Below, in pieces: positions 1-64,000 of a DNA stretch of 64,000 nucleotides (positions are counted from its first letter, which is position 1; each line of letters begins with the position of its first letter). The stretch lies in contig CACHHD010000001.1 in assembly GCA_902579605.1 (NCBI GenBank), positions 124,001-188,000 of the forward strand, given 5' to 3'. Below the pieces are notes generated by a model. The model was not told the origin of the DNA, searched no databases, and saw only the letters and a list, made by a program, of their open reading frames with translations. The position numbers and the translations under genes were made by a program. Source of the stretch: an uncultured Pelagibacteraceae bacterium. GTDB taxonomy: Bacteria; Pseudomonadota; Alphaproteobacteria; Pelagibacterales; Pelagibacteraceae.

Positions 1-1
1 A

Positions 2-457
2 CCTTCAAATCTAGAATTCACAAGTCTTTATGTAGATAATAAAGCACACAATGTAATTCCATCATCTGCCAAAACACAGTTTAATATAAGATATAATAAT
101 CTTCAGACAGCATCAAAACTAAAAAGAAAAATTAATTCAACTCTTAAAAAGATTTCTAAAAAAAACAAATGTAATTACAAAATTAATTATTTAGAAAATG
201 GTGATTCTTTTTTAACAAAGCCGGGAAAAAACATTTTTTTAGCAAGAAAAATTATTAAGAAAATAACTAAAGTTAATCCTGTTTTTTCTACCACTGGAGG
301 TACTTCAGATGCACGATTTATAAAAAAAATTGCTCCATGTCTTGAATTCGGATTGGTAAACAAAACTATGCATAAAGTAGATGAGTGTGTTTCTTTGAAA
401 GATCTAAGTAATTTAAAAAAGATTTATTATAATTTTTTACTTGAGTTTTTTAAGTGA
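2..457 (+). CDS. dapE: Succinyl-diaminopimelate desuccinylase, C-terminal part (cut by window start)
   Basis: This is the last ~151 codons of a dinuclear-zinc M20-family peptidase. The reading frame is open from base 2 to the TGA at 455-457. The segment STTGGTSDARFI matches the DapE signature near the C-terminus, and an H-K-V-D-E segment close to the end is the usual terminal block (family knowledge). DapE hydrolyses N-succinyl-LL-2,6-diaminopimelate to LL-DAP and succinate for lysine and peptidoglycan synthesis in the cytoplasm. The N-terminal half lies outside the window. The stop overlaps the GTG start of the next gene (GTGA), so the two are probably co-translated. In many alphaproteobacteria dapE follows truA on the same strand; here it converges on truA with two extra genes between them. 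Confidence 0.85.
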   Translation, partial: PSNLEFTSLYVDNKAHNVIPSSAKTQFNIRYNNLQTASKLKRKINSTLKKISKKNKCNYKINYLENGDSFLTKPGKNIFLARKIIKKITKVNPVFSTTGGTSDARFIKKIAPCLEFGLVNKTMHKVDECVSLKDLSNLKKIYYNFLLEFFK

Positions 458-1380
458 AGACTGGATTTATATCTTCAAAAAGCTCATTAAACCATGATAC
501 TGGAGATGGGCACCCAGAAAATAAATATAGAATACAATCTATTTTAGAAAGATTAAAAAAGAGGAATTTATCTAACCTTGAATGGAGTGAGCCTGGAAAG
601 TTTGATGAGTCTTATCTCAATAAAACTCATAATAGTCTCTATATTAACGAAGTAAAAAAAGCTTTTCCAAATAAAGGGCAATTCTTTTTGGATGGTGATA
701 CTGTAATTTCTCCTGGAAGCAAAGAGGCATCTTATGATGCTGTATCCTCAATTATTTCAGCTATCGACTCTGTTAAAAACAAAAAATTAAAGAATGCGTT
801 TTGTGCAGTAAGACCACCTGGACATCATGCTGAGTACGATAAAGCAATGGGGTTTTGTATTTTTAATAATGTTGCTGTAGGTGCAAATTATTTAATTGAT
901 AAATACAAATTACAAAAAGTTGCAATAATAGATTTCGATGTTCACCATGGTAATGGAACGCAAAATATTTTTTATTCTAACAAAAAAGTCCTATATATTT
1001 CTACACATCAGTATCCTCATTTTCCCGGGACTGGGGCAAGTCATGAGAAAGGATCTCACAATAATATATTTAACTTACCTTTACCCGCTGGTACTAGTTC
1101 TGATGAGTATTTCGACGCATATGAGCACGTTCTAAAAAAATTAAATGAGTTTAAACCAGAATTTATATTTTTTTCTGCTGGTTTTGACGCTCATAAAGAT
1201 GATCCTCTTTCAAACATAAATTTGAAATCTAGAGATTATTTTGAAATTACAAAAAGAACATTGATAGCTTCAAAAGATTATTGTAAAGGAAATATAGTTT
1301 CTATTCTTGAAGGTGGTTATGATTTAAATGCTTTAGCAGAAAGTACTGAAGAACATATTAAGGGGTTAATAGAGTTCTAA
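454..1380 (+). CDS. Class II histone deacetylase-like / acetylpolyamine amidohydrolase family enzyme
   Basis: This 308-aa protein has the arginase/deacetylase fold typical of bacterial HDAC-like enzymes. Visible motifs are PPGHH (residues 121-125, catalytic histidines), DFDVHHGNG (zinc ligands D162 and H164), SAGFDAHKDD (ligand D245) and EGGYD (transition-state tyrosine Y289), so the active site looks complete. The family removes acetyl groups from protein lysines, polyamines or small amides; the substrate cannot be read from sequence. It starts with GTG, overlapping the dapE stop, and is followed after 2 bases by a SET-domain gene, so the three form one operon. A second, divergent paralogue lies at 40542-41435. 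Function as a zinc deacylase is well supported; 'histone' is only the family name. Confidence 0.85.
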   Translation: MKTGFISSKSSLNHDTGDGHPENKYRIQSILERLKKRNLSNLEWSEPGKFDESYLNKTHNSLYINEVKKAFPNKGQFFLDGDTVISPGSKEASYDAVSSIISAIDSVKNKKLKNAFCAVRPPGHHAEYDKAMGFCIFNNVAVGANYLIDKYKLQKVAIIDFDVHHGNGTQNIFYSNKKVLYISTHQYPHFPGTGASHEKGSHNNIFNLPLPAGTSSDEYFDAYEHVLKKLNEFKPEFIFFSAGFDAHKDDPLSNINLKSRDYFEITKRTLIASKDYCKGNIVSILEGGYDLNALAESTEEHIKGLIEF

Positions 1381-1382
1381 TT

Positions 1383-1835
1383 ATGAAAAAACTTTATAAA
1401 ATAAAAAAATCTAATATAGATAAAAGAGGTTTATATGCTGCTACAAATATTAAAAAAAATACTAAAATTATAGAATACAAAGGCAAAATTATTACCGTTA
1501 AAGAAACAGAAATCAATCCAAAATTTGATAATAATAAAGCAATCTATTTATTTAATTTAAATAAAAAATACGATTTAGATGGAGACTTTAAATACAATAC
1601 AGCAAGGTTAATAAATCACTCTTGTGAACCAAATTGTGAAGTTGATGGAGTTGGCCTGAAATTATGGATCTATTCAATTAAGGACATCAAAAAAAATGAT
1701 GAGCTTACTTATGATTATGGATTTAGCTTTGATAAAGATTATAGAGACTTTCCTTGTAGATGTAGAGCAGAAAAGTGTGTTGGTTACATTGTCAATTCTC
1801 AATCAAGATGGAGAATAAAAAAATCTAAAAGGTAA
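1383..1835 (+). CDS. SET-domain protein (putative protein lysine methyltransferase)
   Basis: This 150-aa protein is nearly all SET domain. The N-terminal RGLYA block (residues 15-19) fits SAM binding, RLINHSCEPNCEV (75-87) is the classic NHSC motif, ELTYDYGF (107-114) holds the catalytic tyrosines, and CRCRAEKC (125-132) is a post-SET zinc knot that would act with C81. SET enzymes transfer methyl groups from S-adenosylmethionine to protein lysines; in bacteria the targets are mostly unknown. ATG lies 2 bases after the deacetylase stop, so co-expression is likely. The basic tail (KKSKR) may aid binding to acidic or nucleic-acid partners (inference). All catalytic motifs are intact and base composition matches the neighbours, giving no sign of recent transfer. 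Confidence 0.85.
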   Translation: MKKLYKIKKSNIDKRGLYAATNIKKNTKIIEYKGKIITVKETEINPKFDNNKAIYLFNLNKKYDLDGDFKYNTARLINHSCEPNCEVDGVGLKLWIYSIKDIKKNDELTYDYGFSFDKDYRDFPCRCRAEKCVGYIVNSQSRWRIKKSKR

Positions 1836-1841
1836 AAACTT

Positions 1842-2582
1842 TTAGTAATTTACTTTATACAAGTATAGACCGCTAGGAGGTGCAGGAGGTGCACAATGAG
1901 ATCTATTTTTTGATTTTAATAGTCTTTTTAAATTATCTAAAGTCCACTTTCCTTCTCCAATAAATTTTAAGCAACCTACCATTGATCTTACTTGCTGCTG
2001 TAAGAAAGATTTTGATGAAAAAATTATCATAATTTTATTTCCTGTTTTTGTAATTGACGATTTTTCTATGGTTCGTACAGGTGATTTTGCTCCACAAGAA
2101 GAGGATCTAAAGGCGTTAAAATTGTGTGTACCCAAAAAAAGTTTAATTGCTTTTTTCATAGAATGAATGTTTAATTTCTTCTTAACAAGCCATGCTCTAT
2201 TTTTATCCAAAACTAAAAAATTTTTCCTATTAATTATTATATATTTATAAGTTCTTTTCTTTGCATCAAATCTTGAGTGAAAACTAATTTTCTTTTTCTT
2301 AATTGTACTAATCGTTATATCTTTTTTGCTTAAAAAATAATTTAAGGAATTTAAAAATTTTTTTTCATTATCTAACTTTTCACAAAAAAAATTTGCAGAT
2401 TGAGCTATTGCATGGACTCCAGAATCTGTTCTTCCAGAGCCAATAATTTTTATTTTTTTTTTTAATAATTTTTTTATTGCTTTCTCTATTTCTTTTTGAA
2501 TAGAGGAGCCATTTTTTTGGTACTGCCAGCCCTTATAATTTGTACCATTATACTCAATTATAATTTGATAGTTGAATTTCAA
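1842..2582 (-). CDS. truA: tRNA pseudouridine(38-40) synthase TruA
   Basis: This 246-aa protein matches the TruA family in length and motifs. GSGRTDSGVHA carries the catalytic aspartate, and the N-terminal YNGTNYKGWQYQ block is the family signature. It isomerises uridines 38-40 in the anticodon arm of many tRNAs. The start is TTG at 2580-2582, overlapping the fmt stop (TTGA), which indicates translational coupling. It is the last gene of the - strand def-fmt-truA run and converges with the SET-domain gene, leaving only 6 bases between their stops. Confidence 0.93.
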   Translation of the reverse strand: MKFNYQIIIEYNGTNYKGWQYQKNGSSIQKEIEKAIKKLLKKKIKIIGSGRTDSGVHAIAQSANFFCEKLDNEKKFLNSLNYFLSKKDITISTIKKKKISFHSRFDAKKRTYKYIIINRKNFLVLDKNRAWLVKKKLNIHSMKKAIKLFLGTHNFNAFRSSSCGAKSPVRTIEKSSITKTGNKIMIIFSSKSFLQQQVRSMVGCLKFIGEGKWTLDNLKRLLKSKNRSHCAPPAPPSGLYLYKVNY

Positions 2583-3496
2583 TTTAATTTGACCCCTTTT
2601 TTTAAATTATTGCCAATCAAAAATTCCTCGGCATTCATCTCCTTTTTACCTTCTCTTTGTATTCTTAAAATTTGTATTGAGTTATTTGAACAACCTACAG
2701 TCAGTTTGTTGTCGAGAATTTTTCCTTCTTCACCGTTCATTATCACGGACTTAGCCTTTAAAATTTTTATTCTTTCACCATTAAATAAAAACCATGCACC
2801 AGGTTTGGGATTAAAAGCGTTAATTTTTGCAATAATGTTTTCAGAATTTTCTTTCCAATTAATTCTTGTTTCAGCTTTGTCAATTTTTTTTGCATAAGTT
2901 ACATCTTTTTCATTTTGTTTGGTGTAAGTTGCTTTACCTGAAGACACCAATTCAATTGACTCTAATAAAGCTTCAGCTCCTATAACTGATAATTTTTTAG
3001 TTAATTCACCACTATTTGTGTCTTTATCTATCTTAACTTTTATTTGTTTTATAAAAGGTCCTGTGTCTAGTGTTTTTTCTATTTTCATAATTGAAATACC
3101 TGTTTCAATATCTTTATTTAGGATGGCCCTTTCAATAGGAGCAGCACCTCTCCACTTTGGAAGTAAAGAAGCATGTACATTTAAAAATATTAAATTAGAA
3201 TTTTTTAAATAATTTTCGGGAATTATTTTTCCATAAGCTATAACAACAACTAAATCAGCTTGTAATCCCATGAATTCGTCATAATCTTTTCCATCTTTAA
3301 GTTGATTTGTTCTTACTTTAATTCCCTCTTTTTCTGAAAAAACATGTACAGCAGTTTTTAAAATTTTTTGACCTCTAGATTTCTTTTTTGGTGTTTGCGT
3401 ATATACACAAACAATTTTGTGTTTTGACTGTTTTAAAATATTGAGCGACGGAATAGCGAACTCAGGGGTTCCCATAAAAACTATTTTTAATGACAT
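2579..3496 (-). CDS. fmt: Methionyl-tRNA formyltransferase
   Basis: This 305-aa protein has the formyltransferase catalytic domain with NVHASLLPKWRGAAPI (10-formyl-tetrahydrofolate site, with catalytic Asn and His) and the GTPEFAIPSL opening, followed by the smaller C-terminal tRNA-binding domain. It formylates Met-tRNAfMet for initiation. The gene lies 13 bases downstream of def, which removes the same formyl group; this pairing is standard in bacteria. Its stop overlaps the truA start. Confidence 0.95.
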   Translation of the reverse strand: MSLKIVFMGTPEFAIPSLNILKQSKHKIVCVYTQTPKKKSRGQKILKTAVHVFSEKEGIKVRTNQLKDGKDYDEFMGLQADLVVVIAYGKIIPENYLKNSNLIFLNVHASLLPKWRGAAPIERAILNKDIETGISIMKIEKTLDTGPFIKQIKVKIDKDTNSGELTKKLSVIGAEALLESIELVSSGKATYTKQNEKDVTYAKKIDKAETRINWKENSENIIAKINAFNPKPGAWFLFNGERIKILKAKSVIMNGEEGKILDNKLTVGCSNNSIQILRIQREGKKEMNAEEFLIGNNLKKGVKLN

Positions 3497-3509
3497 TTGA
3501 TTTTCGAAG

Positions 3510-4034
3510 TTAAACTATTACCCTATCAATTTCTTTATTTTGCTTTTTATTTTTTTTTATTATTAAGTCTTTTTTTAGTTTTGACAAATGATCAATAAAC
3601 AATATACCATTTAAATGATCAATTTCATGTTGTATACAAGTGGCTAAAAGGCCATTAGCACTCATTTCCTTTTTTTTACCCTCGTAATCGATAAAATTGA
3701 TTTTACAAGCACTGGGTCTTTTTACTTCTGCAAATTGATTAGGTATAGACAAGCAACCTTCTTCATAAGAAATAAGTTCATTTGATTTAGATATAATTTC
3801 AGGATTAATAATGAATAAAGGTTCCATTTTTTCACCCACTTTAGATAAATCAATTACAATTAGTCTTTTCAATATTCCTATTTGAACAGCGGCTAATCCA
3901 ATACCTGGGGCTGCATACATAGTCTCTAACATATCATCTAACAAATTTTTTACTTCTTTATCAACTGATTTAACTGGTTCAGAAATTTTTCTCAATATTG
4001 GATTGGGAATTGTTAAAATTTTTTTTTTGGACAT
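3510..4034 (-). CDS. def: Peptide deformylase
   Basis: This 174-aa metalloenzyme shows the three deformylase motifs in order: GIGLAAVQIG, EEGCLSIP (metal-ligand Cys) and QHEIDHLNG (two metal-ligand His and the catalytic Glu). It removes the N-formyl group from nascent proteins at the ribosome exit. The C-terminus is lysine-rich, as in many proteins here. It starts with ATG 17 bases downstream of the exported orphan and is followed by fmt. Confidence 0.95.
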   Translation of the reverse strand: MSKKKILTIPNPILRKISEPVKSVDKEVKNLLDDMLETMYAAPGIGLAAVQIGILKRLIVIDLSKVGEKMEPLFIINPEIISKSNELISYEEGCLSIPNQFAEVKRPSACKINFIDYEGKKKEMSANGLLATCIQHEIDHLNGILFIDHLSKLKKDLIIKKNKKQNKEIDRVIV

Positions 4035-4051
4035 TCTTATTTTTATAACAC

Positions 4052-5785
4052 TTATATTCGTAATGGTAGAGCGGTACCTAATATTTCGTTTCTAAATTCT
4101 TTAAGGTTGAGTTTATTAAGTAAATTTGTAATAAAATATATAGTTTCTGGGTCTAAGTTATTTACCTCGTCTTCACCTATAATTTCTACAATTTTTAAAG
4201 CTAAAAAACCTTTTTGTCCAGCATCAGCTAAATCTACCAAACTTTCTGGGATACTATAACTTTCAGATAATTTCTTGTGACCTATTTCTTTAGGAACTTT
4301 AATACCGTCATATTCTAAGGACTCTAGGACTGCTATATCTTTTGCAGAATAAAAGTAATTTCTGTTTCTTTTTATCTTTTTATATACTCCATCTAATTCT
4401 TTTTGTGTCTTTTTAATTGGATAATCTTTTTCATAGAAATATCTTATAAGTTTGGAACGATGTAGAACTTTGTCATCAAATTTTATCTTTCTATCTGACA
4501 AAGTTTCATTTGTGTTAATGTTTCTTTCTACAACGTTAACATATTCTTTTGGAATATCATTATCATCAAATTCTTTTAGTCTATCACTTAAGAATTCAGC
4601 ATATAAGTTGGCAAGGTTATCTTTTTTAAATAGGTCCTTTAGTAAAAAAAGTAAGTCTAGTTTATTTTGAACATTATCGGATAATAAAAATTTTTGGTAT
4701 ATTAAAGCTCTACCCTCTATTTTTTCAAGAGACTGATAAACATTTTGAGCATTTATCAAAGTGTTTAAATCAAAAGGAATTTGTTTATATATTTTAAATA
4801 CTTGATTTTTATCTATTTGACCTTTATTTGCCGCTGTTTCAATATTTTTAATTTTTTCTTTATCATTAATATCATCAATAGTAATCAAATTAGCAGAATT
4901 CATATACTCCCAAATACTTTTTTTTGTTTTACTATTTGGTTCATATTTAAAATCAGAAAATATGATACTTGATAAATAAAAATTTAATAGGTTGTCATCC
5001 TTAATTTTCTTATTTTTATTTTCTGAAACACCTAATAAAAAGTTTACTGTATTATCAAAAAATTTATCAGATTGATTTTGTTCTTTTAAAATATCATGTA
5101 GAAGTTGGGCTTGGTTTTTTTTATTATTAAATATTAAACAATAAATTTTAAATTTTTCTAAATAAGGGTCCTTAATTTCTTTGCCAATAAAATTTGCTTT
5201 TTCACAACCCACTTTGATATTTGCCCTAGAAATATTTCTATCAACTAAGTACTGGATAATTTTATTTTTATTAGGAAATTCATTATTTTTTTTTAAAAAC
5301 TCTTCTATAACATTATCTTTTTTATTTTTAATAAGCCAATCAATCTTAAGATCTAAAAAATCTTTATCACTTATATTTTCGGGTGGATATGAATAAGAAA
5401 AAATAGTGTTAAGAAATATATTTTCTGCAGTTTCTGAGAGATTTAATTTATCAATTCGTGAAATAGTTTTTTTAATATTTTGACCGTCCGTATTAGACCA
5501 CATGGATAATTCAAAATTATATTTATCTGGATCCCAAATGCCATAAAGTAAAGTGTCATCTGTTTCAGAAGAGGTCTGCTCTTGTATAATACTGTTTGTT
5601 GAAATATTGTTTTTTATTACTAAAGGGCTTTGAGTTGAATCTTCTATATTATTTTCAATTTTTTTTTTTTCTTGATTTGAACTATTATTTTTCCAAATAT
5701 CTACTTCTTCTTCTCCATGTAGATTAAAAGAAAAGTTGAATATAAAAATTAAAATTAATATTTTATTTAAGTCTGATAATTTCAT
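4052..5785 (-). CDS. Exported 577-aa protein of unknown function
   Basis: I do not recognise this protein. The first ~24 residues look like a Sec signal peptide (basic start, hydrophobic ILILIFIFNFSFN, then the mature EEEVDIWKN), so it is probably periplasmic. A low-complexity Asn/Ser/Glu-rich linker spans roughly residues 30-80. The remainder is a long, mainly helical, Lys/Asn-rich region without obvious membrane segments; regularly spaced hydrophobic residues suggest an alpha-solenoid (TPR-like) fold, but this is inference. It follows a 60-aa membrane protein whose frame overlaps its start by 23 bases, and it precedes def. The two may form an envelope complex. The start ATG is at 5783-5785. 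Confidence 0.7.
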   Translation of the reverse strand: MKLSDLNKILILIFIFNFSFNLHGEEEVDIWKNNSSNQEKKKIENNIEDSTQSPLVIKNNISTNSIIQEQTSSETDDTLLYGIWDPDKYNFELSMWSNTDGQNIKKTISRIDKLNLSETAENIFLNTIFSYSYPPENISDKDFLDLKIDWLIKNKKDNVIEEFLKKNNEFPNKNKIIQYLVDRNISRANIKVGCEKANFIGKEIKDPYLEKFKIYCLIFNNKKNQAQLLHDILKEQNQSDKFFDNTVNFLLGVSENKNKKIKDDNLLNFYLSSIIFSDFKYEPNSKTKKSIWEYMNSANLITIDDINDKEKIKNIETAANKGQIDKNQVFKIYKQIPFDLNTLINAQNVYQSLEKIEGRALIYQKFLLSDNVQNKLDLLFLLKDLFKKDNLANLYAEFLSDRLKEFDDNDIPKEYVNVVERNINTNETLSDRKIKFDDKVLHRSKLIRYFYEKDYPIKKTQKELDGVYKKIKRNRNYFYSAKDIAVLESLEYDGIKVPKEIGHKKLSESYSIPESLVDLADAGQKGFLALKIVEIIGEDEVNNLDPETIYFITNLLNKLNLKEFRNEILGTALPLRI

Positions 5786-5945
5786 TTGTAATATCAGTGT
5801 TAAATATTTTGTTCGGTTTAGAAAAGTTGATTTTTTCTATAAAAAAAACGACCACAACAAAAATACCAACAAGCACTATTAACTTAAGTAATTTGTGTAA
5901 AATTGACTCTCTCAAACTTTTCTGTCTGTTGAATTTAAGTTGCAT
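5763..5945 (-). CDS. Small single-pass membrane protein (60 aa), unknown function
   Basis: A basic N-terminus (about 20 residues rich in Arg, Lys and Gln) is followed by one clear membrane helix (LIVLVGIFVVVVFFI) and a short hydrophilic C-terminus: an inner-membrane protein with the N-terminus in the cytoplasm. I chose the ATG at 5943-5945; an in-frame TTG two codons upstream is possible. The gene overlaps the start of the exported 577-aa orphan by 23 bases in another frame, typical of translational coupling. It is divergent from aroK. Real status is supported by membrane topology and coupling, not by recognised homology. Confidence 0.55.
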   Translation of the reverse strand: MQLKFNRQKSLRESILHKLLKLIVLVGIFVVVVFFIEKINFSKPNKIFNTDITNEIIRLK

Positions 5946-6018
5946 AGTCAAAAAATATATTTAAACTCGGAAAATAAGACAAATTTGTGATAAATCAAAT
6001 TTTTAATTAGGATTATAA

Positions 6019-6525
6019 TTGAAAAAAAGCCTTATTTTAACTGGAATGATGGGTGTAGGTAAGTCTACGATTGGTAAATTATTAGCAAAACGACTTAAAG
6101 CTAAATTTATTGATGTTGATAAGGTAATTGAAAAAAATGAAAAAAAATCTATTAAAAGCATATTTGATGAAAGAGGTGAAAAATATTTCAGAAAATTAGA
6201 GAGAAAAATTACTCTTAAATTTCTTAAAAATAAAAAAGCTGTTATTGCTTTAGGTGGGGGAGCTTTTTTAAATAAAGATATAAGAGAATTAGTTTTAAAA
6301 TCTAGTAAAAGTGTATGGCTAAAAGTAGGTTTAAATAAACTAATTAAACGCTATAAGAATAATAATCGTAGACCATTACTTAACAAAAAAAAATCATACG
6401 AAGATGTTGAAAAAATTTACCTTATAAGAAAAAAAATTTATAGTCTTGCAGATTTTAAAGTAAATTGTGATAACATGGATAAAACTCAAATAGTTCAAAA
6501 GATATTAAATTTTTATGAAAATTAA
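6019..6525 (+). CDS. aroK: Shikimate kinase
   Basis: This 168-aa kinase has the P-loop GMMGVGKSTIG at the N-terminus, the DVDKVIE substrate-binding block (shikimate Asp) and GGGAF. It phosphorylates shikimate at the 3-OH in the chorismate pathway. The start is TTG at 6019, backed by an AGGA ribosome-binding element six bases upstream; no in-frame ATG lies before the P-loop. Its 3' end overlaps the aroB start by 11 bases, the standard aroKB pair. Confidence 0.93.
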   Translation: MKKSLILTGMMGVGKSTIGKLLAKRLKAKFIDVDKVIEKNEKKSIKSIFDERGEKYFRKLERKITLKFLKNKKAVIALGGGAFLNKDIRELVLKSSKSVWLKVGLNKLIKRYKNNNRRPLLNKKKSYEDVEKIYLIRKKIYSLADFKVNCDNMDKTQIVQKILNFYEN

Positions 6526-7609
6526 TCGCGTAAAAACAAAAAACTATTCTATTTTGATAGGAGAAAACTCTTTATCTAAATTAAAAAGCGAGGTGAAAAG
6601 TTTATGTCCTAAATGCAGAAAAATTGCTATAATTTTTGATAGAAATATTCCAAATAAATTTTTAGTCAAAATTAAAAAAAATTTAAAAAAATATAAAGTA
6701 TTTGTTTTTTATATAAAATCTTCGGAGAAAGTAAAAAATCTTAACAAAATTAGCTATTTCATAAACAAACTACTTCAACTAAATTTTAATAGATCTGATC
6801 TCGTCATAGGAGTTGGTGGAGGGATAGTTGGGGATATGTCCGGTTTCATCTCAAGTATTTATAAAAGGGGAATTAATTTTATTAATTTACCAAGCACTCT
6901 TCTTTCTCAAGTTGACTCATGTATTGGTGGAAAAACTGGTATTAACTCTAATTATGGAAAAAACTTGATAGGTTCATTTTATAATCCAAAAATAGTAATT
7001 TCAGAAACTAAATTTCTTAAATCATTACCAAAAAGAGAGATAGTTTGTGGGTACGCTGAAGTTTTGAAACATTCTATAATTAAGGATAAAAATTTTTTCA
7101 ATTTTTTGAAAAAAAATACGAAGAAAATTTTGTCTTTAGAAAATAAGACTCTTACAACAAGTATAAAGAAGAGTTGTCAAATTAAGTTAAATTTCACAGA
7201 AAAAGACTTTAAAGAAAAAAATTTTCGAATGATTTTAAATTTTGGACATACATTTGCCCATGCATTAGAAATTCAAAACAAATACTCAAACAGACTAAAT
7301 CATGGGGAAGCAGTATTAGTGGGGATGATTATTGCCACTAGAATATCAAAATATAAAAAAATTTGTTCTACAAATACTCTCTTTCAAATTGAAAAAATTT
7401 TCCAGGAAAATTTACTTTTAAAAAGTTTAAAGAAATATTTAAATAAAAATGAAATTTTAAAGTCAATAAAATTTATGGCAAATGATAAAAAAAAAGATGA
7501 TGAAAAAATTAACTTAATTTTCTTAAAAAAGATTGGGCAGACAACATTGCCTGGAAAACATAAATTTAAAATTTCTCAAATAAGAGATCTTATTAATAAA
7601 TTATTTTAA
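6515..7609 (+). CDS. aroB: 3-dehydroquinate synthase
   Basis: This 364-aa enzyme shows the NAD-binding GVGGGIVGDMSGF block, the PSTLLSQVDSCIGGKTGIN segment and the zinc-ligand motif NFGHTFAHALE. It converts DAHP to 3-dehydroquinate, the first carbocycle of the shikimate pathway. Translation probably couples to aroK through the 11-base overlap. The 3' end overlaps the convergent bolA gene by 9 bases, showing how compact this genome is. Confidence 0.94.
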   Translation: MKINRVKTKNYSILIGENSLSKLKSEVKSLCPKCRKIAIIFDRNIPNKFLVKIKKNLKKYKVFVFYIKSSEKVKNLNKISYFINKLLQLNFNRSDLVIGVGGGIVGDMSGFISSIYKRGINFINLPSTLLSQVDSCIGGKTGINSNYGKNLIGSFYNPKIVISETKFLKSLPKREIVCGYAEVLKHSIIKDKNFFNFLKKNTKKILSLENKTLTTSIKKSCQIKLNFTEKDFKEKNFRMILNFGHTFAHALEIQNKYSNRLNHGEAVLVGMIIATRISKYKKICSTNTLFQIEKIFQENLLLKSLKKYLNKNEILKSIKFMANDKKKDDEKINLIFLKKIGQTTLPGKHKFKISQIRDLINKLF

Positions 7610-7855
7610 TCGTATTTCAAGAGCATGAATTTTATTCTTAAGCTCATCTTTAAGAATTTTCATTATAAGTCTTTCTGCGTCGATCCTATTCATTTTATCC
7701 AAAAACTCAGACTGAATTTCTAATGTCAAATGAAGCTTATTCTTTTGGAAAGATTTGTGACTTCTGTGAGTTTCTGTATTGTCAGTAATTTTTATCTCTT
7801 CAAATTTTATTTTATTTTTTATTTTTTCTTTAATTTGATTTATAAAAAGACTCAT
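7601..7855 (-). CDS. bolA: BolA family protein
   Basis: This 84-aa protein keeps the BolA/KH-like layout: a short N-terminal helix, the HRSHKSF segment, the LEIQSEFLDKMNRIDAERLI stretch (canonical S-x-x-F-x-x-x-x-x-x-x-R) and the terminal IHALEI signature. BolA proteins partner monothiol glutaredoxins in Fe-S cluster handling. The second conserved histidine usual in the S/T-H-F region reads LHL here. It is divergent from the DnaJ-like-cobS-cobT operon, a neighbourhood common in alphaproteobacteria. Confidence 0.85.
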   Translation of the reverse strand: MSLFINQIKEKIKNKIKFEEIKITDNTETHRSHKSFQKNKLHLTLEIQSEFLDKMNRIDAERLIMKILKDELKNKIHALEIRLK

Positions 7856-7887
7856 TGAATTTATTATTATATATGAAAATATAGATT

Positions 7888-8403
7888 ATGAAAATTATTT
7901 GTGATTGGGATAATTGTAAAGAACAGGGAAACTATAAAGCTCCTGTTGAAAAAGACAATGTTAGAAAATACAGATTACTTTGTTTGAAGCATATAAAAAT
8001 TTTCAATAAAAATTGGAACTATTTTGAAAATATGAATAGTGAAGAAATAGAATATTTTCTAAAATCAGATGTTACGTGGCATAAATCTACAAAAAGTTTT
8101 GGGTCTTCTGAAAATTTCTTTAACTTGTTGTGGAATAATGCCTTAGAAGATAAACTAAATATTTTTCAAACAACAGGATTTAAAGACTTCAAAAAATCTA
8201 ATCTATCTCCTAAAGAAAAAGACGCTTTTGATATCTTGGAATTAAATTATTCTGCAAAATGGCATGAAATACAACAAAAATTTAAATACCTTGTAAAGAA
8301 ATATCATCCTGATAAAAACCAGGGTAGTAAAAAATTTGAAGACAGGTTAAAAAAGATTACATTAGCTTATAGTCAATTAAAAATGAATATAGGAAAAAAA
8401 TAA
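7888..8403 (+). CDS. DnaJ-domain molecular chaperone family protein
   Basis: This 171-aa protein has a C-terminal J-domain (about residues 108-167) with the essential HPD tripeptide in KKYHPDKNQ, so it should stimulate an Hsp70. The N-terminal part has cysteines at C4, C9 and C33 plus His35, possibly a metal site (inference). There is no G/F region or zinc-finger domain, so it is not DnaJ itself. This family regularly lies between bolA and cobS in alphaproteobacteria. The stop is 2 bases before cobS. Confidence 0.85.
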
Positions 8404-8405
8404 TT

Positions 8406-9383
8406 ATGAGTACATCACAATTTATGGCTAAACCAGACATAAAAATATCTGTCAAGCAAACATTTGGATTTGAAAGTAATATGGAGCTAAGTGGATTTTC
8501 AAAAAAAAATGAATATGTTCCGAAAATCGACCCTGACTATAAATTTGATAAGGATACTACATTAGCAATTTTAGCTGGGTTCTCTTTTAATAAAAGGGTT
8601 TTAATTCAGGGATATCATGGAACTGGGAAATCTACTCACATAGAACAAGTAGCTGCTAGATTAAATTGGCCTTGTGTGAGAGTAAATTTAGACAGCCATA
8701 TAAGTAGAATAGATTTGATAGGAAAAGATGCAATAATACTTAAAGATGGTAAACAAGTAACTGAATTTAAAGAAGGAATTTTACCTTGGTCTATTCAAAA
8801 TCCAGTTGCACTTGTTTTTGACGAATATGATGCAGGTAGACCAGATGTTATGTTCGTTATTCAAAGAGTGCTTGAAAGTGAAGGAAGCTTTACTCTATTG
8901 GATAAAAATAAAGTTTTAGAACAACATGATTTTTTTAGAATGTTTGCTACCACTAATACAGTTGGATTAGGTGACACAACCGGACTTTACCACGGCACTC
9001 AACAAATAAATCAAGGTCAGATGGATAGATGGAATATTGTTTCAACATTAAACTATCTTACAAGTCAAAAAGAATTGGAGATTGTTTTAGCAAAAAACAA
9101 AAAATATAACAATAAAGAGGGAAAAGAAGTTTTATCAAACATGATTAAAGTAGCTGACCTCACAAGAAAAGGCTTTATGTTAGGAGACATATCTACTGTT
9201 ATGAGTCCAAGAACTGTTATGCATTGGGCTGAAAACGCATCTATATTTAAAGATAAAGGTTATGCTTTTCGGGTAACATTTTTAAATAAGTGTGATGAAA
9301 TAGAAAAAAAAATAATATCTGAGTATTATCAGAGATGTTTTGGAGAAGAATTACCAGAGTCTTCTATAAACGTTCAAATATAA
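8406..9383 (+). CDS. cobS: CobS-type AAA+ ATPase (cobaltochelatase subunit family)
   Basis: This 325-aa MoxR/CobS-like AAA+ ATPase carries Walker [10 protein letters not shown] (about residues 69-77) and Walker [10 protein letters not shown]. In cobalamin makers CobS and CobT form the chaperone that drives CobN to insert cobalt into hydrogenobyrinate a,c-diamide. No CobN or other corrin gene is in the window. The gene is tightly packed between the DnaJ-like gene (2 bases) and cobT (1 base). The CobS family call is firm; a role in cobalt insertion is not. Confidence 0.88.
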
Positions 9384-9384
9384 A

Positions 9385-11178
9385 GTGCAAAAAAAAGAAG
9401 AAATATTAGAAAATTTCAAAGTTGCAATAAAGTCAACTATTAAATCATTATCAAATAAGGATGATATTGAAATAACTTTTAATGGACAAGATATTATAAA
9501 TGAAGAAAATAAATTAAAACTGCCTGAAATAAATGAGTTTGAAAATAAAATAAATTTTGATTTAACAAGAGCTCTGGCTGACTCAGAGTCTCTCAAATTA
9601 AGATATAGCAATAAAAAAATATTAAAAAATTTTGAGCCGACAGGATCTAAAGCTAAAAAATTATACAAATTAGCGGAAAAAATAAGATACGAGACTCTAG
9701 GAACTCAAGAATACAAAGGAATAAAAGAAAATTTATTAAACTTCTACTTAAAACAAAAACCTCCTCAGAATAAACAAGAAAATATCTACTTTGCATTTGA
9801 GAATTATTTAAGAAAAGAGCTTTTTAAAATAAATGAAGAAAAAAAGATATATGAAATTCCAACTAAATTTAAAAAAAATTTTGATAAAATATTTAAAGCA
9901 AATATTAATAAAATAAGAGAAAATTTAGATAAGCAAGAAATTTTTAATTCTTCTATTTCAGAAATAATTAAAAAGTTAGAAATTGAGGAAACTTCTGATT
10001 ACGAAGAAATGGACAATAAAAAAGAGGATGATAATAACAAAGAGCTAAGTAATAAGGATGACTCAGATCAAAAGAAAGAGTCCAAATTTGATGAAAATCA
10101 AGAAATGGCAATTGATACTAGTATGCCTGAGCTAGATAATTTAGCTGATGACAATGATAAAGATACGAGCGAGATCGAAATTGAAGAAGTTTCTAACGAT
10201 TCTGAAAAAAGAATGAGAGCAAAAAATAATTTTGGTGATCAAAAATACAAATTTTATACCCAAGAATTTGATGAAGTAATAACAGCAGAGGACCTTGAGA
10301 CAGAAGAAGAATTGTATAGATTGCGACAAAATTTAGATCAACAACTATTACAATTAAAAAGTTTTATTTCAAAACTTGCTAATAAACTTCAAAGAAAACT
10401 TCTAGCAAAGCAAAATCGATCTTGGGATTTTGATTTAGAGGAGGGAACTTTGGATACTTCGAAACTTCCAAGAATAATAATTGATCCCTTGAATTCATTG
10501 TCATTTAAAAAAGAAAAAGAAATTGAGTTTAAAGACACATTAGTAACTATTCTTATTGATAATTCAGGTTCAATGAGGGGAAAGCCAATTTCAGTTGCAG
10601 CAATCTGCGCTGATATTTTATCAAGAACATTAGAGAGATGCTCAGTAAAAGTGGAAATTTTAGGATTTACAACAAAGCATTGGAAAGGTGGTTCGAGTAG
10701 AGAGCTATGGATGAAAAATGATAAGCCTAAATCTCCAGGAAGACTAAATGACTTAAGACATATTATTTATAAGTCAGCAGACACACCATGGAGAATTGCA
10801 AAAAAAAATATGGGCCTTATGTTAAAAGAAGGTCTACTAAAAGAAAATATTGATGGAGAAGCTTTAAAATGGGCATATGAAAAAATGTCAAAAAGAAAAG
10901 AGGAAAGAAAAATTTTAATGGTTATATCTGATGGTGCTCCAGTTGATGACTCCACCTTATCCACTAATTCAAGTGATTTTTTAGAAACTAACTTAAAAAA
11001 TACTGTAAGTTGGATTGAAGATAAATCGAATGTTGAGCTTTTGGCAATTGGTATTGGACACGATGTTACAAGATATTATAAAAAGGCAGTCAAAATTACT
11101 GACGTTCAAGATCTGGGTGATGTAATGATAAATCAATTAACCGACTTATTTAAAGACGAGAAGAGAGTATTAAATTAA
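9385..11178 (+). CDS. cobT: CobT-type von Willebrand factor A protein (cobaltochelatase subunit family)
   Basis: This 597-aa protein has the CobT layout: an N-terminal helical region, a very acidic central stretch (about residues 205-280, Asp/Glu/Lys/Asn-rich) and a C-terminal VWA domain with MIDAS motif [10 protein letters not shown] near residue 390. It would pair with CobS as a AAA+/VWA metal-chelatase-like chaperone. The start is GTG at 9385, one base after the cobS stop. Its stop overlaps the convergent VUT transporter stop by 4 bases. Confidence 0.88.
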
Positions 11179-11768
11179 TAATTTAAATTTTTAATTTTTA
11201 AATCTGCAAAATCATTAATCTTAATTATTAGCAACCTAAAAGGTACTAACATTATTAATGCCACGATTAATTTAATTATTAGGTCACCTATCGCTAATGT
11301 AAACCAAGGTAAACCGGTGTTATAAAATGCAATGGAGAAAAAAAGAAAAGTATCTACGGTTGATCCAAAAACTGAAGATGTCAGTGGAGCTATGTACCAT
11401 TTTTTTTTCCTTAATTTGTCAAAAATATTCACATCAAGATTTTGTGCAATAAAAAAGGCTGTGGCAGATCCAATAGCAATTCTAATTGAAATTATGTCCG
11501 AAAAATTTGTTGAAACAAACAACGTTAAGGTTATTCCTATAAAAAAACCAACTAATACAACATAACGTGCAATCTTTTTTCCAAAGGCTCTGTTAGCTAA
11601 ATCAGTAATAAGAAAAGTAATTGGATAGCTGAAAGCCCCATAAGTAAGTATGTTTTCTAAATTGTATAGCTTTACTGGAAATTGCACCAAATAGTTTGAG
11701 GCGATTACAATAGTTCCCATAAAAAAGGATAATATAAAGAACAAGTTTCTTTGTTTTTCAGTCAACAT
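11175..11768 (-). CDS. yhhQ: VUT family queuosine-precursor transporter (YhhQ/DUF165-like)
   Basis: This 197-aa integral membrane protein has about six hydrophobic helices and the family signature [19 protein letters not shown] near residue 50, plus [18 protein letters not shown] in the second half. YhhQ homologues import queuosine precursors (preQ0/preQ1) for salvage by tRNA-modifying enzymes. The gene lies 5 bases downstream of rpmB on the same strand. The transporter family is well supported; the exact substrate is inferred from the family. Confidence 0.8.
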
Positions 11769-11773
11769 TTAAA

Positions 11774-12052
11774 TTATTTTTGCGAAACGATTGAGAGTTT
11801 TAACTTTTTAACCCTTTTAGATAAATTTTTACTTTTTGCTGTTTTTAAAAATTTGTCTAATCCACCTTTAAAATCTACAGTTCTTAACGCTGCGTTACTC
11901 ACGTTGAGTCTAACATTTCTCTTTAAAATTTCACTTTTGAAAGAAATTTTTTTAAGATTTGGTAAAAAACGTCTTTTAGTTTTATTATTTGAGTGACTCA
12001 CGTTATGTCCTTTTAAAGGTAAAACTCCTGTAAGTTCACATTTTTTCGTCAT
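11774..12052 (-). CDS. rpmB: 50S ribosomal protein L28
   Basis: This 92-aa ribosomal protein shows the L28 opening KKCELTG, the NVSHSNNKTKRRFLPN block and the downstream VSNAALRTVDFKGGLDKFL segment. I place the start at the ATG at 12050-12052 (MTKKCELTG), the conserved family start; an in-frame extension to 12076 adds 8 residues without family support. It precedes the VUT transporter by 5 bases. Confidence 0.93.
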   Translation of the reverse strand: MTKKCELTGVLPLKGHNVSHSNNKTKRRFLPNLKKISFKSEILKRNVRLNVSNAALRTVDFKGGLDKFLKTAKSKNLSKRVKKLKLSIVSQK

Positions 12053-12099
12053 AATAAATGAATTGTATAGTTGCAAGCTTTAATTTGGTCAAGAGTTAA

Positions 12100-13146
12100 T
12101 TATGAACTAATGCCTATAATTTCTCTCACATTTTTAATTTTTTCTTTTTCTAATATATCGATTAATTCAGTTTTGATCTTTTTTACTATTCCAGGCCCTT
12201 CATAAACCATACCAGTATATAATTGTAACAAGTTAGCGCCAGATTTTAATTTTTCGAAAGCTGTAAAACCTGAGCTAACACCTCCTACTCCAATAATTGT
12301 AATTTCTCCTTTGATTTGTTTATAAAATTTTTTTATCAAATTATTAGATATATTAATTAGTGGCTCTCCAGATAAACCTCCAATCTCCTTTTTATTTTCC
12401 CCAACTAAATTTTCTCTGTTTTTATCAGTGGTATTAGAAATTATTACTCCACTAATGTTAAATTTTTTAATTAACTCAATTATGTGATTTACAATAGTGT
12501 CGTCTATATCAGGAGAAACTTTTAAAACTAAAGGTTTTTGAATTTTACTTTTTTTTTTAAATTCGGTAATTTTTTCTAGAAGAGTTTGTAAAGTTCTTTC
12601 TTTATGGAAGTCTCTGAGACCTGGGGTATTCGGTGAGGAAATATTTATGGTTATGTAATTTGCAAATGCATGTATTGCTTTTAAGCATTTGATATAATCA
12701 TCTATTCTATCATTGCTATCTTTATTTGGGCCAATATTAATTCCTAAAAAACCAGAAGGGGAATTTTTTTCAAGTCTATTAGAAACCTTTTCTAAACCAT
12801 CATTATTAAAGCCTAATCTATTTATTAAGGCTTTATCGTTCTCAAGTCTAAATACTCTAGGCTTCGGATTTCCAAATTGTTTTTTTGGAGTGACAGTGCC
12901 TACTTCAATAAATCCAAAACCAAATCTGAATAAAGAATTATAAACTTCAGCACTTTTATCAAAACCAGCTGCTAAACCAATTGGATTTTTTATTCTTGTA
13001 TTAAAAACTTTTGTCTCAAGAATTTCTTCATTTTTAACTTTAAATATTTCCTCCGGTAAAAAATTATACTTTAAAGACTTAATCGCTAAATCATGGGCCA
13101 TTTCTGGGTCTATTTTAAAAATGAATTGCTTAAGCAGTGAATACAT
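12100..13146 (-). CDS. pyrD: Dihydroorotate dehydrogenase (quinone), class 2
   Basis: This 348-aa flavoenzyme has an N-terminal membrane-associating helix region typical of class 2, the GLAAGFDKSAE block, ITINISSPNTPGLR with the catalytic serine (class 1 enzymes use Cys), and the FMN-binding GVGGVSSG near the C-terminus. It oxidises dihydroorotate to orotate and reduces quinone at the inner membrane, in pyrimidine synthesis. It starts directly after the lysK stop. Confidence 0.94.
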   Translation of the reverse strand: MYSLLKQFIFKIDPEMAHDLAIKSLKYNFLPEEIFKVKNEEILETKVFNTRIKNPIGLAAGFDKSAEVYNSLFRFGFGFIEVGTVTPKKQFGNPKPRVFRLENDKALINRLGFNNDGLEKVSNRLEKNSPSGFLGINIGPNKDSNDRIDDYIKCLKAIHAFANYITINISSPNTPGLRDFHKERTLQTLLEKITEFKKKSKIQKPLVLKVSPDIDDTIVNHIIELIKKFNISGVIISNTTDKNRENLVGENKKEIGGLSGEPLINISNNLIKKFYKQIKGEITIIGVGGVSSGFTAFEKLKSGANLLQLYTGMVYEGPGIVKKIKTELIDILEKEKIKNVREIIGISS

Positions 13147-14709
13147 TTAATTAATTTTATCTTTTATCAGTTTTATAGTTTCTTTGACACCAAAAAAGCT
13201 TATAAAGAAACCCATTCTTGGGCCGTCAATATCACCAAATAAAACTTGATAAATTAACTTAAACCAATCTCTTAAATTTTTCTCGTAACCATTTTCTTTC
13301 CCAGCTGAATAAACTAAAGTTTGGATTTCTTCCGGTGGCGTACTTTCATTTATATTTTTGATTTTTAAAGCAAGATTGGTCAATGCTTTTTTTTCTTTTT
13401 CATCGGGTTTTTTATAATTTTTTTTTGGTTTTAGCTTATCTTTAAAAAATTTTATAGCATGCGCTGTTAAACTATCTAATACTGGGTTACTTTCTGGATT
13501 CACATTTTTGTGAAACCTGTTAATAAATTTCCATAATATTTTTTTATCATCAGCATTGCTTGATCCAACTAAGTTTAAAAGCATTGAAAAAGACATCACT
13601 ATTTTTTCTTTAGGTGGTTTACCATTATGTACATGCCAAACAGGATTTAATAACTTATCTTTTTCTTTCTGTTCTGGAAATTTTTCAACAAAAGACAAAT
13701 ATTCATCTACTGCTTTAGGCACTACATCTGAGTATAGTTTTTTTGCTCGCTTAGGATTTTGATACATATACAATGAAAGGCTTTCGGGAGATGCATAATT
13801 AAGCCACTCGTCTATGGTAATACCATTTCCTTTTGATTTAGAAATTTTTTCTCCTTTTTCGTCCAAAAATAGTTCGTAGGCAAAACCGTTTGGAGGAATT
13901 TTTCCTAAAATTTTACAGACCTTGCTTGATAATATAGCGCTCTCAGTTAGATCTTTTCCGTACATTTCAAAGTCCACGTCAAAAGTGAACCATCTCATTG
14001 CCCAATCAACTTTCCATTGTAATTTACAATTGCCGTCAAAAATATTTGTTTGAATTTTTTTACCATTATTATCAAAAGTTATTTTACCAGTTTTTTTTTC
14101 TAAATTTAACATTGGAATCTCTAAAACTTTTCCTGTTTCTGGACACACTGGTAGAAAAGGACTATATGTTTTTCTTCTCTCAGTTCTAAGAGTTGGCAAA
14201 ATAATACTCATTATATCCTCGTATTTTTCCGCTACTCTTTTTAAAGATTCGTTAAACGTTCCATTTTTGTAATTTTCTGTTGAGCTTTTAAATGAGAATT
14301 CAAAATTAAATTTATTTAAAAATTGTTTTAACATTGTATTGTTGTGTTCTGCAAAACTTTTAAATTTTCCAAAAGGATCTGGAATAGAAGTAAGTGGTTT
14401 ACCAAGATTATTTTTTAAAATTTCATCGTTAGGAATATTATCAGGAACTTTTCTCAATCCATCCATATCGTCAGAAAAGGTAATAAGCTCAGTACTTGTG
14501 TTATTTATGTGGCGTAATGCGTTAATCATCATTGTGGTTCTTGCTACCTCACCAAATGTTCCAATATGAGGCAGACCACTAGGACCATAGCCTGTTTGAA
14601 ATATAATTTTATTTTTTCCTTTTATTAGATTTTTTCTTTCTTTAAGTAATTTTCTTATTTCTACAAAGGGCCATGCTGAAGATGACTGAATCACATTATT
14701 TTCTGACAT
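13147..14709 (-). CDS. lysK: Lysyl-tRNA synthetase, class I
   Basis: This 520-aa enzyme belongs to the class I (Rossmann) LysRS family found in archaea and many alphaproteobacteria, not the usual bacterial class II enzyme. The HIGH-like motif is in GPSGLPHIGTFGE near residue 45, and the KMSKS-like motif is EKISKSKGNG near residue 287. It charges tRNA-Lys. The gene is directly upstream of pyrD (no gap) and faces away from trkH. Confidence 0.93.
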   Translation of the reverse strand: MSENNVIQSSSAWPFVEIRKLLKERKNLIKGKNKIIFQTGYGPSGLPHIGTFGEVARTTMMINALRHINNTSTELITFSDDMDGLRKVPDNIPNDEILKNNLGKPLTSIPDPFGKFKSFAEHNNTMLKQFLNKFNFEFSFKSSTENYKNGTFNESLKRVAEKYEDIMSIILPTLRTERRKTYSPFLPVCPETGKVLEIPMLNLEKKTGKITFDNNGKKIQTNIFDGNCKLQWKVDWAMRWFTFDVDFEMYGKDLTESAILSSKVCKILGKIPPNGFAYELFLDEKGEKISKSKGNGITIDEWLNYASPESLSLYMYQNPKRAKKLYSDVVPKAVDEYLSFVEKFPEQKEKDKLLNPVWHVHNGKPPKEKIVMSFSMLLNLVGSSNADDKKILWKFINRFHKNVNPESNPVLDSLTAHAIKFFKDKLKPKKNYKKPDEKEKKALTNLALKIKNINESTPPEEIQTLVYSAGKENGYEKNLRDWFKLIYQVLFGDIDGPRMGFFISFFGVKETIKLIKDKIN

Positions 14710-14801
14710 AATAGAGGTTTATAAAATTTTCTTTGTATAATACAGTTTTTAATTTATTAAATACAGTTGAATTTTTTTGGTATTTAAATAGTCTCATACT
14801 G

Positions 14802-16250
14802 ATGTCATCATATAAAACAGTTTTCTTCTTAATAGGTGTCTTACTAACAATTTTAGGATCTTCGATGCTTATTCCTTATGCTGTTCAAATTTTACAAAAT
14901 GAAAATAATCATGCTTTCGTTGGAGCATCATTTGTAACAATTTTTATAGGAATTTTATTTATTTTAGCTAATCTAGAAAAACAATTTAAATTAAATTTGC
15001 AACAAACCTTTTTGTTTTCAGCTTTAGCTTGGTTAATGATTGCAGCTTTTGGTAGTCTGCCATTTTTATTATCACCGATTTCATTTACCATAAGTGAGGC
15101 TTTCTTTGAGAGCATGTCTGGAATAACTACTACCGGGGCTACAGTAATAACTGATTTGGAAAGTACTCCCAAGAGTATTTTATTATGGCGAGCTATAATG
15201 CAGTGGTTAGGTGGAATAGGAATTATTGTAATGGCAATTACTATTTTACCTTTATTGAAAGTTGGAGGTATGCAGCTTTTCAAAATGGAAGGTCCCTTGT
15301 CTGCTGAAAAAATTTTACCAAGAACCTTAGAGGTGGCTACAATTCTAATCGTAACTTATTTTAGTTTAACTTTTTTGTGCGCTTTTTTTTATTGGTTTTT
15401 TGGTATGACGATTTTTGATAGTGTGGCTCACTCTATGACAACTTTAGCTACCGGAGGTTTTTCTACTCATAATAAATCCATAGGGTTTTTTAGTAACTCT
15501 AATATTGAAATAGTGGCTAGCATTTTTATAATCTTAGGGAGCATACCTTTTATAACTTATCTGAAGTTCATCAAAGGAAATAAAAAAATTTTCAAAGAGG
15601 ATATTCAAATAAAAGGTTTTATAAATATTTTAATAATATCAATTATTATTATGGTTACTTACCTTTTTATTATAAATAACGAAATGAATTTTTTTGAAAA
15701 TCTAAGAATTTCTTTTTTTAATGTAATATCTATTTTATCAGGAACTGGATATGTGACTGACGATTTTGGTTTATGGGGAAATTTTTCCCTTATATTTTTT
15801 TTATTTTTAATGTTCATTGGAGGTTGTGCTGGATCGACAGCTTGCGGAATAAAAATATTTAGATTGCAAATGTTACTAATTTTTTTAAAAAACCAGTTAG
15901 TAAAACTTATATCGCCAAATAGTGTTATTTTAATTAAGTACAATAATCAAAAAATTTCTGATGATTTTATTAAATCTGTAATAACTTTTATATTTTCTTT
16001 TTTATTTATATTTTTGATAATTGCTTTATTACTATCTATAACGGGATTAGATTTTTTGACCGCAATTTCAGGGGCAGCAAGTGCTATTTCAAATGTAGGC
16101 CCTGGCCTAGGAGATGTAATTGGGCCAAATGGGAATTATAAGAACATACCGGACATTTCAAAATGGATTTTAGCTTTTGGAATGTTATTGGGTAGATTAG
16201 AATTATTTGCTGTTTTAGTTTTATTTTTTCCTTCTTTTTGGAGAAATTAA
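14802..16250 (+). CDS. trkH: Trk-type potassium uptake membrane protein TrkH
   Basis: This ~482-aa polytopic protein has the TrkH/KtrB four-repeat architecture. Visible pore-loop segments are MSGITTTGATVI, MTTLATGGFSTHN, LSGTGYVTDD with the FIGGCAGSTACGIK block, and ASAISNVGPGLG, where glycines form the K+ filter. I choose ATG 14802 (MSSYKTVFFLIG), the canonical TrkH start; a TTG at 14733 would add 23 unsupported residues. It imports K+ across the inner membrane, normally with the TrkA regulatory subunit, which is not in this window. An AmpG-like permease follows 3 bases later. Confidence 0.92.
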   Translation: MSSYKTVFFLIGVLLTILGSSMLIPYAVQILQNENNHAFVGASFVTIFIGILFILANLEKQFKLNLQQTFLFSALAWLMIAAFGSLPFLLSPISFTISEAFFESMSGITTTGATVITDLESTPKSILLWRAIMQWLGGIGIIVMAITILPLLKVGGMQLFKMEGPLSAEKILPRTLEVATILIVTYFSLTFLCAFFYWFFGMTIFDSVAHSMTTLATGGFSTHNKSIGFFSNSNIEIVASIFIILGSIPFITYLKFIKGNKKIFKEDIQIKGFINILIISIIIMVTYLFIINNEMNFFENLRISFFNVISILSGTGYVTDDFGLWGNFSLIFFLFLMFIGGCAGSTACGIKIFRLQMLLIFLKNQLVKLISPNSVILIKYNNQKISDDFIKSVITFIFSFLFIFLIIALLLSITGLDFLTAISGAASAISNVGPGLGDVIGPNGNYKNIPDISKWILAFGMLLGRLELFAVLVLFFPSFWRN

Positions 16251-16253
16251 TTT

Positions 16254-17627
16254 ATGGAAATTTATAAAAAACAAACACTTTCAGAAAATTTTAAAATTTA
16301 TTTTGATCAAAGAATGCTCAAAATATTATTACTTGGAGCGATAAGCGGGTTCCCATGGGTAATAATAGGGAGCAGTTTAAGTCTTTGGTTGCAAGAGGAT
16401 GGTTTGAACAGAAGTACAATAGGTTGGGCAGGTTTAATATTTGCCGTATATGCATTTAATTATCTTTGGGCACCAATTATTGATAGAATTAGAATTCCTT
16501 GGTTAACAAAAAAAGTAGGTCATAGGCGTGGATGGATTATTGCCATGCAAACAATCATTTTATTGAGTTTGATTAGTTGGAGCTTAATAAACCCAACTAC
16601 TAATTTAGCACTTGTAATTAGCATAGGTCTTATCATTGCTGTGGCATCGGCAACTCAAGACATTACGGTAGATGCTTTAAGAATTGAACAAATTGGTGAG
16701 CACGAAGGTAAGTCGATGCAGGCAGGTGCAGCAATGGCCGTAGTTGGTTGGTGGACTGGATATAAGTTAGGTGGTGTGATGGCTCTTAACTCAGCTGAAT
16801 TCTTTCAACAAGCAGGTTTTCAGAACTATTGGCAAATAACTTTTTTAGTTTTAGGAATAGTCATTATTTTTTGCAACATTTGTCTAATGTTTGTAAATGA
16901 ACCACAACCAACTAATAGAACAGAGAATCAAAGGCAAACTGACGAAATGATTGAAAATAAACTTGGTTCTTCCAGTATTTTGGTTAAAGTTTTTGCTTGG
17001 TTGGCAGGAACTGTAATAGGGCCAGTAATCAGTTTTTTTAAAAAAAATGGTTTTAATATTGCAATAGCAATTTTAGGATTTGTATTCCTTTTTAAAATTG
17101 GTGAAGCTTTCTTAGGCAGAATGTCAGTAATATTTTATAAAGAAATTGGTTTTACAAAATCTGATATAGCCCTTTATTCGAAGGGACTTGGATGGGTCAC
17201 AACAGTAATTTTTACTCTACTTGGAGGACTATTTGCAATTCGTTCTGGTGTTATTAAAGCAATGTTTGTATCTGGTATATTGATGGCCTCAACAAATTTA
17301 TTGTTTTCTTTACTAGCTTGGTCAGGAAAATCAGAATTATTGTTTGCTATAGCAGTTATATTTGATGACATGGCAGCAGCATTTGCGACAGTAGCATTTG
17401 TAGCTTTCATTTCAATGCTCGTGGATAGGACCTATACTGCAACTCAATATGCTCTTCTTGCCTCTATCGGTACAGCTGGAAGAACAACTTTAGCTGCATC
17501 ATCTGGAGCTTTGGTTGATTGGTTAAATGGAGATTGGGGTATTTTCTTTATAATCACTGCAGTAATGGTAATACCTTCTCTTATCTTTCTTTACATGATT
17601 AAAGATAAACTCAAATTAAATGACTAA
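16254..17627 (+). CDS. ampG: MFS permease of the AmpG / PAT family
   Basis: This 457-aa protein has about 12 membrane helices with the AmpG-like opening SGFPWVIIGSSLSLWLQEDG and the family motif AYAFNYLWAPIIDRI, followed by ATQDITVDALRIEQ in helix 4. The family imports anhydromuropeptides or acyl-CoA-like compounds; muropeptide recycling fits the NlpC/P60 peptidase gene that overlaps its end by 8 bases. The substrate is inferred from family and neighbour. Confidence 0.8.
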   Translation: MEIYKKQTLSENFKIYFDQRMLKILLLGAISGFPWVIIGSSLSLWLQEDGLNRSTIGWAGLIFAVYAFNYLWAPIIDRIRIPWLTKKVGHRRGWIIAMQTIILLSLISWSLINPTTNLALVISIGLIIAVASATQDITVDALRIEQIGEHEGKSMQAGAAMAVVGWWTGYKLGGVMALNSAEFFQQAGFQNYWQITFLVLGIVIIFCNICLMFVNEPQPTNRTENQRQTDEMIENKLGSSSILVKVFAWLAGTVIGPVISFFKKNGFNIAIAILGFVFLFKIGEAFLGRMSVIFYKEIGFTKSDIALYSKGLGWVTTVIFTLLGGLFAIRSGVIKAMFVSGILMASTNLLFSLLAWSGKSELLFAIAVIFDDMAAAFATVAFVAFISMLVDRTYTATQYALLASIGTAGRTTLAASSGALVDWLNGDWGIFFIITAVMVIPSLIFLYMIKDKLKLND

Positions 17628-18360
17628 ATACTTAACTAACAACTTTTCAATAATTAATCTTTACAAAAAACCCTCTACAAAGTCTGAAATTGTTACACAA
17701 ATGATTTATGGAGATAGTTTCTCACTTACAAAAAAAACAAAAAAATGGCTGAAAATAAAAATTAAAGAGGATAATTATAAAGGTTACGTGATTAACAAAA
17801 AATTTTCTCAGTACATAAAACCATCTCATAAAGTAGCAGTTTTAAAAGCAAAAGTTTATAAATTTCCAAACAAACGAGAAGAAATTAGCAAATTAACTTT
17901 TGGCTCAAAAATAAAAGTTTTAGATAAAAAAGCAAATTTTCTTAAATTTAATAAAGGTTGGATAGGTTTAAAAGATATTAAACTAATTTCTTATAAAGAA
18001 AAAAATTTTTTTAGTAAAATCAATATTTTTAAAAATATTAAATACAAATGGGGAGGTAAATCTTTCAAAGGAATTGATTGCTCTGCCTTAGTACAGGTTT
18101 TTTTAAATTTTCACAAAAAATTCTGTCCAAGAGATGCGAAAGATCAGGTCAAATATTTTAGAAAAAATATTAAATTAAAAAAAATTAAAAAAAATGATCT
18201 TATTTTTTGGAAAGGTCACGTTGCAGTTGCCTTATCAAATAAAAAACTTATTCATGCTTACGGGCCCATGAAAAAAACAGTTATTATGGGAATTAATCAG
18301 ACAATTGAAAGAATAAATCGAACAGCAAATTTAAAAGTAATTGGAATTAAAAGACCTTAA
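17620..18360 (+). CDS. NlpC/P60 family peptidase with SH3-like domains
   Basis: This 246-aa protein has two bacterial SH3-like segments in the N-terminal half (about residues 10-60 and 70-120) and a C-terminal NlpC/P60 (C40) domain with catalytic Cys in GIDCSALVQ near residue 154 and His in KGHVAVAL near residue 194. C40 enzymes cleave D-Glu-DAP bonds in murein peptides. No clear signal peptide is visible, so it may act on imported muropeptides in the cytoplasm, in line with the upstream AmpG-like permease that it overlaps by 8 bases. Confidence 0.85.
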   Translation: MTKYLTNNFSIINLYKKPSTKSEIVTQMIYGDSFSLTKKTKKWLKIKIKEDNYKGYVINKKFSQYIKPSHKVAVLKAKVYKFPNKREEISKLTFGSKIKVLDKKANFLKFNKGWIGLKDIKLISYKEKNFFSKINIFKNIKYKWGGKSFKGIDCSALVQVFLNFHKKFCPRDAKDQVKYFRKNIKLKKIKKNDLIFWKGHVAVALSNKKLIHAYGPMKKTVIMGINQTIERINRTANLKVIGIKRP

Positions 18361-18395
18361 AAAGCAAAGGCAGCCTCAGTCTCCCTTAGCTGCCC
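18361..18395 (-). terminator. Putative intrinsic terminator downstream of the 191-aa orphan
   Basis: A GC-rich inverted repeat GGCAGC (18369-18374) / GCTGCC (18389-18394) with a 14-base purine/pyrimidine-biased loop lies between two convergent genes. On the - strand it is followed by a T-rich run (TTTGCTTTTT), as in an intrinsic terminator; on the + strand no T-run follows. The loop is long for a terminator, and the spacer stands out in GC from its surroundings, so a small RNA is an alternative. Confidence 0.35.
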
Positions 18396-18457
18396 TTATT
18401 AGAAATCTAAATGATTCGGACTTAAATCTTAAGACTCTTTTTAGTTGTATGTGGATA

Positions 18458-19033
18458 TCAAAGTTCTATTTTAGCTTTTTTATATCTAGCTAAGGGATCT
18501 TTTCCATCCCAGTCCTTTGGCATTTTTCTGTTTAAACCCAATTTATTCAATTTTAAGTCTTCGCTTTTAGTTATCCTTATAACTTTCCAAAATTTAGATA
18601 AAATTTTTTTAACATTTGTCTCATTCAATGGTTCTAGATTAAGTAACATATCTATAATTACATTCATTGGAACTACATGCTCCATAATTAATTTAGATTT
18701 TTTACCGAGTTTTTTAAATTCTTTTTTAGCAAGTAATGAGTGGGTAAATCTTTCTTTATGCCAACCAATGTGAGATCCTACTTCTTTGGCTTGCCAATGG
18801 TGATTTAACGTTATGTTTAAACTTCTGCTAGCAACATTTTTTTGAAAACCAAATTCAATTGCATCTTTTAACTGCCTTACGGCAAATACTATAAGCTCGA
18901 GATTTGATCTTTTGATTGAATTACTCGATATTTTTTGAAGTTTGTTTACCTCGTTATCATAATTATCAAAAGACTTTTTTAAACTTTTAATATCATCTTG
19001 TAGTGCTTTAATTTCATTACTAATTTTTTTCAT
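18458..19033 (-). CDS. Uncharacterised 191-aa protein next to tRNA-Ser
   Basis: I do not recognise this soluble, basic protein. The N-terminal ~50 residues ([26 protein letters not shown]) predict a coiled coil. The central part holds several histidines and tryptophans ([23 protein letters not shown]) and a MEHVVPMNV segment that recalls HNH-type or restriction-associated proteins only loosely. The C-terminus is DGKDPLARY. The start ATG (19031-19033) has no visible Shine-Dalgarno and sits just after a small inverted repeat. An accessory gene beside a tRNA is a common insertion setting, but I found no attachment-site repeat. Confidence 0.65.
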
Positions 19034-19037
19034 CTAC

Positions 19038-19056
19038 TGGCGCCTATGTGACGCCA
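19038..19056 (-). promoter_or_regulatory. Inverted repeat directly upstream of the 191-aa orphan start
   Basis: TGGCG (19038-19042) and CGCCA (19052-19056) flank a 9-base loop. In RNA the hairpin ends 4 bases before the ATG and replaces the usual ribosome-binding region. It could be an operator or an RNA element controlling translation. No T-run follows, so it is not a terminator. Confidence 0.35.
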
Positions 19057-19102
19057 AAATCATTTTATTACAAATTATAAGTTGTGCAAGATCTTTGGAA
19101 AA

Positions 19103-19192
19103 TGGCGGAGAGAGAGGGATTCGAACCCTCGAAACGGTTTCCCGTTTACACGCTTTCCAAGCGTGCGCCTTCAACCACTCGGCCACCTCTCC
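19103..19192 (-). tRNA. tRNA-Ser (GGA)
   Basis: A full class II tRNA folds on the - strand: acceptor GGAGAGG / CTCTCC with discriminator G and encoded CCA, D-arm GGCCGAGTGG, anticodon stem CACGC/GCGTG around loop TTGGAAA (anticodon GGA, reading UCC/UCU), a long variable arm (GTAAACGGGAAACCGTTT) and T-arm GAGGGTTCGAATCCCTC. Its 5' end lies one base after the stop codon of the upstream glycosyltransferase, so they are almost certainly co-transcribed. Confidence 0.95.
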
Positions 19193-19193
19193 A

Positions 19194-19892
19194 TCAGGAA
19201 AAAAACTTTAATAAAAATAAATTTTTTAAAGTTCTTAAAGTTTCAATTTTAGGAATTTTAGATATCCCTTTTTTTCTATCAGCAAAAATTATTGGGACTT
19301 GCTTAATTAAATAGCCCGACTTATGTATTTGATAAATTGTCTCCATAAAAAAACTATAACCTTGAGCATTAATTTTATAAATATCAAAATTACTTAATTT
19401 AGATAAATTAAAAGCACGATAAGAAGTTGTAAATTCTTCACAATTTATTCCTAAAACAATTTTAATAATCTTATTTCCAACTATGCTTAATAAATACCTA
19501 GATAGCTTAGTTTCATTTCTACCTCCTTCGATATACCTTGAACCAATTACAAATGAGTTTGAATTTAACTCATCAATAAACATCGGAATTTTAGATGGAT
19601 CATGAGATAAATCTGCATCCATCGTGATAAGATTTGTATACCCTTCCTCTTTAGCATATTTGTAAGCAAGTTTATGAGCTGTATCTAGTCCTTCTTTTCC
19701 TTTTCGGACAATTAATTTTATGTTTTGGTATTTTTTTTGAAAATCTTCAATTATTTTCGCTGTTCCATCAGGTGAGTTGTCATCAACAATCAAAATATCT
19801 ATATTTTTCACATCTAAGGCTTTATCGAGAAAATTTTTTATATTTTCTGACTCATTAAAGGTTGCTGTAAATACTAGGGTATTATTTTTCAT
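19194..19892 (-). CDS. Family 2 glycosyltransferase, polyprenol-phosphate mannosyltransferase-like
   Basis: This 232-aa GT-A enzyme resembles DPM1-type synthases: the N-terminal [23 protein letters not shown] and [10 protein letters not shown] (metal-binding DxD) motifs, and the later SRYIEGG. No C-terminal membrane domain is present. Such enzymes move a hexose from a nucleotide sugar to undecaprenyl phosphate on the cytoplasmic face. It follows another glycosyltransferase by 9 bases, suggesting envelope glycan synthesis. The stop codon sits one base before tRNA-Ser. Confidence 0.85.
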
Positions 19893-19901
19893 AGGTAAAT
19901 T

Positions 19902-20915
19902 TTAATTTTTTAAGATGATTTCACTTAAATTATTTATAAAATTATTAAAAGTTGGTAATTTGTTTTTTTTCATTAACTCTTGAATGCTCTCATAATTATC
20001 ATCTATATGTCTAATAGTTTTCTCAAGGCTTTCATAATTTCTTTCAGAAATAAAAATACCAGCTCTATTTTGAATAACATGATCTATCTCAGAAAAAATT
20101 ATTGCAGGTCTAAGTCGTGATAGGGACTCTAAAAGAGCCATTGGTTGTCCCTCTGTGAATGAAGGAAGAATAAAAATTTTATGTTCATCAAATATATTTA
20201 TCAGTTCTGTTTCATTATTAATAATCTTGACAAAATCTATATTGTCATATGAATTAAAATTTAAATTCTCTTCTTCGCCAACAATCGTAAGCTGAATGTC
20301 ATTTTTGTCTTTTAAAATATCTATTAAAGAGAATATTCCTTTCTCTTTTCTCATTCTACCAACATAAAGTAGTTTTTTTTTACTATTATTAAATTTTTTT
20401 TTATTCTCAAGCCATTTATTATTTAATTGAGAAGGATGTACTACAAACCCTTTTTTATTTTTTAAAATATATTTTCTACAACTAATGTTAGTTGAAATGC
20501 TAGTTGAAATAGTAAACATAAAATAATAAATGATATATCCCATGTGCCCTAAGATTATTTTGTATTCATCAAATCCATTGCTTCTTAAATAAATTATTGG
20601 TTTTTTTTTAAATAACCTTAAAAAGATACAAGCAAAAAAAGTATAAGGTGAGATTGATATTAAAAGATAATTTGTATTTTCGTTTTTTATTGAACGAATT
20701 ATTTCTCGTAAAAATGATATTAACGAATTAAAAACTTTAATATTTTTAATGTTTATTTTGTGTGATCTTTTAATGTTAGTTTTTCTACCGATCAGATTTA
20801 CTTCAAAATTTTTTTCTAAACCTTCGGGTGTCGATTTGAGATCTTTGTTATCACAAAAAAATACATTATTGTTTTCGTAAATAGCTTCATTTGAAATGAT
20901 AAATAATTTTTGCAT
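19902..20915 (-). CDS. Family 4 (GT-B) glycosyltransferase
   Basis: This 337-aa protein has a GT-B layout: a variable N-terminal acceptor domain and a C-terminal nucleotide-sugar domain with GRMRKEKGIFSLIDIL and the E-x7-E-like LPSFTEGQPMALLESLS. Acceptor and donor cannot be read from sequence. Its ATG overlaps the lepA stop (ATGA), so expression is coupled to lepA. Together with the family 2 enzyme downstream it probably acts in surface polysaccharide or lipid glycosylation. Confidence 0.8.
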   Translation of the reverse strand: MQKLFIISNEAIYENNNVFFCDNKDLKSTPEGLEKNFEVNLIGRKTNIKRSHKINIKNIKVFNSLISFLREIIRSIKNENTNYLLISISPYTFFACIFLRLFKKKPIIYLRSNGFDEYKIILGHMGYIIYYFMFTISTSISTNISCRKYILKNKKGFVVHPSQLNNKWLENKKKFNNSKKKLLYVGRMRKEKGIFSLIDILKDKNDIQLTIVGEEENLNFNSYDNIDFVKIINNETELINIFDEHKIFILPSFTEGQPMALLESLSRLRPAIIFSEIDHVIQNRAGIFISERNYESLEKTIRHIDDNYESIQELMKKNKLPTFNNFINNLSEIILKN

Positions 20916-22723
20916 CAGGTTTCTTTATTTATTTTTAAGACGCCAATAAAAGCTTCTTGCGGTATTTCTACTTTGCCGAACTGTTTTGATCTAGCTTTAC
21001 CTTTTTTTTGTTTTTCAAGGAGTTTTCTTTTTCTGTCCATAGCTCCGCCTCCATGAATTTTTGTTAAAACATCTTTTTTAAACCCTTTTATAGACTCACG
21101 AGCAATAATTTTACCCCCGATAGCTGCCTGGACTGGTATCATGAAGTTATGTCTTGGAATTAAATCTTTTAGTTTTTCACAAACCTGCCTACCTGTTTTT
21201 TGAGCAAAATCTTTATGTATAATCATCGCAAGAGCGTCTACCGGTTCTCCATTTACTAAGATGCCTAATTTCACTAGTGCACCCTCTCGATATCCAGAAA
21301 TTTCATAATCAAAACTGGCGTAACCACTTGAGACAGATTTTAATCGATCATTGAAGTCAAAAACAACTTCGTTTAGCGGAAGATCATAAGATAAAACTGC
21401 TCTTTTGCCTGAATAACTTAAGTTGGTTTGAACTCCTCTTTTGTCTTGGCATATTTTTATTATTGATCCTAAATATTCATCCGGAGTTATAATTGTTGAT
21501 TTAATCCAAGGCTCTTCTATTTTTAATATTTGTGAGGGATCGGGCATATTTGTTGGGTTCTGTAAATCAATAATTTCTCCTTTGATTTTATGCACTTTAT
21601 AAATTACGCCAGGGGTAGTTGTTATCAAATTTACATCAAACTCTCTTTCAAGTCTTTCTGTAATAATTTCAAGGTGAAGAAGACCTAAAAAACCGCATCT
21701 AAAACCCAATCCAAGAGCACTTGAGGACTCAGGTTCGTATGAAAAACTTGCGTCATTTAGTTTAAGTTTGGCTAATCCATCTTTAAGTTTTTGAAACTCG
21801 GAGCTATCGACAGGAAAAAGTCCACAAAACACAACTGGTTTACTTGGTTTAAATCCTGGTAAAGGAGTATTTATTGGTTGCGCCGCGTCACATATTGTGT
21901 CGCCTACTTTGGTTTCCGATAAAGATTTTATACCTGTTATAATAAAACCTATTTCACCAGAATTAAGCTCATTTACATCTATTGGCTTAGGTGTAAAAAC
22001 ACCTACTTTTTCAATAATATATTCTTGATTATTAGAAAGTAGTTTTATTCTCATATTCTTTTTAATTTTTCCATCTATTACTCTTACCAATATTACAACA
22101 CCTAAATAGCTATCGTACCAACTGTCTACCAATAAACATTTAAGTTTTTCATCTTTTTTACCTTTAGGAGATGGTAGGTCGTTAATGATAGCTTCAAGAA
22201 TGTTGTCAATACCTTCACCAGTTTTACCTGAACATGGAATTGCGTTAGTTGTATCGATGCCAACTACATCTTCGATTTCTTTTTTTGTTTTATCGATATC
22301 TGATGCCGGTAGATCAATTTTATTTAGAATTGGAATTACTTCATGGTTTATTTCTAGTGCTTGATAAACATTCGCTAGGGTTTGAGCTTCAACACCTTGA
22401 GTGCTATCAACTATTAATAATGATCCTTCACAGGCAGAAAGAGAACGACTTACCTCATATCCAAAATCAACATGACCTGGAGTATCTATTATATTTAAAA
22501 CATATTCTTTTCCATTTTTTGATTGATACTTTAATTTAACCGTCTGAGCTTTTATTGTTATTCCTCTTTCCCTTTCAATATCCATTGAGTCTAGAACTTG
22601 CTGTTTCATTTCACGATCTGTTAACCCTCCGCATTTGTGAATTATTCTATCTGCGATTGTTGATTTCCCGTGATCAATATGCGCAATTATTGAAAAATTA
22701 CGAATTCTATCTATATCAGACAT
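20915..22723 (-). CDS. lepA: Elongation factor 4 (LepA) GTPase
   Basis: This 602-aa translational GTPase has the G1 motif AHIDHGKST, the [11 protein letters not shown] switch I block, DTPGHVDF (G3) and NKIDLPASD (G4), followed by domains II and III/V and the LepA-specific C-terminal domain ending near EIPQEAF. LepA acts on stalled or assembling ribosomes. It overlaps pheT upstream (TAATG type) and a glycosyltransferase downstream. Length matches the family. Confidence 0.95.
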
Positions 22724-25122
22724 TATGACCTGATGTTCCCGCCAGTTTTATTTTCAACCTCTTTGATAATTTTCTCACTAATTTGGTTTAGATCATTATC
22801 GGAAAGAGTCTTATCATTTGCTTGTAATAAAACATTAATTGCAATTGATTTTTTATCAATAGGTAAATTTCCCCCTTGGAAAACATCAAATATATTTACG
22901 GTTTTGATATTTATATCTAAATTTTTTATAATTTTATTAAGTTTTCCAACTTGATAAGTTTTATCTATTACGAAAGCGAAGTCTCTTTCTGAAATTTGAA
23001 AGTCAGAATAATTAAAATTTTCTTTTAAAATTCTAAGCTTTTTATTTGGTTCAGGAATATTCTTTAAAAAAATTTCAAAACCATAAATATTTTTTTCTTT
23101 ATAGTCTAATTTAGAGACTATTGAAGGATGTATTTCTCCAAACTGAGCGAGAAGTGGACCATTTTCTGATTTTAAATTAATTGAACCGGACCTTCCAGGA
23201 TGATAACAATTTTTTGTTTTAGCGCTTACATATAAGTCTTCCTCATTTATTCCTATCTCATTTAAAGTTTTTATCACGTCTGTCTTAACGTCAAAAATAT
23301 CAACATTTCTAGTTTTTTCTGACCAACTTCTTTTATATAATTGACCAGACTTGACGGCACCAATTACAATCTGTTGCTCACCTGGTTTCTTTCCAAAAAA
23401 AACAGGGCCTACCTCAAATAAAGCAATATCTTGAAAACCTCTGTCTTGGTTTTTTTTCAAATAAAAAAGTAAATTAGAGAATATAGATCTCCTTAAAACA
23501 TTAAGCTCATTTGAAATAGGGTTTAATATAGAAATAGAATTTTTATCGTCATAAACTAAGTTATCAATTTTTTCATCAGTAAACGACCACGTCACGGCTT
23601 CGTAGTATCCTCTATTTGATACACAACGCTGACCCAAGTGAAATAATTTTTGTTGAAAGTTAAGCGTATCTTTGTTTCTTTTTTTTTCAGGTTCGATTAA
23701 CGCAATCTTATCAAAGCCTTTTATTCGTATTAGTTCTTCTATTAAATCTATTTCTTGATTTATATCGGGTCTCCAGGTTGGTACCTGCACTTTTAAAATT
23801 TTTTTACCAGACTGAGTTTTAAACCCCAAAGAATTTAAGATTTTTTTTGTCTCACCGTCCGCAATGGAAAATCCTATTGTGTTCTTAAATTTTACAACAT
23901 CAAGATCTATATTTTTACTTTTGAATACTTTTTTTCCAGAAATACTAAATTTACTTGCTTCACCTCCACATATTTTTAATATTAATTCTGTCGCTGTTTT
24001 TAAACCATCTAACATCGAATTCGGATCTATACCTCGTTCGAACCTGTATTTTGCATCTGTATCAATATTAAGTTCTTTAGAAGTTTTTCTAATAGACGAT
24101 GGATCAAAATAAGCTGATTCTAATAAAATATTTTTTGTTTTTAACTCTGTGCCTGATCTTGTGCCTCCAATTATACCTCCAAGTCCTAAAACACCACTTT
24201 TATCAGCAATAACACACATATTTTTTTGGAGTATATAATTTTTATCATCTAAGGCTGTAAATGACTCGCCTTTTTTAGAATTCCTCACAATGATTTCTTC
24301 GTTTATTTTGTCGGCATCATAAGCATGGAGAGGTCTGTTTAAATCAAACATAACATAATTTGTTATATCAACTATTGCAGAAATAGATTTTAGACCCAGT
24401 GAGGTAATTTTATCCTTTAACCATTTTGGACTATCTTGATTTTTAACTCCTGTTATTAAGCAGCTTCCAAAAGCATGGCATCCCTGATTTTTTTCTTTTA
24501 TTATAGATACTTTGATTTTTTGATTGGTTTTTTGTTCAATTTTATTTTTTTTCAATTCAATTAATTTGCCTACGCCGGCGGCCGCAAGATCTCGAGCAAT
24601 TCCTCTAATACCAAGACAATCTGGACGGTTTGGTGTTATTGATAAATTAACCGTCTTTTCACCAGAACTTTTAAAAAAGCTTTTTCCTATTTTGCTATTT
24701 ATATTTTTAAGTTCTATTATCCCAGCGCTTTCATCTGATAAATTAAGTTCGCTCTCAGAACAAAGCATGCCCCTAGATTCAACTCCTCTTATTTTAGCAA
24801 CTTTTAATTTCATTTTTGATTTAGGTATTATTGCACCAGGAGGTGCATAAACAGTTATTAATCCATTCCTTGCGTTGTCTGCTCCACAAACAACTTTTAC
24901 AATTGACGACCCCCCAATATTTACATCACATAGCTTAAGCTTATCAGCATTTGGGTGTTTCTCTGTTTTTAAAATTTTTGCAATTTTAAACTCAGACATG
25001 TTGCCAAAGCTCTCTTTAATCCCTTCCACCTCCAAACCGATATTTGTGAGTTTTTCAATTATTTCATTAATATTAGCTTTAGTATTTAAATGATTTCTAA
25101 GCCATGAAAGAGTTAAAATCAT
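22723..25122 (-). CDS. pheT: Phenylalanyl-tRNA synthetase beta subunit
   Basis: This 799-aa subunit has the expected order: N-terminal EMAP/OB tRNA-binding domain ([11 protein letters not shown]), B3/B4 editing domain, B5 domain, the catalytic-like core (ERDFAFVID) and a C-terminal ferredoxin-fold anticodon-binding domain. It forms an alpha2-beta2 enzyme with PheS. It overlaps the pheS stop by 4 bases. Confidence 0.95.
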
Positions 25123-26186
25123 CTACTTAGGCCTCTATAGTTCGTAGGAACATCTAGGGGGTCGAAACCAAAATGATTTAACCATCTGAAATCTGTTTCA
25201 AAAAACGCTCTAAGATCATTAATTCCATATTTGAGCATAGCTAGACGGTCAATTCCCATACCAAAAGCAAACCCTTGAAATTTATTCGGATCAACCTTTG
25301 TATTTTTTAAAACATTAGGATGGACCATTCCACATCCTAATATTTCTAACCATTTATCACCCTCGCCAATAATTATTTTTCCATTTTTAATTTTATAACC
25401 TATATCCACCTCAGCAGATGGCTCTGTAAATGGAAAATGACTAGGTCTAAACCTCATTTTTATTTTCTTTACTTCAAAGAATTCTCTGATGAAGTAATTT
25501 AAACATCCTTTTAAGTGTGCCATTGTTATATCTTTATCTATATGAAGGCCTTCTAATTGATGAAACATAGGAGCGTGAGTTTGATCGCTGTCACACCTGT
25601 AAGTTCTTCCAGGTACTATAATTTTAAATGGTGGTTTACCATTTAACATTGTTCTTATTTGAACTGGTGAGGTATGTGTTCTTAAAAGTGTTTTTTTGTC
25701 TTTATCAAGATAAAAAGTATCATGCATGTCCCGTGCTGGATGATCCTCAGGTGTATTTAATGCTGTAAAATTATTATACTCTGATTCTACATCTGGTCCT
25801 TCAGCAACAGAAAATCCAATTTCTGAAAAAATTGAAGAAATTTCATCGATTACCTGTGACACAGGATGAATTTTTCCACTCTGAGTAGATCTTATCGGTA
25901 AAGTTATATCAACTTTTTCATCTTTTAATTTTTCATTTATCGCTTGATTCTCAAAATCTTTAAATTTTTTATCTATTTGGGAAGTTAATTTATCCTTGAT
26001 ATCGTTTAGTTTTTTTGCAAAAATTTTTCTTTCTTCTACGTTAAGCGATCCCATTATCTTGAATTGTAAAGAAATTGAACCATTTTTCCCAAAGAATTCA
26101 GATTTTAAATTTTGTAGATCATTTTTATTTTTAATTTGAGAGAACTTAGTCTCAAAGCTATTTAAGATATTATCTAGATCACTCAT
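25119..26186 (-). CDS. pheS: Phenylalanyl-tRNA synthetase alpha subunit
   Basis: This 355-aa class II synthetase subunit has the N-terminal coiled coil and the catalytic domain with motif 2 ([18 protein letters not shown]) and motif 3 ([17 protein letters not shown]). It activates phenylalanine. It lies 46 bases after rplT and overlaps pheT, in the conserved thrS-infC-rpmI-rplT-pheST order. Confidence 0.95.
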
Positions 26187-26232
26187 AAATTTTGATTCTT
26201 TTATAATTTATAAGATAAATCAAAGACCTTAA

Positions 26233-26589
26233 TTAGTTAAGGGATGATTGAACTTTTTTTACGATAGTTTTGAATACGTCGGGGTTATTATAAGCTAGTT
26301 CTGCCAATACTTTTCTATCTAATTTGATTTTTGACTTGGCTAGGCCGTTGATAAATCTTGAGTAAGTAAGACCCTCTGTCCTGACCCCAGCATTTATTCT
26401 TTGAATCCACAAAGATCTAAAATCTCTTTTCTTCGCTTTTCTATCCCTATAAGCGTATTGCATTGCTTTTTCCATAGCTTGCCTTGCTACACGGATAGTG
26501 TTTTTTCTTCTACCGTATTGACCTTTTACAGCTTTGAAAACTTTTTTATGTTTTGCTTTACTGATTACTCCACGCTTTGTTCTAGCCAT
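26233..26589 (-). CDS. rplT: 50S ribosomal protein L20
   Basis: This 118-aa protein is L20 from its opening ([19 protein letters not shown]) and the later [14 protein letters not shown] and [11 protein letters not shown] blocks. It binds 23S rRNA early in 50S assembly and represses its own operon in some bacteria. It follows rpmI with a single base between stop and start. Confidence 0.96.
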
Positions 26590-26590
26590 A

Positions 26591-26797
26591 TTAACCTCTT
26601 AAATTATAAGGCATGTACGATTTAACAATTTTTGAGTCTTGCTTAGACATAATCGTAGTACCTCTTTGTTTTCTAATTTGATTATTAGTTCTTTTAATCA
26701 TACCATGTCTTTTATTAGCTTGAGGCATTTTAACTTTACCAGAAGCTGTCATTCTAAATCTTTTTTTTGCTGAGCTTTTTGTTTTAAGTTTTGGCAT
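26591..26797 (-). CDS. rpmI: 50S ribosomal protein L35
   Basis: This 68-aa basic protein is L35 by [21 protein letters not shown] and the conserved position between infC and rplT. Its initiation region, 56 bases after infC, is a plausible place for L20-type feedback, but I see no convincing pseudoknot. Confidence 0.95.
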
Positions 26798-26853
26798 AAG
26801 TTAATCGGGTTATATATATATTAGTAAACCTTTACAAGGTTATATTTTTTACG

Positions 26854-27399
26854 TTAATTGGGCTGAATTATCATTATCATTTGTCTTCCCTCAAATTTTG
26901 GGTGGGTTTCTACCTTACCGATATCTTGAATGTCAGTAATAATTCTTTGCATTAAATCTTTACCCAGTTCAACGTGTTGCATTTCCCGGCCTTTAAATTT
27001 TACGGTAAACTTAACTTTATCACCTTTAGAAATAAATTTTTTAGCATTTTTAATTTTAAAGTTATAATCATGAATTTCTGTTCCCGGTCTTAATTTAATT
27101 TCTTTTAAAGATACTACCTTTTGTTTCTTTTTTGCCAAATTTGCTTTTTTTTGTAAATCATATTTATATTTTCCCATGTCCATAATTTTGCAAACAGGGG
27201 GATTCGCATTTGGTGAGATTTCTATTAGATCAAGGCCTTCATCTTTTGCTAATTGAATGGCTTGTTTTAATTGCATAACACCTAAATTATTTCCCTCGCT
27301 ACCGATAACTTGAACATCAAGAGCTTTAATACGCTCGTTAGCTTTTGGACCTTGATTTTTACTTCTTCTCTGAAAATAGTTCGGTTTAAAATTTGACAC
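26854..27399 (-). CDS. infC: Translation initiation factor IF-3
   Basis: This 181-aa factor has the N-domain NERIKALDVQVIGSEGNNLGVM, a linker, and the C-domain with LRPGTEIHDYNFKIKNAKKFI and VKFTVKFKGREMQH. IF-3 controls start-codon selection and 30S recycling. The start is GTG at 27397-27399, immediately after the thrS stop with no gap, so translation is likely coupled. A rare start codon is typical for infC and can provide autoregulation; here GTG replaces the AUU known from enterobacteria. Confidence 0.94.
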   Translation of the reverse strand: MSNFKPNYFQRRSKNQGPKANERIKALDVQVIGSEGNNLGVMQLKQAIQLAKDEGLDLIEISPNANPPVCKIMDMGKYKYDLQKKANLAKKKQKVVSLKEIKLRPGTEIHDYNFKIKNAKKFISKGDKVKFTVKFKGREMQHVELGKDLMQRIITDIQDIGKVETHPKFEGRQMIMIIQPN

Positions 27400-29319
27400 T
27401 TAATAAATTGGCATCTTATTTAATTTGATAATACGTTTAATAAATTCGTCTCTTTTGAATGTTTCTTGTTTTTCTGATCCCAAAGTTCTCACTGTTACAG
27501 TTTTATCTTTCTCTTCTTTCTTACCGCACACCAATATCATTGGTACTTTGGCTAATGAATGTTCTCTAATTTTATAACTAATTTTTTGATTTCTTAAATC
27601 CACTTCACATTTTATACTCTCTTTAAACAAATCTTCAAATAACTTTTTTGCGTAATTATTATTATCTTCTGCGATTGGACATACCACTGCTTGTGATGGT
27701 GATAGCCAAAAAGGAAGTTTACCTGCATAATTTTCAATTAAAATACCTATAAATCTTTCCAGAGAACCGAATAAAGCCCTATGCAGCATGACAGGAACTT
27801 GTTTTTCACCTGATTTATTTACATAGGACGCACCTAGTCTTCCCGGTAAGTTTAAATCAACTTGTAAAGTTCCACATTGCCAATCCCTGCCTATTGCATC
27901 TTGAAGAACGAATTCAATTTTAGGTCCGTAAAATGCCCCTTCACCTTTGTTTATTGAATATTCAAGTTTTGACTTTTTAATTGCGGTCAATAATGCAGCT
28001 TCAGATTTATCCCAAATTTTATCGTCTCCAACTCTTTTTTCAGGTCGATCTGAATATTTTAAAATTACTTTTTCAAAACCAAGATTTTTATAAATATCTA
28101 TAATTAAATTTGTAACACTTAAACATTCTTGAGTAATTTGATCATCTGTACAAAATATATGTGCGTCATCCTGAGTAAAAGCTCTAACTCTAAGTAGTCC
28201 GTGTAACGCTCCTGATGGTTCATATCTATGAACCTTACCAAACTCAGAGAGTTTTAATGGTAGGTCTCGGTAGCTTTTAAGTCCTTGGTTAAATATTTGA
28301 ACACAGCCTGGGCAATTCATTGGTTTAATTGCAAAAACTTTTTCATCTGGAGTTTCTGAGGTATACATATGTTCTGCAAACTTTTCCCAATGACCAGATT
28401 TTTCCCATAAGGTTTTATCTAATAATTCTGGTGTGTTGATCTCTTTATAACCATCGAGTCTTTGTCTCAACCTCATGTACTCAACAAGTCTTTGAAATAA
28501 AATCCATCCCTTTTCGTGCCAAAATACAGATCCTGGACTTTCTTCTCTAAAATGAAATAAATCCATTTCTTTACCTAGTTTTCTATGATCTCGTTTTTCA
28601 GCCTCTTCTAGCCTGTCTAAATACAATTTTAATTGTTCTTTGTTGCTCCAACAAGTTCCGTATATTCTTTGTAACATTTCATTATTAGAGTCTCCTCTCC
28701 AATACGCGCCTGAAACTTTAGTTAACTTAAAAGCTTTTCCGATTTTACCTGATGAAGGTAAATGTGGACCTCTACATAAATCGTGCCAAGTATCTCCATG
28801 ATGATAAATGGAAAGCTCCTCTCCTTTCGGAATACTTTCTATTATTTCAGCTTTGTATTTTTCCCCAATTTTTTTAAAATGTTTAATTGCTTTTTCTCTT
28901 TCCCAAACTTCCCTTCTAGTTTTGACATCTCTGTCAATTATTTCTGACATTTTTTTTTCAATTTTTTCTAAATCCTCAGAAGTGAAAGGTTCCTTTCTTG
29001 CGAAATCATAATAAAATCCATTATCAATTACTGGTCCAATTGTTACTTGTGTACCAGGGAAAAGTTCTTGAACAGACATAGCCATAATATGTGCAGCATC
29101 GTGTCTAAGAACATCTAAACCATCTTTGTCATCTGCAGTAATTATCTTAACTTTAGAATTTTTCTTAATTTCAAAACTTAAATCTTTTAGATTACCATCA
29201 ACTTCCATGATAAGGGCTTTTTTCTCAAGAGATTTACTTATTTTCTTGATTAGATCGAAGCCATTAATCTTTTCATCGAAGGGAATTTTTTTTCCATCTA
29301 AGAGCTGAATATTTGGCAT
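27400..29319 (-). CDS. thrS: Threonyl-tRNA synthetase
   Basis: This 639-aa class II synthetase has an N-terminal TGS domain, the editing domain with HDAAHIMAMSVQELFP and the zinc-site CRGPHLPSSGK, the catalytic core (MNCPGCVQIF, RVRAFTQDDAHIFC, HRALFGSLERFIG) and the C-terminal anticodon-binding domain. It charges and proofreads tRNA-Thr. Its start overlaps the stop of the upstream glycosyltransferase by one base. Confidence 0.96.
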   Translation of the reverse strand: MPNIQLLDGKKIPFDEKINGFDLIKKISKSLEKKALIMEVDGNLKDLSFEIKKNSKVKIITADDKDGLDVLRHDAAHIMAMSVQELFPGTQVTIGPVIDNGFYYDFARKEPFTSEDLEKIEKKMSEIIDRDVKTRREVWEREKAIKHFKKIGEKYKAEIIESIPKGEELSIYHHGDTWHDLCRGPHLPSSGKIGKAFKLTKVSGAYWRGDSNNEMLQRIYGTCWSNKEQLKLYLDRLEEAEKRDHRKLGKEMDLFHFREESPGSVFWHEKGWILFQRLVEYMRLRQRLDGYKEINTPELLDKTLWEKSGHWEKFAEHMYTSETPDEKVFAIKPMNCPGCVQIFNQGLKSYRDLPLKLSEFGKVHRYEPSGALHGLLRVRAFTQDDAHIFCTDDQITQECLSVTNLIIDIYKNLGFEKVILKYSDRPEKRVGDDKIWDKSEAALLTAIKKSKLEYSINKGEGAFYGPKIEFVLQDAIGRDWQCGTLQVDLNLPGRLGASYVNKSGEKQVPVMLHRALFGSLERFIGILIENYAGKLPFWLSPSQAVVCPIAEDNNNYAKKLFEDLFKESIKCEVDLRNQKISYKIREHSLAKVPMILVCGKKEEKDKTVTVRTLGSEKQETFKRDEFIKRIIKLNKMPIY

Positions 29320-30476
29320 TATTTATTTAGAAGCTTTTTATATTCATTAAATGTACTTTGACACATTTTTTCAACATCAAATTTTTTTACTACGTTTTTT
29401 CTACCTTCAACTCCCATTATATTCAATGCCAATTTATCTGTTTCCATAAAAGAATTAATATTTTTAGCTAATTCTCGAGGATCGTCAAACTTATAAAGAA
29501 TACCTGTTTTGTTATTCAGAACTGTTTCCATAGATCCTCCTAATTTAGTTGCAATTATAGGCTTTTGCATAGCTTGGGCTTCTACGGCTACTCTCCCAAA
29601 TGCTTCTGGTTCAATTGAACTTGAAATTACAATATCAGCCAGCGCATAAGCTAAGGGCATCTCTTTACAGTGCTCTGCAAATATTATTTTTCTATTGATA
29701 TTATACCTGTCTATTAAGCTTTGCAGTTTTTTTTTATATACATTTCTACCTTGATCTGATCCCAAAATTATAGCTTGAAATTTATCATTTTTATAATCTT
29801 CAATTAAGATATTTAAAGCTTCAATGAAATTAAGTTGTCCTTTCCAATTTGTTAATCTTCCGGGCAGAAGAATTTTAAATTTATCATCTTCAATTGACCA
29901 ATCTTTTTTTAGTCTTAAGAGTTTAATATCAGATATATTCTTTGGATCGTAATAATGTAAGTTTATTCCCCTAAAGATAACCAACAGTTTATTTTTTGAT
30001 TTCAAATAGTTTTTATAATTTTCGTTTATATGATTAAATATAAAATTTGATCCTGCAATCGTTAATTTTGATTTTACCATTACACTATTATAGAATTTTT
30101 TAAATTTATTTTTAAAATTATAAGTGCCGTGAAATGTCGTAACAAATTTTCTTCTAGTAAAAAATGTTGACCAATAACAAGACCATGCAGGGGCTCTGCT
30201 TCTGGCATGAACGATATCAATTCTATAAATAATCTGTAATAAAATTAAAGCCAGTGCATTAAATATTAAAGCAAATGGATTCTTAAGATGTACTGGAAGT
30301 TTAATAATTTTTACTTTTTTTCTTCTGATATATTTAATCAAAGGTCCTCCACTTGTTACAATTATTGATTTGCAATCTTTTTCAGCTAAAAAATGTGCTA
30401 AATCATAACAGCCAGTCTCAGCACCTCCGTACCCTAGTTTTGGTATTACTTGCATTACTTTAAAATTAGATGCCAT
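29319..30476 (-). CDS. Family 4 (GT-B) glycosyltransferase
   Basis: This 385-aa protein has the donor-binding opening KLGYGGAETGCYDLAHFL, the GRLTNWKGQLNFIEAL segment and the E-x7-E motif in SIEPEAFGRVAVEAQAM. These define a retaining GT4 enzyme; the sugar and acceptor are unknown. It heads the - strand translation cluster and is divergent from the alpha/beta hydrolase 38 bases away. Lipopolysaccharide or exopolysaccharide synthesis is the likely role. Confidence 0.85.
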   Translation of the reverse strand: MASNFKVMQVIPKLGYGGAETGCYDLAHFLAEKDCKSIIVTSGGPLIKYIRRKKVKIIKLPVHLKNPFALIFNALALILLQIIYRIDIVHARSRAPAWSCYWSTFFTRRKFVTTFHGTYNFKNKFKKFYNSVMVKSKLTIAGSNFIFNHINENYKNYLKSKNKLLVIFRGINLHYYDPKNISDIKLLRLKKDWSIEDDKFKILLPGRLTNWKGQLNFIEALNILIEDYKNDKFQAIILGSDQGRNVYKKKLQSLIDRYNINRKIIFAEHCKEMPLAYALADIVISSSIEPEAFGRVAVEAQAMQKPIIATKLGGSMETVLNNKTGILYKFDDPRELAKNINSFMETDKLALNIMGVEGRKNVVKKFDVEKMCQSTFNEYKKLLNK

Positions 30477-30514
30477 ATGTTAAGATAATATATTATCAAC
30501 TTTGACAACATAAT

Positions 30515-31279
30515 ATGAAAAAATTTAGATACTACAATATCTCTAGATATAGAAAGCTTAGATATTCAACCAATAATTTTGATAAAAATCCTTTCATTGT
30601 TTTTTTGCCAGGATTTATGTCTGATATTGAAGGGAAAAAACCAAATTCTTTTCGTTCATTTGCCAATAAAAACCAAATTGGTTTTTTAGCAATTGAATAT
30701 TCCGGTCATGGAAAATCCTCAGGAAAATTTATTGAAGGAAACATAAGTTTATGGACTGATGATGCTAAAAAATTAATTAAAAAAATTGTTAAAAAAAATA
30801 AATTTTTAATAATTGGTTCCAGTATGGGGGCATGGATAGCACTTAACCAATTTAAATTTTTTAAAAATCAAATTGTAGGTATGTTGGGAATTGGCTCAGC
30901 TCCAGAATTTTTAGATAGGTTGATGTGGAAGAAATTTCCAAAAAAGATAAAAAACGAAATAATTAAAAAGGGTATAACTATAATTAATCACGGGAATAAA
31001 ACAAAATATCAATATCCTATTTCGCATCAATTAATCAAAGATGGAAGAAAAAATAAAGTTTTCTCAAAAAAAATATTTAAGAAAATTCAGATCTCTATGT
31101 TTCATGGAAAAAAAGACGAAATAGTTCCAGTTTCTTTTTCAAGAAAAGTTTTATCAATTTTTAAAAAAGCAAATAAAAAATTGGTTATTGTTAAAAATGG
31201 AGATCATAGTCTCTCAGACACAAGATCTCTAAAAAAAATTAAGAATGAGTTATCGAGAATTGTTAAAAATATTTCTTAA
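30515..31279 (+). CDS. Alpha/beta hydrolase
   Basis: This 254-aa protein shows the hydrolase fold: the oxyanion-region FLPGFMSD, EYSGHGKSSG, the nucleophile elbow GSSMGAW (Ser), an Asp in HGKKDEIVP and a His in GDHSLSD. It may be a carboxylesterase, thioesterase or peptidase; sequence alone does not decide. The single-gene unit overlaps the convergent SDR gene tail-to-tail by 30 bases. Confidence 0.8.
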   Translation: MKKFRYYNISRYRKLRYSTNNFDKNPFIVFLPGFMSDIEGKKPNSFRSFANKNQIGFLAIEYSGHGKSSGKFIEGNISLWTDDAKKLIKKIVKKNKFLIIGSSMGAWIALNQFKFFKNQIVGMLGIGSAPEFLDRLMWKKFPKKIKNEIIKKGITIINHGNKTKYQYPISHQLIKDGRKNKVFSKKIFKKIQISMFHGKKDEIVPVSFSRKVLSIFKKANKKLVIVKNGDHSLSDTRSLKKIKNELSRIVKNIS

Positions 31280-32119
31280 TCCTTCTTTATAAGTAGGATA
31301 TTTCAATTTAATGAGTAATTTATTTTTCATTTTTTTATTACTCACTTTTTTCGAGTCTTTATAAAATTCTTTTATCATTTTATTTTTAAAATTAGCTATA
31401 GGCATCGGTCTTAAATCTTTAATTTTTAAAAGTTTCGCAGCAAAGTTAGCTACTTCTATATTTGTTGCTGGCTTATCATCTGAAGCATTTAGTATAAGAG
31501 AACTTTTTTGTGAATAAAACATCTTTTTAATGATTTGTGCTAAATCTTCTATTCTTATTCTTGAGAAATATTTTTTCTCTTTAACATAAATGCTCTTTTT
31601 GGAAATTTTTTTTAATACGTTACTCTCTTTTGAATAAATTCCTGAAACACGCAGAATATTTATATCAAGTTTGTATAGATTTCTAAATTTAATCCAAGAC
31701 TTTTCAACAATTTTTCTACCTAAACCAAATTTAGTATTTCCTCTCAGTTTTGAATTTTCATTAACCCATTTTCCGTTATGATTTCCATAAACACTTGTGG
31801 CAGATAGATAAATGAGTTTTTTAAATTTTGATTCTTTTAAAAATTTGCTAAAAATTTTTAAAACTAAGTCTCTTTTTTTTTGTGGAGGGATAGATATTAA
31901 AATGTAATCAGCTTCAGACAACATCTTAATTAATTTTTTATCGTAAAGCTTATCTTTGAACCTAAAGGATACAAACTTTTTTTTACCAAAAGTCTTAGAA
32001 GTTGTTTTTTTTGTATTAGTAGCACTAAAAGTGAATTTTTTTTTTGATTGCTCTAAATTCTTTATAAGATACCTAGCAGTTTGACCAAATCCAAAAAAAA
32101 AAAATCTGTCTTTATTCAT
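31250..32119 (-). CDS. NAD(P)-dependent epimerase/dehydratase-like (extended SDR) protein
   Basis: This 289-aa Rossmann protein starts with a nucleotide-binding FGFGQTARYLIKNL and has LSATSVYGNHNGKWVNE, the usual extended-SDR Ser/Tyr region, although the Tyr-x3-Lys pair is not clean. It resembles the YeeZ-like atypical SDR group, for which no firm reaction is known to me. It lies 2 bases downstream of gltB. Confidence 0.75.
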   Translation of the reverse strand: MNKDRFFFFGFGQTARYLIKNLEQSKKKFTFSATNTKKTTSKTFGKKKFVSFRFKDKLYDKKLIKMLSEADYILISIPPQKKRDLVLKIFSKFLKESKFKKLIYLSATSVYGNHNGKWVNENSKLRGNTKFGLGRKIVEKSWIKFRNLYKLDINILRVSGIYSKESNVLKKISKKSIYVKEKKYFSRIRIEDLAQIIKKMFYSQKSSLILNASDDKPATNIEVANFAAKLLKIKDLRPMPIANFKNKMIKEFYKDSKKVSNKKMKNKLLIKLKYPTYKEGLRNIFNNSR

Positions 32120-32121
32120 TA

Positions 32122-35100
32122 TCAGGCTAATTTTGACTTAAGTTCTTTTAATGAAATAGGATGATCTAATTTATCTAGCATCTCTATAGGACAAACTTGA
32201 ATGAAATTTTTTAGTTCATTTTCATAATTGTTAATGATCTTTTTTGAAATTTTTGAGTTAGTCTCTTTGCTAAATTCAAATATTAAATCTTTTAAATATT
32301 TTTTCCAATAGTCTGTTTCTATGTTCTGCCAAATAACAGATTGAGGATTTACATAGTTTTCAAACTTTTTATTAGGATCATAAATAAATGCCATGCCCCC
32401 AGTCATACCTGCAGCGAAGTTATCACCTACATCCCCAAGAATTACCACTTTGCCTCCGGTCATATATTCACATCCATTTGATCCACATCCCTCTACTACT
32501 GAGATCCCTCCAGAATTTCTAACGGCAAATCTTTCGCCAGCTTTACCTGATGCATAAAGTTTGCCATTTGTAGCTCCGTATAAAACTGTGTTTCCTATAA
32601 TCGCGTTTTGATTTGAAATTAAATTACTATTATTGACTGGCTTAACTATTATTGTTCCCCCTGACAATCCTTTTCCAACGTAATCGTTAGAATCGCCATC
32701 AACAATTATTTTAATTCCTTTAGCTAAAAAAGCTCCAAGTGATTGTCCAGCAGAACCATTTAATTTAACGATAATAGTGTTCTCTGCTAAGGCGTTATTG
32801 CCAAATTTCTTATAAACATAATGAGATAATCTTGTTCCTACCGCTCTGTGAGTATTTTCAACATTAAACTCACACTCGGTAATATTATCTTTATTAATTT
32901 TATCTTTAATCTCTTTCCAGATTTTTTCATCTAAAGTATCTGGAACAGCATTAATATCTTTTTTTTCGCAATACCTAGTGTTTTCACCTGGGTCAGTTTT
33001 TACTAATAACGGATTTAAATCTAAATCATCCAAATTTGATGAGCCTCTACTAACTTGTTTTAAAAGATCTGTTCTACCAATTATTTCGTTTAAATTTTTA
33101 AATCCTAGTGAAGCTAAAATTTCTCTAACTTCTTGTGCAATAAATCTAAAAAAATGGACAACCTTTTCAGGTGTTCCAGAAAATTTTTTTCTTAATTCTT
33201 CGTCCTGAGAACACACTCCGACCGGACAAGTATTAGAATGACACTGCCTTACCATTATACAACCCATCGCAATTAAAGATGAGGTTCCCATACCAAATTC
33301 TTCTGCCCCCATCATGGCAGCAATAACTACATCTCTGCCGGTTTTAATTCCACCATCTGTCCTTAAAGTTACTTTGTGTCTAAGATTGTTTAGAGTTAAA
33401 ATTTGATTTGCTTCTGTTAGTCCCATCTCCCAGGGAATTCCTGCATATTTGACACTTGTTTGTGGGCTCGCACCAGTGCCCCCAGAGTGACCAGAAATAA
33501 GGATAACATCAGCTTTTGCTTTCGCTACTCCTGCCGCAATTGTTCCAATACCTGTTGCTGCTACTAGCTTTACTCCAATTCGAGCTTTAGGATTTATTTG
33601 TTTTAAATCATAAATTAGCTGGGCTAAATCCTCTATCGAATAAATATCGTGATGTGGAGGAGGCGAAATTAAAGTTACTCCTGGTGTAGAATGTCTTAAT
33701 CTGGCTATTTCTTTTGTTACCTTGAAACCTGGTAGTTGTCCTCCTTCTCCGGGTTTAGCGCCTTGAGCAATCTTAATTTCAATTTCATTACAATTGTTAA
33801 GATAATCAATAGTGACTCCAAATCTAGCTGATGCAACTTGTTTAACTCTAGAATTAGCGCTATCTCCATTATTTTGAATTTTGAATCTGGCTTCATCTTC
33901 GCCACCCTCTCCACTGCAAGAGGCACCCTTAACTCTGTTCATTCCAATAGCAAGTGTTTCATGAGCTTCAGCAGATAAAGCTCCGTGAGACATGCTTCCG
34001 CTGCCAAAACGCTTTGTTAAATTTTCCACAGGCTCAACATCTTTTATATCAATAGGACTATTTGTTTTTTTAAAATCTAGAAGATCCCTCAAGTTTATTG
34101 GAGACATATTGTTTATACCGTCTGTATATTTCTTAAAAGTTTCATAAGAGCCAACAGTTACAGCATGCTGTAAAGTATGAATTAATTTTCCTTGGAACTG
34201 ATGGCTTTCACCAGTTTTTCTATATTTATAGATACCTCCAATTGGTAATATTAGAACATCCTTTTTATAAGCTTTTTCATGAATCTCCTTAATTTTTTTC
34301 TCTATACCAATTAATCCAATACCCGATATTCTTGATATCATTCCAGGAAAATAATCTGATACTAAGGCTCTACTTAATCCAACTGTTTCAAAGTTGCACC
34401 CTCCTCTATAAGAACTAATAACTGAAATTCCCATCTTGGACATTATCTTTAATAAACCGTTTTCGATTGAACTTTTAAATCTATCTACACATTCATTAAA
34501 TTTAAATTTACCAAATAAGTTTTTTTCAAATCTTTGATGTATGCTATCTATAGTTAAGTATGGATTTACGGTCGTAGCTCCAACTCCTATTAAAACTGCG
34601 AAAGAATGTGTATCTAGAGTCTCTGATGTTTCAATATTCAACGAACAATATCCTCTTAACCCAAGGTTTACTAGATTAGAGTTAATTGCTCCCACAGCTA
34701 AAGCCATTGGAATATTTGCTCTTTTTTCAGAAATATTTTTATCACTTAAAATTAAAGTAGTGCTACCTTCTCTAACTGCTATTTCTGTCTCATCTTGAAC
34801 TCTTTTTAGATTATCTTTTAAAGACTCTTTAATATTAAATGTGCAATCTATAATTTTGATTTTTTTGGAAAAAAGTTTTTTGAATTTTTTTAATTGAGAA
34901 TTTGTAAGTATTGGGCTATCTAGTACGAAAATATCTTCCTGGGTAAGATTGTTAAAATCTAAAATGTTACCTAAATTTCCAAATCGAGTTTTAAGACTCA
35001 TAACTTTATTCTCTCGAAGAGAATCTATTGGTGGATTAGTAACTTGACTGAAATTTTGTCTGAAGTAGTGTGATATGGGTCTAAAATGACTTGATAAAAC

Positions 35101-36624
35101 AGCAACAGGTGTATCGTCTCCCATAGATCCTGTCGCCTCTTTTCCTTCCTCAACCATCGGATGAAGAATTAATTCTAAATCTTCTACACTATAACCAGAT
35201 AAGTACTGTCTCCTCCTAAGATCATTACCTGAAAAATTAATTTCTTCATTGCTAACTTTTAATTTTTTATCAAGATCAACTATTTGACTATTAAATTGTT
35301 TGTATTCTTTTGAAATATAATCTTTTATTTCTTTGTCTTGATATAATTTACCCTCTTTAAGATCAACAGCAATTAATTCTCCTGGACCTAACCTACCTTT
35401 CTTAACTATATTTTCCTCAGGGATTTTAATCATTCCAGTTTCTGAACCTGCAAATATTAACCCATCAGAGGTAATTGAATATCTAAGTGGTCTCAATCCG
35501 TTTCTATCAACTGCCGCTAAAATCCATTTAGCGTCTGTTGCACAAATCGCAGCTGGCCCATCCCAAGGTTCAATTGTGCTATTTAAAAAATTGAATAATT
35601 GTTGATGACTTTTAGGAACTGTTTTGCTTCTTTTAGACCAAGCATCAGGTATCATCATTAGTTTAATTAATGGCGCGAGTTTTCCGGAATGAGTTAACAA
35701 CTCAAATACATTATCTAATGAGGCAGAGTCTGAATTACCGGGAATTATTACTGGTTTCAACTCATCAATATTTTTAAATAGTTTGCTAGTCATATCTTGC
35801 TCATGAATTCGCATCCAATTCACATTGCCTTTAAGTGTGTTAATTTCTCCGTTATGAGCTAACGTTCTGAACGGTTGAGCTAAATCCCAGCTAGGAAAAG
35901 TGTTTGTTGAATATCTTTGATGAAATATAGCAAATCTTGATTTGAAACTTTTATCATTTAAATCTAGATAAAAGTCAGCAAGAGACTCTGCTAAAAACAT
36001 ACCCTTATAAACAATTGATCTAGAGCTTAATGAACAAATATAAAAGTTATTTAGCTGATTTTCTCGAGCAAGTTTTTCAATTTTTTTTCTTGCTTCATAT
36101 AAATCACGCTCCAAATCATTTGTTTTAATAACCTCGTTCTTTCTGAATAAAACTTGAGCAATTTCTGGCCGATTTGACTCTGCAGTTTGGCCAAGAACTT
36201 TAGAATTTACGGGAACTTGTCTCCAACCATATATATAGTAATTTTTATTAAGTAATACTTTTTCGATTATTGACCTGCATTTTTCTTGATCTGTATAATC
36301 GTTACGAGGCATAAAAACCATTCCAACACAAATTCTTTTATCTTGTTCATGATTGTGCCCTGTCTCTAAAATTTTTTGAATAAAAAATTCTGGGGATATT
36401 TCGAGTTTGATCCCTGCTCCGTCTCCAGATTTTCCATCAGCATCAACAGCACCTCGATGCCAGACAGCTTTTAATGCTTCAATGCCATTCTCAACAACTT
36501 TACGACTTTTTTTTCCATCTGTCGTAGCTACTAATCCTACACCACAAGCTTCATGTTCTAGAGAAGGATCATAAGCATTATTATTTGAGAGTAATTTTTT
36601 ATTTTTTAAATATCTACTCTTCAT
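32122..36624 (-). CDS. gltB: Glutamate synthase (NADPH) large subunit
   Basis: This 1500-aa enzyme has the full GltB layout. A class II amidotransferase domain begins at C27 in EHEACGVG, exposed after propeptide removal, with RYSTNTFPSW downstream. Next come the central domain, the FMN-binding synthase domain with GEGGQLPGFKV and the 3Fe-4S motif CIMVRQCHSNTCPVGVC, and a C-terminal GXGXG beta-helix. It makes two glutamates from glutamine and 2-oxoglutarate with electrons from GltD. Its ATG overlaps the gltD stop by 4 bases (ATGA). Confidence 0.96.
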   Translation of the reverse strand: MKSRYLKNKKLLSNNNAYDPSLEHEACGVGLVATTDGKKSRKVVENGIEALKAVWHRGAVDADGKSGDGAGIKLEISPEFFIQKILETGHNHEQDKRICVGMVFMPRNDYTDQEKCRSIIEKVLLNKNYYIYGWRQVPVNSKVLGQTAESNRPEIAQVLFRKNEVIKTNDLERDLYEARKKIEKLARENQLNNFYICSLSSRSIVYKGMFLAESLADFYLDLNDKSFKSRFAIFHQRYSTNTFPSWDLAQPFRTLAHNGEINTLKGNVNWMRIHEQDMTSKLFKNIDELKPVIIPGNSDSASLDNVFELLTHSGKLAPLIKLMMIPDAWSKRSKTVPKSHQQLFNFLNSTIEPWDGPAAICATDAKWILAAVDRNGLRPLRYSITSDGLIFAGSETGMIKIPEENIVKKGRLGPGELIAVDLKEGKLYQDKEIKDYISKEYKQFNSQIVDLDKKLKVSNEEINFSGNDLRRRQYLSGYSVEDLELILHPMVEEGKEATGSMGDDTPVAVLSSHFRPISHYFRQNFSQVTNPPIDSLRENKVMSLKTRFGNLGNILDFNNLTQEDIFVLDSPILTNSQLKKFKKLFSKKIKIIDCTFNIKESLKDNLKRVQDETEIAVREGSTTLILSDKNISEKRANIPMALAVGAINSNLVNLGLRGYCSLNIETSETLDTHSFAVLIGVGATTVNPYLTIDSIHQRFEKNLFGKFKFNECVDRFKSSIENGLLKIMSKMGISVISSYRGGCNFETVGLSRALVSDYFPGMISRISGIGLIGIEKKIKEIHEKAYKKDVLILPIGGIYKYRKTGESHQFQGKLIHTLQHAVTVGSYETFKKYTDGINNMSPINLRDLLDFKKTNSPIDIKDVEPVENLTKRFGSGSMSHGALSAEAHETLAIGMNRVKGASCSGEGGEDEARFKIQNNGDSANSRVKQVASARFGVTIDYLNNCNEIEIKIAQGAKPGEGGQLPGFKVTKEIARLRHSTPGVTLISPPPHHDIYSIEDLAQLIYDLKQINPKARIGVKLVAATGIGTIAAGVAKAKADVILISGHSGGTGASPQTSVKYAGIPWEMGLTEANQILTLNNLRHKVTLRTDGGIKTGRDVVIAAMMGAEEFGMGTSSLIAMGCIMVRQCHSNTCPVGVCSQDEELRKKFSGTPEKVVHFFRFIAQEVREILASLGFKNLNEIIGRTDLLKQVSRGSSNLDDLDLNPLLVKTDPGENTRYCEKKDINAVPDTLDEKIWKEIKDKINKDNITECEFNVENTHRAVGTRLSHYVYKKFGNNALAENTIIVKLNGSAGQSLGAFLAKGIKIIVDGDSNDYVGKGLSGGTIIVKPVNNSNLISNQNAIIGNTVLYGATNGKLYASGKAGERFAVRNSGGISVVEGCGSNGCEYMTGGKVVILGDVGDNFAAGMTGGMAFIYDPNKKFENYVNPQSVIWQNIETDYWKKYLKDLIFEFSKETNSKISKKIINNYENELKNFIQVCPIEMLDKLDHPISLKELKSKLA

Positions 36625-38067
36625 GCAGCAAATTCCTTTTTATCTTTCTCTCTTTTTGCGGAAATGTATTTATCCATTTGCTCTGCCGCATCTCTTCCAT
36701 CTCTGATTGCCCATACTACTAACGATGCTCCTCTGACAATATCACCGGCTGCAAATACACCGTCGATGTTAGTTTGCATGGTTTTCAGGTCAATTTTGAT
36801 TGTACCCCATTTTGAAATTGCAAGATCTTTACTGTTAAATAGTTTTGGAATATCCTCAGGATCAAAACCAAGAGACTTAATAACTAAGTCAGCTTTTATT
36901 TTAAACTCTCCATCTGTAACGGGCACAGGTCTTCTTCGTCCAGAGGCATCTGGTTCTCCTAGCCTCATTTTACTTACTTCAACTTCTTTGACTTCCTTTT
37001 CCCCTATAAATGATTTAGGGCTAGTTAACCAAACAAAATCGACACCTTCCTCCTCGGCATTTCCAACCTCTCTAGCTGATCCAGGCATATTGGCTTTATC
37101 TCTTCGATATAAACATTTAACAGATTTTGCTTTTTGTCTGACAGCGGTTCTAACGCAATCCATAGCAGTATCTCCACCACCAATTACTACAACATCTTTT
37201 CCTTTCGCGTTTAAAGTGCCATTATCGAATAGCTCTACCTTATCTCCTAGTCCCTTTTTATTTGAAGCAGTTAAAAAATCCATAGCAGGAAAAATATTTT
37301 CCAATTTTGATCCTGGTATATCAATTTCTCTAGCTTTGTATACGCCAGTTGCAATTAGAATTGCATTGTGTTCTGATTTAAGCTCTTCCAGAGTCTTGTC
37401 TTTACCGACTTCAAAATTTTGAACAAACTTAATACCGCTCGCTTTTAAAAGCTCAGTTCTTCTTTCAACAACAAATTTCTCTAATTTAAAATTAGGAATT
37501 CCATAAATTAATAATCCACCGGGTCTATCATAACGATCATAGATTGTTACTTTATATCCAAATTTTCTCATCTCCTCAGCACATGCAAGGCCTGCTGGTC
37601 CTGCCCCTATAATGCCAATACTTTCATTTAATTCTTTTGAAATCTTCAGTGGTTTTACCCAACCCTTTTTCCCATGCGGTATCAGTTATATATTTTTCGA
37701 CAGAGCCTATCGTGACGGTACCATGGCCTGATTGTTCGATAACACAGTTTCCCTCACATAATCTATCTTGCGGACAAATTCTTCCACAAACTTCAGGCAT
37801 ATTATTTGTGCTCTGAGATATTTCATACGCTTCTTTTAATCTGCCCTCAGCAGTGAGTTTAAGCCAATCTGGAATATTATTTTGCAATGGACAGTGAATT
37901 TGACAAAAAGGAACGCCACACTGAGAACATCTACTCGATTGCTCTTTAGCCTTGTCAGTTATGTACTGATCATAAATTTCATTGAAATCTCTCTTTCTAC
38001 TGTCGGTTTGTCTTTTGACAGGAGTTTCCTGATGCACATCAACAAATTTTAACATTTTTTTACTCAT
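36621..38067 (-). pseudogene. gltD: Glutamate synthase small subunit, interrupted by a one-base frameshift
   Basis: Two adjacent frames together make a complete GltD. The N-terminal 147 residues (38067 down to the TGA at 37624-37626) carry the 4Fe-4S cysteine blocks CSQCGVPFCQIHCP and CGRICPQDRLCEGNC. The remainder continues in the +1 frame with FAD motif GAGPAGLACAEEM, an NADPH-binding GGGDTAMDC and the C-terminal AAGDIVRGASLVVWAI. The family sequence EKGWVKPLKISKEL is restored if one T is removed from the TT at 37661-37662 (- strand GGGTTGGG). The total span of 1447 bases is 482 codons plus one base, the usual GltD length. GltD passes NADPH electrons to GltB. The lesion may be a real mutation or a sequencing/assembly error. 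Confidence 0.88.
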
Positions 38068-38069
38068 AG

Positions 38070-38089
38070 TTTAGCTGTTCTAGGCTAAA
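38070..38089 (-). promoter_or_regulatory. Hairpin abutting the gltD start codon
   Basis: TTTAGC (38070-38075) and GCTAAA (38084-38089) form a 6-bp stem with an 8-base loop. In the mRNA the hairpin ends 2 bases before the ATG, in the place of a Shine-Dalgarno sequence, and could limit ribosome access. No U-run follows. Its role is inferred from position only. Confidence 0.3.
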
Positions 38090-38173
38090 ACAGAGAAAAA
38101 TGGAATACTATTTAAGTCAGTAATACTTACTTAAATTTGTTGAAAAATAGGTTTTATAAGGCTTTTTTTATGC

Positions 38174-38189
38174 ATAGCAGGTATGCTAT
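38174..38189. promoter_or_regulatory. Inverted repeat in the gltD-uppP divergent spacer
   Basis: ATAGCA (38174-38179) and TGCTAT (38184-38189) with a 4-base centre form a near-perfect 16-base palindrome inside the 168-bp spacer between divergent gltD and uppP. The placement suits an operator for either gene. I see no other strong signal in this spacer and no ORF. Confidence 0.3.
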
Positions 38190-38235
38190 TTAATTATATC
38201 TTTGGAATTCAATCTAAAGTTTATTAAACATAGTA

Positions 38236-38997
38236 ATGTTAGAGATTCTTATTCTTTCGCTAGTTCAAGGTATAACTGAATTTCTGCCAATAAGTTCGTC
38301 TTCTCATATAATTCTATTTTCTAAATTTATGAATTTTATAAGTGAGGACTTAATTCTTAATGTAAGTTTGCACATAGGTTCTTTTTTAGCAGTTATTGTA
38401 TTCTTTAAAAAAGAAATTTTTAGTTTCTTAATTTATAGAAAAATTTTCATGTTAATAATAATTGCTTCATTACCTATTGTCCTAAGTGGTTACTTGATAG
38501 CTGAGTCCGGAATTATTAATGATTTAAGATCACTAAAACTAATCGGATGGACGACGGTATTGTTTGGAATATTACTGTATTTCTCAGATAAAATGGAGAA
38601 CGAGAAAAGTCTTGAGATTAATCTAGACCTAAAATCAGCTTTGATCATAGGTTTTTTACATATTTTTTCTTTAATTCCTGGAGTAAGTAGATCTGGCATT
38701 GCAATTACTGCAGCAAGATTCCTTAAATTTGATAGAGTAAATGCTGCTAGAATTTCATTCTTATTATCCATACCAACTTTGTTAGCTGTATCAGTTTTTG
38801 GGGCATACAAATTATACTTAACGGAAAGTTTCGATTTGATAAAATTGAATTTCTCTAGTGTTATTTTATCTTTTATCTTTTCGTACATAACTATGGTTGC
38901 TTTTTTGGGATATATCAAAAAAGCAAGCTTAGATGTTTTTGTTTTATACCGAATAGTACTGGGTGTAATTATTCTTATATTTGCGTACCAAGGTTAA
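38236..38997 (+). CDS. uppP: Undecaprenyl-diphosphate phosphatase UppP/BacA
   Basis: This 253-aa integral membrane enzyme has the two catalytic repeats EFLPISSSSHIILFS near the N-terminus and SLIPGVSRSGIAITAAR in the second half, with about eight membrane helices. It dephosphorylates undecaprenyl pyrophosphate to recycle the lipid carrier of peptidoglycan and O-antigen synthesis. The ATG is at 38236. Convergent with the tRNA-Arg/small-ORF unit: their stops are adjacent with no spacer. Confidence 0.93.
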   Translation: MLEILILSLVQGITEFLPISSSSHIILFSKFMNFISEDLILNVSLHIGSFLAVIVFFKKEIFSFLIYRKIFMLIIIASLPIVLSGYLIAESGIINDLRSLKLIGWTTVLFGILLYFSDKMENEKSLEINLDLKSALIIGFLHIFSLIPGVSRSGIAITAARFLKFDRVNAARISFLLSIPTLLAVSVFGAYKLYLTESFDLIKLNFSSVILSFIFSYITMVAFLGYIKKASLDVFVLYRIVLGVIILIFAYQG

Positions 38998-39075
38998 TTA
39001 AAGAATAAATGTAAGTGAAAGTATCACAAAAAAAACTATTATAAAAAAAACTATAACTGCTTTGTTTAAACTCAT
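38998..39075 (-). CDS. 25-aa single-pass membrane mini-protein downstream of tRNA-Arg
   Basis: A perfect AGGAGG (39080-39085) lies 4 bases before ATG (39073-39075), one of the strongest ribosome binding sites in the window. The product opens MSLNKAV and is then almost wholly hydrophobic (IVFFIIVFFVILSLTFIL), one transmembrane helix with a short N-terminal cytoplasmic end. It begins 11 bases after the CCA end of tRNA-Arg and must share its transcript. Stop TAA is at 38998-39000, directly after the convergent uppP stop. Function unknown; it resembles membrane mini-proteins that regulate larger complexes (inference). Confidence 0.6.
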   Translation of the reverse strand: MSLNKAVIVFFIIVFFVILSLTFIL

Positions 39076-39086
39076 AAAACCTCCTG

Positions 39087-39163
39087 TGGTGCGCCTGCTA
39101 GGATTTGAACCCAGAACCTCCTGGTCCGTAGCCAAGCGCTCTATCCAGTTGAGCTACAGGCGC
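39087..39163 (-). tRNA. tRNA-Arg (ACG)
   Basis: A 77-base tRNA folds on the - strand: acceptor GCGCCTG / CAGGCGC, discriminator A and encoded CCA, D-arm with GTAGCTCAACTGGATAGAGC, anticodon stem CTTGG/CCAGG around loop CTACGGA (anticodon ACG, expected to become ICG by TadA), and T-arm CTGGGTTCAAATCCTAG. It reads CGU/CGC/CGA. A small membrane ORF follows at once on the same transcript. Confidence 0.95.
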
Positions 39164-39225
39164 AATAATATACCAATTATCAAATATATTGTTGAAATTA
39201 AAGGCTTTTAATTTATAAAGTAAAT

Positions 39226-40401
39226 ATGAGTAAATCGGTTGTAATAACTTCTGCTACAAGAACTGCTATAGGATCATTAGGCAAGTCTCTTAAAAATATA
39301 TCTGGGGATGAGTTGGGATCAACAGTAATAAAAGAGACTATTCAAAGATCAAAAATAACGCCTAGTGATGTGGACGAGGTAATAATGGGTCAAGTTTTGA
39401 CTGGTGGGACAGGCCAAAATCCTGCACGTCAAGCAGCAATGAAATCTGGTATTCCAAAAGAAAAACCGGCTTATGTAGTCAATCAAGTTTGCGGATCAGG
39501 AATTAGATCAGTTGCTTCTGGTTTCCAGAGTATTAACTCAGGCGACTCAAAAATAGTTGTAGCTGGAGGACAAGAAAGTATGTCACTTGCGCCTCATGCT
39601 ATACATTTACGAGATGGTAAAAAACTAGGTGATGCAGAACTGATTGATACGATGGTTAAAGATGGTCTTTGGGATGCATTTCATGGCTATCATATGGGAG
39701 TAACTGCAGAAAATGTAGCAACCAAATTTCAAGTAACAAGACAAGAACAAGATAAATTTGCTCTAAATTCACAAGAAAAAGCTTTAAAGGCAATAAAAGA
39801 AAATAAATTTAAGGAAGAAGTTACGAAAGTGAGGATTAAATCAAAAAAAGCAGAAATAGATTTTAGTAAAGATGAACATCCAAGAGAAGGAATTAATTTA
39901 GATGGCCTTAGTAGATTAAAACCTTTTTTTCAAAAAGAGGGAACTGTGACCGCAGGTAATGCTTCTGGTATAAACGATGGTGCTGCGGCTGTTACATTAA
40001 TGTCAGATGAAGAAGCAAAAAAGAGAGGTTTGGATAAGTTAGTAACTATAAAGTCTTGGGCTAGTTGTGGTGTAGATCCATCGCTTATGGGTACTGGACC
40101 TATTCCTGCATCTAAAAAGGCTTTAGAACTAGCTGGTTGGAAAATTGATGATCTAGATCTTTTAGAAGTTAATGAAGCATTTGCAGCTCAAAGTATTGCG
40201 GTTTTGAAAACTTTAGGAATCCAAGAGGAAAAAGTAAACGTAAACGGAGGTGCAATTGCCCTAGGACATCCAATAGGAGCATCTGGTACTAGAATTCTAG
40301 TAACTCTTATACATGAAATGATTAAGCGAGACTCTAAGAGAGGTTTGGCCACATTGTGTATTGGCGGAGGAATGGGTATAGCTATGTGTATAGAACGATA
40401 A
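39226..40401 (+). CDS. Acetyl-CoA C-acetyltransferase (thiolase)
   Basis: This 391-aa thiolase has the acyl-enzyme cysteine in NQVCGSGIRSV near residue 88, NEAFAAQS, GGAIALGHPIGASG with the catalytic His, and CIGGGMG with the C-terminal catalytic Cys. The length and motifs fit the biosynthetic (PhaA/AtoB) type that interconverts two acetyl-CoA and acetoacetyl-CoA. Its stop overlaps the next small ORF by one base (TAATG). The adjacent HDAC-like and pyruvate dehydrogenase genes place it in an acetyl-CoA neighbourhood. Confidence 0.92.
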   Translation: MSKSVVITSATRTAIGSLGKSLKNISGDELGSTVIKETIQRSKITPSDVDEVIMGQVLTGGTGQNPARQAAMKSGIPKEKPAYVVNQVCGSGIRSVASGFQSINSGDSKIVVAGGQESMSLAPHAIHLRDGKKLGDAELIDTMVKDGLWDAFHGYHMGVTAENVATKFQVTRQEQDKFALNSQEKALKAIKENKFKEEVTKVRIKSKKAEIDFSKDEHPREGINLDGLSRLKPFFQKEGTVTAGNASGINDGAAAVTLMSDEEAKKRGLDKLVTIKSWASCGVDPSLMGTGPIPASKKALELAGWKIDDLDLLEVNEAFAAQSIAVLKTLGIQEEKVNVNGGAIALGHPIGASGTRILVTLIHEMIKRDSKRGLATLCIGGGMGIAMCIER

Positions 40402-40535
40402 TGGAAATTTCTAAACCATATAAAGGAAAAGGGAAACGTAAATTAAGAAAGATGCCTTTTACACCTAAAGGGTACATTTTGTATTACGCTTTTTTTTGGG
40501 CAGTCATAATTTCAATTTATTTAGCTTACAATTAA
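40401..40535 (+). CDS. 44-aa basic single-pass membrane protein coupled to thiolase
   Basis: The ATG at 40401 overlaps the thiolase TAA (TAATG), a strong sign of translational re-initiation. The product has a basic N-terminal third (MEISKPYKGKGKRKLRKM), a short PFTPKGY segment and one membrane helix (ILYYAFFWAVIISIYLAY). Positive residues before the helix predict N-in topology. The next gene starts 6 bases after the stop. I do not recognise a family; the operon position suggests a small partner of a membrane process. Confidence 0.65.
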   Translation: MEISKPYKGKGKRKLRKMPFTPKGYILYYAFFWAVIISIYLAYN

Positions 40536-40541
40536 AATTTA

Positions 40542-41435
40542 ATGCAGCTCCCTGTTGTCAATCATCCAGATTATGTTGCAAAAATTAATGATGACAATAA
40601 ATTCCCTATTAAAAAATTTGGTGCTTTAGCCAATTATCTAATCGAAAATAATGTTGTAAAAAAATTTCACATCCCAAAAGAATGTTCAATTGAAACAATG
40701 AAAACTTCTCATTCTATAGAATATATAAATAATATTAAAAATAAAACTTTAGATCTACAATCTCAAAAGAAAATTGGTTTTCCAATAAATGATAGTGTTG
40801 TTAGAAGATCTTTTGTGGCAACTGGGGGAACTGTTTTAGCCAGCAAGCTTGCACTAGAATCAAAGCTTGCTTGTAATACCGCAGGTGGTAGTCACCATGC
40901 TACTTTTAATTTTGGTGCCGGTTATTGTGTATTCAATGATGTTGCTGTAGCTGCAAACTATCTTAGGAATAAACGTTATTCCAAAAAAATTCTTATTTTA
41001 GATTTAGATGTTCACCAAGGTAACGGAAATTCTGAGATATTTAAAAACGATAGAGATGTATTGACTTTTAGTATGCATTGCGCTTCAAATTATCCAGCTA
41101 AAAAATCTAAAAGTGATATTGACATTGAACTTGCCGAAAATATGGAAGATAAAGAATATATTAATATTCTCAATAAAAATTTAAAAAAATTAAATGAAAA
41201 TAATTATGATTTTGTATTTTATGTTGCTGGTGTTGATATCCATTTTGAAGATAGGCTAGGCAAACTAAAAGTTACGGATGAAGGTATAAATATGAGGGAT
41301 CAAATTGTAATTGAAAATTTTCACAAAAAAAATATTCCTTTATGTGGAGTATTAGGTGGGGGTTATAATAAAAGTTTTGATAAACTCATTGAGCTTCATT
41401 CTATGCTTCACAAAAATTGTGCTAAAATGATTTGA
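40542..41435 (+). CDS. Histone deacetylase-like zinc deacylase, second paralogue
   Basis: This 297-aa protein opens LPVVNHPDY, as do many bacterial class IV-type HDAC homologues. Active-site motifs are GGSHHA (H118, H119), DLDVHQGNG (ligands D156, H158), VAGVDIHFEDRLG (ligand D232) and LGGGYN (Y275). The usual HH in DxDxHH is HQ, as in several bacterial members. It is distinct from the class II protein at 454-1380, so the genome carries two deacylases. It follows the thiolase and the 44-aa membrane protein in one operon. The substrate is unknown (protein lysine, polyamine or small acyl-amide). Confidence 0.82.
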   Translation: MQLPVVNHPDYVAKINDDNKFPIKKFGALANYLIENNVVKKFHIPKECSIETMKTSHSIEYINNIKNKTLDLQSQKKIGFPINDSVVRRSFVATGGTVLASKLALESKLACNTAGGSHHATFNFGAGYCVFNDVAVAANYLRNKRYSKKILILDLDVHQGNGNSEIFKNDRDVLTFSMHCASNYPAKKSKSDIDIELAENMEDKEYINILNKNLKKLNENNYDFVFYVAGVDIHFEDRLGKLKVTDEGINMRDQIVIENFHKKNIPLCGVLGGGYNKSFDKLIELHSMLHKNCAKMI

Positions 41436-41591
41436 TAATGAATTGCTTATCTTAAAAGATATTTTTTAAGTAAGATTTTTTGAACCAAATACTCACTTTG
41501 AGGATTATGGCTCTTTTTTTTAAAAAGTATGTTAATAATCCATTTCATAACTTTATTTTCTAATTTTTATTGGCCAAAAAAGGAGATAAAT

Positions 41592-41684
41592 GTGTCAAAA
41601 AATGATCAAGTGCTAAAATTGCTTCAATTTTTGCGTTTATTATTGGGTAAATTTTTAATAAATTCCAAAAGATTAAAATATTAA
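41592..41684 (+). CDS. 30-aa leader ORF upstream of aceE
   Basis: A strong AAGGAG element (41580-41585) precedes GTG at 41592 by 6 bases. The frame encodes MSKNDQVLKLLQFLRLLLGK and ten more residues, a Leu/Lys-rich amphipathic peptide. The TAA at 41682-41684 is 2 bases before the aceE ATG. aceE has no good ribosome binding site of its own, so reading of this leader probably drives aceE translation. An overlapping ATG at 41590 opens an alternative 8-codon peptide that would end well short of aceE. Confidence 0.45.
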   Translation: MSKNDQVLKLLQFLRLLLGKFLINSKRLKY

Positions 41685-41686
41685 AT

Positions 41687-44600
41687 ATGGCTCAAAATAT
41701 TTCAGTTCCAGATATCGGTGATTTTAAAGATGTTGAAGTAATAGAGGTATTAGTAAAACCTGGAGATCAAATTAATAAAAATGATCCATTAGTTACAATA
41801 GAAAGTGATAAATCAAGTGTAGAAATACCATCTCCATCTGCAGGTCAAATAAAAGATCTTAAAGTAAAAGTTGGCGATAAAGTATCTGAAGGAAGTCTAT
41901 TGGTAACTTTAGAGTCAAAAGAGACCCAAAAAATTCAGAATAAAGAAATAGAAAAAGAACAAAAAATTCAAAAAGAAGTAAAAAAAGAAAAGCCAAAAAC
42001 AAATGGAAATATAGTTACATCTCAACCATTAAAACAAATTAAAAAAGTTTTTGCGGAACCAGCTTCCAAAGATGATATAGATCCATTAGAAACTAATGAA
42101 TGGATAGAGTCTCTAAACTCAGTAATAGAAAATGACGGGTCTTCAAGAGCTAGCTATTTGTTAAACAAAGTTATTGATCAAGCTTATAAAGCGGGTCTTG
42201 TACTACCTGATACTAGAACAACACCATATATCAATACCATTCCACCTGAAACTGAAGTTAAATCTCCTGGGGATCAAAATATTGAGAAAAAAATAAGAGC
42301 TTACATAAGATGGAATGCAGCTGCGATGGTTGTTAAAGCCAATAAAAAAAGCTCTGAGCTTGGTGGTCATATTGGAACTTTTGCTTCAGCTGCTACTTTA
42401 TATGATGTCGGAATGAATCATTTTTGGAGGGCAAAAAATAATAAATTTGGAGGTGATCTAGTTTATTTCCAAGGGCATTCGGCTCCAGGTATGTACGCTA
42501 GAGCATTCCTTGAAGGAAGACTTTCTAGTAAACAACTAGATGGTTTTAGACAAGAGGTTGGTAAAGACGGATTATCTTCTTATCCTCATCCGTGGTTAAT
42601 GCCAAACTTTTGGCAGTTTCCAACCGTATCAATGGGTCTAGGCCCAATCATGGGAATCTATCAAGCGAGGTTTTTAAAATATTTAATTAATAGAGGCTTG
42701 ATAAAAGACGAGGGAAGAAAAATTTGGGTATTTCTTGGTGATGGTGAAATGGATGAACCAGAATCTTTGGGTGCAATAGGTTTAGCAGCAAGAGAAAAGT
42801 TAGATAATTTAATTTTTGTAATTAACTGTAATCTTCAAAGGTTAGATGGTCCGGTAAGGGGAAATGGAAAAATTATTCAAGAACTTGAGGGAAGCTTTAG
42901 AGGTAGTGGTTGGAACGTAATTAAAGTAATTTGGGGTTCATATTGGGATAAATTGTTAGCAAAAGATAAAAGTGGACTATTGATAAAGAGAATGAATGAA
43001 TGTGTTGACGGTGAGTATCAAGCTTTTAAAGCTAAAGGTGGAGCATATGTAAAAGAACATTTTTTTGGAAAATACCCTGAGCTAAAAGAATTAGTTTATA
43101 CCATGACTGATAAAGATATCTGGCGACTAAACCGAGGTGGCCACGATCCGCATAAAGTTTATGCTGCCTATCATGCAGCAATGCAAAATAAAGGAACCCC
43201 AACAGTGATTATTGCTAAAACTATTAAAGGGTATGGAATGGGTAAATCAGGTGAAAGTATAAACACTACCCATCAGCAAAAAAAAATGGACGAGGAAGAC
43301 TTATTATACTACAGAGACAGATTTGGCGTCCCATTGACTGATAAACAAGTTAAGGACATAGAATATTATAGACCTAATGAAAAATCTGAAGAAATAAAAT
43401 ATTTAAGAGATTGCAGAGTAAAATTAGGAGGATTTATTCCTGAAAGAACATCGTTTGCTAAAGCGATTAAAACTCCTCCAAAAGATATTTTTGAGAATTT
43501 CATGAAATCAACTGGGGATAAAGAAATGTCAACCACAATGGCGCTAGTAAGAATGCTTACCGCGCTATTAAGAGATAAAAATGTTTCTCCTAGATTAGTC
43601 CCGATAATCCCCGATGAAGCTAGAACATTTGGTATGGAAGGTTTTTTTCAAAAAATAGGAATATATGCACATGAAGGTCAAAAATATGAGCCAGTGGATT
43701 CCGAGCAACTAAGTTCTTACCGTGAAGATAAAAGTGGTCAAGTATTAGAAGAAGGTATAACTGAGTCTGGTGCTATGTCCTCTTGGATAGCAGCTGGTAC
43801 AGCTTACACAAACCATGATATTGAAATGATACCAATCTATATATTCTACTCTATGTTTGGATTTCAAAGAGTTGGAGATTTGGCTTGGGCAGCTGGGGAC
43901 TCGCAAGCTAGAGGTTTTCTAATTGGAGCCACTGCTGGCAGAACAACTTTAGCCGGAGAAGGATTGCAACACCAAGACGGCCACAGCCATTTAATGGCAT
44001 CTAACATACCTAATTGTGTTAGTTATGACCCAACTTTTGCCTACGAAATGGCAGTTATTTTAAGAGACGGGATGAAAAGGATGCACGAAAAAAAAGAAAA
44101 TATATTTTATTATATTACAGCAATGAATGAAAACTATCCTCATCCTGAAAAACCTAAAAATGCAGACGATGGTATTTTAAAAGGAATGTATTTGCTTAAA
44201 GAGACAAGAAATAAAGGCAAAACAAGAGTCCAACTTCTAGGCTCTGGTACAATCTTGCGTGAAGTAATTGCTGCTGCTAAAATTCTTTCTAAAGAATACG
44301 GAATTGATTCAGATATTTGGAGCGTTACAAGTTTTAATGAACTCAGAAAAGATGGTATGGAAACAGAGAGATGGAACTTATTAAATCCTGAAGAGAAGAA
44401 AAAGAAATCTTACGTTGAAAAATGTTTAGACAAAAGAGAAGGCCCTGTCTTTGCAGCGTCTGATTATGTTAGATCGTTTTCAGATCAGCTTAGACCATAC
44501 GTAAACAAATCTTTCTATTCGTTTGGTACAGATGGGTATGGAAGAAGTGATACAAGAAAAAATCTGAGAAAATTTTTTGAAGTTGATAAAGAGCATATTG

Positions 44601-44716
44601 TTGCTTATACCTTAAGTGCATTAGCAAAAGAGCAGTTAATTGCATCCAAGCATGCAGAAAAAGCGATTGAAAAGTACAAAATAAATAAAGAAAAAGTGTT
44701 TCCAACGAAATTATAA
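41687..44716 (+). CDS. aceE: Pyruvate dehydrogenase E1 (homodimeric type) with N-terminal lipoyl domain
   Basis: This 1009-aa protein is a fusion. Residues 1-76 form a lipoyl domain with the modification site ESDKSS (K42). Residues 77-128 are a charged Lys/Glu linker. From about 129 (IDPLETNEWI) the sequence follows canonical AceE, with the thiamine diphosphate motif GDGEMDEPES (351-360) closed by NCNLQRLDGPV, and LAGEGLQHQDGHSH in the C-terminal half. It decarboxylates pyruvate and reductively acetylates lipoyl groups. Typical AceE is about 880-890 residues with no lipoyl domain, so the extra domain is notable. aceF follows one base later. Confidence 0.93.
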   Translation: MAQNISVPDIGDFKDVEVIEVLVKPGDQINKNDPLVTIESDKSSVEIPSPSAGQIKDLKVKVGDKVSEGSLLVTLESKETQKIQNKEIEKEQKIQKEVKKEKPKTNGNIVTSQPLKQIKKVFAEPASKDDIDPLETNEWIESLNSVIENDGSSRASYLLNKVIDQAYKAGLVLPDTRTTPYINTIPPETEVKSPGDQNIEKKIRAYIRWNAAAMVVKANKKSSELGGHIGTFASAATLYDVGMNHFWRAKNNKFGGDLVYFQGHSAPGMYARAFLEGRLSSKQLDGFRQEVGKDGLSSYPHPWLMPNFWQFPTVSMGLGPIMGIYQARFLKYLINRGLIKDEGRKIWVFLGDGEMDEPESLGAIGLAAREKLDNLIFVINCNLQRLDGPVRGNGKIIQELEGSFRGSGWNVIKVIWGSYWDKLLAKDKSGLLIKRMNECVDGEYQAFKAKGGAYVKEHFFGKYPELKELVYTMTDKDIWRLNRGGHDPHKVYAAYHAAMQNKGTPTVIIAKTIKGYGMGKSGESINTTHQQKKMDEEDLLYYRDRFGVPLTDKQVKDIEYYRPNEKSEEIKYLRDCRVKLGGFIPERTSFAKAIKTPPKDIFENFMKSTGDKEMSTTMALVRMLTALLRDKNVSPRLVPIIPDEARTFGMEGFFQKIGIYAHEGQKYEPVDSEQLSSYREDKSGQVLEEGITESGAMSSWIAAGTAYTNHDIEMIPIYIFYSMFGFQRVGDLAWAAGDSQARGFLIGATAGRTTLAGEGLQHQDGHSHLMASNIPNCVSYDPTFAYEMAVILRDGMKRMHEKKENIFYYITAMNENYPHPEKPKNADDGILKGMYLLKETRNKGKTRVQLLGSGTILREVIAAAKILSKEYGIDSDIWSVTSFNELRKDGMETERWNLLNPEEKKKKSYVEKCLDKREGPVFAASDYVRSFSDQLRPYVNKSFYSFGTDGYGRSDTRKNLRKFFEVDKEHIVAYTLSALAKEQLIASKHAEKAIEKYKINKEKVFPTKL

Positions 44717-44717
44717 A

Positions 44718-45956
44718 ATGTCCTCTAAAGATATCTTAGTTCCAAACATAGGTGATTTTAAAGATGTCGAAGTCATTGAGGTTTTGGTTAAAGATGGGCA
44801 AAAAATTAAAAAAAATGACTCTTTAATAACAATTGAAAGCGACAAATCTAGTGTAGAGGTACCTTCTACATCAGATGGAATTATAGAAAAAATTAATATT
44901 AAAATAGGTGATAAAGTAAGCGAAGGCGATCTTATACTTACTGTAAATGTAGAATCAAAAATAGATGTGAAAGAAAAACCTGTACAAAAAAACAAAATTA
45001 AAGAAGTATCAAAAAAACCAGATCCAGTTTCTCCACCAGTTACTCAGTCTACATCAGGTGTAAAATTAGCTAGTCCTAAAGTCAGAAAATTTGCAAGAGA
45101 ACTTGGTGCCAATGTAACTCAAATACAAGGTTCACAGAGATCAGGAAGAGTGACAGAAGATGATGTTAAAAAATTCGTAAAGTCTCAAGTATCTGTAAGT
45201 CAAGGTAAAGTTGAACCAAAAAAATATAAAGATGAATATTCGCATGAGGAATTTGGAGAAATTGAGATTAAAGAAATGCCGAGAGTAAAAAAGCTTTCAG
45301 GGCCTCAACTAGTAAGATCTTGGACTGAAATACCGCATGTAACTCAACATGATGAAATTGATATTACGGAAATGGAACAATTTAGAACATCATTATTTGA
45401 TCATTTCACCGGAGAAAAAATTTCTGTAACACCTTTAGCTTTTATAACTAGGGCAGTAGTAAATGCTTTAAAAGATTTTCCTAATTTTAATTGTTCCATT
45501 GATCCTGTACAAAATAAAATATTTTATAAAAAATACTATCACGTTGGTTTTGCAGTGGATACTCCTCATGGATTAATGGTTCCAAAGTTAAGAGATGTTG
45601 ACCAAATGAATATAAAAGAAATAGGAGATGAGCTAAGAAGAGTAAGTAGAGAGTGTAGAGATTTAAAAATTAATAAAAAAGAATTTTTTGGCGGATCAAT
45701 GACTATTTCAAGTTTAGGTGGAATAGGTGGAACTTTTTTTACACCTATAATTAATCCGCCTGAAGTAGCTATCTTAGGAGTTGGAAAAAGTTTTGATAGG
45801 CTTCTAAAAATTAAAGGCCAAATAGTTTCAAGAAAAATTTTGCCAATTTCTTTATCTTACGATCACAGAATAATAGATGGTGCTGAGGGTGTAAGATTTT
45901 GTGTTCATTTAAACGAAAGCTTAGGTAAAGATTTTGCTTTCAAGCTTGCCGTTTAA
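44718..45956 (+). CDS. aceF: Pyruvate dehydrogenase E2, dihydrolipoamide acetyltransferase
   Basis: This 412-aa E2 has one N-terminal lipoyl domain (residues 1-77, K43 in ESDKSS), a linker, a peripheral-subunit binding domain (about 114-150, ASPKVRKFARELGANVTQIQGS) and the catalytic domain with SYDHRIIDGAEG. It transfers acetyl groups from lipoyl to CoA. Its lipoyl domain is strikingly similar to that of aceE (shared IGDFKDVEVIEVLVK and TIESDKSSVE), which suggests the E1 domain was copied from here. No E3 (lpd) lies in the window. Confidence 0.93.
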   Translation: MSSKDILVPNIGDFKDVEVIEVLVKDGQKIKKNDSLITIESDKSSVEVPSTSDGIIEKINIKIGDKVSEGDLILTVNVESKIDVKEKPVQKNKIKEVSKKPDPVSPPVTQSTSGVKLASPKVRKFARELGANVTQIQGSQRSGRVTEDDVKKFVKSQVSVSQGKVEPKKYKDEYSHEEFGEIEIKEMPRVKKLSGPQLVRSWTEIPHVTQHDEIDITEMEQFRTSLFDHFTGEKISVTPLAFITRAVVNALKDFPNFNCSIDPVQNKIFYKKYYHVGFAVDTPHGLMVPKLRDVDQMNIKEIGDELRRVSRECRDLKINKKEFFGGSMTISSLGGIGGTFFTPIINPPEVAILGVGKSFDRLLKIKGQIVSRKILPISLSYDHRIIDGAEGVRFCVHLNESLGKDFAFKLAV

Positions 45957-45979
45957 TTTAAATTACAATAATAAAGAGC

Positions 45980-46882
45980 ATGAGTAAAAATTTCATCGCT
46001 TTAACCTGTGCTATCACATGTTCCTTTTTATGGGGTACAGCATTTATAGCACAAGATACTGGAATGGATTATATAGGACCTTGGACTTTCTCAGCTGCAA
46101 GATTACTTTTAGGTTTTTTTGCTTTATTGCCTTTTTTTTTTATTTTTGAATTTAAAAAAATAAAGAAAATTAAATCGAACTTTAAAATCATCATTTTCAA
46201 TATGTTTTTGTTAGGATTTTTTTTAGCAGGAGGAAATATATTTCAACAAATTTCTCTAATTTACACAGATGTGGCTAACTCAGCAGTATTCACTGTTTTA
46301 TATGTAGTGATAGTTCCAGTATTAGCTTATTTTCTTTTTTCAAAAAAAATACATAAGTCTGTTTGGCCTGCTGTCATTATGTGTTTACTAGGGGGTTTGC
46401 TTTTAAGCGAATTAAATAACTATAGAGTAAGACTTGGAGATTCTCTCGTAGTAGTAGGAGCTTTTTTTTGGGCTCTTCATATTGTCTACGTATCAAAATT
46501 TTTAAAAATATTTAATTACCCGATAACTATAGCCGCGTTTCAATGTTTAATCGCAGCAATGTTTTCGGCTGTACCTGCAATTTCAATTGAATTCATTTCT
46601 TTTAAACTTTTATCTTTGGAGGCTGGTGAGCTTTTATACGCCGGTGTTCTATCAAGTGGCTTAGCATTTTTACTTCAAATTATAGCGCTACAACACCTAT
46701 CGCCCGCTCCTGCTGCAATAATTTTCTCTCTAGAAGGAGTATTTGCATCTGTCGCGGCATGGATTTTACTAGATCAATATCTTAATGAGTTTAAAGTTTT
46801 AGGGATTATAATAATATTGTCTGCGGTTATTTTCTCTCAACTTGCACCAATCTATGGTAAAAAAATATATGGACGAAACTAA
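45980..46882 (+). CDS. DMT superfamily (EamA) transporter
   Basis: This 300-aa protein has ten predicted membrane helices in two EamA repeats, with the usual opening CSFLWGTAFIAQD and a second-repeat GAFFWALHIVYVSKF. The LSPAPAAIIFSLEGVFASVAAWILL stretch resembles the conserved ninth helix (residue-run shown in part as SPAPAAIIFSLE). Members export amino acids or other metabolites; substrate unknown. It follows aceF by 23 bases and overlaps the thioesterase gene. Confidence 0.82.
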   Translation: MSKNFIALTCAITCSFLWGTAFIAQDTGMDYIGPWTFSAARLLLGFFALLPFFFIFEFKKIKKIKSNFKIIIFNMFLLGFFLAGGNIFQQISLIYTDVANSAVFTVLYVVIVPVLAYFLFSKKIHKSVWPAVIMCLLGGLLLSELNNYRVRLGDSLVVVGAFFWALHIVYVSKFLKIFNYPITIAAFQCLIAAMFSAVPAISIEFISFKLLSLEAGELLYAGVLSSGLAFLLQIIALQHLSPAPAAIIFSLEGVFASVAAWILLDQYLNEFKVLGIIIILSAVIFSQLAPIYGKKIYGRN

Positions 46883-47246
46883 AAAAGGTTTTATGCAAAA
46901 TATCGGTGATCTTTCTTTTAAAAAGATAGACGAAACTAATTACGAATTTAGCATTAAAGTGGAAGAAAAATTTCTTAATACAGGCAAAATCGCTCATGGT
47001 GGTTTTATTGCAACTATAGCTGATACTGGTATGGGAAATGCTGCTCACATAGCAGCTGGTAACACAAGATCAGTAACAGTAAATTTAGATATAAAATTTA
47101 TCTCTGCTGGCAAACAAGGTGATATTCTCGTAGGAAAAGTAGAAATACTTAAAAAAACAAAAACTTTAGTTTTTATAAATTGTAAGATCTTAAATTCTAA
47201 AGGAATAGTTGCTACAGCATCAGGAACCTGGAAAATACTATTGTAA
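46869..47246 (+). CDS. Hotdog-fold PaaI-type thioesterase
   Basis: This ~125-aa protein has the hotdog signature NTGKIAHGGFIATIADTGMG, with the Asp of the catalytic region, followed by RSVTVNLDIKFISAG. PaaI/YigI-like enzymes hydrolyse acyl-CoA thioesters. Start choice is uncertain: ATG 46869 (MDETKKGF) overlaps the DMT gene by 14 bases; an upstream ATG at 46854 is also in frame. Neither has a clear ribosome binding site. It sits between transporter and ASPIC genes. Confidence 0.82.
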   Translation: MDETKKGFMQNIGDLSFKKIDETNYEFSIKVEEKFLNTGKIAHGGFIATIADTGMGNAAHIAAGNTRSVTVNLDIKFISAGKQGDILVGKVEILKKTKTLVFINCKILNSKGIVATASGTWKILL

Positions 47247-47254
47247 TATTTTCT

Positions 47255-48679
47255 ATGCGTTTAGTATATTTAATCTCAATTTTTTTAGCGAGTTTTAACT
47301 TAGCTAATTCATCTGAATTTTTTAAAGATATTAGTAATCAAATTTTAAATCAGGGTGATAGACTTAGTTACGGAGTGGCAGTCTCTGATACCAATAATGA
47401 TGGTAATTATGAATTTATAGTAACTGGATTTGGTAATAAAAATTTGGCTTTATCTTCTGCTAATGGAAAATTAATCAATGTAGCAAAGAGTAAAGTATTT
47501 ACAGATAGAGAGAAACTAACGATAGGTGTTGCATCGTGTGATATTGATGGTGATGGTTTCGAAGAAATCTATTTTTTAAATACTGATACTTATAGCGGGG
47601 TAAAAAGATATTCTGACCGGTTAATTGATTTAAAAAATAATAAATATATTGATTTGTTTGAACAAGAAATTAATAAAGAAAATCTAAATTTAACTGCCGG
47701 AAGATCAGTTGCATGTGTTGATAGAAAAGGTGATGGCATGTATGGTTTTTATGTTGCAAATTATGGTGGACCGACAAGATTTTATGAGATGTCTAATAAG
47801 AAAATAATTGATAAAGCAAGTGAGTTAGGATTAAACAAAATTACTGGTGGTCGCTCTGTAGTTTCAGGGCATATTTTATCAAACAAAATTGATATATTTG
47901 CTGCAAACGAGAGAGGGAGTAATTTTCTTTATAAAAATGTAGATGGAATTTATTTTGATATGGCAGCATCTCAAAGAGTTCTGGATACGTATCAAAATGG
48001 TCGGGGAACTGTTCTCTCAGATATTTTATATAGAGGAAGTTTGGATATTATTAATGGAAATTGGGATGGCTATCATAGGCTATTTGTTAAAAGAGAAAAT
48101 TTTTTTGAGGATATTGCAACTTCACCATTCAATACTCCGTCAAAAATAAGAACAGTAATTTCTGCTGATTTTGATAACGATGGTTTTGATGAAATATTTA
48201 TGAATAACATTGGTGAACCCAATAAGCTTTTTAAAATTTTAAATAACGGAAAAGTGAAGGAAATTCCAATTAAAACTGCATTAGAACCAAATGGACTTGG
48301 AACAGGTGCAGCAGTTGCAGATATAGATAATGATGGAATACTTGAGTTATTGATTTCTCATGGAGAAGTCGGTCTTCAAAAATTAACTTTATATAAGGCT
48401 AAAATCGATAAAAAAAAGAACTTTATTAGAATTAAACCATTAAATAAAAATGGCGCACCTGCAAGGGGTGCAACGGTTACCTTAATTTCAAATAAAAGAA
48501 AACACGCGAAAACTATAGACTCTGGATCTGGCTATTTGTGTCAGATGGAACCTGTCGCTCATTATGGCATAAGAGATAAAGAAAAAAATTTTTTAGTCAA
48601 AATAAGATGGACTAATGGAGAAGAAAATACTTATCAAATTAATGAGGTAGGTAAAACTTACACCTATACTCAAAAGTAA
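47255..48679 (+). CDS. Exported FG-GAP/VCBS repeat protein with ASPIC/UnbV domain (CRTAC1-like)
   Basis: This 474-aa protein starts with a signal peptide (LVYLISIFLASFNLANS). It has several Ca-binding-like VCBS repeats, e.g. DTNNDGNYEFIV, DIDGDGFEEIYF, DFDNDGFDEIFM and DIDNDGILELLI, that form a beta-propeller. A C-terminal ASPIC/UnbV module follows (about 390-470, GAPARGATVTL ... VKIRWTNGEENTYQ). The group is common in marine bacteria, with no defined enzyme role known to me; adhesion or extracellular substrate binding is plausible. It starts with ATG 8 bases after the thioesterase stop. Confidence 0.85.
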   Translation: MRLVYLISIFLASFNLANSSEFFKDISNQILNQGDRLSYGVAVSDTNNDGNYEFIVTGFGNKNLALSSANGKLINVAKSKVFTDREKLTIGVASCDIDGDGFEEIYFLNTDTYSGVKRYSDRLIDLKNNKYIDLFEQEINKENLNLTAGRSVACVDRKGDGMYGFYVANYGGPTRFYEMSNKKIIDKASELGLNKITGGRSVVSGHILSNKIDIFAANERGSNFLYKNVDGIYFDMAASQRVLDTYQNGRGTVLSDILYRGSLDIINGNWDGYHRLFVKRENFFEDIATSPFNTPSKIRTVISADFDNDGFDEIFMNNIGEPNKLFKILNNGKVKEIPIKTALEPNGLGTGAAVADIDNDGILELLISHGEVGLQKLTLYKAKIDKKKNFIRIKPLNKNGAPARGATVTLISNKRKHAKTIDSGSGYLCQMEPVAHYGIRDKEKNFLVKIRWTNGEENTYQINEVGKTYTYTQK

Positions 48680-48681
48680 TT

Positions 48682-49383
48682 TTACCTAGCCATTTTAATA
48701 AATATATCACCCATTCCCATGTTTAGTTTATCGGTTGGAATTTGATTTTTAAAAGCACAAAATTTTCCTGTCATTTCATTATTACTTATAGCGGATAAAT
48801 CCTTTGCCTGACATTTATTGGCAGAATGTAGTAAACCAACTACTAGTTGATTATCAACTATAAATACCTCATCTTTATTTAAATCATTACTTTTACAAAA
48901 ATAATTTCTGTTAACTTCTTCAGGAAAATCCTTTTTTTGGCAAGGATTTTTTATTAAAAGTACGTCTATTTTCTTTTTTCCTTCTTTGAATTTGTGATTA
49001 ATAGTTTTTACTTTTACGTAATTCATTAAATCACATGAACACGGTAAACAGCACTGATAAATATTTCCGCAAGTTTGTTCGTTATTTTTTGAATTTTTTA
49101 CATTTATAAATACGGGTTTTTGACCAGGATTAATTAGCGATCCTGAAACTGGACAGTAAAGTTTGTTATATTCAATAAATTCTTGGTAGGTTAAATTTTG
49201 GTCTATAAGATACTTAAAAAATCTCGGACCTGCAGCGTTTCTATTACTATCAGGAAAAATTTTTGGCCAATTAGTTACTAAATTTTCATAATAAAATTTT
49301 TTTTGTTGGAAATTTACCTCTGCAGTTGAATTAAGTTGCAGTGGTAGAAAAAATAATATGATTACTAATATTAAGTTTTTCAT
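48682..49383 (-). CDS. Exported cysteine-rich protein of unknown function
   Basis: This 233-aa protein has a signal peptide (LILVIILFFLPLQLNSTA) and at least ten cysteines in the mature part, including YCPVSGS, CGNIYQCCLPCSCD, KNPC, YFC and KFCAF. It is probably periplasmic and either disulphide-bonded or metal-binding. I do not recognise the family. It lies 3 bases downstream of an exported MsrB, which suggests a shared role in periplasmic thiol or oxidation defence (inference). Confidence 0.7.
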   Translation of the reverse strand: MKNLILVIILFFLPLQLNSTAEVNFQQKKFYYENLVTNWPKIFPDSNRNAAGPRFFKYLIDQNLTYQEFIEYNKLYCPVSGSLINPGQKPVFINVKNSKNNEQTCGNIYQCCLPCSCDLMNYVKVKTINHKFKEGKKKIDVLLIKNPCQKKDFPEEVNRNYFCKSNDLNKDEVFIVDNQLVVGLLHSANKCQAKDLSAISNNEMTGKFCAFKNQIPTDKLNMGMGDIFIKMAR

Positions 49384-49386
49384 TAG

Positions 49387-49836
49387 TTACTCTGGTACAA
49401 ATATTAAACAAAGACCATTATTGCAGTACCTCTTTCCATTTGGTCCTGGTCCATCGTCAAAGACGTGTCCATGATGAGCACCACATTTAGCACAGTGATA
49501 CTCAATTCTTTTCATACCAAAGGAATAGTCAACTTTAGTTTTAAAAGCTCCAGGTATAGCCTCGTTAAAAGAAGGCCACCCTGTTCCACTGTCAAATTTT
49601 GAAACCGACTCGAATAGTTTAGCATTACAATTTGCACAGTGATATGAGCCTTTACGTTTTTCAAAATTAAGTGGACTTGTACCAGCTCTTTCAGTTCCTT
49701 CACCAAACATTATTCTTTTTTGTTCTTCAGAAAGATTAGGGTTAATTATCTTTTTCTCAATAGATGACAATTTAAAGGGCAAGAATAAAGATGCGATGCT
49801 ATAAAAAATTATTTTTATAAAGGTTCTTTTTTCCAT
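49387..49836 (-). CDS. msrB: Exported peptide-methionine (R)-S-oxide reductase MsrB
   Basis: This 149-aa protein has an N-terminal hydrophobic anchor or signal (TFIKIIFYSIASLFLPF) and then the MsrB domain: zinc CxxC pairs CANC and CAKC, the substrate motif FDSGTGWPSF, HHGHVFDDGPGP and the catalytic Cys in RYCNN. It reduces methionine-R-sulfoxide in proteins, here presumably in the periplasm. A further Cys in GLCLIF replaces the usual Ala or Leu near the active site and might serve as a resolving residue (inference). It sits between a Cys-rich exported gene and a 50-aa zinc-ribbon-like gene. Confidence 0.92.
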   Translation of the reverse strand: MEKRTFIKIIFYSIASLFLPFKLSSIEKKIINPNLSEEQKRIMFGEGTERAGTSPLNFEKRKGSYHCANCNAKLFESVSKFDSGTGWPSFNEAIPGAFKTKVDYSFGMKRIEYHCAKCGAHHGHVFDDGPGPNGKRYCNNGLCLIFVPE

Positions 49837-49889
49837 AAATTTTATATAAACCTTTTTGATTTAAAAAAACTGCGCTTAAATGATGCTGG

Positions 49890-50042
49890 TTAATTTTCTT
49901 TTTGTCTAATTTTTGCAATGCCACAATCTTTACATTTCACAGTCTCGGTAGAACCTGCTGCGCCAAAACCATATTTGGTATCAATAATATCGTATCTGTG
50001 AATTCCGATATAGCAGAACCATCTATAAATCTGCTTTAACAT
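49890..50042 (-). CDS. 50-aa CxxC (zinc-ribbon-like) protein between TRAP permease and msrB
   Basis: The ATG at 50040-50042 is 6 bases after the TRAP permease stop on the same strand, and the product runs to TAA at 49890-49892. It begins MLKQIYRWFCYIGIHRYD and has KCKDCG near residue 40. One Cys at residue 10 plus the CxxC might bind zinc. The KYGFGAAGSTETVKCKDCG segment reads as a folded knuckle. Function unknown. Position and coding quality support a real gene. Confidence 0.65.
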   Translation of the reverse strand: MLKQIYRWFCYIGIHRYDIIDTKYGFGAAGSTETVKCKDCGIAKIRQKEN

Positions 50043-50048
50043 AATTTC

Positions 50049-52376
50049 TCACTCAAGTTTGCGTCTGTAATTATTATATCCAAAAATTAATAATAGTGAA
50101 AGAGCGAAAGGGTAAACAATAGCTTTATTTGGTCTATCAGGGTTTTCAATTTTAAAATTACTTATGATATCCCCCATCTGCATTCCTGATTTTTTTGCCT
50201 CACCCTTCCAGTTTAATTTATCTACTATTAATTGTTCGTTTTGTTCAGACAAAGTCACTCCGTATTCTTCTAAGTTATATTCATTTTCAAATTTTTCTTT
50301 ATCAATGACAAATAACTTATATCTTTCGCCGTACTCGCTTAGTCTAGTAACTTTAATATGAACTTCTTTGGCTGGATCAAATGAAAGATTTTGAACGGTT
50401 TCGGCTGAAAGTTTTTGCTCATTAAATTTTGGATAAAATTTACCCAAAACATAGTCAGGGGCTAAAAAAGATAAAGAGATGATTAGAAATGCTATAATTT
50501 CATACCATTTTAATTTATTTATAAACCACTGCTGAGTTGCAGCAGTAAAAACTAAAATTCCAATTAAAGATGTAACTATTACTATTAATGCTTGCCAAAT
50601 ATTATCTACACCGATTAGTAAAAGTTCGTGATTGAATAAAAAAACTATAGGTAAAATACCTGTTCTTAAACTGTACCAAATAGCTTGCAGACCAGTTCTA
50701 AGAGGATCACCTCCAGAAATTGCAGCTGCTGCATAAGATGCCAAACCAACTGGAGGCGTTACATCAGCCATCAGACCAAAATAAAAAACGAATAAATGAA
50801 CAGCGATCAATGGAAAAATATAACCAGATGCGTTTCCAACATCGACAAGAACTGTTGCCATAAGCGAAGCCACGACAACATAATTTGCTGTAGTCGGAAG
50901 ACCCATTCCAAGTAATAAACAGAGTATAATTGTGAGTAAAATTAAAATGATTACGTTGTCTCTAGCTATCGTCTCTATGACTATAATTAGATTGGTACTT
51001 AAACCTGTTGAACCTACCGCTCCAACTATTATGCCTGCTGTTGCAATCGCAATACCAACCCCAACCATATTGATTGCACCCTTTTGAAGTCCAACGATTG
51101 TTTGATTGTACCAGTCAGTTAGACCAGTTTTAAAGTCTGGATTTTTAATTATACGATTTATTAAATTTACTAAGATCAAAGATAAAGTTGCATAAAAAAT
51201 TGAAAATCCTGCTGTATATCTCATATAAACAAGTAAAAAAATTAAGACGGAAATTGGTATTAAAAAATGTAAACCAGAAAGAAAGGTTTTCTTTAAATGA
51301 GGAACGTCTGCATCATCCATTCCTTTGAGACCTAGTTTTAATGCCTCTAAATGAGATATATAAAACAAGGCAATATATGAAATTACCGCAGGTAAGAAAG
51401 CGTGTTTAACTACTTCAAAATAAGTAACACCTATAAAACTTGCCATAACAAAAGCTGCTGCACCCATTACAGGTGGCATTATTTGACCATTAACTGAAGA
51501 GGAGACTTCTATTGCTCCAGCTTTCTCTTGTGAGAAACCAGTTTTTTTCATAATTGGAATTGTGAATGTTCCAGTAGTAACTGTGTTTGCAATTGAAGAT
51601 CCAGAAATCATTCCTGTCATTCCCGAACCAAGAATCGCAGCTTTAGCTGGTCCTCCCCGCATTTTACCAACCATTGCAAAAGCTAAGTCTAAAAAATATT
51701 TTCCACCTCCAGCAGTTTCTAATAATGCTCCAAATAAAACAAACAAAAAGATAAAATCAACTGAAACACCAATTGGAATTCCGAATATCGCTTCTTGGTC
51801 AAACCATTGAAAACCTACTAATCTTTTTAGAGAGAGACCACCGTGAGAAATAATATCTGGTGCGTATTTTCCAAAATATGAAAAAAGTAGAAAACAAATT
51901 GCGATAATAACCAAAGGTAAGCCTATAGCTCTTCTCGTTGCTTCTAATAATATCAAAATACCAAAAGTACCAATAATTAATTCAATGGGAACTTTAAAGC
52001 CGAAAAATTCTTTCACTAGTAAAATTCCTCCTCTATTCACTAAATCGTCATAGAAAAAATAGATATAAAGACAACAAAAAGCCGCGACTAAACTTATTAA
52101 AATATCTAAAAAGGAAATTTTTTTTCCTCTTGCTATTGGAAATATTAGAAATGTTAGTGTAAGTGCAAATCCTAAATGAATTGCTCTAGCTGGCAAACCC
52201 TTGAACATGCCGAAATTAAACCAAAACGGAAATGGAGAAGCATACCAAAGTTGAAACAATGTCCAAATGATCGCTATCCCCATAACAATCTTTAAATGAA
52301 ATCCAGATAAATCTTTAGTCGGGGAAATATCTTCGCTAATTTTTTGTTTAATGCTAGCTTTTATATTTTGACTCAT
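50049..52376 (-). CDS. TRAP transporter permease, fused 4TM/12TM (TAXI type)
   Basis: This 775-aa protein joins the small (first ~4 helices) and large (12 or more helices) TRAP membrane subunits. The large-subunit core shows SGMTGMISGSSIANTVTTG, SSVNGQIMPPVMGAAAF and GLPTTANYVVVASLMA, all typical. A soluble C-terminal stretch (about 650-750) with AKKSGMQMGDIIS resembles the DUF3394/PDZ-like tail of such proteins. It imports an organic anion with Na+ together with the TAXI receptor encoded upstream. Substrate unknown. Confidence 0.92.
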   Translation of the reverse strand: MSQNIKASIKQKISEDISPTKDLSGFHLKIVMGIAIIWTLFQLWYASPFPFWFNFGMFKGLPARAIHLGFALTLTFLIFPIARGKKISFLDILISLVAAFCCLYIYFFYDDLVNRGGILLVKEFFGFKVPIELIIGTFGILILLEATRRAIGLPLVIIAICFLLFSYFGKYAPDIISHGGLSLKRLVGFQWFDQEAIFGIPIGVSVDFIFLFVLFGALLETAGGGKYFLDLAFAMVGKMRGGPAKAAILGSGMTGMISGSSIANTVTTGTFTIPIMKKTGFSQEKAGAIEVSSSVNGQIMPPVMGAAAFVMASFIGVTYFEVVKHAFLPAVISYIALFYISHLEALKLGLKGMDDADVPHLKKTFLSGLHFLIPISVLIFLLVYMRYTAGFSIFYATLSLILVNLINRIIKNPDFKTGLTDWYNQTIVGLQKGAINMVGVGIAIATAGIIVGAVGSTGLSTNLIIVIETIARDNVIILILLTIILCLLLGMGLPTTANYVVVASLMATVLVDVGNASGYIFPLIAVHLFVFYFGLMADVTPPVGLASYAAAAISGGDPLRTGLQAIWYSLRTGILPIVFLFNHELLLIGVDNIWQALIVIVTSLIGILVFTAATQQWFINKLKWYEIIAFLIISLSFLAPDYVLGKFYPKFNEQKLSAETVQNLSFDPAKEVHIKVTRLSEYGERYKLFVIDKEKFENEYNLEEYGVTLSEQNEQLIVDKLNWKGEAKKSGMQMGDIISNFKIENPDRPNKAIVYPFALSLLLIFGYNNYRRKLE

Positions 52377-52403
52377 TAATGAGAAGATACAATATTATAA
52401 AAA

Positions 52404-52433
52404 AAAAGGCCCAAAAAATATTGGGCCTTTTTA
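52404..52433 (-). terminator. Intrinsic terminator/attenuator between TAXI receptor and TRAP permease
   Basis: GGCCCAA (52408-52414) and TTGGGCC (52421-52427) form a 7-bp stem with a 6-base loop. On the - strand it ends in a run of T; A- and T-tracts on both sides make it symmetric. It sits between receptor and permease genes and could let the receptor be made in excess over the permease. Confidence 0.85.
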
Positions 52434-52452
52434 ATTTAATTATGAAGTAAGA

Positions 52453-53448
52453 TTACATTAATCCAGCTTCTTTGTAATACTTAATCGCTCCTGGGTGTAA
52501 TGGAGCTGATAAACCATCAGCTATCATATTTTTCTTTTCAAGAGGTCCAAAAGCAGGATGTTGAGCTCTGAAATCATCAAAGTTTTCCATTACAGCTTTT
52601 GTAACTAAGTATACTAACTCTTCAGAAACATTAGCGCTTGTAACAACTGTAGCTTTAACACCGAAAGTTGTAGCATCTTTTTTCTGATTTGAGTAAGTAC
52701 CTGCTGGGATTACTGCTTTAGCATAATAATCAGCTCCGTCAATTAAACCTTGAACTGGTGCTCCGGTTAAATTAATTGGACTAGCTTTTGCTTTACAAGT
52801 TGCTGCTTGCTCCATAGCTCCATTTGGAAATCCAACTGAATATCCGAACGCATCTATTTTACCATCACAAAGAGCCTTTACTTGTTCAGAAGAAGTAAGT
52901 TCTGTGGTTGCTTTGAACATACTCATATCTGCTCCCATAGCTTTCATTAACTCTTCCATAGTTCCTCTTTGACCAGAGCCTGGGTTACCGATGTTTACTG
53001 TTTTTCCTTTTAAGCCTTTAAAATCTTTTATTTTAGATTTTTTACTTGCCCAAATTTGAAAAGGTTCATTGTGGACAGAAAATACGGCTCTTAAGTCGCC
53101 AAATTGTTTTCCTTCCCATTTGCTTGAACCGTTATAAGCATGAAACTGCCAGTCAGACTGAGCAACACCAAATTGAAACTCACCATCTTTGATTTGTCCT
53201 ATATTGTAGTTAGAACCACCTGTTGATGGTGCAGTACATCTGTAAGCTTTAGCTGTACCTTTTTTTCTACCATGGTCAGCACTTATTGCTGATTTGTGTA
53301 ACATTTTACATATAGCGTTACCTGTTTGGAAATAAACTCCAGTAGGTCCGCCTGTTCCTATAGTAAAGAATTCTGCTGCTTTAGCGATTGGACTCGTAAA
53401 AGTGAAGATCACTAAAAACGCTGAAATCAATGACATTAGTTTTTTCAT
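52453..53448 (-). CDS. TAXI-family TRAP transporter solute receptor
   Basis: This 331-aa periplasmic protein starts with a signal peptide (LISAFLVIFTFTSPIAKAA) and then the TAXI opening FFTIGTGGPTGVYFQTGNAICKML. GKTVNIGNPGSGQRGTMEEL is the ligand-binding core. A G-rich ribosome site precedes the ATG. It captures an organic acid or amino acid and hands it to the fused TRAP permease downstream. Four cysteines, including two in the N-terminal half, may form disulphides. Confidence 0.94.
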   Translation of the reverse strand: MKKLMSLISAFLVIFTFTSPIAKAAEFFTIGTGGPTGVYFQTGNAICKMLHKSAISADHGRKKGTAKAYRCTAPSTGGSNYNIGQIKDGEFQFGVAQSDWQFHAYNGSSKWEGKQFGDLRAVFSVHNEPFQIWASKKSKIKDFKGLKGKTVNIGNPGSGQRGTMEELMKAMGADMSMFKATTELTSSEQVKALCDGKIDAFGYSVGFPNGAMEQAATCKAKASPINLTGAPVQGLIDGADYYAKAVIPAGTYSNQKKDATTFGVKATVVTSANVSEELVYLVTKAVMENFDDFRAQHPAFGPLEKKNMIADGLSAPLHPGAIKYYKEAGLM

Positions 53449-53513
53449 ATATACCCCCGTTTATTATTAAATATAAGTTAACTATGGATAAAGCTTGAGG
53501 TCAAAGAGAATCT

Positions 53514-54749
53514 TTATAAATTTTTAGCCCAATTTGATAATTTTTGAACACCCTCAACTACATTTGGTGCATACTTTTCAATTATTTTATCATTTAACAG
53601 TGAGCCATTAATATCCGCTTTTAAAAATTCATTTCCATCAAAATCTATATAACACAATCTAGTAAGCAATCTTTTAGAGTCAAAACCGAAATCTGAAGCA
53701 GGAAGCATAGCAACACCAGTTTCCTCCAATACTGTTTCACAAAGATGGGTTGAATTTTTAAATTTTTTATTTAAAAATTCAGGCATTAAATAAAAAGCAC
53801 CTTGAGGTTGATTGATCAAAACTTTATTTGATTTAAGGTTATTATAAACATAATTTCCAACCGATTTTAAAATGTTTAATGTTTTACTTTTATATTCAGT
53901 AAAATCTCCATCATATGCTTGAACAGCAGCATATTGTGCAGGTGTATTTACAGTGGAATAAGACTCGCTAGCTAGTGTTACAATAGTTTCTAAAAAATTC
54001 GAGAGTTTTTTTGGAACAGCAAAAAATCCAACTCTCCAACCTCCTGCTCCACACCACTTGCTTAATCCTCCGCTTATAAATGTTCCCTCGGGATAATGCT
54101 TTGAAATAGACTCATATTTTTTACAAAATGTCAAGTCAGTATAAATTTCATCTGATAAAACTAAAAGCTTATGTTTTTTTGCTACCATTGCTAATTCTGC
54201 TAGATTGTTACAAGTTGTACCTGAGGGATTGTTAGGAGAGTTAAGAATAAAAATTAGATTTTTTTTATTAAGAGACTTAATTTTTTTCTCAAGCTGTGTT
54301 GCAGTTGGAAACCAATTGTTTTCCCTTGTTGTCTCTATCCAGTGCACTTTATTTCTGCCTATAATAGCTTGCGGTTCATAAGAAACCCAGCTCGGTGCGG
54401 AAAGAACAATTTCGCCGTTAAAAGCAACATGCATTAACAACATCGCTTCTTTTGAACCTGGAGTAATAAGAATATTTTCCGCAGGATATTTGTTTCCAGT
54501 TTTTTTTTCTAGATATTTAGAAATTGAATTTCTAAGTTTCATAAGACCTTGGATAGGTAAATATTCTTTCCTATGAGCGTTTTCTTTTAATTTATTTATT
54601 ATATTTTCAGGAATAGGGAATGGAGATTGTCCAAAACCAAAACTATAAACTTTTTTTCCTTTAGCAATAAGTTCCTTGGACTTTTCGTTGATAACTAAAG
54701 TTGAGGACGGTTTAAGTTTTAAAATACTTTTCTTAGTATAATTCTTCAT
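53514..54749 (-). CDS. Pyridoxal-phosphate aminotransferase, class I/II
   Basis: This 411-aa enzyme has the fold type I markers: NSPNNPSGT, SDEIYTDL, the Schiff-base lysine in GLSKWCGAGGWRVGF, and a C-terminal Arg (LLTRLCYIDF) for the carboxylate. It resembles bacterial aspartate/aromatic or alanine-type transaminases; the substrate cannot be fixed. Two hairpins lie directly upstream of the ATG. It is divergent from the helicase gene 169 bases away. Confidence 0.88.
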   Translation of the reverse strand: MKNYTKKSILKLKPSSTLVINEKSKELIAKGKKVYSFGFGQSPFPIPENIINKLKENAHRKEYLPIQGLMKLRNSISKYLEKKTGNKYPAENILITPGSKEAMLLMHVAFNGEIVLSAPSWVSYEPQAIIGRNKVHWIETTRENNWFPTATQLEKKIKSLNKKNLIFILNSPNNPSGTTCNNLAELAMVAKKHKLLVLSDEIYTDLTFCKKYESISKHYPEGTFISGGLSKWCGAGGWRVGFFAVPKKLSNFLETIVTLASESYSTVNTPAQYAAVQAYDGDFTEYKSKTLNILKSVGNYVYNNLKSNKVLINQPQGAFYLMPEFLNKKFKNSTHLCETVLEETGVAMLPASDFGFDSKRLLTRLCYIDFDGNEFLKADINGSLLNDKIIEKYAPNVVEGVQKLSNWAKNL

Positions 54750-54751
54750 AG

Positions 54752-54805
54752 TAGCTTTTTAGTAAAAGCTATTAGTCACCATACGGGGACTCGAGGATTC
54801 AAGTC
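54752..54805 (-). promoter_or_regulatory. Two tandem hairpins in the aminotransferase 5' leader
   Basis: The proximal repeat TAGCTTTT (54752-54759) / AAAAGCTA (54764-54771) is an 8-bp stem ending 2 bases before the ATG. The distal repeat GACTCGA (54788-54794) / TCAAGTC (54799-54805) is a 7-bp stem with one G-T pair. No Shine-Dalgarno is visible. The pair looks like a structured mRNA leader that could sense a ligand or block initiation. I cannot match it to a named riboswitch. Confidence 0.4.
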
Positions 54806-54918
54806 AATTAAAACTTTGAAAGAAGAACATTTGACAAATTGATTCGGTCATGTTTTAATCTTATTTTGTTCTCTGAGGTAACCTATATATAGTATAAAAA
54901 ATACAATCAGACACAATT

Positions 54919-57384
54919 ATGGAAAACTCTTCAAATCAAGTGATAGCTCTTTTAGGTCCCACTAATACAGGTAAAACGTTTGTGGCAATAGAAAAAATGC
55001 TTAAGTACGAGAGTGGTATTTTTGGATTTCCATTAAGACTTTTAGCACGAGAAGTTTATGACAAATGTGTTTCGGAAGTTGGCTCTAGTAGAGTGGCACT
55101 GATAACCGGTGAGGAAAAAATCATACCAAGTTCCGCAGATTATTTTATCTGCACTGTGGAGTCGATGCCAAAAGATAAAAATGTAGATTTTGTTGCAATT
55201 GATGAAATTCAAATGTGTGCTGACAGAGAACGAGGGCATATTTTTACTGACAGGCTGCTTAATTTTAGAGGAAAAAAACTTACTATGTTTCTAGGTTCTC
55301 AAGTCATGCAAAGTGTAATTAATGCTTTAATAAAGAATGTCAGTTTTGAAAAAAAAGAGAGATTTTCAAAATTAACTTATGGGGGATTCAAAAAAGTGTC
55401 TAGACTAGAGAGAAAATCAGCTATAATTGCATTTTCAATTGAGGAAGTATACGCTATTGCTGAATTAATAAGACGGCAAAAAGGTGGAGCAGCTGTTATT
55501 ATGGGTTCGCTAAGTCCAAAAACTAGAAACTCTCAAGTAGAATTATATCAATCAGGAGATGTTGATTATTTAGTTGCAACTGACGCAATAGGAATGGGTT
55601 TAAATATGGATATAAACGAAATTTATTTTTCAAACCTTAAAAAATTTGACGGAAAAAAAACAAGAAGATTAAATCTAATAGAAATTTCTCAAATCGCAGG
55701 TAGAGCCGGTAGATTTAAAAATGATGGATTTTTTGGAACCACTGGTGAGTGTGAAGTCTTAAATTCAGACGAAATAGAGAACATTGAAAAGCACAACTTG
55801 CCTGAAACAAAAATGATTTACTGGAGGAATTCTAATTTAAATTTTAAAAGTCCGGAAAAATTGATATCTTCTTTGGAACAAAGACCTTTTAATTCGAATT
55901 TATTGAGAACTCAAGACTCACTTGATGAAAGTGTTTTAAGACATTTTTTAAAATTAGGGAGTAATAATATAATATATCCTAAAAATTTAGAATTACTCTG
56001 GGAGTGCTGCCAGATTCCAGATTTTGAAAAAAAAGCGTATGGTCAACACATAAGTATAATTGATAAAGTTTTTAAGTATCTTTCAACAAGAAAAAGGAGA
56101 ATTCCTAATGACTATATGAAAGAACAACTTAAAGGATTGGAGAAGCAACACGGAAATATTGATGTTCTTTCAAATAGGATTTCAAATGTAAGGACATGGT
56201 CATATGTAGCAAACAAAAAAAATTGGGTAGAAAATTCTGATTATTGGGTACAATTAACAAAAGGAATAGAGGACAAACTTTCAGACAAATTACACCAAGA
56301 ATTAACAAATAGCTTCATAGACAAAAAAATTAGTATTCTTTCTAAAGGTTTAAAACAAGATTTAGTATTGAATACAAAAATTGATGAAAATGATAAAATC
56401 ATAATTAATGATCATTTTGTAGGGGAACTTAAAGGTCTTAAATTTTTAATAGCGCTTACGTCAAAAACATTGGATACAGATATAAAATCTATTAAAAAAG
56501 CTGCTAGAAAAGGTGTTGGTGAAGAACTTAAGAAAAGAGTTTCTCTAATAATAAAAAGTAAAGAAATTATTTTAGACGAAAAATGTAAAATTATTTGGAA
56601 AAATAATGTGGTAGCTAGACTTAAAAAAGGTAATAATTACCTTAGCCCTGATATAGAAATTTTAGCTGATGATGCTTTAGATGATCTTTCTAAATCAAAA
56701 TTAGATACATTTTTAAAAAATTGGGTTTATGAACATATTAAAGAAATTTTAGATGATCTTCTTAATCTAAATAAAGAAATCGTAAGCAATAACTATATTA
56801 GGGCCCTAATGTTTCAACTTTTTGAAAATAATGGAGTAATAAAAAGAGAATTGGTAAGCGACATAGTTAAAGCTATAAAAGTAGATGAAAGAAAAAAAAT
56901 TTGGAGTCTAGGCATCAAAATTGGTCGATATCACGTTTATCTACCAAAAATGTTTAAGCCTAAGGCTGTTTCACTTAGAATCTCACTTTGGAGATTATAT
57001 TATCAAATAGCAGCAAATCAGAGTATACCCCGATCTGGATTAAACTATTTAGTCGATAAAAAATATAATAAAAATTTCCTTCTACTGTGCGGTTTTGAAA
57101 AGTTTAAAAATCATTATGTTCGTATAGATATATTAGAGAAATTGTTTATTAAAATTTTAAATAAAACTGAAAAAAGAAAATTTAAAATTGACTCTGAAAT
57201 GATGAATTTACTAGGTTGCAATAAAGATGATTTTTATAATCTAATGTTAAGTATGAATTACAAAAAAACTAAGGAAACTGATACATATATTTATTTAGGT
57301 GAGAGTAAAAAAAGAAATAAATTTATTAACTTAAAAGGTAAAGAAAATCCTTTTAAAAAGCTTTTGTCGCTAAATTTAAAGTAA
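54919..57384 (+). CDS. SUV3-like DEAD/DExH RNA helicase
   Basis: This 821-aa superfamily 2 helicase has Walker A ALLGPTNTGKT at residues ~10-20, a DEIQ motif II (AIDEIQMCAD), the SAT-like ATDAIGMGLNM and QIAGRAGR motif VI, then a long helical C-terminal half. It matches the alphaproteobacterial relatives of mitochondrial SUV3, which unwinds RNA for the degradosome. Downstream TerB, FdxA and CarD genes follow with 1-4 base contacts, a conserved alphaproteobacterial cluster. RNA turnover or ribosome-related unwinding is the likely role. Confidence 0.85.
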   Translation: MENSSNQVIALLGPTNTGKTFVAIEKMLKYESGIFGFPLRLLAREVYDKCVSEVGSSRVALITGEEKIIPSSADYFICTVESMPKDKNVDFVAIDEIQMCADRERGHIFTDRLLNFRGKKLTMFLGSQVMQSVINALIKNVSFEKKERFSKLTYGGFKKVSRLERKSAIIAFSIEEVYAIAELIRRQKGGAAVIMGSLSPKTRNSQVELYQSGDVDYLVATDAIGMGLNMDINEIYFSNLKKFDGKKTRRLNLIEISQIAGRAGRFKNDGFFGTTGECEVLNSDEIENIEKHNLPETKMIYWRNSNLNFKSPEKLISSLEQRPFNSNLLRTQDSLDESVLRHFLKLGSNNIIYPKNLELLWECCQIPDFEKKAYGQHISIIDKVFKYLSTRKRRIPNDYMKEQLKGLEKQHGNIDVLSNRISNVRTWSYVANKKNWVENSDYWVQLTKGIEDKLSDKLHQELTNSFIDKKISILSKGLKQDLVLNTKIDENDKIIINDHFVGELKGLKFLIALTSKTLDTDIKSIKKAARKGVGEELKKRVSLIIKSKEIILDEKCKIIWKNNVVARLKKGNNYLSPDIEILADDALDDLSKSKLDTFLKNWVYEHIKEILDDLLNLNKEIVSNNYIRALMFQLFENNGVIKRELVSDIVKAIKVDERKKIWSLGIKIGRYHVYLPKMFKPKAVSLRISLWRLYYQIAANQSIPRSGLNYLVDKKYNKNFLLLCGFEKFKNHYVRIDILEKLFIKILNKTEKRKFKIDSEMMNLLGCNKDDFYNLMLSMNYKKTKETDTYIYLGESKKRNKFINLKGKENPFKKLLSLNLK

Positions 57385-57385
57385 A

Positions 57386-57778
57386 ATGAGTAAATTTGAT
57401 GAAAAAGAAATAATTGGTATTGTGGCTTTGTTAATTCATGCTGCAAAAATAGATGAAATTTACTCTGAAAAAGAGAAAGAAATTATATTTAATTTTATAA
57501 AAAAAAATTTAAAAGATAATACCCTCTCAGAAAAGATTATGAATGAAGCTGAGAAATTTGAAAGCAATTCCAATCAACTTTTAAATTATACTAAAGTAAT
57601 CAAAGAAAGTTCAATGGAAAATAAGAGTAAAATTATAGAGCAACTTTGGAAAATTTTAATATCCGACAATAACATTGATCAGTATGAGTCCAACTTAATG
57701 AGAAGAATTTGTGGTTTAATTTATTTTCCTGATAAAGAAAGTGGTGAAATTAAAATGAGATTGAGAAAATTAAAATGA
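57386..57778 (+). CDS. TerB-family protein
   Basis: This 130-aa all-helical protein has the TerB pattern: [22 protein letters not shown], with paired acidic residues, and a second [19 protein letters not shown] motif. TerB domains occur in tellurite-resistance and membrane stress systems, often next to DnaJ-like domains; their biochemical role is poorly defined. It is sandwiched between the helicase (1-base gap) and fdxA (4-base overlap). Confidence 0.78.
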
Positions 57779-58113
57779 CTTACATAGTAAAAGATGAATG
57801 TATAAAGTGTAAACTTACAGATTGTGTAGAGGTGTGCCCAGTCGATTGTTTTTATGAGGGAGAAAACATGTTGGTTATAAATCCAGATGAATGTATTGAT
57901 TGTGGGGTTTGTGAACCAGAATGCCCAATAGAGGCTATAGTTTCTGATACTGTTGATATAGAAAATAAAGAAAAATGGTTGTTGCTAAATAAAAAGTTTT
58001 CTGCAATATGGCCTAATATTAATAAAAAAAAGAATCCAATGGCTGAGCACAAAAAATATGAGAAAATTAAAAATAAGCTTCAAAACCATTTTTCAGAAAA
58101 ACCCTTTAAATAA
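57775..58113 (+). CDS. fdxA: Ferredoxin FdxA, 3Fe-4S/4Fe-4S type
   Basis: This 112-aa protein has the FdxA signature: [17 protein letters not shown] at the N-terminus, then [18 protein letters not shown]. The first block has the extra residues between Cys that suit a 3Fe-4S cluster, the second a 4Fe-4S cluster. A C-terminal extension of about 55 lysine-rich residues is typical. It is a small electron carrier in the cytoplasm. Overlaps terB and precedes carD by 2 bases. Confidence 0.94.
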
Positions 58114-58115
58114 AT

Positions 58116-58787
58116 ATGCCGAGAAAGAAAAAAGTAAAAAAAAGTAAAAAAATTAAAAAGAAAACTAAAGTCATATCAAAAAAAGTCAAAAAAACGAATG
58201 TTGAAGTTGCACCAAAAAAAACAGTAGCTACAAATCAGGATGACAAGCCAGAGATTAAAAAAGTAAAAAAACAAGCCACAGAGAAACGACAATATAATAT
58301 TAAAGATTTTGTAGTTTATCCTAAGCATGGAGTTGGAAAAATTACTGCCATTGAAAAAGCTAATATAGGTCAAATTGAAATTCAATTTTATAAAATTTAT
58401 ATTGAAAAAGAAAAATTAACCTTAACTGTACCAATTAATCAACAATCAAACCTGAGACCGATTTCTTCTATAAATCAAATAAATAAATGTGTATCTATTT
58501 TAAAAACTAAGCCAAAAATTAAAAGAACTATGTGGAGTAGAAGAGCTCAAGAGTACGATCAAAAGATTAACTCGGGTAAGATATACGAATTAGCTGAAGT
58601 AGTTAAAGATTTGAATAAAAATACTGATATAATTGCAGATCAATCTTATTCGGAAAGACAGTTGTTTGAGAAAGCTTATGATAGACTAAGATCAGAATTT
58701 GAGGCGGTGTTAAAAACTGGTCCTGAAGAAGTTCAAAAAAAGATGGACAAAGCTCTTGGTAGAAATAAAAATCCGTTAGAAACTTAA
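58116..58787 (+). CDS. carD: CarD-family transcription regulator with Lys-rich N-terminal tail
   Basis: This 223-aa protein has a long basic N-terminal tail: 15 of its first 26 residues are lysine, and the disordered tail ends near residue 58. The RNA polymerase-interacting Tudor-like domain follows (from about residue 63, YNIKDFVVYPKHGVGKITAIE), and then the helical DNA-binding domain. CarD binds the polymerase beta subunit and stabilises open complexes at rRNA and other promoters. The tail looks like a histone tail, absent from short CarD proteins such as those of mycobacteria. A strong terminator follows. Confidence 0.92.
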   Translation: MPRKKKVKKSKKIKKKTKVISKKVKKTNVEVAPKKTVATNQDDKPEIKKVKKQATEKRQYNIKDFVVYPKHGVGKITAIEKANIGQIEIQFYKIYIEKEKLTLTVPINQQSNLRPISSINQINKCVSILKTKPKIKRTMWSRRAQEYDQKINSGKIYELAEVVKDLNKNTDIIADQSYSERQLFEKAYDRLRSEFEAVLKTGPEEVQKKMDKALGRNKNPLET

Positions 58788-58792
58788 AATAA

Positions 58793-58827
58793 AAACGCCC
58801 TTTTTAAAAAAATCAAAAAGGGCGTTT
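58793..58827. terminator. Bidirectional intrinsic terminator between carD and the polybasic ORF
   Basis: A 13-bp perfect inverted repeat, AAACGCCCTTTTT (58793-58805) and AAAAAGGGCGTTT (58815-58827), with a 9-base loop. It ends carD on the + strand and the polybasic-peptide gene on the - strand. Confidence 0.9.
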
Positions 58828-58852
58828 AATTAACAAAGAATTTAGAAGGGTA

Positions 58853-58918
58853 CTATCTTCTTCTTCTTCTTCTTTTTTTAGCTTTTTTCTTTTTAGCTTT
58901 TTTTCTTCTTTTAGCCAT
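58853..58918 (-). CDS. 21-aa polybasic (Lys/Arg) peptide
   Basis: The ATG at 58916-58918 follows a GGGAGA ribosome-binding element by 5 bases, and TAG is at 58853-58855. The product begins MAKRRKKAKK and ends in six arginines: 17 of 21 residues are Lys or Arg and the rest Met and three Ala. It has its own TTGACA promoter region and a shared terminator, so it is an independent transcript. Such a peptide should bind RNA or DNA tightly; ribosome assembly, nucleoid or RNA polymerase partners are all possible. Too short for routine annotation. Confidence 0.6.
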   Translation of the reverse strand: MAKRRKKAKKKKAKKRRRRRR

Positions 58919-58991
58919 CTTATCTCCCTGTTTTATAAACAAATCATTATGATTCGTTTTGATATTTAATCTTTAAGTTTTTTTCCTTTGA

Positions 58992-58997
58992 TGTCAA
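58992..58997 (-). promoter_or_regulatory. Candidate -35 box for the polybasic-peptide gene
   Basis: A consensus TTGACA reads on the - strand at 58992-58997, about 75 bases upstream of the ATG, followed after 15-20 bases by AT-rich candidate -10 sequences (TTAAAG or GATTAA). A perfect palindrome AATCATTATGATT (58942-58954) between it and the start might be an operator. The rest of 58919-59121 is AT-rich with no ORF. Confidence 0.4.
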
Positions 58998-59121
58998 ACA
59001 CAAATTAAAGTGGAAATTTTTTATAAAAATTAAAAATTTTAATTTTTTTTGTTAAATTTTATAAACTTTAAAAAGTTAAGTAATTTCAATGTTTTTTTAA
59101 GATAATTAAATTAATTTTTTA

Positions 59122-60804
59122 TTAATTATTATAAAGTTTTTCTAGTTGTTGTTTATAATTTTTAATTATTTCTTTTCTTTTTAATTTTAAAGTTGGTGTA
59201 AGCATTCCGTTTTCAATTGTAAATTCCTCATAAATTAAGACAAATTTTTTAATTTTTTCTATTAAAGTTAAATTTTTGTTTATATTTTCAATTATAAGTT
59301 TAATTTTTTCTTTACTAATTTCTTTTTCACTAACAATTAATGCAACTAAATAATTTTTTTTGTCTCCGTAAACAAAAGATTGTTTAATGTTTTCGCTCAA
59401 GCATAAAATATTTTCAATTTTGCTCGGAGAGATATTGTCGCCACCAAGATTTACAATAATGTCTTTTTTTCTATCAGTAATTTTTAAATAATTATTATTA
59501 TCTAATTCGCCTATATCTCCAGTATGAAGCCATCCATCTTTGATTGCTTTTTCAGTTTCCTCTTTTAAATTCCAATATCCCAACATAATATTTTCACCCT
59601 TAATAAGAATTTCTCCATCTTCAGCTATTTTGACTTTATTAGTTCTAAAAGGAGGACCTACCGAATCGACTTTGACTAAATCCGGTAAATTACAACTTAC
59701 AACTGGAGAGGCTTCGGTTAAGCCATATCCTTGAAGAGTGGGTAATCCAACAGCGTTTAAAAACTCTCCAACATTTTGATCCAAAGCTCCTCCCCCAGAT
59801 ACAAAGGCCTGCAGATTACCGCCAAACTGGTTTCTAATTTTTTTTCTCACTAAATTTTCACATAGAAAATTTGTGATTTTTTCTGTTAATTTCAGTTCCT
59901 CTTTTTTAAGTATTTTTTTTCCCAAATTTAACGTTTGATTTATAAGTTTTCTTTTTAATCCTGATTGTCTTTCAAAATTCATATTTATTTTTATAAAAAG
60001 GTTTTGATAAAATCTTGGAACTGCAGTCATAATTGTTGGCTTAGCCATTCCCATATTGGCAATTAGTTTCTCTAAACTTTCAGCATAAAAAACTTTTGCT
60101 CCAACTATAATTTGTATAAATTGAACTGTATGTTCATAAGAATGTGATAAAGGAAGCCAGGTCAAAAATACTGGATCTTTTTTTTTGGTTAAAGTTTCCA
60201 ATAATTCAATCGCACCTTCACAGTTAGATAAAATGCCTCCATGACTTAAAATTACTCCTTTAGGATTTCCCGATGTACCTGAAGTGTAAATGATGCAAGC
60301 AGGCATATTTCTTTTTAAATCCTTATTTGCTATTTTTTCACTAATTTCTTCTTCAAGAATTTCTTGAATTAATAAACTATCAGTATTTATTTGTTCAAAA
60401 GATATTATTTTTTTGACATCGCTACTAATAAATTTTTTAATCTTGTTAAATTGATCTTGATTTGAAACAAATATTAATGAAGGCTTACAATCATTTAAAA
60501 TATATTCATAATCATTTGCAGAATAAGTTGTAAAAATTGGAACTGAAATTCCTTCAGCATTCATTATGGCTATATCTGTCATTAACCAATATGGTCTATT
60601 CTCAGATAAAATTAAACATCTGTCACCTTTTTTTATAAATGATTTAATTTTTGCAGTAAGTTTAAAGATTATTTGAGTAGTTTCTTCCCAATTATGATTT
60701 TGTTCATTTGGTTTGAGCCATTTTAAAAATGGTCTTTTACCGTCAACCTCTTCTACTTTTTTAAAATAAAGTTCAACTAAGCTATTTAATTTACTTATAT
60801 CCAT
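59122..60804 (-). CDS. Long-chain acyl-CoA synthetase (AMP-binding)
   Basis: This 560-aa adenylate-forming enzyme has the AMP-binding motif YTSGTSGNPKGVILSHGG, the LQGYGLTEASPVVS substrate-loop block and the hinge DRKKDIIVNLGGDNISP. It activates fatty acids through acyl-AMP to acyl-CoA, using CoA and ATP, probably at the membrane. Its ATG lies 7 bases after the 3' end of tRNA-Leu, so the two share a transcript and the processed mRNA would be nearly leaderless. Confidence 0.9.
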   Translation of the reverse strand: MDISKLNSLVELYFKKVEEVDGKRPFLKWLKPNEQNHNWEETTQIIFKLTAKIKSFIKKGDRCLILSENRPYWLMTDIAIMNAEGISVPIFTTYSANDYEYILNDCKPSLIFVSNQDQFNKIKKFISSDVKKIISFEQINTDSLLIQEILEEEISEKIANKDLKRNMPACIIYTSGTSGNPKGVILSHGGILSNCEGAIELLETLTKKKDPVFLTWLPLSHSYEHTVQFIQIIVGAKVFYAESLEKLIANMGMAKPTIMTAVPRFYQNLFIKINMNFERQSGLKRKLINQTLNLGKKILKKEELKLTEKITNFLCENLVRKKIRNQFGGNLQAFVSGGGALDQNVGEFLNAVGLPTLQGYGLTEASPVVSCNLPDLVKVDSVGPPFRTNKVKIAEDGEILIKGENIMLGYWNLKEETEKAIKDGWLHTGDIGELDNNNYLKITDRKKDIIVNLGGDNISPSKIENILCLSENIKQSFVYGDKKNYLVALIVSEKEISKEKIKLIIENINKNLTLIEKIKKFVLIYEEFTIENGMLTPTLKLKRKEIIKNYKQQLEKLYNN

Positions 60805-60811
60805 AACTTTG

Positions 60812-60895
60812 TGGGCGAAGAGAGACTCGAACTCTCAAGGTATTGCTACCACCGGATTTTGAATCCGGCGCGTCTACCAGTTCCACCATTCGCCC
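60812..60895 (-). tRNA. tRNA-Leu (CAA)
   Basis: A class II tRNA on the - strand: acceptor GGGCGAA / TTCGCCC, discriminator A, anticodon stem CCGGA/TCCGG around loop TTCAAAA (anticodon CAA), variable arm TGGTAGCAATACC and T-arm GAGAGTTCGAGTCTCTC. The 3' CCA is not encoded (next bases CAA), unlike the other two tRNAs in the window, so a CCA-adding enzyme is needed. It reads UUG. Confidence 0.95.
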
Positions 60896-60937
60896 TTGAT
60901 CAAAGTATATTATGAAACAATACTTTAATTAAAGAGT

Positions 60938-62023
60938 TTATTTGAGTTTTTTATTAATATTCGGGTTTCTGTAAAGCTCAAAAAATGTTGATACAAATTT
61001 ACATAAATCAATCTGGTTTTCAGAAAACACTCTTCCGACATCTTTAAGTTTAGCCTTATAACTCTTTCCAATTGTGTAGAGCTGTTGCTTGTCTCTGTAT
61101 ATCATGCCAGTCTTCTCAGAAATTCTCAGTTTTCTTATTACTGTTGCTCTTGGAATACCAGTAATTTCAGAAATCGAAGAGGCATTCATTCCAAGAATAT
61201 TTTCTTTTGATAAAATTATAAACTTTGCCCATTCCAGAAAATTTTCTTCACCAAGATCATTTGAATAAGTTTTTTTAGTTATAGGAATATTTTTATTTTT
61301 TTCTTTTAGTCGAAATATGTTGTTAGCAAATATAGTTCCAGCAACAATAAAGCTTTCTAAATCTCCGTGGAATTTTCTTTGTCTAATTAAAAATGGAATT
61401 TTAAATCTAAAGAAAAACCTCCAAACTAGTGTAAAATTTTCCCTAATAAAATCATCTATATCTTGCGATTCAACAGAATGACCAAACCACTCCTGTGTGG
61501 CTAAGTATTTTGAACAAACATTCAGAAATTGAGATAACATTTTAATTGAATGTTTTGGCCTTTGATGAACAAAAGTTAAAGGTTTAAGAATAATCTTTTT
61601 TCCTTTCCTAATCAGTATCTGTTCAGAATTTAATTCATTAACTTTTCTTCTTACTGTTTCTTTGGCAATACCAAGATCTTCGGAAATTTCGATCAGATTA
61701 ATTTTTTCAATTTCAAATTCTTCTTTTGTATAAAATTGCTCTTCAGAGTGAATGATTAATATATCTGCATAATGACGAAAAGACTTTTGAACAAGATAAA
61801 TAAGAATCAGGTATTTATCCATATCCATGAATGTTTGATAAGCATTATAGTTCCATGTAGTAGAAAACTTGAACCAGTGATCACTTATTCTTCCAAAATT
61901 CGCAGATAATATAGAATGAACTTCTGACTTACTTATGAATTCATCATCAAATCCAACCTGTTTTTTTTTAAAATCTACCTTTGTAAGATTGTTTAAGTTT
62001 TTTATTTCTTTTTTATACGACAT
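60938..62023 (-). CDS. Putative DNA-binding regulator with two winged-HTH segments
   Basis: I do not recognise a named family for this 361-aa protein. Two similar helix-turn-helix blocks are visible: NLIEISEDLGIAKETVRRKVNELN near residue 110 and NASSISEITGIPRATVIRKLR near residue 290, each followed by a wing-like strand (RKGKKIIL; RDKQQLYTI). Between them lies a conserved-looking helical stretch rich in aromatic residues. It may be an internal duplication that binds two half-sites. It is divergent from the yqaA-dsbB-coq7 operon, only 17 bases away, and upstream of tRNA-Leu on the - strand. Confidence 0.65.
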   Translation of the reverse strand: MSYKKEIKNLNNLTKVDFKKKQVGFDDEFISKSEVHSILSANFGRISDHWFKFSTTWNYNAYQTFMDMDKYLILIYLVQKSFRHYADILIIHSEEQFYTKEEFEIEKINLIEISEDLGIAKETVRRKVNELNSEQILIRKGKKIILKPLTFVHQRPKHSIKMLSQFLNVCSKYLATQEWFGHSVESQDIDDFIRENFTLVWRFFFRFKIPFLIRQRKFHGDLESFIVAGTIFANNIFRLKEKNKNIPITKKTYSNDLGEENFLEWAKFIILSKENILGMNASSISEITGIPRATVIRKLRISEKTGMIYRDKQQLYTIGKSYKAKLKDVGRVFSENQIDLCKFVSTFFELYRNPNINKKLK

Positions 62024-62040
62024 GTTTATATAAGTGAATA

Positions 62041-62637
62041 ATGTTACAGAAATTATATGATAGATGTCTTAATTTAGCTAGACATAAATTTTCAAAGCCC
62101 TTCTTGGCTTTTATATCTTTTATTGAAAGTTCATTTTTTCCTATTCCACCTGACGTAATGATTGTGCCGATGGTTCTCGCAAAAAAAGAAGATTATTTTA
62201 AAATTTTTTTCATAGCAACGTTATTTTCAGTTTTAGGAGGAGTTTTTGGTTATTTTTTAGGAAGTATGTTTTTAGATTTTTCAATGTCTATAATAGAATT
62301 TTATAACTATGAGGATAAAGTATTTAAGTTACAAGATAAGCTGTCTAATAAAGCAGGTGTGTTTTTATGGATTGGCACACTATTTTTAGCTGGCTTTACT
62401 CCTCTTCCATATAAAGTTTTTACTATCACAAGTGGCTTTATTAGTTTTAATCTTTATATATTTATATTAATAAGTCTTATTTCTAGAGGATTAAGATTTT
62501 TTATAGTCTCTTACTTATCAATGAAATTCGGTGACAAATTTCAAATACTATTAAAAAAGGAAGGCTTCAAATGGTTTGCAATTTTGGGAATTTTAATAGT
62601 TTTAATTTCTTCAGGAATTTATTTATACTTTAAATGA
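62041..62637 (+). CDS. YqaA/DedA-family inner-membrane protein
   Basis: This 198-aa protein has about five membrane helices and the SNARE-associated/DedA signature: ESSFFPIPPDVMIVPMV near residue 30, GGVFGYFLGSMF, and AGFTPLPYKVFTI followed by the SRGLRFFIVSYLS block. DedA proteins act in lipid-carrier or phospholipid flipping and membrane-potential homeostasis; the YqaA subgroup is little studied. dsbB follows one base later. Confidence 0.85.
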   Translation: MLQKLYDRCLNLARHKFSKPFLAFISFIESSFFPIPPDVMIVPMVLAKKEDYFKIFFIATLFSVLGGVFGYFLGSMFLDFSMSIIEFYNYEDKVFKLQDKLSNKAGVFLWIGTLFLAGFTPLPYKVFTITSGFISFNLYIFILISLISRGLRFFIVSYLSMKFGDKFQILLKKEGFKWFAILGILIVLISSGIYLYFK

Positions 62638-62638
62638 C

Positions 62639-63103
62639 ATGAACAATAAGGCTGCTCTAAATTTACTCGTGATTTTAAGTGCTATAGCATTAAGCTTCGC
62701 CTATTTTGTTGAATTTATTTTAGGTCACGAACCTTGCAATTTATGTAAAATCGAACGTATACCATACATCGGTACAATAATATTTGGATCACTTTTGATT
62801 TTTATAAATAAATGGGAAAAAATAATTTTACTATTAATTCTATTTTTATTTTTATTTGGCTCAGTAATTTCAGTATATCATGTGGGAATTGAACAAGATA
62901 TTTTTAGTGAAAGTTTATTGTGTGAACTAGGTATTAATACAAATATCCTAACAACGGAGGAACTCTTAAAAGATTTAGCTAAAGCGCCAATAAGTTGTAA
63001 GGATGTAACTTTTGCGATATTTGGTTTATCACTTGCTACATTTAACGCAGTTTTTTCTATTATAATAAGTTATATATTGTTAAAAAAAATAATAAAAAAA
63101 TGA
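62639..63103 (+). CDS. dsbB: Disulfide bond formation protein DsbB
   Basis: This 154-aa protein has four membrane helices and two cysteine pairs: CNLCKIERIPY in the first loop, and C100 and C120 flanking the second loop (CELGIN ... PISCKDV). It oxidises DsbA and passes electrons to ubiquinone. ATG 62639 lies one base after the yqaA stop. No dsbA is in the window; the link to Coq7 (ubiquinone synthesis) downstream is suggestive. Confidence 0.92.
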   Translation: MNNKAALNLLVILSAIALSFAYFVEFILGHEPCNLCKIERIPYIGTIIFGSLLIFINKWEKIILLLILFLFLFGSVISVYHVGIEQDIFSESLLCELGINTNILTTEELLKDLAKAPISCKDVTFAIFGLSLATFNAVFSIIISYILLKKIIKK

Positions 63104-63633
63104 TTAAAACAGATAAAAAAACTTTGGAGGAAATAATAAGAGTGGATCACGCCGGTGAGCGCGGCGCTATTAAAATTTATGAAGGTCAATTATTGGCTTT
63201 AAAAACCTTTAAGCAAGATGAGGAATTAAAAAAAAAAATTGAAGATATGCGAGAACATGAAAAGGAACATTATGAATTTTTTGACAGAGAAATACAAAAA
63301 AGAAATATTAAACCTACAAAACTTTTGCCTCTATGGGACTTGATGGGTATCACGTTAGGATTTGGTACAGCGATGATGGGTAAAAAAGCTGCAATGTTAT
63401 GTACAGCGTCAGTTGAAGAGGTAATTGATGGTCATTATAAGGATCAGACATATAAACTTCAAGATGATGAGAAAGATTTAAAAGAAAAAATCAAAAAATT
63501 TAGACAAGACGAATTAGATCATAAAGATATAGCTTACGAAAGTGGGGCTACTAAAAAAGGCTTGTATAATGTTTTAGACAAAATTATTAAAACTTCCTCA
63601 AGAGTTGCAATCGCGATTTCAGAAAAAATTTAA
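63100..63633 (+). CDS. coq7: 3-demethoxyubiquinol 3-hydroxylase Coq7
   Basis: This 177-aa di-iron enzyme has the Coq7 motifs: RVDHAGERGAIKIYEGQL, EHEKEHYEFF, EEVIDGHY and RQDELDHKDIA, which supply the Glu and His iron ligands. It hydroxylates demethoxyubiquinone in ubiquinone synthesis, an aerobic step. Overlaps dsbB by 4 bases and is convergent with the HNH gene, their stops abutting. Confidence 0.94.
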   Translation: MIKTDKKTLEEIIRVDHAGERGAIKIYEGQLLALKTFKQDEELKKKIEDMREHEKEHYEFFDREIQKRNIKPTKLLPLWDLMGITLGFGTAMMGKKAAMLCTASVEEVIDGHYKDQTYKLQDDEKDLKEKIKKFRQDELDHKDIAYESGATKKGLYNVLDKIIKTSSRVAIAISEKI

Positions 63634-64000
63634 TTAGGGTTCTAATTCGATATCCCAATACAAGTAGTCCATCCAACTTTCATGTAAAAAGTTTGGTGGA
63701 AAATTTCTTCCATTTCTATGGAGATCATCTACAGTAGGTCTGTAAGGTTTATTAAATAATTTCATTCCGCTTGCTTCAAATAATTTTCCACCTTTTTTAA
63801 CATTACATGTGGAACAAGCTGTTACAACATTTTCCCAATCTGTAATTCCACCTTTTGACTTAGGTAAAAGATGGTCAAAAGTTAAATCCTTTTTGTCTCC
63901 ACAGTATTGGCATGTAAACTTATCCCTTAAAAAAACATTAAATCTTGTAAAATTCGGATTATCTGAAGGTTTTACAAAATTTTTTAAAGCTATCACACTT
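63634..64000 (-). CDS. HNH endonuclease family protein (5' end cut by window edge)
   Basis: At least 122 codons are visible and the frame stays open to the end of the window. It has the HNH layout with zinc CxxC pairs CQYCG and CSTCN, catalytic LTFDHLLPKSKGG and the family tail FLHESWMDYLYWDIELEP. Related full-length proteins are about 180 residues, so the first ~60 residues are missing; the GTG at 63994-63996 is an internal valine, not the start. It is the common alphaproteobacterial housekeeping HNH protein rather than a homing nuclease. Confidence 0.88.
   Translation of the reverse strand, partial: SVIALKNFVKPSDNPNFTRFNVFLRDKFTCQYCGDKKDLTFDHLLPKSKGGITDWENVVTACSTCNVKKGGKLFEASGMKLFNKPYRPTVDDLHRNGRNFPPNFLHESWMDYLYWDIELEP

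Follow-up and report, generated by a model that had tools for sequence, protein, structure and literature searches.

Introduction

The H1-like proteins Hc2 (HctB) of Chlamydia and BpH1 of Bordetella vary in length with the copy number of their repeats, and for Hc2 RNA binding and translational repression are described as well (PMC2848022). Hc2 comprises 165–237 aa and BpH1 182–206 aa. Tiny and very basic proteins also occur in ribosomes, where bTHX, bS22 and bL38 have a fixed length and a mixed sequence, and such ribosomal extras are typically all-basic and 25–35 aa long; HU is the standard nucleoid protein. Few cells on Earth are as numerous as those of SAR11, whose genomes are very compact. 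Nevertheless, all SAR11 lineages sampled here retain a gene below standard annotation length, which is fixed throughout the order Pelagibacterales (SAR11). Its product is, in our moderately confident view of its sequence, a tiny polycation that would bind nucleic acids without sequence specificity and act in the manner of the histone H1 C-terminal tail or of Hc2 and BpH1.

Like Hc2 and BpH1, the SAR11 forms are rich in Lys, Ala and Pro, have few or no acidic residues and vary in length by repeat number, with those of a sister family and of one genus of the window's own family (g12) being the closest in style; unlike Hc2 and BpH1, they comprise 20–99 aa (21 aa in the window) and have neither a Pfam match nor a common synteny nor the same pentamer spacing. 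With the C-terminal tail of eukaryotic histone H1 and with protamines the peptide shares the character of a Lys/Ala/Pro- or Arg-rich disordered polycation, but in contrast to histone H1 it is bacterial, far shorter and devoid of a globular domain, i.e. the likeness is one of composition only. Pfam and NCBIfam gave no relevant match for the 21, 58, 85 and 91 aa forms up to E=10, such models being weak on low-complexity peptides. Because a match to a curated model is lacking, the peptide is not filed under Hc1, Hc2 or BpH1 but only as working alike; judged by its sequence, it represents a new and extremely short type of H1-like protein, to which Hc2 and BpH1 are nearest.

The micro-gene falls outside all families of Pfam, NCBIfam and Rfam. 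Rfam yielded no family above the gathering score, and sub-threshold matches at a relaxed threshold lay mostly in the terminator region. A literature search that covered few subscription journals found no description of a histone-like or Lys-rich peptide in SAR11, and the locus is not among the motifs listed in a survey of structured RNAs in SAR11 (PMC2704228). A global small-ORF catalogue, which predicts ORFs from 30 nt, may contain the peptide, unnamed (PMC11364881). Trypsin would destroy such a peptide, which may be the reason for its absence from proteomics reports.

The micro-gene in the window

The window, i.e. the whole stretch of 64,000 nucleotides that was analysed, comes from a draft genome of 0.97 Mb that is 80% complete. 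A sequence-only reading had pointed to a 21-residue ORF with 17 Lys/Arg residues, a strong ribosome site, a TTGACA box and a shared terminator, all of which are indeed present:

58116–58787, plus strand: carD/cdnL (RNA polymerase-binding protein), convergent neighbour with a Lys-rich N-terminal tail, used as synteny anchor
58793–58827, no strand: terminator hairpin common to the micro-gene and convergent carD, 15 bp, G+C-rich, with T-tails; relatives have a hairpin at the same place
58853–58918, minus strand: ORF MAKRRKKAKKKKAKKRRRRRR, 21 aa (17 of them Lys/Arg), ATG at 58918 and TAG at 58855–58853; putative H1-tail-like micro-protein
58924–58928, minus strand: Shine–Dalgarno sequence GGGAG, with the ATG 5 nt further on; kept in relatives
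58937–58959, minus strand: predicted 5'-leader hairpin AAACGAATC-ATAAT-GATTTGTTT, core CGAATC-N5-GATTYG at 58940–58956, CGAATC at 58951–58956
58970–58975, minus strand: putative -10 element TAAAGA, of low confidence, placed by spacing and weak in consensus
58992–58997, minus strand: putative -35 box TTGACA, ~34 nt upstream of CGAATC (33–36 nt order-wide)

No other ORF in the 64-kb window reaches both 15 aa and 70% Lys plus Arg, and 60 simulated windows of the same dinucleotide frequencies contained no ORF of this kind, so this one is not a product of chance. Gene finders usually have a lower limit of 90 nt, and it is plausible that routine ones overlook an ORF of 66 nt. The same-strand upstream neighbour is an acyl-CoA synthetase-like gene (59122–60804); this order is kept in those loci of the window's family that were checked, and the neighbour was not found in the loci of the sister family.

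Occurrence across SAR11

The anchor gene carD was matched in 96 of the 118 genomes of the window's SAR11 family, and 50 loci were read from genera with such a match. In each of the 50, the strand opposite to carD bears a short all-basic ORF that begins or ends 54–186 nt past that gene, and loci read later agree. The micro-gene is present beside carD in every SAR11 genus sampled, and its pattern in Pelagibacterales is order-wide, single-copy and housekeeping. A comparison of relatives with respect to stops, frameshifts and loss of the start codon or ribosome site found that start, ribosome site, frame and composition persist throughout the order, with a single frameshifted copy, which is also the only one among the 50 loci (L044, genome G006). 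Here, an A-run (~764–826) has eight instead of seven residues as counted by eye, which puts the last part of the peptide out of frame; this expansion is either an assembly error or a real change. The ORF is intact at four other loci of the same clade (L040, L041, L071 and L072).

A pattern made of the ribosome site and the first codons, scanned over ~85,000 species, gave at least 120 matches; 118 of the matches listed belong to Pelagibacteraceae/Pelagibacterales, and 116 of these have CGAATC at most 110 nt upstream. The remaining two among those listed, from Bacillus and Acidobacteria, were rejected as unrelated proteins, as were all four viral pattern matches. At 27 carD loci outside the order, many of which have kept fdxA, no comparable Lys/Arg-rich ORF follows carD on the opposite strand. 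Class-wide, a search with the 85-aa protein of the sister family produced weak matches in two of 240 genomes (L073 was spurious), and the micro-ORF pattern matched once outside SAR11, at L232, where it marks the beginning of a longer protein whose N-terminus is penicillin-binding-like.

Selection on the peptide

In 103 distinct ORFs with 2570 codons, GAA and GAG do not occur at all, in contrast to 380 AAG and 607 AGA codons, i.e. codon positions 2 and 3 accept A-to-G changes, whereas position 1 does not. Differences between close pairs, which are not independent of each other, comprise 237 synonymous, 81 Lys/Arg and 38 small-residue changes and none of any other kind. Not a single residue in these ORFs is acidic and only three are hydrophobic, and the longer forms of the sister family are of the same low complexity, rich in Lys, Ala and Pro, apart from a short MEELKVIF-like stretch at the N-terminus. 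Arg is concentrated at both ends (37% and 68%) as against 1.3% in the Lys/Ala middle, which is conserved by composition and less so by exact sequence. To judge from its codons, the ORF is a real protein-coding gene under strong purifying selection on the protein.

That the unit acts as a small RNA or leader with an incidental ORF, for which its shortness, conserved 5' hairpin and terminator might speak, has a nearly negligible probability in view of this codon-level selection, the conserved start and ribosome site, length changes that are exclusively in frame except at L044, and the lack of any Rfam family above the gathering score. Hardly more probable is a secreted cationic antimicrobial peptide: the high positive charge would suit such a role, but a signal sequence is absent, as is an adjoining export or immunity gene, and the near-lack of hydrophobic residues as well as the single-copy housekeeping pattern argue against it.

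Long forms and the length series

In the sister family, the same locus encodes a Lys/Ala/Pro repeat protein of 76–99 residues (MEELKVIFAKARKKAKKKAAPKKKRKAAKRKPAKKK...) of the histone H1-tail type, with the same layout of TTGACA, CGAATCA and Shine–Dalgarno sequence as in the window's family. Lengths track a carD tree that has other Alphaproteobacteria as its outgroup and in which the deep branching order within the window's family is not well supported: 76–99 aa in the sister family, 31–58 aa in genera g5, g7, g9 and g12 of the window's family and 20–30 aa, or up to 35 aa, in the rest of it. The span of 20–99 aa across the order, as in H1-like proteins, reflects varying copy numbers of repeat units of the AKK/KAAPKKK type, with all changes in frame except at L044.

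Synteny and leader suggest that the forms of the two families are orthologous, a reading to be tempered by the fact that Lys-rich repeats can converge. The short form would then have arisen from the long one by loss of repeat units; since the outgroup has no gene this polarity is inferred, and the long form may instead have grown from the short one. At two g9 loci (L048 and L049) an upstream ATG in the same frame (MLQTLKGGTE-MAKRR...) overlaps a segment that putatively pairs with the Shine–Dalgarno sequence and may represent an alternative start.

Leader, promoter and the HU genes

CGAATC is found in all 136 distinct leaders analysed, and TTGACN lies 33–36 nt upstream of it in 134 of them, a fixed spacing which puts CGAATC at the predicted 5' end of the mRNA. 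A generic sigma-70 scan of the window did not have the micro-gene promoter among those listed; the promoter call is supported by the conservation of this gap. In most leaders of the window's family, CGAATC forms a stem with GATTYG, a conserved hairpin between promoter and ribosome site which the sequence-only reading had missed and which occurs once in the window's genome. All 79 leaders with a hairpin of this shape have G2 in a G–C or G–U pair, and C1 is unpaired in seven. In g5, g7, g9 and g12 the hairpin is displaced in the 3' direction (TCACTTAA..TTAAGTGA) with CGAATCA retained, and CGAATC is invariant even where the pairing has been lost. By these features the element may be an RNA hairpin or a DNA palindrome. 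The 5'-terminal stem is consistent with stabilization of the mRNA, by analogy to ompA, for which such stabilization is documented in references given in PMC3997798, or else with an operator. In longer-form lineages (L042, L043, L047–L050 and L053–L062), CTCC, CCTC or CCC stretches of the leader are able to base-pair with the ribosome site (GGAG/GGGG), possibly as a translation switch or for autoregulation.

The module TTGAY-N34..36-CGAATCR has 23 matches in 15 Pelagibacterales genomes: 15 at the micro-gene, i.e. in every genome, five directly before HU and three elsewhere; a reversed-pattern control in the same genomes gave 19 matches. HU genes with the module are found in both families (G118, G120, G005, G019 and G040), with TTGAY-N34-CGAATC in the upstream regions L274, L275, L298, L299 and L313 of the sister family and of g5 and g12. 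At ~1.3 random matches per genome, a match on the right strand within 100 bases before HU would be expected in about one genome per 20,000, for what is a post hoc observation. CGAATC is absent before HU in the window's genus, in g2, g3 and g4 and in most genera of the window's family, so co-regulation with HU may be ancestral only. Shared by HU and the H1-like gene, the module suggests an ancestral type of nucleoid-protein promoter or a regulon.

These findings also bear on a ribosome- or RNA-associated micro-protein of the kind of bTHX, bS22 and bL38, which would bind rRNA or mRNA rather than organize DNA. The peptide is equally tiny and very basic, its strong ribosome site and conserved leader hairpin resemble the leaders of translation genes, and Hc2 sets a precedent for RNA binding and translational repression (PMC2848022). 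In contrast to those ribosomal proteins, however, it varies between 20 and 99 aa with its repeat units instead of having a near-constant length and conserved rRNA-site residues, matches no ribosomal family model in Pfam or NCBIfam up to E=10 (a search of low power for a 21-aa query) and shares its promoter module with HU. We regard this alternative as rather unlikely, and the likeness to very short ribosomal proteins seen in the sequence-only reading has not found support; the likeness to a histone tail, also seen there, has gained strength from the H1-like form of 76–99 aa and from the module common to HU in several genomes.

A possible role in DNA packing

As a tail-only, H1-like polycation, the peptide, with ~17 positive charges and no acidic residue, would neutralize phosphates of DNA (or RNA) and could thereby act together with HU in compacting the small nucleoid of SAR11. 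A short, abundant message may be stabilized or regulated by the hairpin at its predicted 5' end, and the short form would result from repeat units being lost as the genome was streamlined. More tentatively, and at somewhat less than even probability, streamlining may have pared an H1-like nucleoid protein, originally on the promoter/5'-end module of HU, down to a bare tail of 20 residues that packs DNA in a protamine-like manner and is encoded by one of the shortest order-wide conserved genes of bacteria. Should the peptide prove to be a nucleoid protein, DNA packing in a minimal cell would include an H1-like component as well, and the graded lengths from 99 to 20 aa would provide a natural series on the minimum working length of a polycation.

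The CarD tail

The CarD protein of SAR11 itself has a basic N-terminal tail, with 25–44% Lys plus Arg over 50–120 aa (58116–58289 in the window, and relatives). In Myxococcus, an HMGA-like DNA-binding domain maximizes CarD activity (PMC4374960), and the reference list of that paper cites work according to which HMGA- and H1-like domains are functionally equivalent. Like this domain, the SAR11 peptide is a basic disordered segment tied to a CarD-type protein; unlike it, it is encoded by a separate gene, not fused, and has no AT-hooks, the RGRP/GRP core being absent from all peptides of both families that were compared. The CarD tail of SAR11 and the Myxococcus domain form a parallel, not evidence of interaction.

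The invariant place beside carD, the tail of its product and the Myxococcus precedent could speak for a peptide that neutralizes polyanions outside of nucleoid structure, i.e. polyphosphate or membrane lipids, or that is a partner of CarD and RNA polymerase. The two genes are convergent with separate promoters, however, conserved gene order says little by itself where genomes are compact, and CarD tails are also present at L079, L082 and L085, where no such peptide follows carD, which makes this role distinctly unlikely. Tails comparable to that of SAR11 CarD are seen in some other Alphaproteobacteria, with L078 and L097 as further cases beside these three.
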